From a virus, in the IMG/VR virus record IMGVR_UViG_3300021964_000558, positions 1-23,331 of that record: 23,331 nucleotides of DNA. One strand, given 5' to 3'. This document shows, piece by piece, positions 1 through 23,331 of the stretch. Made by a program: the position numbers and the translations under genes. The number at the start of each line of letters is the position of its first letter. Positions within the stretch are counted from its first letter, which is position 1. Below the pieces are notes generated by a model, which ran no database searches, was not told the origin of the DNA, and was given only the letters and a program-made list of their open reading frames with translations.

Positions 1-1
1 C

Positions 2-1471
2 CAGGGCTTCGACAACGCCGACGACATCCCGCTCGACTGGACGCCGGACTTGGAAGGCCACAAGCGTGACTCGGACGTGCCGGAAGACCTGAAGCGCGCC
101 GAGGTCTGGGAAATCTGGCACAAGCCGAAGCGTGAGCGTCTGTGGGTCGTCAAGGGATATCCCTACATCCTGCGCGCCGATGAAGACCCGTATCAGTTGG
201 AAGAGTTCTGGCCGTTGGCGGAACCAATCCAAGGCGTGTGGACCAACTGCACATTTGTTCCGCGCTCGCCCATCGTCGAGTATGAGGACCAGATTGACGA
301 CCTCGACGAGATCACCGACCGCATCAGCCGGCTCACCAAGGCTCTGAAGCGGCGCGGCGCCTATGATGCAGCCATCAAGGAACTGAAACGCCTCGCGCGC
401 GCCAACGACAACGAATTCATCCCGATTGAAAACTTCGCCGCGTTTGCTCAGGCCGGCGGGTTTCAGGGTGCGTTCCAGACGGAAGACCTGAAACCCGCCA
501 TTGATGTGCTGACTGGTTTGTACGCACAACGTCAGCAGCTCATTGAGACGATTTACGAAGTCACGGGCATCTCAGACATCATGCGCGGCCAGAGCCAGGC
601 GAGTGAAACGGCAACGGCGCAATCAATAAAAGCTCAATACGGCTCGGCTCGCATTAAGGAGCGCCAACAGGACGTGCAACGGTGGATTCGCGACACTATG
701 CGGATCAAGGCCGAACTGATCGCCGAGCACGTCGAGCCCAACATCCTGATGGAGATGACCGGCGAAAATCTGCCGTCAATGGCCGAGCTGCAAGCCCAAT
801 ACGCCCAGATGCAGATGCAGGCAATGATGACTGGCCAAAAGCCGCCACCGCCACCGGGCGAGGACGTGCTGACGATCGACCAAGTCATCAAGATCATGCG
901 CTCCGACCGGCTGCGCAGTTACCACATCGATATTGAGACGGATTCGACGATCTTCGAGGACGCCGCCCAAGAGAAGCAGGACCGCGTTGAGCTGTTGCAG
1001 TCCATGGCGACATTCATGAACAACGCGATGCCGTTGGTTCAGATGGGTGGCCCGCCGATGCAGAAGCTGACGCTCGCCATGCTGGAATTCGGCGTGCGTG
1101 GCTTCAAGGGCTCCAGGGCGATGGAAGACGCCCTCGACGAGATGAAGCAGGAGATGGAAGAGCTGGCGCAGCAGCCGCCCGAGCCGCCACCGCCTGACCC
1201 GCAGGAAGAGGTCGAAAAGCTCAAGCTCCAGGGTCTTCAGATGAAGACAGAGGCCGATCAAGCCAAGTCTCAGATGGACATGCAGGCCAAACAGCAGCAG
1301 CTCCAGGCCGACATGATGAAAATCCAGGCCGAAATCGAAGCCAACTCGATCGCCATGCAGCAACAGCTCGCCAAGCAAGAAATGGACATGGCTGCATACA
1401 CTCGGAAATTTGAGCTGGACATGGAACGCATGGAAGAGATGGCAGAGCGATCAACGGAGGATCGTGACTGA
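2..1471 (+). CDS. Portal protein, P22-type (5' partial)
   Basis: Forms the dodecameric ring at the capsid vertex through which DNA is packaged and ejected. The frame is open from base 2, so the true start lies upstream; a TTG at 50 is internal to this open frame. About 489 residues are visible. The part encoded at roughly 500-760 (VTGISDIMRG, ETATAQSIKAQYGSARIKER, then a helical WIRDTMRIKAELIAEH stretch) is the conserved stem/wing region I recognise from P22-type portals. The C-terminus has a Pro-rich linker (about 1170-1215) followed by a long Gln/Met/Glu-rich helix ending at the stop, consistent with the coiled-coil barrel of this family. The stop overlaps the next start (TGATG), and a GGAGG at 1456-1460 serves that next gene. 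Position ahead of scaffold and capsid fits. Family assignment is by recalled motifs, not a search. Confidence 0.85.
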   Translation, partial: QGFDNADDIPLDWTPDLEGHKRDSDVPEDLKRAEVWEIWHKPKRERLWVVKGYPYILRADEDPYQLEEFWPLAEPIQGVWTNCTFVPRSPIVEYEDQIDDLDEITDRISRLTKALKRRGAYDAAIKELKRLARANDNEFIPIENFAAFAQAGGFQGAFQTEDLKPAIDVLTGLYAQRQQLIETIYEVTGISDIMRGQSQASETATAQSIKAQYGSARIKERQQDVQRWIRDTMRIKAELIAEHVEPNILMEMTGENLPSMAELQAQYAQMQMQAMMTGQKPPPPPGEDVLTIDQVIKIMRSDRLRSYHIDIETDSTIFEDAAQEKQDRVELLQSMATFMNNAMPLVQMGGPPMQKLTLAMLEFGVRGFKGSRAMEDALDEMKQEMEELAQQPPEPPPPDPQEEVEKLKLQGLQMKTEADQAKSQMDMQAKQQQLQADMMKIQAEIEANSIAMQQQLAKQEMDMAAYTRKFELDMERMEEMAERSTEDRD

Positions 1472-2100
1472 TGCCTTTCGATCCGCGATACCTCATCCTG
1501 CACGACTATGGGCAGCTCCCGTCAAACCATCCGGCGGGCAAGCCTTTAGGGTTCAATCCTTATCATGCGCTCGTTTCTGGCGGAAAAGTCCAATATCGCT
1601 ACCCCGATAACCCTTATGGTCAGAAAGCGCCTCACGCCTATCGGCTGAACCCTCAGAGCCTTGGCCTAGCATGGGCTGGACCGGTTGGCGGGCAGCCCGG
1701 ACCCGAAGACTTGGAAGCACTTCGCGCCGAGATTGCGAGAATTAAGGCGCAATATCCAAGCATTCAGCTCATGAGCCACGGCGAAGCCTACGCCAAGCGG
1801 GGTCAGCTGCCGCAAGCCTCAAAACTTGGTCGTGGTCTTGATGAGGCGTCATGGCGAAAGGCTCTTGAGGCCGACTTTCGCGCCAATCCTAGTGCTCCTG
1901 TACCTAGCCCTCAGTCTGTATCACGAATGGTCACAGGCCCAGAACTGGGACAAGTTCCGCCGGCTGCTCCTGTAGACAATCGGGCCATGGCTGCGGCTCT
2001 GCAAGCACCAACGCCACCTCCTCCGACGCAGGCACCACAACAGCAAGACCCAGTCATCCGCGCACTCCTTGATCAATGGACCTATGGGGCGAAAGCATAA
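1471..2100 (+). CDS. T7-lysozyme-like N-acetylmuramoyl-L-alanine amidase domain protein
   Basis: Residues 5-130 can be aligned by eye to T7 lysozyme (Amidase_2 fold). YLILHDYG (His11) matches the first zinc His. NPYHALV..GKVQYR matches GYHFIIKRDGTVEAGR, so Tyr31 sits at the catalytic Tyr46 position. APHAYRLNPQSLGLAWAG matches SHAKGYNHNSIGVCLVGG. LEALRAEIARIKAQYPSIQLMSHGEA, ending at His103, matches the strand carrying zinc His122. The third zinc ligand (Cys130 in T7) has no obvious equivalent; Asp124 is the nearest candidate, so activity is uncertain. The tail (140-195) is Pro/Gln/Ala-rich and probably disordered. The start is ATG in TGATG overlap with the portal stop, behind GGAGG. Placement inside the head module rather than beside the lysis genes suggests a virion-associated wall hydrolase or a structural relic. 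No signal peptide is seen. Confidence 0.6.
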   Translation: MPFDPRYLILHDYGQLPSNHPAGKPLGFNPYHALVSGGKVQYRYPDNPYGQKAPHAYRLNPQSLGLAWAGPVGGQPGPEDLEALRAEIARIKAQYPSIQLMSHGEAYAKRGQLPQASKLGRGLDEASWRKALEADFRANPSAPVPSPQSVSRMVTGPELGQVPPAAPVDNRAMAAALQAPTPPPPTQAPQQQDPVIRALLDQWTYGAKA

Positions 2101-3716
2101 TGGCGAGCCTCGGCGAACTTCTCGGCCAATACCTTCTCGGCCTCCCGCCTGAAGCGGAAGTCGTGGAAGGTACGCGCGGCGCGATGCTGCCGGGTGCGAA
2201 GTATCGCCTGCCGGACGGGTCGGAACGGTGGAGCCTGGCGGCGCCGCAGCCTATGGCCGACGCCTTGATGGCGGTTGGTGCAGCCGGTGGCCGCGCCCAA
2301 GACCCGAACGCGCCGCAAGGCTATGTGAGCCAAGGATTGATCCAGCGTGGTGCCGAGGGCCTGGCAGGGTCGGCAACCCTCGGCAGCGTGGTTGCGCCAA
2401 AGCCAGCCAATGCCGTGGCTATGGGGTTAAACTTGTGGCATGGAAGCCCCTACAAGCACAACAGATTTGATAAGTCAAAAATTGGCACGGGCGAAGGTGC
2501 TCAAGCGTTTGGGCACGGTCACTATTTGGCAGAGGCGAAGGGAGTTGCCAAATCATACAAAGATGCGCTGGGCGGAAAGGTATTTGGTCCAAATCCGACT
2601 GGTGGGCCAAGATATGTGGTTGACGGCGCATTATATGATAATTCTAACCCGACGCATTACGCAGCCAGCAAAATCAAGGCATTGGGCTCGCCTGATGAGG
2701 CGATTAAAGATATTGAATACAGATACTGGTCAGAGTTTGAAAGCCCCGAAGCCAGAACAGGAAGTCCGAATTTTTCTGCGGAAAAGGCAGCGGCAAGAGC
2801 AAAAGCAGATGAGGCCATCGCGTTAATCAAATCTGGCAATGTGCCGGAAATGAAAACGCCAGGTTATTTGTATAATGTTGATGTGGACGCAGAGCCCAAT
2901 CAGTTTCTTGATTGGGATAAGCCGTTGAGCGAGCAGCCGGAAATTGCTCGTGCGCTCGGTTTTGATGACCCATCAGCAATTGAGGCGCGGCGATCTGATA
3001 TAATGAGCCAGATACCACCGTCGCAAAAGCCATTATCCGATATGTCGCTTGATGATTTGTTTGGCACACCGCAGCAACAGCAGGAGCTAGGAGCGGCGCT
3101 GCGTGATGCAGGCACTGGGTTGAGGGACTGGACGGGCTTGACAGGTCAATCGCTTGTTAAGGGCGGCCATTTAAAAGGAACGCCAGAGGAAATTGCCAAT
3201 CAATTACTTGCTGCTGGGCTTAAAGGTGTGCGGTACTTAGATCAATCTTCAAGGTCATATAATCCATCTGTCTTGCCGGAAAACCCCATATCAAACGAAG
3301 CGCGTAGGTTCTTGAATCAAGCGGACGGTGACCCAGACAAGGCACGCCAGCTATTCAAGGAAAGCAACCCTGGTGAACGGTGGGCAACTTCTGAGCGTGA
3401 AGAAATATATAAAGTCTTCCAGGAGGCGGGCAACAAACCGACTCGAAATTATGTTGTTATGGATGATGACATAATTACGATTAAAGACATCCTTGCCGCC
3501 AACCCGCTTGCCGGTGCCTTGATCACGCCTGGAGCCGGTGCCCAGAGGCAGAGCGGCACAACGATATCGGACATTTTGCCTGGCGAGAAACTTCTTACGC
3601 CGGAAGAAGTCGCAGACCTTGAGTTTTCGCGCAATCCGCAGAGGGCAAAGCGCAATCGACTTCAAGAACGCGCGCGCAATGCAGCTCTGGCTCGCGCACT
3701 AGCAGGGGGAATCTGA
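2100..3716 (+). CDS. ADP-ribosyltransferase-like protein (polyvalent-protein ART type)
   Basis: A 538-residue protein. The ATG at 2100 (TAATG overlap with the upstream stop, GGGG at 2086-2089) is preferred to an in-frame ATG at 2076. Residues 111-152 carry LWHGSP, FDKSKIGTGEGAQAFGHG and HYLAEAKGVAKSY, and residues near 390 and 450 carry GVRYLDQSSR and NYVVMDDDIITI. Together these are the hallmark of ADP-ribosyltransferase domains found in phage and conjugative polyvalent proteins (ART-PolyVal). Such enzymes use NAD+ to modify protein targets; His114 and Tyr142 are plausible members of an H-Y-E type site, an inference. Residues 1-110 are GC-rich in coding and unrelated to the ART; the last 90 residues are helical and basic. 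The domain part (about 2440-3480) is clearly AT-richer than its surroundings, so it looks acquired. Position between portal and scaffold suggests virion packaging, as with T4 Alt, but that is unproved. Confidence 0.72.
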   Translation: MASLGELLGQYLLGLPPEAEVVEGTRGAMLPGAKYRLPDGSERWSLAAPQPMADALMAVGAAGGRAQDPNAPQGYVSQGLIQRGAEGLAGSATLGSVVAPKPANAVAMGLNLWHGSPYKHNRFDKSKIGTGEGAQAFGHGHYLAEAKGVAKSYKDALGGKVFGPNPTGGPRYVVDGALYDNSNPTHYAASKIKALGSPDEAIKDIEYRYWSEFESPEARTGSPNFSAEKAAARAKADEAIALIKSGNVPEMKTPGYLYNVDVDAEPNQFLDWDKPLSEQPEIARALGFDDPSAIEARRSDIMSQIPPSQKPLSDMSLDDLFGTPQQQQELGAALRDAGTGLRDWTGLTGQSLVKGGHLKGTPEEIANQLLAAGLKGVRYLDQSSRSYNPSVLPENPISNEARRFLNQADGDPDKARQLFKESNPGERWATSEREEIYKVFQEAGNKPTRNYVVMDDDIITIKDILAANPLAGALITPGAGAQRQSGTTISDILPGEKLLTPEEVADLEFSRNPQRAKRNRLQERARNAALARALAGGI

Positions 3717-3931
3717 TGGCACGCGAAACCTACGTCCTGAGAGACGGCAAGTTGGTGCCGAAGGCGGAGGCCAAGCCTATCGTCGGCGGCGCCTACTACA
3801 TGCCCGACATCACGCCGTTCGAGACGCAAGACGGCACGCATATCCCGTCGAGGAAGCACCTGCGGGACTATGAGAGAGCTTACGGGGTCCGCCAGGTGGG
3901 CAACGATATCAAGTTACCGTGGAGGGGATGA
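3716..3931 (+). CDS. Small phage protein of unknown function
   Basis: 71 residues beginning MARETYVLRDGKLVPK, an N-terminus I associate with small conserved phage proteins encoded just before scaffold genes; their function is not known to me. ATG 3716 overlaps the ART stop as TGATG and has a purine-rich GGGGGA at 3705-3710. It has no membrane segment, signal peptide or cysteines. The gene is GC-rich, in contrast to the AT-rich gene before it. Its stop overlaps the next start. It is probably a virion-assembly or accessory protein by position only. Confidence 0.6.
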   Translation: MARETYVLRDGKLVPKAEAKPIVGGAYYMPDITPFETQDGTHIPSRKHLRDYERAYGVRQVGNDIKLPWRG

Positions 3932-4125
3932 TGTTTGTGCACGCACTCGATTTGGTTCGTGAGCTGAAATATCTTTACGGAGAAGAAGGCGAGGTAACAG
4001 TGCCGGCAAAGCTGTTCACGTTCATATTCAAAGAAACGCCGGCAGTGGATCGCTTTTCAACAGAAGGCGAAGACCGCGTCCATCTGACGTTCGGCAGCTT
4101 TAAAGTAATCGCGGGGGATAAGTGA
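3931..4125 (+). CDS. Small hypothetical protein upstream of scaffold
   Basis: About 64 residues (MFVHALDLVRELKYLYG...). In-frame GTG 3919 and ATG 3928 exist upstream, but GGAGGGG at 3921-3927 gives sensible spacing only to ATG 3931, which also overlaps the previous stop (TGA 3929-3931). The product looks like a compact alpha/beta protein without transmembrane segments. I do not recognise the family. It sits directly before the scaffold gene and overlaps it (TGATG), so it is co-translated with head genes. Confidence 0.55.
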   Translation: MFVHALDLVRELKYLYGEEGEVTVPAKLFTFIFKETPAVDRFSTEGEDRVHLTFGSFKVIAGDK

Positions 4126-5249
4126 TGATTGACGAAGACGAACAGACAACCGTGACGGAAAACGGCGAGATTGAACAGATCGACGATCTCTCGAAAGCAA
4201 TTTACAGCGCAATTGATGGCGACGATGGTGCCGAAACAACCCCAGAGGTTGATTCCGCACCCGACGGCCGTGCACGCGACGAAAAAGGACGGTTCAAGGC
4301 TGCTGACGATAGCGCCGAACCGGCAGAAGATGAGCCTGTAGAAGCGGCTCCAGAGGGCGAAGAGCCCGAGGACACCGAGCTAGAGGCTTCTGATGAGGCT
4401 GTCACCGAGGAACCCGAACGCCCCGCATGGGACGACGGTCACTTCCGTGGTTGGGAGCCCGAACACCGAGAGAAGTTCAACGCGCTGCCTCCTGAGCAAC
4501 AACAGGTTGTGATGGAATTCAAGGCAGCAAGTGATGCTGCTCTCACTCGAACGGCCCAGGAATTCGCCGAATACCGCAAGGGAGCTGACCATCTGGTCCA
4601 GACTGCCCGTGAAGTGCAGGACATCTTCGCCGCCTCAAATATGAGCCCTGATCAGGCTCTCAAAGGCTATGCGGGGATTGAGCGCACGCTCACGTATGGC
4701 ACGCTTGACCAAAAGATGCAGCTCCTCGGTGACATCGCGAAGCACTACGGGATTCCGCTCGATATGTCGCAGGCCGTGCCTTGGGATGCTGACATCGATC
4801 AGCTTCGCGAGGTTCACGACCGTGATAGCCGGTTGGCTCAAGAGCAAAGCCGGATCGCACAGCTTGAAGCCCAGGTTCAACAGTTCCAGCAGCAGCAACT
4901 TTACTCGCAGATCGAGAGCTTTTCCTCGGCATCCAATCCCGACGGCAGCCCAAAGTACCCTCATTTTGATGTGGTCAGAGGCGCGATGGGTCAGTTGATG
5001 GCGAACGGAGCGGCTCAGAGTCTTGAGGAGGCGTATGAGAAGGCAGCGAAACCGATCGAGGATCGGATCGCAGCCGAACTCGCCGCGCGTTCCGCGAGTA
5101 CCGTTGCCCGCCAGCGGGAGGCTGTTGAAAAGGCCAAGCGAGCTGCACCCATCAAGAAATCGCCTCGGGCTGCCCTCAACGGGCATTCATCCGAGCCAAC
5201 GACGATTGATGATGCGATCTCCGCCGCGCTCGATTCAGCCGGCTTTTAA
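4125..5249 (+). CDS. Capsid scaffolding protein
   Basis: About 374 residues. Start ATG 4125 is chosen over the in-frame GTG 4122 because it forms TGATG with the preceding stop behind GGGGGAT. Residues 1-110 are extremely acidic (Glu/Asp/Ala/Pro runs) and probably disordered. A helical middle contains EFAEYRKGADHLVQTAREVQ. A Gln-rich coiled coil lies around residues 225-260, and the C-terminus is basic (REAVEKAKRAAPIKKSPRAAL). This build, together with its place immediately before the major capsid gene, is typical of scaffolds: they direct procapsid assembly, bind coat through a basic C-terminal segment, and leave before or during packaging. No protease motif was seen. The call rests on composition and synteny more than on a specific domain. 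Confidence 0.75.
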   Translation: MIDEDEQTTVTENGEIEQIDDLSKAIYSAIDGDDGAETTPEVDSAPDGRARDEKGRFKAADDSAEPAEDEPVEAAPEGEEPEDTELEASDEAVTEEPERPAWDDGHFRGWEPEHREKFNALPPEQQQVVMEFKAASDAALTRTAQEFAEYRKGADHLVQTAREVQDIFAASNMSPDQALKGYAGIERTLTYGTLDQKMQLLGDIAKHYGIPLDMSQAVPWDADIDQLREVHDRDSRLAQEQSRIAQLEAQVQQFQQQQLYSQIESFSSASNPDGSPKYPHFDVVRGAMGQLMANGAAQSLEEAYEKAAKPIEDRIAAELAARSASTVARQREAVEKAKRAAPIKKSPRAALNGHSSEPTTIDDAISAALDSAGF

Positions 5250-5267
5250 CCATCAGGAGCCTAGACA

Positions 5268-6224
5268 ATGGCAACTCCAAACAGCTCGTTTAGTGACATC
5301 ATCACGACGACCTTCCAGGGCTACTCCGGGAAGATCGCCGACAACATCACCAACCATAACGCTTTGCTTCGGCAGATCGAGCGCAAGGGCAACATGATGC
5401 CGGCCACTGGCCGGACGATTGTCCAAGAGATCGACTTCGCCGAGAACGGAACGGTGATGTGGTATTCGGGGAGTGAGACCCTCGATACGTCGGTTTCCGA
5501 CACCTTCACGGCCGCCGAGTTCAACTACAAGCAGCTCGCCGGTAACGTCGTGATCACCGGCCTGGAAGAAGTCCAGAACTCGGGCCGTGAGGCGATTCAC
5601 AACCTGGTTCGCGCTCGCATGACCAACCTTGACCGTTCGCTGCGTAACACGGTCGCAACGGCGCTCTATGCCGACGGCACCGGCTCTGGCGGCAAGGAGT
5701 TCGGTGGTCTTCAGGAACTGGTCGCAGACACCAACACCAACACCGTTGGCGGCATCTCCGGCACGACGTATTCGTGGTGGCGTAACTACGTCTACGACTT
5801 TTCCACGCTCTCGATCACGGCCTCGGCCACCACGATCCAGACGGCCATGAATACCTCATGGCTTAACGTGATCCGTGGTTCCGACATGCCTGACATCATC
5901 GTGGCTGGGACGACGTATTTCACGTACTACTGGGACAGCCTTCTGGCCAACCAGCGGTTTACGTCGGACGCCGAAGCGGGCGCCGGGTTCACCAACCTTG
6001 TCTACAAAGGCAACGTGCCGGTGATCTTTGACGACCAGTGTGCTGCCACTCGGATGTATCTTTTGAACACCGATTATCTGTTTGTCCGTCCGGCTAAGGG
6101 TCGCTGGCTGAAGCCACTGCCCGACAAGTCCTCGGTCAACCAGGACGCGATCGTCATGCCGATTGTCCTCGCGGGCAACATGACGGTCTCTAACCGCAGC
6201 CTCCAGGCTGTGATCTGTGCCTAA
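5268..6224 (+). CDS. Major capsid protein (HK97-fold type)
   Basis: 318 residues, ATG at 5268 behind CAGGAG at 5254-5259. It begins ATPNSSFSDIITTTFQGYSG and continues with RTIVQEIDFAENGTVMWYSG and NYKQLAGNVVITGLEEVQNS. Around residues 115-125 is NLVRARMTNLDRSLRNTVAT, the long spine-helix pattern I know from phage major capsid proteins. The C-terminus (IVMPIVLAGNMTVSNRSLQA) matches the usual closing strand. It follows the scaffold and precedes a decoration-like gene, the standard head order. Codon use is strongly biased to GC-ending codons with a good ribosome site, as expected for a highly expressed gene. The exact capsid subfamily is not resolved; P22 coat-type insertions are not obvious at this length. 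Confidence 0.85.
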   Translation: MATPNSSFSDIITTTFQGYSGKIADNITNHNALLRQIERKGNMMPATGRTIVQEIDFAENGTVMWYSGSETLDTSVSDTFTAAEFNYKQLAGNVVITGLEEVQNSGREAIHNLVRARMTNLDRSLRNTVATALYADGTGSGGKEFGGLQELVADTNTNTVGGISGTTYSWWRNYVYDFSTLSITASATTIQTAMNTSWLNVIRGSDMPDIIVAGTTYFTYYWDSLLANQRFTSDAEAGAGFTNLVYKGNVPVIFDDQCAATRMYLLNTDYLFVRPAKGRWLKPLPDKSSVNQDAIVMPIVLAGNMTVSNRSLQAVICA

Positions 6225-6247
6225 GCGCAATCTGAAGGAGAACTAGC

Positions 6248-6742
6248 ATGACTTATCGAATCTCTACTCCGCAGGGCGCTTGGCAGCCAATCGCTGAGAC
6301 GTCCACGACCCAACGGCATCCGCTGGGCACGATCGTCACGGCGCACGAGCCTGGAACTGGGGAGGGCGAGTTCATCTACCTGACCGGCGTGGCGTCAACC
6401 GTTGCTGGCTCGCTGGTCAGCTACAACACGTCTACGCATCAGACGACCCTCGCGGCCGTTGGTGCAGGCGTTCCGCTGCCGCTCGGTGTGGCCATGTCGG
6501 CCAACGTCGCCAGCCAATATGGCTGGTATCAGATCGGCGGCCTGTCCGAGGTCAAGAAAGCCTCGGCCACGTCGCTGGCGGCTGGTGTGGCGCTCGGTGC
6601 CAACACCGGTGTCGTGATCGCAGCAGCTACGGCTAACGCGATCCAGGGCGCTGTGGTGGCCACCGTGGCCTCCGCTACGTCGGGCACCGCAGCAGGATTC
6701 GTCACCTGCATGATCAACCGTCCTGCAATCGCAGTGGCGTAA
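6248..6742 (+). CDS. Putative capsid decoration protein
   Basis: 164 residues, ATG at 6248 with a strong AAGGAG at 6235-6240. Composition is rich in Ala, Thr, Gly and Val, with repeated short beta-like stretches (GSLVSYNTSTHQTTLAAVG, TGVVIAAATANAIQGAVVAT) and no cysteine-rich or enzymatic motif except one Cys near the end. Small beta-rich Ala/Gly proteins encoded directly after the major capsid gene are commonly head-decoration proteins, which cement capsomers. It is followed by a strong hairpin that may end the head transcript. Function is inferred from position and composition; a minor tail or head-completion role cannot be excluded. Confidence 0.55.
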   Translation: MTYRISTPQGAWQPIAETSTTQRHPLGTIVTAHEPGTGEGEFIYLTGVASTVAGSLVSYNTSTHQTTLAAVGAGVPLPLGVAMSANVASQYGWYQIGGLSEVKKASATSLAAGVALGANTGVVIAAATANAIQGAVVATVASATSGTAAGFVTCMINRPAIAVA

Positions 6743-6747
6743 CAATT

Positions 6748-6769
6748 GGCGGGGGCTTCGGCCCCCGTC
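6748..6769 (+). terminator. UUCG-loop hairpin after the capsid genes
   Basis: GGGGGC at 6751-6756 and GCCCCC at 6761-6766 pair perfectly around a TTCG loop. Adjoining C-G, G-T and G-C pairs extend the stem to 9 bp (6748-6750 with 6767-6769). C(UUCG)G is an exceptionally stable tetraloop. No T-run follows, so it may be a weak or attenuating terminator, or a 3'-end stabiliser for the abundant capsid mRNA rather than a full intrinsic terminator. It lies in one of only two gaps over 40 bases in the window. Confidence 0.55.
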
Positions 6770-6784
6770 TCCTCCGGGGGGAAC

Positions 6785-8170
6785 ATGGCAGATATTCACA
6801 ACACAATGCACGGGCCGATTCCATACGCGCGCCAAGGCATCGAGGTTTTGCACTGGAACGAGGGCACCACCATGCCGCTCGTGATACCGGTCACGATGCT
6901 GTGCAATACCAGCGACGACCTCCGTATGGACAACATCCGCGCCAACAGCGCGAAGCCGATCGATTGGTTCATTGCGGGCGAGGAATGCTTGCAGACGGCG
7001 GTCATCGTCGGTTCTGGACCGAGCGCACGCCACGACATCGAAGCCATCAAGGACTTGGCTGCCGACGGCGCCTTCATCATCACGGTCAACGGCTCTACGA
7101 AGTGGCTGAACAGCGAGGGATTGATCCCCGACGCTCAGTTCATGATTGACGCCCGCATCGGCAATAAAGAGCTGATTGGTAAGGCCAAGCACTATTATCT
7201 GGCGTCTCAGGTTCACCCCGAGGTCGTCGACGCTGTCACCGGCGACAAGACGCTCGTGCATCTGGTTTGGGATCGTTTGGAGGAATGCCTGCCGCGACCG
7301 CGCCCAGCCTATACCGAAATTGGATCAGCCTCGTCTGTCGGGCCAGTTGCCTGCTTTCTGGCGTATGCCTTGGGCCACCGCACCATCGAGCTGTTTGGGT
7401 TTGATTCCTGCCACGAGAGCCGGGAGCGCAGCCACGTCGCCCCGCAGCGCATTAACGAATCCGAACCGTGTTCATGGGTCAAGTTCGGCGGCAAAGAATA
7501 CCTGTGCAGCCTCGTCATGAAGCAGCAGGCCGAGCAGTTCCCCGACGTCAAGCTCGCGCTGGAGGGCATGGGCGCCACGATCCTAGTCAACGGCACTGGG
7601 CTTCTGCCTGACATTTTGAATGTCGCCCAGAAGGAGATGGACGAGGTCGAGAAATACAGGGCCATGTGGGATAACCCGCAATATCGGACAGTGTCGCCTG
7701 GCGCAAACGTTGCGGGTCGTATCGCAGCCTGGTTGCCCAGCAAGGCATCGGTGCTCGACATCGGATGCGGCACGGGGCGCGCGTCGGTCTATCTGGCGGA
7801 GGCTGGGTTCAACCCGACGCTGATGGACTTCGCGGACAACTGCCGCGACGAGGATGCGCTGAGTTTTCCGTTTATCCTCCACGACATCAGCCAGCCGTTC
7901 CACGTCTCATGGCGCTATGCCATCTGCTGCGACGTTATGGAGCACATCCCTCCCGAACAGGTTTCGATCGTGCTCGACAACATCGCAACGGCCTGCGCCG
8001 AGGTGTTCTTCCGCATTGAGTTCGAGCCTGACTACTTCGGCCCGGCAACGCTTGGCCGCCCGTTGCATCTCAGCGTTCATGATCATGTCTGGTGGACCGA
8101 AGAGCTGTCGCGCCACTGGCCAGAAGTTGATTACCAAGGCGACGGCGTCTTCATCGTTAGGAGGCCATAA
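6785..8170 (+). CDS. DUF115/MptE-like domain fused to a SAM-dependent methyltransferase
   Basis: 461 residues from ATG 6785, which follows GGGGGG; an in-frame TTG at 6746 lies inside the upstream hairpin region and is rejected. Residues 60-275 look like the DUF115/MAF (6-hydroxymethylpterin pyrophosphokinase MptE-like) fold: a VIVGSGPSARHD loop at 73-84, FIITVNGSTKWL near 97-108, and ELFGFDSCHE near 202-211. Bacterial relatives act in flagellin glycosylation. Residues 300-461 are a class I methyltransferase: motif I VLDIGCGTGRAS at 323-334, a D at the end of strand 2 (LMDFAD), and CDVMEHIPPEQ at 382-392. The gene sits between capsid decoration and neck genes, after the hairpin. Substrate is unknown; modification of a virion surface glycan or protein, or of a host target, is inference. 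Its GC-rich codons match the neighbouring genes. Confidence 0.72.
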   Translation: MADIHNTMHGPIPYARQGIEVLHWNEGTTMPLVIPVTMLCNTSDDLRMDNIRANSAKPIDWFIAGEECLQTAVIVGSGPSARHDIEAIKDLAADGAFIITVNGSTKWLNSEGLIPDAQFMIDARIGNKELIGKAKHYYLASQVHPEVVDAVTGDKTLVHLVWDRLEECLPRPRPAYTEIGSASSVGPVACFLAYALGHRTIELFGFDSCHESRERSHVAPQRINESEPCSWVKFGGKEYLCSLVMKQQAEQFPDVKLALEGMGATILVNGTGLLPDILNVAQKEMDEVEKYRAMWDNPQYRTVSPGANVAGRIAAWLPSKASVLDIGCGTGRASVYLAEAGFNPTLMDFADNCRDEDALSFPFILHDISQPFHVSWRYAICCDVMEHIPPEQVSIVLDNIATACAEVFFRIEFEPDYFGPATLGRPLHLSVHDHVWWTEELSRHWPEVDYQGDGVFIVRRP

Positions 8171-8403
8171 TGGCTACTTGCACCGTATACAAAGGCCCGA
8201 TTGCACTTGGTTCTGGAACGGCTACCAGCGGCTCGGCAACGATTTCCAGCTACACCAGCACTGATGCTAGGTCCGAGGGACGTATGAACGTCACCGTGGC
8301 GATTACGTCTTCAACCCATACTGGCTCAACATTCCGTACCCGAGTAATCACCGACAACGGCACGTCACTGGTGCTCGCAGATGCATCACCGTTCGCAACC
8401 TAA
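8170..8403 (+). CDS. Small beta-rich phage protein, unknown function
   Basis: 77 residues, Ser/Thr/Gly-rich (SGTATSGSATISSYTSTDAR), starting at an ATG that overlaps the upstream stop (TAATG) behind a near-perfect AGGAGG. It lacks membrane segments and catalytic motifs. The composition resembles small beta-sandwich or fibre-associated virion proteins, but I do not recognise the family. The strong ribosome site suggests substantial expression, consistent with a structural role. Confidence 0.55.
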   Translation: MATCTVYKGPIALGSGTATSGSATISSYTSTDARSEGRMNVTVAITSSTHTGSTFRTRVITDNGTSLVLADASPFAT

Positions 8404-8415
8404 AGGGGATAAATA

Positions 8416-8928
8416 ATGGATCAATCAGCAATCAGTCAGCTTGAAATTCCGTCACGGCTGCGCGCCGAGTTCTACTTTGACGACGATCACAACCGCGAGC
8501 TGTGCAAAATCTGGGTTGTCGGCAACACGTCGAACATCCTGAAGAAAGTCACGCCCGAGGTCATCGCGCAGTTTCCCCGCGAGTGGGAAGTCTACCAGAA
8601 GACCAAAGGCGAAAAGCCGGATGAGGCAATCGAAGGCACGCCACTGCGGGAAATCCCCGGCGTGTCCCGCGATGCAGCGGCTGTTCTGCGTTACAAAGCA
8701 GTTCGCACCGTCGAAGAGTTTGCCGGGCTCGATGAGCAAACGGTCAGAGACTTTGGCCCTGGCTTCCTGGAGTTCTGGCGCTCGGCCAAGAACCTCCTGG
8801 CAGCCCGTGAAGCGGACGAACTCCGCGCCATGCTCGCCGAGATGCAAGCCAAGAAACGCGGCCCCGGACGCCCTCGCAAGGACGAAAGCGAGCCGGATCA
8901 GGTCGAATTCCCTGACAACGCAGCCTAA
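8416..8928 (+). CDS. Helix-hairpin-helix-like protein with C-terminal AT-hook
   Basis: 170 residues, ATG 8416 behind AGGGGA. Residues 77-128 (LREIPGVSRDAAAVLRYKAV, then TVEEFAGLDEQTVRDFGPG) resemble tandem helix-hairpin-helix units. Residues 147-155 (KRGPGRPRK) fit the GRP core of an AT-hook, a minor-groove DNA-binding motif. The N-terminus (IPSRLRAEFYFDDDHNRELC) is a different, possibly beta, domain. The gene lies between head and neck modules, so the product may bind DNA at the portal end or act on packaged DNA; this is inference. A similar basic GRP stretch can also occur in non-specific disordered tails, so DNA binding is probable rather than certain. Confidence 0.6.
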   Translation: MDQSAISQLEIPSRLRAEFYFDDDHNRELCKIWVVGNTSNILKKVTPEVIAQFPREWEVYQKTKGEKPDEAIEGTPLREIPGVSRDAAAVLRYKAVRTVEEFAGLDEQTVRDFGPGFLEFWRSAKNLLAAREADELRAMLAEMQAKKRGPGRPRKDESEPDQVEFPDNAA

Positions 8929-8940
8929 GGAGAACGCGGC

Positions 8941-9645
8941 ATGTCGCTTCTATCGATGATCCAAGACGTCACCGACCAGGTCGGCCTGCCGCGTCCCACC
9001 GCTGTGATCGGCACGTCCGACACGCAAATCCGTCAGCTTCTCGCCCTTGCCAACCAGGAAGGGCGGGAACTGGCAAGACGTGGCTACTGGGAAGACCTGA
9101 CCAAAGAGCAAACGATTACCACTACGGCAACGGAAGAACAGTCCAACGCGCTGCCGTCGGATTACGATCGCATGATCGAAGGCTCGTTCTGGAACCGGAC
9201 GCAGAGCCGCAAGGTTGCCGGGCCGATTGATCCCCAACGGTGGCAGGCGCTCAAGACCAACCTATTCAATTCCGTCTGGGATAGCTTCAGGATTCGCGGC
9301 AACGCTGTGCTCTGTTACCCGGTGCCGACCGCAGGCGAAACCTGGGCGTTTGAGTATATGTCCTTGAACTGGTTGACCAACGCCGCAGGGGATACCGAAT
9401 ACGCCGCCTGGCAGGCTGATGACGATGTCGGCAAGCTCTGCGAGTGCTTAATGGGCCTTGGCGTCGTTTGGCGATTCCTGAAGGCCAAAGGCATGGACTA
9501 CAGCGAAGCCTATCGCACCTACGAGATGGAGTTGCAACAGCGCCTGTCAAACGACGGCGGAATGCGCATTCTCGATTTAGGTATGGATCAAGGTGGCTCT
9601 GCTGTGTTCGATCCCTTCACGCCGGAAGGGAGCTGGACGATATGA
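8941..9645 (+). CDS. Head-to-tail adaptor, P22 gp4-like
   Basis: 234 residues, ATG 8941 behind AAGGAG. The start MSLLSMIQDVTDQVGLPRPT, followed by QIRQLLALANQEGRELARRG, is the opening I know from P22 gp4-like (head completion/tail tube A) proteins of podophages. LPSDYDRMIEGSFWNR and GNAVLCYPVPTAGETWAFEY continue the family pattern, including the alternating helix-strand arrangement that docks under the portal ring. It forms the first neck ring between portal and hub. The stop overlaps the next start as ATGA at 9642-9645. Length fits the family's usual range. Confidence 0.72.
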   Translation: MSLLSMIQDVTDQVGLPRPTAVIGTSDTQIRQLLALANQEGRELARRGYWEDLTKEQTITTTATEEQSNALPSDYDRMIEGSFWNRTQSRKVAGPIDPQRWQALKTNLFNSVWDSFRIRGNAVLCYPVPTAGETWAFEYMSLNWLTNAAGDTEYAAWQADDDVGKLCECLMGLGVVWRFLKAKGMDYSEAYRTYEMELQQRLSNDGGMRILDLGMDQGGSAVFDPFTPEGSWTI

Positions 9646-10694
9646 GCAACACGCCGGATCAACGCACTGCGAACATGGTTCATTTCCCGAATAAGGATGA
9701 GACGGACCCCAATGCGCTCGATGAATATCTTGATAATCTTGTCACGGGGTCTGGATTCGTAGCGATTACCGGAACGCCCGTAGATAATCAGGTTGCTGTC
9801 TGGACGTCTGCGACAAACATTGAAGGGACTACGGGACTAACCTACGACGGTAGCTCGTTTGGCGTCACAGGTAACATCACTGTCAGCGGCACAGTGGATG
9901 GCGTTGATATTGCGGCTCGGGATCACGACGCGGTGACGTTGGCGGGGACTGGCACGTACATCAGCCTTTCGGGGCAGCAAATAACAGTCGATCCGATTAC
10001 AGAGAGCGACATCTCTGATTTAGGCAATTACGTTGATTACACCGGGACGCCAGCTGACAACCAGATTGCCGTGTGGACGGGTGACGGCACGATTGAAGGC
10101 ACAGCTAACTTTACATGGGACGACGCCAACACCCTGTCTCTCACAGCATCCGGCAACTTGACCATAGAAGGCAACACGACCGGCACGTTTCCAACTCTTG
10201 TTATTACACAGCCTCACGCAACGCTGGGCGACAACTACATCAAGCTTCAGCACGCAACGTCTGGAAACAACACTTTTGTCGTACAGCTGGACGGCACTGA
10301 GTTTCTGGCGCTCCAGCTTGATAATACCGGCAGAATTGGATGGAAACTCAGGGAGTCTTCAGCAGCTTTAAGCGACTCAGCTGCCTTCGGCCAGTGGTGG
10401 GTCAAGGACGACACGCCCAACATCCCAAAGTTTACGGATGATGCGGGCAATGATTACAGCATTGTTTTAGACACCAAAGCGCAGACTATTACCAACAAGA
10501 CAGCGGTTGAGTCGGCTATTTTTGAGGCCGACAACGGATACACGGTCGCAACACTTCCAACGCCGACCGTAGGCATGATCGCGCGAGTCACAGATGCAAA
10601 CAGTCCTAGCGTTGGGAGTACGGTTTCAGGCAGCGGCGCAGCTGCGGCCCTAGTCTGGTACAACGGAAGCAACTGGACGGTGATTGGGGTCTAA
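9642..10694 (+). CDS. Fibre-like virion protein with internal repeats
   Basis: 350 residues from ATG 9642, which overlaps the gp4-like stop (ATGA); longer in-frame openings upstream lie inside the previous gene and are rejected. Two copies of a TGTPxDNQxAVWTxxxxIEGT unit sit at residues 43-63 and 134-154, a motif frequent in phage fibre shafts. The middle is Thr/Asn/Gly-rich beta. The C-terminal 50 residues (YTVATLPTPTVGMIARVTD, then ALVWYNGSNWTVIG) form a tip module shared with the 143-residue fibre protein encoded at 17893-18324. Placement between the gp4-like and gp10-like genes suggests a neck or head fibre. Base composition is less GC-rich than the neighbours. Confidence 0.6.
   Translation: MSNTPDQRTANMVHFPNKDETDPNALDEYLDNLVTGSGFVAITGTPVDNQVAVWTSATNIEGTTGLTYDGSSFGVTGNITVSGTVDGVDIAARDHDAVTLAGTGTYISLSGQQITVDPITESDISDLGNYVDYTGTPADNQIAVWTGDGTIEGTANFTWDDANTLSLTASGNLTIEGNTTGTFPTLVITQPHATLGDNYIKLQHATSGNNTFVVQLDGTEFLALQLDNTGRIGWKLRESSAALSDSAAFGQWWVKDDTPNIPKFTDDAGNDYSIVLDTKAQTITNKTAVESAIFEADNGYTVATLPTPTVGMIARVTDANSPSVGSTVSGSGAAAALVWYNGSNWTVIGV
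9768..9830 (+). repeat. Fibre repeat unit, copy 1
   Basis: Encodes TGTPVDNQVAVWTSATNIEG plus T. Compared with copy 2 the protein is conserved but the codons have diverged, so this is an old tandem-module duplication. Confidence 0.6.
10041..10103 (+). repeat. Fibre repeat unit, copy 2
   Basis: Encodes TGTPADNQIAVWTGDGTIEG plus T, 91 residues after copy 1; the same shaft motif with conservative substitutions. Confidence 0.6.
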
Positions 10695-10695
10695 C

Positions 10696-12330
10696 ATGCT
10701 AATGCGCGCACCATTGAAGCCAAACAGGGCAAGAGCCAAGGTCGTCGGCCAGGCCACCGTGCCCGCGCCCGTTGGTGGGTGGGACGCAGAGAGCCCACTG
10801 GCTGCCATGCCTAAGGACCACGCCGTCACGCTGGAAAACTGGTTCCCGCGTCCTGGCTACGTCGAGGTCCGCCGGGGGCACCAGTACCACGCCTGGGACG
10901 CCGGGACGACGCAGATCGAGACGCTTATGGTCTGGCAGGGGCGCAGCAGCTCCAAGCTGTTCGCCGCCGAGACCGACACGATTTACGACGTGACAACCAA
11001 GGGACAGGCTACGTCGTCGGTGAGCAGTTTGACCGATCCCTATTGGCAATGGGTCAATTTCACAAACTCGGGCGCCGATTACCTCTACATCGTAAACGGT
11101 GTGGATGCGCCGCGCCACTACAACGGGTCTACATGGGCCACGCCATCAATCACCGGCATCACGCCAACCGATTGCGTTCACATCAACGTCCATAAGAAGA
11201 GGATTTGGTTCACGCTTCTCAACAGCACGTCGGCAGCTTACCTTGCCACAGATGCTATCACAGGCGCCGCCACGACGTTCGAATTAGGCTCGAACTTTGA
11301 TCGTGGCGGTTACCTGATGGCGATGGCAACCTGGACGCGGGACGGGGGATCAGGTGCCGATGACTTCGCAGTCTTCATTTCATCACGGGGGCAGCTGGCG
11401 ATCTACCAAGGTACTGATCCCGCCAGTGCCGTGACGTGGAGCCTGATTGGGGTGTTTGATATCGCTGCCCCGATCGGCCGACGCTGCTTTCAACGCTACG
11501 GAAATGACTTACTCGTGATTACCGTCGAGGGAGTCTACGCGCTGTCCTCGATACTCGCCGTCGATACGGCCTCCCAGCAACGCTTGGCGGTGACGCAACG
11601 TATTACCAACGCAATGACAACGGCCGCACGGTCTTACGCTACCAATCAAGGTTGGCAATTGTGTGTTTACCCTAAGGGCACAATGCTGATCCTAAATGTG
11701 CCAACGGCTGAGTTTGTCACGGCAGAGCAGTACGTCATGAACACGCTGACAGGGGCCTGGTGCAAGTTCACCAGCCAAAACGCCGTGTGTTGGGTCGAAT
11801 ACGAGAATGACGTGTATTTCGGCGGTGTAGCTGGAGATGTGTACAAGGCGGACACGGGCGGCGCGGATGTCGCCACGCCCATCACAGCGACGGGTGAGAC
11901 GGCCTACGACGCCTACCGCAACCCAGGCCAAACAAAGCGTTGGACGGCCATGCAGGCGCTCGTTCTGGCCGATGGCGGCAACTTCCCCTCGCTGGGGGTT
12001 TCGGTTGACTTCTCGTCTACCTCAACACTTTCCACGGTCTCTTCGGAAACGTTCAACCAGTCTGGCGTATGGGATGTTGGCACATGGGACACGGATATCT
12101 GGTCGGCCAATGCAACCCGATTCAACGATTGGACCTCGCCGACGGCGTTTGGAAAGTTTGGCTCGGTCAAGTTTCGCGCCCAGACCGGGATCAGCTTAGA
12201 AACCGGCGAGGCGGCGTATTGGGGTATCAGCGCGTGGGGTGATGCGTGGTCGAATAACGAGCACCAGAGCGATGACGTGATGCAGATCAATGGGTTTGTG
12301 ATCACGTATGAGACGGGGGACTACTATTGA
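10696..12330 (+). CDS. Tail hub / packaged-DNA stabilisation protein, P22 gp10-like
   Basis: 544 residues. ATG 10696 follows the previous stop by one base and has GGGG at 10686-10689; an upstream in-frame TTG at 10684 is rejected. PVGGWDAESPLAAMPKDHAV and LENWFPRPGYVEVRRGHQ near the N-terminus are diagnostic to me of the gp10-like stabilisation family in podophages. These proteins form the tail hub below gp4 and hold DNA in the head. The rest is made of repeated beta blades (LMVWQGRSSSKLFAAETDTI, YLYIVNGVDAPRHYNGS, DVYFGGVAGDVYKAD), consistent with a beta-propeller. The final 100 residues are Trp/Ser/Thr-rich and may contact fibres. The stop overlaps the next TTG start. Confidence 0.75.
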   Translation: MLMRAPLKPNRARAKVVGQATVPAPVGGWDAESPLAAMPKDHAVTLENWFPRPGYVEVRRGHQYHAWDAGTTQIETLMVWQGRSSSKLFAAETDTIYDVTTKGQATSSVSSLTDPYWQWVNFTNSGADYLYIVNGVDAPRHYNGSTWATPSITGITPTDCVHINVHKKRIWFTLLNSTSAAYLATDAITGAATTFELGSNFDRGGYLMAMATWTRDGGSGADDFAVFISSRGQLAIYQGTDPASAVTWSLIGVFDIAAPIGRRCFQRYGNDLLVITVEGVYALSSILAVDTASQQRLAVTQRITNAMTTAARSYATNQGWQLCVYPKGTMLILNVPTAEFVTAEQYVMNTLTGAWCKFTSQNAVCWVEYENDVYFGGVAGDVYKADTGGADVATPITATGETAYDAYRNPGQTKRWTAMQALVLADGGNFPSLGVSVDFSSTSTLSTVSSETFNQSGVWDVGTWDTDIWSANATRFNDWTSPTAFGKFGSVKFRAQTGISLETGEAAYWGISAWGDAWSNNEHQSDDVMQINGFVITYETGDYY

Positions 12331-12773
12331 CCCAGCTTGTGTTTGGACAGGATGAGGCAGTCTTGCAGTGGGCCTTGGCCCGCGAGCCGGACGGATTGAC
12401 CCTGCGTGGCGCTACGTGGGCGATCGGGATGGTGGATCGCCACAATAACCCTGTCGGCGCGTTTTCGATCCTGCAAGTCAGTCCTGGCGGCGTCGAGATC
12501 GGCGTCGAATCCACAGGCGGAATCACTCGTCAAGTGCTCCGTGACCTATTTGCATTCGTGTTCCTGCATTTGGGAGCATCACGTTGCGAAATAGTGACAA
12601 AACGGACGAACAAGGTTATGAAGAAGCACGCTCCGAACTTGTTGGGATTTCGGTTCGAAGGTGTGCGTCGAGATTGGTACGGACCAGGCCAAGACGGCCT
12701 TGCGTTCTACATGACACCGCAAACCTGTAAATGGATCGAACACGATGAGCTTCGGAGCCCCAAAGCCGCCTAG
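12327..12773 (+). CDS. GNAT-family N-acetyltransferase
   Basis: 148 residues starting at TTG 12327, which overlaps the hub stop (TTGA) and has GGGGG at 12314-12318 at good spacing. No in-frame ATG occurs before about residue 35, within the conserved domain. TWAIGMVDRHNNPVGAFSIL matches the GNAT strands 2-3. RQVLRDLFAFVFLHLGASRC, then KRTNKVMKKHAPNLLGFRFEG, matches the acyl-CoA-binding helix and the characteristic final motif (N..A...LGF..EG). Such enzymes move an acetyl group from acetyl-CoA to an amine. Small GNAT genes are common between hub and ejection genes of podophages. The target is unknown. The 3' end overlaps the next gene by 29 bases. Confidence 0.68.
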   Translation: MTQLVFGQDEAVLQWALAREPDGLTLRGATWAIGMVDRHNNPVGAFSILQVSPGGVEIGVESTGGITRQVLRDLFAFVFLHLGASRCEIVTKRTNKVMKKHAPNLLGFRFEGVRRDWYGPGQDGLAFYMTPQTCKWIEHDELRSPKAA

Positions 12774-13545
12774 CGCCAAGTCAATGGCGAAAGCACAACA
12801 AAAGGTCGACGAACGGAAGACGGCGGCCGAACTGGCGGCGAACCGTCCAGACCAATACGACCCGTTCGGCGGTTCCGTCCAATACACCCAGACCGGCAAG
12901 GATCGCTTCGGCAACCCGACCTGGCGCCAGGACACGTCTCTTGGCGAGATGGGGCAGCAGTATGCGACGGGCCTTGGCGGGCTTGGTCAGCAGTATTTCT
13001 CTGGCGCGCAGGATTTTCTGAACAATCCATTCTCTGATACTAGCGGGGACGCGTTTAATCGCGCTTACGACCTCGCGACGACCTACTCGGCGCCCCGGTG
13101 GGACAAGGACCAATCTGCGCTTGAAAACAAGCTACGGAACCAGGGCTTAGACCCGCAATCAGAAGCGTACAAAGACGCGCTCAACCAGTTCTACCAAGCC
13201 AAGAGTCAGAGCAACAACGACCTCACGTCAAGGTTGCAAAGTCAACTCTACGGTCAGGGCTTACAGGGCCGTCAGCAGCAGCTCGCAGAATTTTCCAACC
13301 TAACCAATCCTGGGCTCGCCTTCGGACAGCAGACGCTCAACCCGCAGGGCTCACCGTTCGCGCAGGTCGCCACGTCGTCGCCGATCAACATGCCGCAATT
13401 AATGCAAAACGAGTGGCAGGCTAAGGCATCCAACTACGGCGGATTGCTTGGCGGTCTTGGCAAGATCGGGCTTGGACTTCTTACAGCACCTATGACCGGC
13501 GGCGGATCGCTGTTTGGTAGCATGATGGGAGGTTTGATGCGCTGA
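12745..13545 (+). CDS. Putative ejection (internal virion) protein A
   Basis: 266 residues, ATG 12745 inside the end of the GNAT gene. N-terminus: basic helix (PPSAKSMAKAQQKVDERKTA) followed by an aromatic, Gln-rich middle (PFGGSVQYTQTGKDRFGNPT; ENKLRNQGLDPQSEAYKDAL). The last 35 residues are Gly/Leu/Met-rich (NYGGLLGGLGKIGLGLLTAP) and likely insert in or contact membrane. This pattern, and the position first in a run of three internal-type proteins downstream of the hub, matches podophage ejection proteins that leave the capsid with the DNA and build a channel across the envelope. No enzymatic motif seen. Family is recognised by pattern, not a search. Confidence 0.6.
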   Translation: MSFGAPKPPSAKSMAKAQQKVDERKTAAELAANRPDQYDPFGGSVQYTQTGKDRFGNPTWRQDTSLGEMGQQYATGLGGLGQQYFSGAQDFLNNPFSDTSGDAFNRAYDLATTYSAPRWDKDQSALENKLRNQGLDPQSEAYKDALNQFYQAKSQSNNDLTSRLQSQLYGQGLQGRQQQLAEFSNLTNPGLAFGQQTLNPQGSPFAQVATSSPINMPQLMQNEWQAKASNYGGLLGGLGKIGLGLLTAPMTGGGSLFGSMMGGLMR

Positions 13546-14762
13546 TGGCAAAACCTCCGATCTACCTCACCCCGGACGCCTACGCTGCGATGCAGCGGCA
13601 GGGCTCTGGCCAGCTCCAGGGCGCACAGCAAAGCCTCAACAACACCCGGCACTGGACTCAGGCGCTGGGTGACGTGTTGCTTGGCCTCGGCGGTCAGGCG
13701 CGTATGGATATGGCCCGGCAGGGCGAGACGGAGGCGTCAAGGGCCGCAAACGCCCGTCTGGCGGCGATGGTTGCCGGTGACGAGTCGGCTCTCAACGCGG
13801 CGATCCAAGACTCGCGCACGGCACAGGCTGCGTTTAACTACAAGTTGCAGGCACCGCAGCGCGAGGCGGCGGCGTTCAAGATGGCGCAGGCCAAGGAAAA
13901 CGCACCTCTGGAACGTCAACTGATGCAGGCGAAAATCGCACAAGCACAGCGCAGAGCTAGTGAAGAAGCAGCCGCACGCTATGGGAAAACTGGGGCCATT
14001 TTCCAAGACCAGAATTCTGGTCAATTTTACACGGTTCAATTCGCCGATGATGGCACTCGCAAGATAATGCCACTTGAGGGCGGTATGACGCCGGCAGGAT
14101 TGAGCCCACGCGCAGCAGGAGACAAAACGACAGCTGTTAAAGAAGCCGAAGCCAACGTTGCAGGTCGTCAGGGATTGGCAAAATCAGGCCGGTCAATGGC
14201 TGCTGCTGAGATTGGCGATGAAAATTTGTTCCGTTCTCTGGATAATGTAGAAAGGCTATCGTCACGATTGACGACTGGATTTGTTGGATCGATATCGAAG
14301 CACATTGCTGGAACGCCTGGCAGCGATTTGGCCATAGAGCTTCAGCAGATCAGAGCCAATATGGGCTTTGGTGCTCTTCAGCAGATGCGGGACAATTCAC
14401 CAACCGGCGGAGCGCTTGGTCATGTAACGGAACGCGAATTGGCATTGCTCCAGAATGCGGAAGTTGCGTTAGATCAGGCGCAAAGTCTTCCTGCCTTCCG
14501 ATCTGCACTGAAGCGCATTCGCGAAATCAAGAGGAAATATGCCGTTGAGCGTCGTAAGGCATGGGATCAGGACGTTAAAAGGTTTGGCGCTGAAAACGTG
14601 CCAAGCCCGTTCTTAAAGGACAATGTGCCACCCCAGGAAACGGCAGCGCCGCAAGGTGCCGGCGGGCGGTTTGATTTCGCTCCTGGAATGCAAACCCAAG
14701 GTCAGCAAGGTTCAGCTCCAGTGCGTCGCAAGTTCAATCCAGAAACCGGAAGGATTGAATAG
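13545..14762 (+). CDS. Putative ejection (internal virion) protein B
   Basis: 405 residues, ATG in TGATG overlap. Residues 60-145 are Ala/Gln/Arg-rich and strongly helical. Residues 225-345 hold a conserved-looking domain (SRLTTGFVGSISKHIAGTPG; ANMGFGALQQMRDNSPTGGA, then LGHVTERE) that I know from phage internal/injection proteins. The C-terminus is Pro/Gly/Gln-rich with a final basic segment ending FNPETGRIE. It lies between two other internal-type genes, so the three probably act together in DNA ejection. The stretch at about 14100-14600 is less GC-rich than the first half, hinting at a modular join near residue 185. Confidence 0.62.
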   Translation: MAKPPIYLTPDAYAAMQRQGSGQLQGAQQSLNNTRHWTQALGDVLLGLGGQARMDMARQGETEASRAANARLAAMVAGDESALNAAIQDSRTAQAAFNYKLQAPQREAAAFKMAQAKENAPLERQLMQAKIAQAQRRASEEAAARYGKTGAIFQDQNSGQFYTVQFADDGTRKIMPLEGGMTPAGLSPRAAGDKTTAVKEAEANVAGRQGLAKSGRSMAAAEIGDENLFRSLDNVERLSSRLTTGFVGSISKHIAGTPGSDLAIELQQIRANMGFGALQQMRDNSPTGGALGHVTERELALLQNAEVALDQAQSLPAFRSALKRIREIKRKYAVERRKAWDQDVKRFGAENVPSPFLKDNVPPQETAAPQGAGGRFDFAPGMQTQGQQGSAPVRRKFNPETGRIE

Positions 14763-16819
14763 TGGCCATAGAGATCGAAGCACCAGACGGCTCAATCGTC
14801 GAATTCCCTGATGGAACTCCAGACGCGACGATTGAAAAGGCCATGCAGGAGACGTATGGCAAGAAGACAAGTGGGCTTGGCGCTGCTGCCGCTGGCGTTG
14901 GTCAAGGATTGTTGTTTGGCCTGGGTGATGAGGCAGCAGCCGGCGCTGGGGCTGCCTATGACTACTTCACCGGACAAGGAGACTTTTCGTCATCGTATGA
15001 CAAGCGCCTCAAAGGACAACGTGATTACCTGAAAGCTGCCGCCAAGGAGAACCCGGGCTGGTACTACAGCGGATTGATCGGTAGCGCCGTTGCGCTTCCG
15101 ATGTCTGGCCCTGGTCGTCTTGCTGGTTTGGGTGCGCAACGTCTTGGCGCTGCCGGTCTGCGCCGTCTTGGTGTTGCTGGATCAACACCTGCAAGCCTCA
15201 GTGGCCGTATGGCAGGCGGCGCGATCGAGGGCGCAGCCTATGGCGCCGCTACTGGTTTAGGCCAGTCAGAAGGCGGCCCACAGGCGCGCATTGAGGGTGC
15301 AGTCGGCGGAGGCTTGACAGGTGGCGCATTGGGCGGTGCGGCTCCTGCCGTCATCCAGGGTGTTACGAGCGGCGCCCGCGCCGGACTCAACCGCATTCAA
15401 GACATCACCAGGCCACAGGCCGCCGCAACGCGAGACGTTGCCCGAGCCCTTCAGAACGCCGACCAAATCCCGCAAGCCACGCAGGACGTGATGACAGGCG
15501 GACTCGCTGATGACGTGCTGGTCAATCTTGACTCAAGCGCACGGGCGCGTGCGTTAGGCCGCCGAGCCGCCAACCTGTCACCGGAAGCACGCCAGACACT
15601 CGATGACGTTGTAAACCCTCGCCTTGAGGCTCAATCACAACGCGGCGCATCGTTGCTGATGCGTCAAAACCAGAAGCTAACCGGCAGCGCAGAAGACATC
15701 CGACAATCTCTTAGAGAGCAGGCGCGGAACGCCAATAGACCTGCCTATGAGAGAGCTTTTGCTCAAGGCGACCGGCCGCTCAACTCTCCGACACTGGAAC
15801 GTCTCCAAAGCTCGCCCGAGTTCGTTGCAGCGATGAAAGAGGCGGTTCCTGAGTATCAAAATCGCGCTGTGATCGATGGCTACCAAGGCTTTAATGCCGG
15901 TGTTCAAGTGACGGATGATGGCCGCATCGTCTTTACGAGAAAACCAGGGGGGCCACCGGCCTATCCCAACCTCGCCTTCTGGGACACGGTCAAGCGCAAG
16001 CTCGATGATGCTGCGCAGAGAAATTTGAGATCACAAGGCAATCAGGGCTCAGCTGGCCAGCTTGCCAAGCAACTGCGCGACGAACTTGACACGATGGTCG
16101 GCTCCTACAAGGCGACCCGCAGCCAAGCCGCCAAGTTCTTTGGCGCAGAGGATGCAGCCACAGCCGGAGAAAACTTTGCCAAAGGCGGCGTTCGGGCCAA
16201 CTGGCGCGAGGCGGCAAAGCAGCTCAAGAAGATGACGCAAGAGGAACAGAAGGTCTTCCGGGACGCTTACGCAAACGAATTGTTGCGCAAGGTTGAGGGC
16301 GTGAAAGACCGCGCAGACATTTCAAAGAAGTTCGCGCAATCAGCTAAAGATCGCGCTGAGCTTGCTATAGGGATGGGACCAAAGAAAGCGAAAGAGTTTG
16401 AGGCTTGGTTGCATCTAGAATCAATCGCACAAAAGGCTGTGACAGAGCTTCAGGGAAATTCAACGACAGCTCGCCAACTTATGGAAATGGGCGGTGTTGG
16501 CGTCGGTTCTGGGGTGATCTTCGGCGGCGGTGATCCAACGACGTGGCGGTTTTGGCAAAGCGCATTGATAGGCGGTGCAGGAGCCTATGGTGCTCAACGT
16601 CTGAACGCCACGGTTGCCGAACGCTGGGCCAAACAGGTTGCGGACCTGTTGTCTAAGAAAAGCAACCCGAAAGCGTTTGAACGCGCTATGCAGCGTCTTA
16701 GCAGCAACGACCAGCTCGTTAATCGACTTCGGGACATCGCGTCCCGCATCACGGTGCGCGAGGCTGGTGTGGCAGGCGGGGCCGTAGGCGCCCAAGAGGG
16801 AGTGGCAGATGCCCCGTAA
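14762..16819 (+). CDS. Putative ejection (internal virion) protein C, large
   Basis: 685 residues from a GTG at 14762 that shares its G with the upstream TAG. Residues 1-30 (IEIEAPDGSIVEFPDGTPDA) are the small N-terminal motif common on large podophage internal proteins. Residues about 35-60 and 100-205 are Gly/Ala-rich with glycine-zipper spacing (GRMAGGAIEGAAYGAATGLG; GGGLTGGALGGAAPAVIQG). Near residue 580 a second Gly-rich stretch (GGVGVGSGVIFGGGDPTTW) occurs. Between lie long Arg/Ala/Gln helices. This suits a protein that is packaged, ejected and inserted into the envelope during DNA entry. No lytic transglycosylase or peptidase motif was found. The end overlaps the next gene by 11 bases. 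Confidence 0.63.
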   Translation: MAIEIEAPDGSIVEFPDGTPDATIEKAMQETYGKKTSGLGAAAAGVGQGLLFGLGDEAAAGAGAAYDYFTGQGDFSSSYDKRLKGQRDYLKAAAKENPGWYYSGLIGSAVALPMSGPGRLAGLGAQRLGAAGLRRLGVAGSTPASLSGRMAGGAIEGAAYGAATGLGQSEGGPQARIEGAVGGGLTGGALGGAAPAVIQGVTSGARAGLNRIQDITRPQAAATRDVARALQNADQIPQATQDVMTGGLADDVLVNLDSSARARALGRRAANLSPEARQTLDDVVNPRLEAQSQRGASLLMRQNQKLTGSAEDIRQSLREQARNANRPAYERAFAQGDRPLNSPTLERLQSSPEFVAAMKEAVPEYQNRAVIDGYQGFNAGVQVTDDGRIVFTRKPGGPPAYPNLAFWDTVKRKLDDAAQRNLRSQGNQGSAGQLAKQLRDELDTMVGSYKATRSQAAKFFGAEDAATAGENFAKGGVRANWREAAKQLKKMTQEEQKVFRDAYANELLRKVEGVKDRADISKKFAQSAKDRAELAIGMGPKKAKEFEAWLHLESIAQKAVTELQGNSTTARQLMEMGGVGVGSGVIFGGGDPTTWRFWQSALIGGAGAYGAQRLNATVAERWAKQVADLLSKKSNPKAFERAMQRLSSNDQLVNRLRDIASRITVREAGVAGGAVGAQEGVADAP

Positions 16820-17606
16820 CGGATCAGGCACAATGTCGGTGTCCAACTCGTTTTCGAGTGGCACGACGATTTCATCCTCGGAGATGAACGCCAACTTTAC
16901 CGACTTCGCGTCAGAGGTCACGAACAGCCTTCCCCGTGACGGCCAGGCGGCCATGACCGGCCAGCTCAAGATCACCGCTGGAACGGCCGCAGCGCCCGGC
17001 CTTATCTTCTCGACCGATACAGACACCGGCATCTATCGCGTTGGTGCCGACACTGTTGGGATCGCTGTTGGCGGTGCCATTGCCGCGCAGATCAACTCAA
17101 CCGGCGTCCAGAACGCTTCCGGCGAGCAATACGACGCCTTTGCAGCCGGAACCTCAATGCTGTTCTATCAGGCCGCTGCGCCGACAGGATGGACCGCTGA
17201 GGCCATCAACGACAAAGCCTTGAGGGTTGTGTCCTCGGGGGGCACAGGCGGCTCTGAAGGCGGCACAACGGCGTTTTCCAGCGTGTTTACAAGCCGCACG
17301 ATTGCCCAGGCCAACCTGCCCAACGTGAACCTTACGGCGGCGAGCAATGGGGCTCACACGCACTTTATTATGACAAACGAATCAATCTCCGCATTTACGG
17401 TTCCAACCAACAGTGTTGGCGCCGCATATAAAGGCGATAATAGCGCGAACTCGGACTATTCAACCCGAGGCGCGACATACACGCCAGACATCGGCCCAAC
17501 CTCATCAAACGGCGCCCATACCCACACCGTTCCGCTTGGTGGGTCTGGAACCGCCCTGGATTTTGCCGTGCAGTATGCTGACGTAATCGTGGCCACGAAA
17601 GACTAA
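16809..17606 (+). CDS. Tail fibre / collar-type receptor-binding protein
   Basis: 265 residues; ATG 16809 lies inside the end of the previous gene and follows GAGGGAG. MPRNGSGTMSVSNSFSSGTT is a familiar phage-fibre N-terminus (virion anchor). Residues 45-105 look like shaft repeats (LPRDGQAAMTGQLKITAGTA; DTGIYRVGADTVGIAVGGA). From about 115 onward it is a collar-like tip: FYQAAAPTGWTA, then two His-x-His sites (GAHTHF at 181-186, GAHTHT at 235-240), which in T4 gp12-like tips bind metal within the trimer, and the end YADVIVATKD typical of such tips. It probably forms a short trimeric fibre contacting the host surface. Confidence 0.7.
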   Translation: MPRNGSGTMSVSNSFSSGTTISSSEMNANFTDFASEVTNSLPRDGQAAMTGQLKITAGTAAAPGLIFSTDTDTGIYRVGADTVGIAVGGAIAAQINSTGVQNASGEQYDAFAAGTSMLFYQAAAPTGWTAEAINDKALRVVSSGGTGGSEGGTTAFSSVFTSRTIAQANLPNVNLTAASNGAHTHFIMTNESISAFTVPTNSVGAAYKGDNSANSDYSTRGATYTPDIGPTSSNGAHTHTVPLGGSGTALDFAVQYADVIVATKD

Positions 17607-17893
17607 TGAAAGCACCGATCGCCGATAAAGGGCCAATCTGCCCGCTGCACCAAAAGGACGTATCCAAGGTCTGTCACAAGTGCGCCTGGTACACGCTGGT
17701 GCGCGGCACGAGCCCGCAGACAGGTCAGGATGTTGATGATTGGCAGTGCGCCATCGCCTGGCTGCCGATGCTCACAATCGAGACGGCCAAGAACGTTCGC
17801 GGCAACCAGGCCGCCACCGAGTCAATGCGTAATGAGATCACCAAACGCATGGACGCACCCGTCCTGCCTAACATCAAGCTCGTGGAGGGGTAA
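17606..17893 (+). CDS. Cys-rich probable zinc-binding phage protein
   Basis: 95 residues, TAATG overlap with the fibre gene. CPLH at 12-15, CHKCAWY at 23-29 and WQCAIAWLP at 47-54 give four Cys and two His able to bind one zinc ion. The rest (TIETAKNVRGNQAATESMRN) is helical. I recall small proteins with this CPLH...CHxCxWY pattern among tail genes of podophages; no function is known to me. The downstream SD GGAGGGG at its 3' end serves the next gene. Not a typical zinc-finger transcription factor. Confidence 0.6.
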   Translation: MKAPIADKGPICPLHQKDVSKVCHKCAWYTLVRGTSPQTGQDVDDWQCAIAWLPMLTIETAKNVRGNQAATESMRNEITKRMDAPVLPNIKLVEG

Positions 17894-18324
17894 TGGCTCG
17901 CTCATCTGGAACCTACACAGCGCCGTCAAACAACTTCAATCCCGCCGTTCAGGGTGAAACACTTGACCCGGATGACTGGAACACGACCATTCAAGACCTT
18001 GAAGACGCGCTGACCGAAAGCGTCTACACGGCCGGGCTTGGATCGACAGATAACGTGGTGCCACGCACCGACGGGACGGATACCAAGAAGCTGCAAGGCT
18101 CTGGCGTTTCGATCAACGACAGCGATCAGGTGTCTGGTGTCGCGACGATGACGCTGGACAGCTACACCGTCGGCACGTTGCCGACGGGCGCCGCCGGAAT
18201 GATCGCCTATGCCTCAGACGGCCGCAAGAACGGCGAAGGCGGGGGCGCAGGCACGGGCGTGGTGGTCTTCCACGACGGCACCGCATGGCGCGCCTGCGAT
18301 ACGGGGGCGACGGCAGCAGCATGA
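17893..18324 (+). CDS. Small tail-fibre-like protein
   Basis: 143 residues, ATG in TAATG overlap after GGAGGGG. N-terminus: RSSGTYTAPSNNFNPAVQGE, then DPDDWNTTIQDLEDALTES, a common fibre anchor style. The C-terminus has YTVGTLPTGAAGMIAYASDG, a Gly-rich loop, then VVVFHDGTAWRACD. This is the same tip module as in the fibre-like protein encoded at 9642-10694. Likely a minor fibre component; whether it acts alone or as a co-factor of the neighbouring fibres is unknown. Confidence 0.6.
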   Translation: MARSSGTYTAPSNNFNPAVQGETLDPDDWNTTIQDLEDALTESVYTAGLGSTDNVVPRTDGTDTKKLQGSGVSINDSDQVSGVATMTLDSYTVGTLPTGAAGMIAYASDGRKNGEGGGAGTGVVVFHDGTAWRACDTGATAAA

Positions 18325-18668
18325 CGACGAACCAGGAAAACCGCCAACAGGATTTGCGCGACGAAACAAGCAGCGCGCACAATACGTCTGGCGACTGGCA
18401 CGCATATTGGGACGCTCAGGCGATCGCTGCCGGCAACTGGACGGGCCGAATGCTGGCTTGGATCAACAGCACCCTGGGCACGTCCTACACCAACGTTTCA
18501 GGTGCCATGCACGCCCTCGCGATCAATCGCGGCGAAGCGCAGTATCACAGTATTGACGACCTTGCGATTGCGGGCGGCGGTGGCCCGACAGGTGATGCGT
18601 ATCTCCTCGAAACAGGCTCAAGTGACTTCTACCTCCTTGAGACCGGCGACTACATGCTTCTGGAGTAG
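18321..18668 (+). CDS. Small tail-associated protein with YLLETG repeats
   Basis: 115 residues; ATG 18321 overlaps the upstream stop as ATGA, so longer in-frame openings are not used. The N-terminal 75 residues (DWHAYWDAQAIAAGNWTGRM; LAWINSTLGTSYTNVSGAMH) are Trp/Ala-rich helices. The C-terminus ends in a run of degenerate repeats: DAYLLETG, DFYLLETG and DYMLLE. This repeat ending is known to me from phage tail proteins but its role is not. It sits among fibre genes. Confidence 0.55.
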   Translation: MTTNQENRQQDLRDETSSAHNTSGDWHAYWDAQAIAAGNWTGRMLAWINSTLGTSYTNVSGAMHALAINRGEAQYHSIDDLAIAGGGGPTGDAYLLETGSSDFYLLETGDYMLLE

Positions 18669-18672
18669 ATAG

Positions 18673-19242
18673 ATGGCAGACACCAAAGTCTCAGCACTCA
18701 CTGAGCTAGCCACGACGCCGACATCCGGCGACTTGATGGTGATTATCGACGATCCGGGCGGCACGCCTGTTTCAAAGAAGATCACGGTTGACAACGTCGC
18801 GGCGTTTCAGGACGCACGCACGGCGACGTTTACCAACAAGACGCTGGGTGCGACGACGCTCTCGGGCACCTTGTCGGCGGCGGACCAGATCATTGACCAG
18901 CCTGTGTTGCGCGATTACGGCGAAACGGTCAACGCAATTGGCTCAATTGGCGGCGGCACGCAGGACATCGATCTGGAGCTTGGCAACGTCGTGACGGGCA
19001 CGGTGGATACGTCCACGACGACGTTCACCTTCTCCAACCCGCCAGCCTCGGGCACATGCGGGTCGTTCACGCTGATTCTGACGAACGGCGGCTCTCAGAC
19101 GGTCAACTGGCCAGCAGCTGTTGATTGGGCGGGTGGCAATGCGCCGACGCTGACGACTAGCGGTGTTGATATCCTCACCTTCCTGACAACCGACGCGGGC
19201 ACGACTTGGTACGGATTCGCCGCTGGACTGAGTATGAGCTAA
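18673..19242 (+). CDS. Tail fibre/appendage protein
   Basis: 189 residues. MADTKVSALTELATTPTSGD, then VIIDDPGGTPVSKKITVDNV, is a widespread phage fibre N-terminus. TNKTLGATTLSGTLSAADQI is the shaft-like link. The C-terminal half (VVTGTVDTSTTTFTFSNPPA, SFTLILTNGGSQTVNWPAAV, DILTFLTTDAGTTWYGFAAG) is a beta domain often found at the ends of tail appendages. No hydrolase motif. The ORF ends in TAATG overlap with the spike gene, so the two are co-translated and may be assembled together. Confidence 0.62.
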   Translation: MADTKVSALTELATTPTSGDLMVIIDDPGGTPVSKKITVDNVAAFQDARTATFTNKTLGATTLSGTLSAADQIIDQPVLRDYGETVNAIGSIGGGTQDIDLELGNVVTGTVDTSTTTFTFSNPPASGTCGSFTLILTNGGSQTVNWPAAVDWAGGNAPTLTTSGVDILTFLTTDAGTTWYGFAAGLSMS

Positions 19243-20915
19243 TGCCAACAGGTGTCGCAATACGGACGCTCGAAGCGTCGGCAGAACCGTGCTCTGGCGC
19301 GCGTCAGGGCGTGTTTGGCGAAACGGAGAGCTTGTCGCTGGATTTCACCGACGACTTCTTCAAGAACAGCCAGGACTTCAACGGCAGCGCCTATGTGCTC
19401 GACGCCTCGACGCCAGCCAATGACTTCGACGGCGTGCCTGATGATCTGCTGACGTATACCAGCCCGTCCATCAAGAACGTGTTAGATGCGAGCGGGAACC
19501 TGACGTATGCGGCTCATAATCTCTATCTCAACAGCGCATCACCGGCAGATCAGGGTATTACGGTCGTATCTGGCCAGACGTACAAGCTACTCGTCACAGG
19601 CACGGTCTCCATAACGGCCTCGGGCGCTGCAACGGGAACGGCCACGGCAGGTTCTCCCTTGTCATTCACGGCAGCCACGACCACGCTCACGCTTGGCTCC
19701 ACGTCGGGCAGCGGAACGGCTCAAGTCTTCGCTACGCCCGCCGATGAAAGCTATGTGGCAACGGCAGGCTCTGCCGCCTACGCCCTCCCCTACGATCACG
19801 ATACCAGTGGGACACTAAGGGGACTGCTGGTCGAACCGGCGGCGACGAATTTGATTACAGAGAGTCAGGACTTTACGGCGTGGACAAACACAAATTCCTC
19901 TGACGCTCAGGATGCGACTGGTCCTGATGGAGTCGCAAATTCAGCCTCCACGTTGACAGGTGATGGTGTTGGTTCAAAGCACCACTATTTTTTAGCCACA
20001 ACCTTTGCAATCAACACAGACTATACATATTCCGTATATTTAAAAGCTGGAACGAATAATTACGCTTGGATTTCATTCCAAGGAGGTTCGGAGCATTTTG
20101 TTTCTGCCGTTTTTGATTTAACAGGTGGATCATCGGCAAGTGAAACAGACGTTGGATCAACCTCGGGAACAATAAATTCAACACTTCAAGAAGATGTTGG
20201 TGGTGGTTGGTATAGATGCACACTAAGCGGGCAAGTCGGATTAGCGTCATCAACGGTTGTTGTTATTGGAATCGCTGAGGCGGCAACCGGAAACACATTT
20301 GATAGCACTGGCCATGTGACGTACACAACATCAAACACGATATTAGTCCACGGCGCCCAGTTTGAAACCGGCTTCGTCCCCACCTCTCTCATAAAGACGT
20401 ATGGGGCGACTGCGACGAGGGCGGTGGATAACATCACTTTAGTTGAAACAAGCTTTCCTGACAACGCCTCTGGTTTTTCTGTTTATGCAGAAGGTTCACA
20501 CCGTCAGGACGGAGACGTAATGCCAGTAGATTCGACTATTCTCGGGCAGGGTGACGCTGCGACACCGCATCTAAGTGTTAGACGTAACAGTTCAACCGCA
20601 TGGCGCGGTGAGCTGAATGATACCGGAGCTGACGCAATACCCACGATCACAGCAACCTACACTGCGGGAAGTGTAGTGCGGCTTGCTGGGGCTTATCAAG
20701 ATTCAAATACGGCATTCACTGCTGATGGCGCAACGGTAGCAACGGACGATACTTTTGATCAAAATCAGGCAACGTATAATGATTTAAGGTTCGGCCACAG
20801 ATACACCACCAGATCAGACCCGTGGAATGGCCATATTCGCCGAATTATTTACCTCCCGCGCGTTGTCTCAGACGCCGACCTTGCAACATGGTCCACAGCA
20901 GGTGACTTACCATGA
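19242..20915 (+). CDS. Tail spike / receptor-binding protein with lectin-like domains
   Basis: 557 residues from ATG 19242 (TAATG overlap). The first 40 residues anchor. Residues 90-165 form a beta domain (VVSGQTYKLLVTGTVSITAS). RGLLVEPAATNLITESQDF (193-211) opens a galactose-binding-like jelly-roll reaching ILVHGAQFETGFVPTSLIKT (367-386), a layout I know from phage spikes. Residues 408-557 (GFSVYAEGSHRQ; VVRLAGAYQDSNTAFTADGA; HIRRIIYLPRVVSDADLATW) resemble a concanavalin A/LamG-like lectin fold. It most likely binds host surface glycan. No depolymerase catalytic motif was recognised. The jelly-roll part (about 19950-20350) is strikingly AT-rich, suggesting horizontal exchange of the binding module. 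Confidence 0.65.
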   Translation: MPTGVAIRTLEASAEPCSGARQGVFGETESLSLDFTDDFFKNSQDFNGSAYVLDASTPANDFDGVPDDLLTYTSPSIKNVLDASGNLTYAAHNLYLNSASPADQGITVVSGQTYKLLVTGTVSITASGAATGTATAGSPLSFTAATTTLTLGSTSGSGTAQVFATPADESYVATAGSAAYALPYDHDTSGTLRGLLVEPAATNLITESQDFTAWTNTNSSDAQDATGPDGVANSASTLTGDGVGSKHHYFLATTFAINTDYTYSVYLKAGTNNYAWISFQGGSEHFVSAVFDLTGGSSASETDVGSTSGTINSTLQEDVGGGWYRCTLSGQVGLASSTVVVIGIAEAATGNTFDSTGHVTYTTSNTILVHGAQFETGFVPTSLIKTYGATATRAVDNITLVETSFPDNASGFSVYAEGSHRQDGDVMPVDSTILGQGDAATPHLSVRRNSSTAWRGELNDTGADAIPTITATYTAGSVVRLAGAYQDSNTAFTADGATVATDDTFDQNQATYNDLRFGHRYTTRSDPWNGHIRRIIYLPRVVSDADLATWSTAGDLP

Positions 20916-21406
20916 TGGACATCATTCTTTACGCACCGGGTGGTAAGGCCGATCTGGTGAACTTCGCCAAGGCGCACCCGCCCGCCAACCCGCTTCTTGA
21001 CGCAGAAGGCAACACCCGCGAAGGCGTTTCCTATTGTTGGTGGGCAGGCTCCGGCCAGTTCAAGACCGCCAACGGCACCTACGATGGCGAAGGCAACGAG
21101 ATCACGCCGCCCACTTTCGCGCCGGGTGTCGTAGCCCTGCTGCGCATCTCCGGCGAGTTCTTCCAGAGCACCAAACTCGCCGACCAGACCTACGACGAGA
21201 ACGGCGTGCCGCAGCTCGAACAAGAACAGCGCAGCGCCATCGTCAAATACGTTAAGGACAACGGCACGCCCGGCACGATGACGGCGGACAACATTCCGTA
21301 CTATGAAATTGACAGCGTCCGCCTGCTGCGTCCCCAAGACGTTGAGTCCTTTATGCAATCGCGCAACATCCCCGGCCACATCTGGGTTGGCGGCAATAGC
21401 TATTAG
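20912..21406 (+). CDS. Hypothetical tail-associated protein
   Basis: 164 residues; ATG 20912 overlaps the spike stop (ATGA); a second ATG follows at 20915. Recognisable stretches: GVSYCWWAGSGQFKTANGTY, GVVALLRISGEFFQSTKLAD and the C-terminal SFMQSRNIPGHIWVGGNSY. It looks like a compact alpha/beta cytosolic or virion protein without signal or membrane helices. I do not recognise the family. It ends the tail-fibre run; the 58-base gap after it marks a module border. GC content returns to high after the AT-rich spike. Confidence 0.5.
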   Translation: MMDIILYAPGGKADLVNFAKAHPPANPLLDAEGNTREGVSYCWWAGSGQFKTANGTYDGEGNEITPPTFAPGVVALLRISGEFFQSTKLADQTYDENGVPQLEQEQRSAIVKYVKDNGTPGTMTADNIPYYEIDSVRLLRPQDVESFMQSRNIPGHIWVGGNSY

Positions 21407-21432
21407 TTCGCAAATCAGTTAACGGTTCATCA

Positions 21433-21466
21433 GTGATGCGTATCACACCCGCAGGACACGCATCAT
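21433..21466 (+). promoter_or_regulatory. Inverted repeat enclosing the ribosome-binding site
   Basis: TGATGCGT (21434-21441) and ACGCATCA (21458-21465) are perfect 8-bp inverted arms around a 16-base loop holding the Shine-Dalgarno-like AGGA (21453-21456). The A of the start codon at 21465 is in the right arm. An RNA hairpin here would expose the SD in the loop but bind the start region. A competing small palindrome GTGAT-GCGT-ATCAC lies at 21433-21446 and could instead be a protein operator. It lies in the 58-base gap, the longest in the window. Confidence 0.4.
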
Positions 21467-22091
21467 GGCCAAATTCGATCCCGCCCGCCATCGCGTCGTT
21501 GCCGTCCCTTACCGGGACGACGACCCCGAGAAGGGCCAACACTTCCACGTAGACCTGGACGCCCTCGTCGATGCCGCCAGAGAGGCCGCAGCGGCCGCCG
21601 GCGATGTTTCACGTGAAACACTCGGCGATGACCAGGGGATATTCCTTACCAAGCGCATCAACGCGCTAGAGGCCCGTGTCGCGGAGCTGGAAGCCCGCCC
21701 GGTCGTGTCCGAAGACATGCTGCGCCAGTTCAACGACGCCTTCAATGCTCGCGTAGACGCTATCGTTGAGCAGAAAGTCAACAAGGCACTAGGTGATCTT
21801 CGTTCACGGCTCGTTACGGTCGAAAAGAAATCAACCAGCGTAACGACCACGGCCCAAGACCCAGACAGCGCCAAGCTGACCCGATTTGCCACCTTGCTGC
21901 ACTCATTCGGCGAAATGGTCCGCGACGTTGAGACCACAGTGGATCGGCGCCAGACAGACCTGGAACAGCGCTACGCCGAGCTTGCCGAGCACATCACCGA
22001 CAACAACCTGAAGGTGATGAAGATGTCCACTCGGCTCTATCGCGCCCTTGCAGCCCTGGAGCACGACGACGAGGGAAAGGATGCAGCCTAA
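21465..22091 (+). CDS. Coiled-coil protein carrying an internal parS site
   Basis: 208 residues. ATG 21465 sits at the edge of an inverted repeat with AGGA in its loop. Residues 64-82 (RINALEARVAELEARPV) and 95-125 are coiled-coil heptads; a long helix at 140-195 (FGEMVRDVETTVDRRQTDLE) follows. Overall acidic with an Ala-rich N-terminal helix (DAAREAAAAAGD). No signal or membrane segment. The function is unknown; it directly precedes the endolysin (TAATG overlap), so it may be a late virion or lysis-timing protein. Codons 47-52 (DVSRET) contain a perfect parS palindrome. Confidence 0.6.
   Translation: MAKFDPARHRVVAVPYRDDDPEKGQHFHVDLDALVDAAREAAAAAGDVSRETLGDDQGIFLTKRINALEARVAELEARPVVSEDMLRQFNDAFNARVDAIVEQKVNKALGDLRSRLVTVEKKSTSVTTTAQDPDSAKLTRFATLLHSFGEMVRDVETTVDRRQTDLEQRYAELAEHITDNNLKVMKMSTRLYRALAALEHDDEGKDAA
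21605..21620. promoter_or_regulatory. parS: Consensus parS site (ParB/Spo0J-binding palindrome)
   Basis: The sequence TGTTTCACGTGAAACA is a perfect 16-bp palindrome identical to the canonical chromosomal parS consensus bound by ParB of most bacteria. It is read as codons for VSRET within a coiled-coil gene, a frequent way for parS to be hidden in coding sequence. It is flanked by an 8-bp direct repeat CGGCGATG (21599-21606 and 21623-21630), 24 bases apart. No second copy was found by eye in this window, and no parA or parB is present here. Confidence 0.85.
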
Positions 22092-22882
22092 TGGACATCC
22101 TGCCGATTAGCCAAGCCGGGCTCGACCTCGTCAAGCACTTCGAAGGCTACCACGTCGAGCAAAAAGACGGCTCCTGTACGGCGTATCTCGATGTCGCCGG
22201 CGTGCCAACGATCGGCTACGGCAGCATTCACGGCGTCAAGCTGGGAATGCGCTGGACACGCCAACAGGCCGAGAACGCCCTCATGGCCGAGCTGCAAAGC
22301 TGCGCCACAGAGGTTCAGCGCCTGGTCACCGTTCCCCTCAATCAGCAACAACACGATGCCCTCGTGTCGTTCGTCTATAACCTCGGCGTCGGTGCGTTCA
22401 CGCGCTCTACCCTCCTTCGAAAACTGAACAAGGGCGACTACGCCAGCGCCGAGGTTGAATTCTCCCGATGGGTCTATGCCTCGAAAGGCGCAGGCGGGCC
22501 TAAGGTCAAATACAATGGATTGGTGAGGCGCCGGAAAGCCGAGGCAGCCATGTTCGCCGACAATGATATCATTCCGGTTCCCGTCGAGGTGCCGACCGAG
22601 ATGGCCATGCCGCAGGCGCCGGAAACCAAACCCGTCAAGGTGCCGTGGTATAGCGCACCGCTTGCCATCGCAACATCTGCGGGTGCCTGGTTTGCCGATA
22701 AGCTCGAAGGGCTGGGCAACCTTCTGATGAGCGCGGGAGAGCAGTTCATGGGCTTCTCGGCCGTCGGCAGTATGGCACAATCCACCGGCATCACCCTCGC
22801 CCCAATCATGGCTGGGCTCGCCTGCCTGTCGGTCTTTATCGCCGCGAAAACCATGCTGTCCGAACCGGAGACGGTCGAATGA
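22091..22882 (+). CDS. Endolysin, GH24 (T4-type) lysozyme with C-terminal membrane helix
   Basis: 263 residues. Residues 1-155 are a phage-type lysozyme cleaving the MurNAc-GlcNAc bond of peptidoglycan: Glu18 (VKHFEGYHVE), Asp34 (AYLDVAGVPTIGYGS) and Thr40 form the usual E-D-T set. NQQQHDALVSFVYNLGVGAF and SRWVYASKGAGGPKVKYNGL, ending in GLVRRRKAEAAMF, complete the family. A Pro/Val linker (162-185) leads to a tail with a hydrophobic helix near 234-252 (GITLAPIMAGLACLSVFIAA). No N-terminal signal or SAR sequence is present, so the C-terminal helix is unusual and may tether the enzyme. TAATG overlap upstream, ATGA overlap downstream. No separate holin is visible in the window. Confidence 0.85.
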   Translation: MDILPISQAGLDLVKHFEGYHVEQKDGSCTAYLDVAGVPTIGYGSIHGVKLGMRWTRQQAENALMAELQSCATEVQRLVTVPLNQQQHDALVSFVYNLGVGAFTRSTLLRKLNKGDYASAEVEFSRWVYASKGAGGPKVKYNGLVRRRKAEAAMFADNDIIPVPVEVPTEMAMPQAPETKPVKVPWYSAPLAIATSAGAWFADKLEGLGNLLMSAGEQFMGFSAVGSMAQSTGITLAPIMAGLACLSVFIAAKTMLSEPETVE

Positions 22883-23082
22883 ACTACGTCTATATGATCG
22901 CACTGAACAGCCTCGTGCCTGAACTCACAACCCGTCGTGGCAATCGGCACTGGATGCGGGTCAACGCACCAGATCGCGACAGCGCAAAGCGGATTGCCAA
23001 AGAGTCGGCACGCCGCAGGTCTGGGATCGAACTGCGCGACGAGGACATTGTCAGCGTGCGTGGTGGGACGCGGCCAGCATGA
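22879..23082 (+). CDS. Small basic protein in the lysis cassette
   Basis: 67 residues (MNYVYMIALNSLVPELTTRR...), starting in ATGA overlap with the endolysin stop and ending in ATGA overlap with the i-spanin start. It is Arg-rich with a helix DRDSAKRIAKESARRRS. Only a short mildly hydrophobic N-terminus exists, too short for a holin with one or more full membrane spans. I do not recognise it. Translation coupling with the lysis genes suggests a role in, or simple carriage with, lysis. Confidence 0.55.
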   Translation: MNYVYMIALNSLVPELTTRRGNRHWMRVNAPDRDSAKRIAKESARRRSGIELRDEDIVSVRGGTRPA

Positions 23083-23331
23083 TATGGGCACTCCTCACCG
23101 GCTGGATCGCCCGACGCGGCATCATGATCGGCGTCATCGCCGCCATCGGCGCCGGGATCGCGTTCTGGGACCACAGCCGAGCCAACCGGCACCGCGACGA
23201 AGGCAGAAAAGAAGTTGTAGATGCGTCGAAGAAGGAAGGGAAACGACGCAATGAGGAAGTTCGCAAGATTAGGCGCTCTGTTACTCCTGACAACGCTTGG
23301 AAGCGGCTGCGCGAAGAATATGGTGCTGGTG
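23079..23331 (+). CDS. i-spanin (Rz-like), 3' partial
   Basis: 84 residues are visible before the window ends in open frame. ATG 23079 overlaps the previous stop (ATGA). One membrane segment at residues 14-31 (GIMIGVIAAIGAGIAFW) is followed by a long charged helix (HRDEGRKEVVDASKKEGKRR, then NEEVRKIRRS) and SVTPDNAWKRLREEYG, a common Rz-like pattern. i-Spanins sit in the inner membrane and, with an outer-membrane lipoprotein, fuse the two membranes at the last step of lysis. Its position after the endolysin and the nested lipoprotein gene strongly support this. It implies a Gram-negative host. Confidence 0.75.
   Translation, partial: MIWALLTGWIARRGIMIGVIAAIGAGIAFWDHSRANRHRDEGRKEVVDASKKEGKRRNEEVRKIRRSVTPDNAWKRLREEYGAG
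23251..23331 (+). CDS. o-spanin (Rz1-like lipoprotein) nested in the i-spanin gene, 3' partial
   Basis: ATG 23251 opens the +1 frame inside the Rz-like gene and runs off the window. It encodes a basic start (MRKFARLG), a hydrophobic core (ALLLLTTLG), then SGCAK: a lipoprotein signal peptide with the acylated Cys at residue 20. The lipobox LGSGC is slightly atypical (Gly at -3, Leu at -4). GGAAGGG upstream could be its ribosome site. Nested Rz/Rz1 pairs are classic for Gram-negative phages. Only 27 residues are seen, so the mature protein is unknown. Confidence 0.68.
   Translation, partial: MRKFARLGALLLLTTLGSGCAKNMVLV

Follow-up and report, generated by a model that had tools for sequence, protein, structure and literature searches.

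Use of another replicon's partition machinery by mobile DNA has been reported before. For example, the island SGI1 carries stolen parS copies that stabilise SGI1 and disturb the IncC plasmid (PMC10954446), and phi29 DNA is entrapped in spores by the host protein Spo0J, as mentioned in PMC9437464 with a citation of Meijer 2005. The phi29 genome (L163) has four identical one-mismatch copies of parS, TGTTTCACGTGGAACA, at positions 10445, 15903, 17243 and 18760, where about 0.001 would be expected. One of the four is in gene 15 (endolysin/peptidoglycan hydrolase), and this gene also contains the parS of phages B103 and Goe1.

The locus described here resembles phi29 in having a parS-type site on a phage in which we found no ParB. 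The window, by which we mean the whole stretch of DNA that was analysed, measures 23.3 kb and is a fragment from a virus record; its features are listed in Table 1. The original prediction was that the window holds a perfect parS that could hardly occur by chance, and both points stood up: TGTTTCACGTGAAACA is an exact and single-copy match, the window has no second match even at up to three mismatches, and the shuffled window gives 0.06 expected matches at the same tolerance. The 16-mer fits the chromosomal parS consensus TGTTNCACGTGAAACA (consensus per PMC7022226). The hexamer CACGTG is present once in the 23.3 kb, within parS, versus seven to nine copies expected.

Table 1. Positions of the parS site, the gene that carries it and other features of the window.
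Feature	Position	Strand	Basis
Major capsid protein	5268..6224	+	PHROG 9953 major head protein, E 2.9e-86
164-codon late gene, upstream neighbour of the parS gene	20912..21406	+	ORF; no PHROG match
parS-carrying 208-codon gene	21465..22091	+	ORF and homologues; N-terminal module, then predicted coiled coil
parS, TGTTTCACGTGAAACA	21605..21620	.	Perfect 16-bp palindrome; exact match to the universal chromosomal parS sequence
Endolysin gene, immediately following the parS gene	22091..22882	+	PHROG 7 endolysin, E 1.4e-54

The site was also said to be in a coiled-coil gene before the endolysin, and the reading frames agree, with 470 bp between parS and the endolysin gene. The parS frame reads GAT-GTT-TCA-CGT-GAA-ACA, or DVSRET, at codons 47-52, and the first base of the palindrome is the last base of GAT. 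The product of the gene has weak PHROG matches only, and no homologues of it were found in INPHARED or in the GTDB genomes. Its AlphaFold model is of low confidence (pTM 0.25, too weak for a fold search); it shows long helices beyond residue 54, and the stretch that includes the parS codons has a pLDDT of less than 50. The 8-bp direct repeats CGGCGATG at 21599-21606 and 21623-21630, which had been offered as a hint of how the site arose, were rejected as an insertion footprint. They are not conserved in the relatives, where the second copy reads CGGCGACG or GGGCGACG or is missing and where the upstream copy is missing from L178 and L181, and so they are uninformative on origin.

Homologues were collected both via the 208-residue protein and via the endolysin. 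The protein of one record (L122) is identical to that of the window and the two were counted together, giving seven distinct sequences, the window plus six homologues. Every homologue has the exact 16-mer, one per record. The seven sequences are 64-88% identical as DNA and include three different N-terminal modules, and the 16-mer is identical in 7/7; the longest invariant DNA run across them is exactly the 16-mer, followed by one of 7 bp. Among the amino-acid-invariant codons, all five inside parS are also codon-invariant, versus five of 56 outside. A degeneracy-matched estimate for this freezing is about 5e-6, which is indicative only because codons are taken as independent and phylogeny is ignored. 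The first set of five sequences has a pairwise DNA identity of 68-88%, with 27-49% of same-residue codons differing and the six parS codons identical. L178 and L181 have other N-terminal modules and parS is still present; the residue before VSRET, Asp (GAT) elsewhere, is Asn (AAT) or Pro (CCT) in these two, and the leading T of the palindrome is constant.

The VSRET peptide is likewise conserved across the seven sequences, and a protein-level explanation of it was rejected by the codon test. Because synonymous sites are frozen in parS and the T is kept across Asp, Asn and Pro codons, it is the DNA of parS, and not the VSRET peptide, that is under selection. The opposite pattern, in which homologues keep VSRET and lose the palindrome bases, was looked for and not seen; the palindrome is conserved beyond what the peptide requires.

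Judged by its major capsid protein, which is 40-44% identical to those of Mx8, Mx9, ppBjS10J-1 and BUCT555, the window phage is an Mx8-like podovirus. Two relatives, G003 and G004, become colinear once rotated. They end in direct repeats, 123 bp long in one and about 126 bp in the other, and on this basis both are treated as complete, at about 39.7-39.8 kb. Each of the two has one parS. G003 has genes for a RecT-type annealing protein, a primase-helicase, a DNA methylase and a terminase, and G004 has genes for an Erf-type annealing protein and a DnaD-like helicase loader.

No match to ParB_N (PF02195) or to the ParA-type AAA_31 domain (PF13614) was found in the window, itself a fragment, or in the closed G003 and G004, in a search that a very divergent ParB could escape. 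The original prediction likewise had no parA or parB in view, and the ParA plus ParB gene pair of a phage-plasmid with its own ParABS system was found in none of the three. With partition genes missing from the search results, nothing speaks positively for the suggestion that the phage is a plasmid-prophage. A tyrosine integrase (Phage_integrase, PF00589), as in an integrating temperate phage, had no match in G000, G003 or G004, serine recombinases being outside this search.

The distribution of parS among the other relatives displays some further patterns. A sister clade (L153-L157) is without the 16-mer, and in four of its records a different gene has CGTTGCACGTGAAACA close to its 3' end. 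This sequence agrees with TGTTNCACGTGAAACA except for the first base, and the four records are otherwise too alike for a conservation test. The related Stenotrophomonas phage BUCT555 (L169) has three TGTTCCACGTGGAAC-type sites, at 472, 2370 and 37884, that match the Pseudomonas-type parS consensus. No parS site was found in the prophage or integrase-bearing relatives Mx8, Mx9, ppBjS10J-1, 45A6 and RHph_I3_18, with Mx9 and 45A6 scanned from beyond their first 3.2-3.5 kb. That the integrating relatives are without parS, whereas the non-integrating ones have it, is suggestive in these few genomes. Neither the circular relative ctMlz233 nor G016, of 36.7 kb, has a good parS site, and parS is therefore not required for this capsid type.

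GANTC is the CcrM site of alphaproteobacteria. It is depleted in the window, G003 and G004, where it occurs at 0.34-0.48 of expectation, much like in a Rhizobium phage (0.28) and in contrast to BUCT555 (0.69) and Mx8 (1.00). A porin-like gene of G004 (L136:7853-8995) has distant homologues mostly on plasmids of Ensifer, Rhodobacter and other alphaproteobacteria. In addition, the 16-mer is identical to Hyphomonas parS and agrees with the Caulobacter consensus (PMC7022226). These three observations make an alphaproteobacterial host likely for the parS phage group, and the ParB of such a host should recognise the 16-mer. A search of GTDB with the capsid protein found no prophage that could have indicated the host. 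A second short ORF of G004 (L136:5368-5721) starts with the same residues as the porin-like gene (MKWKLLAAASLLVPWNAYAADLGGNCCADLEERVAELEA).

The exact 16-mer is strongly over-represented in phages. It is present in 286 INPHARED records, many of them near-duplicates (e.g., 87 Listeria records) and with their places counted on both strands, versus none for a reversed control palindrome, and in at least 120 IMG/VR stretches versus one for a reversed palindrome of equal composition. ParB_N matches over the cut-off were found in three of 50 parS-bearing IMG/VR records, many of which are fragments and some of which may be bacterial. The VSRET reading encoded by parS turns up again in unrelated proteins. 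For example, L092 and L109, which are 74% identical, have the parS VSRET in place while 52% of their same-residue codons differ, and in the related large phage proteins L012, L052 and L072 it is at non-homologous positions. The latter observation suggests that parS has been gained repeatedly and independently.

Some other occurrences are listed here for their own sake. Microviridae in INPHARED (PQ006149, PQ006099 and others), with genomes of about 5-6 kb, have up to six exact parS copies, and in KP280063 (Vibrio phage phi 3) and Gordonia phages exact parS is in or near the genome ends or terminal repeats. We found no description of host-type parS sites across phages in the open-licence papers that we searched. 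Host-type parS in phages is apparently a variation on the phi29-Spo0J theme that is more widespread than documented.

Overall, the core of the original prediction is supported by the seven sequences, the two closed genomes and the large-scale controls: the parS is genuine, its DNA sequence is what is conserved, and the phage that carries it has no parA or parB that we could find. The plasmid-prophage version and the origin from direct repeats are not supported. As for what the site does, we give an even chance to the reading in which the 16-mer works as a host-type centromere and hijacked host ParB tethers or partitions the non-integrated phage genome. Binding of host ParB to the 16-mer is very probable. 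Tethering or partition would be the likeliest role because of the analogy with phi29-Spo0J and SGI1, and our confidence in it is a shade below even. Once the phage DNA has been injected, the ParB of the host, which is a CTP-dependent clamp, would load at the single parS and slide onto the adjoining phage DNA. The coating would mark the non-integrated genome as chromosome-like, and host ParA, SMC and the cell-pole machinery might then hold or partition it during delayed lysis, in parallel with phi29, whose DNA reportedly enters spores with the help of host Spo0J. What counts against hijacking is the single parS per genome here, versus four in phi29, and the lack of a good site in ctMlz233 and G016.

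In a wider form, which we put forward tentatively, borrowing of host ParB through a stolen universal parS may be widespread and repeatedly evolved (alphaproteobacterial, actinobacterial, firmicute and ssDNA phages), tuned to the parS type of the host, and may replace phage-encoded partition during a non-integrated, delayed-lysis state.

Rather than tethering the phage genome, the sites on replicating phage DNA could pull ParB, and with it SMC, off the host chromosome, so that segregation and division stall and the phage benefits. Caulobacter depends on ParB for viability and Hyphomonas yielded no parB mutants (PMC7022226), many phage copies would exceed the few chromosomal sites, and the effect of the SGI1 copies on the IncC plasmid is of this kind (PMC10954446). 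However, a single site per genome would make a poor sponge, and the copy number is one early in infection; we consider titration unlikely.

The position of parS just upstream of the endolysin, together with the gene 15 sites of B103, Goe1 and phi29, would fit a brake on lysis that senses copy number, in which ParB clamps spread over the late genes, including the endolysin, and silence them until ParB is diluted by the replicating genomes. Pseudomonas ParB does repress genes beside some parS sites (PMC5521831). This live alternative is slightly less likely than titration in our view, since the parS of other phages is found in early genes or close to the ends of the genome, the sister-clade variant is in a different gene, and in L181 parS and the endolysin are 2.7 kb apart.

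It is improbable that the sequence is some other DNA element, such as a site for a phage regulator, a module recombination junction, or a methylation or packaging site, and that its identity with parS is coincidental. The N-terminal module does switch near parS in L178 and L181, which places the site close to a recombination boundary, but conservation stops exactly at the borders of the 16-bp parS, the same 16-mer is in unrelated phage genes and sometimes at non-homologous positions of related proteins, and BUCT555 has the Pseudomonas-type variant instead. Finally, chance or constraint solely on the VSRET peptide is scarcely credible, for although the peptide is conserved too, synonymous freezing is seen only at parS, the third-position T is kept across three amino acids, and the probability of the parS codon set given VSRET is about 0.0008 with the codon usage of the window.

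If host ParB does load on these genomes, then the chromosome-segregation machinery is a phage resource, and non-integrating phages would have a testable mechanism for persistence or for lysis timing in dividing cells. The parS can be removed by clean synonymous mutations, and the parS subtype is a possible host-prediction marker for phage contigs.

The known systems differ from this one in several ways. Alphaproteobacterial phages whose lytic deferment is under CtrA control (PMC9437464) likewise use a host cell-cycle factor, but CtrA is a transcription factor and not a partition protein, and no CtrA sites (TTAA-N7-TTAA) were found here. The phage-plasmids P1 and N15, mycobacteriophages and cyanophage Mic1 (PMC7156551) likewise have a centromere on the phage genome; however, they encode ParA/ParB with a private parS, whereas the site here is the universal chromosomal one and no such genes were found. 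Phage phi29, which has parS-type sites like the window phage group and has no annotated ParB, belongs to a different family and has four near-perfect sites rather than one perfect intragenic site. Its host sporulates and a role of Spo0J is reported, whereas the host of the window phage is probably alphaproteobacterial and non-sporulating. SGI1 is likewise a mobile element with the parS of another replicon, whose ParB it borrows, but it is an integrative island for which the targeting of a plasmid (IncC) ParB was shown experimentally (PMC10954446), and the window phage would be targeting the ParB of the chromosome.
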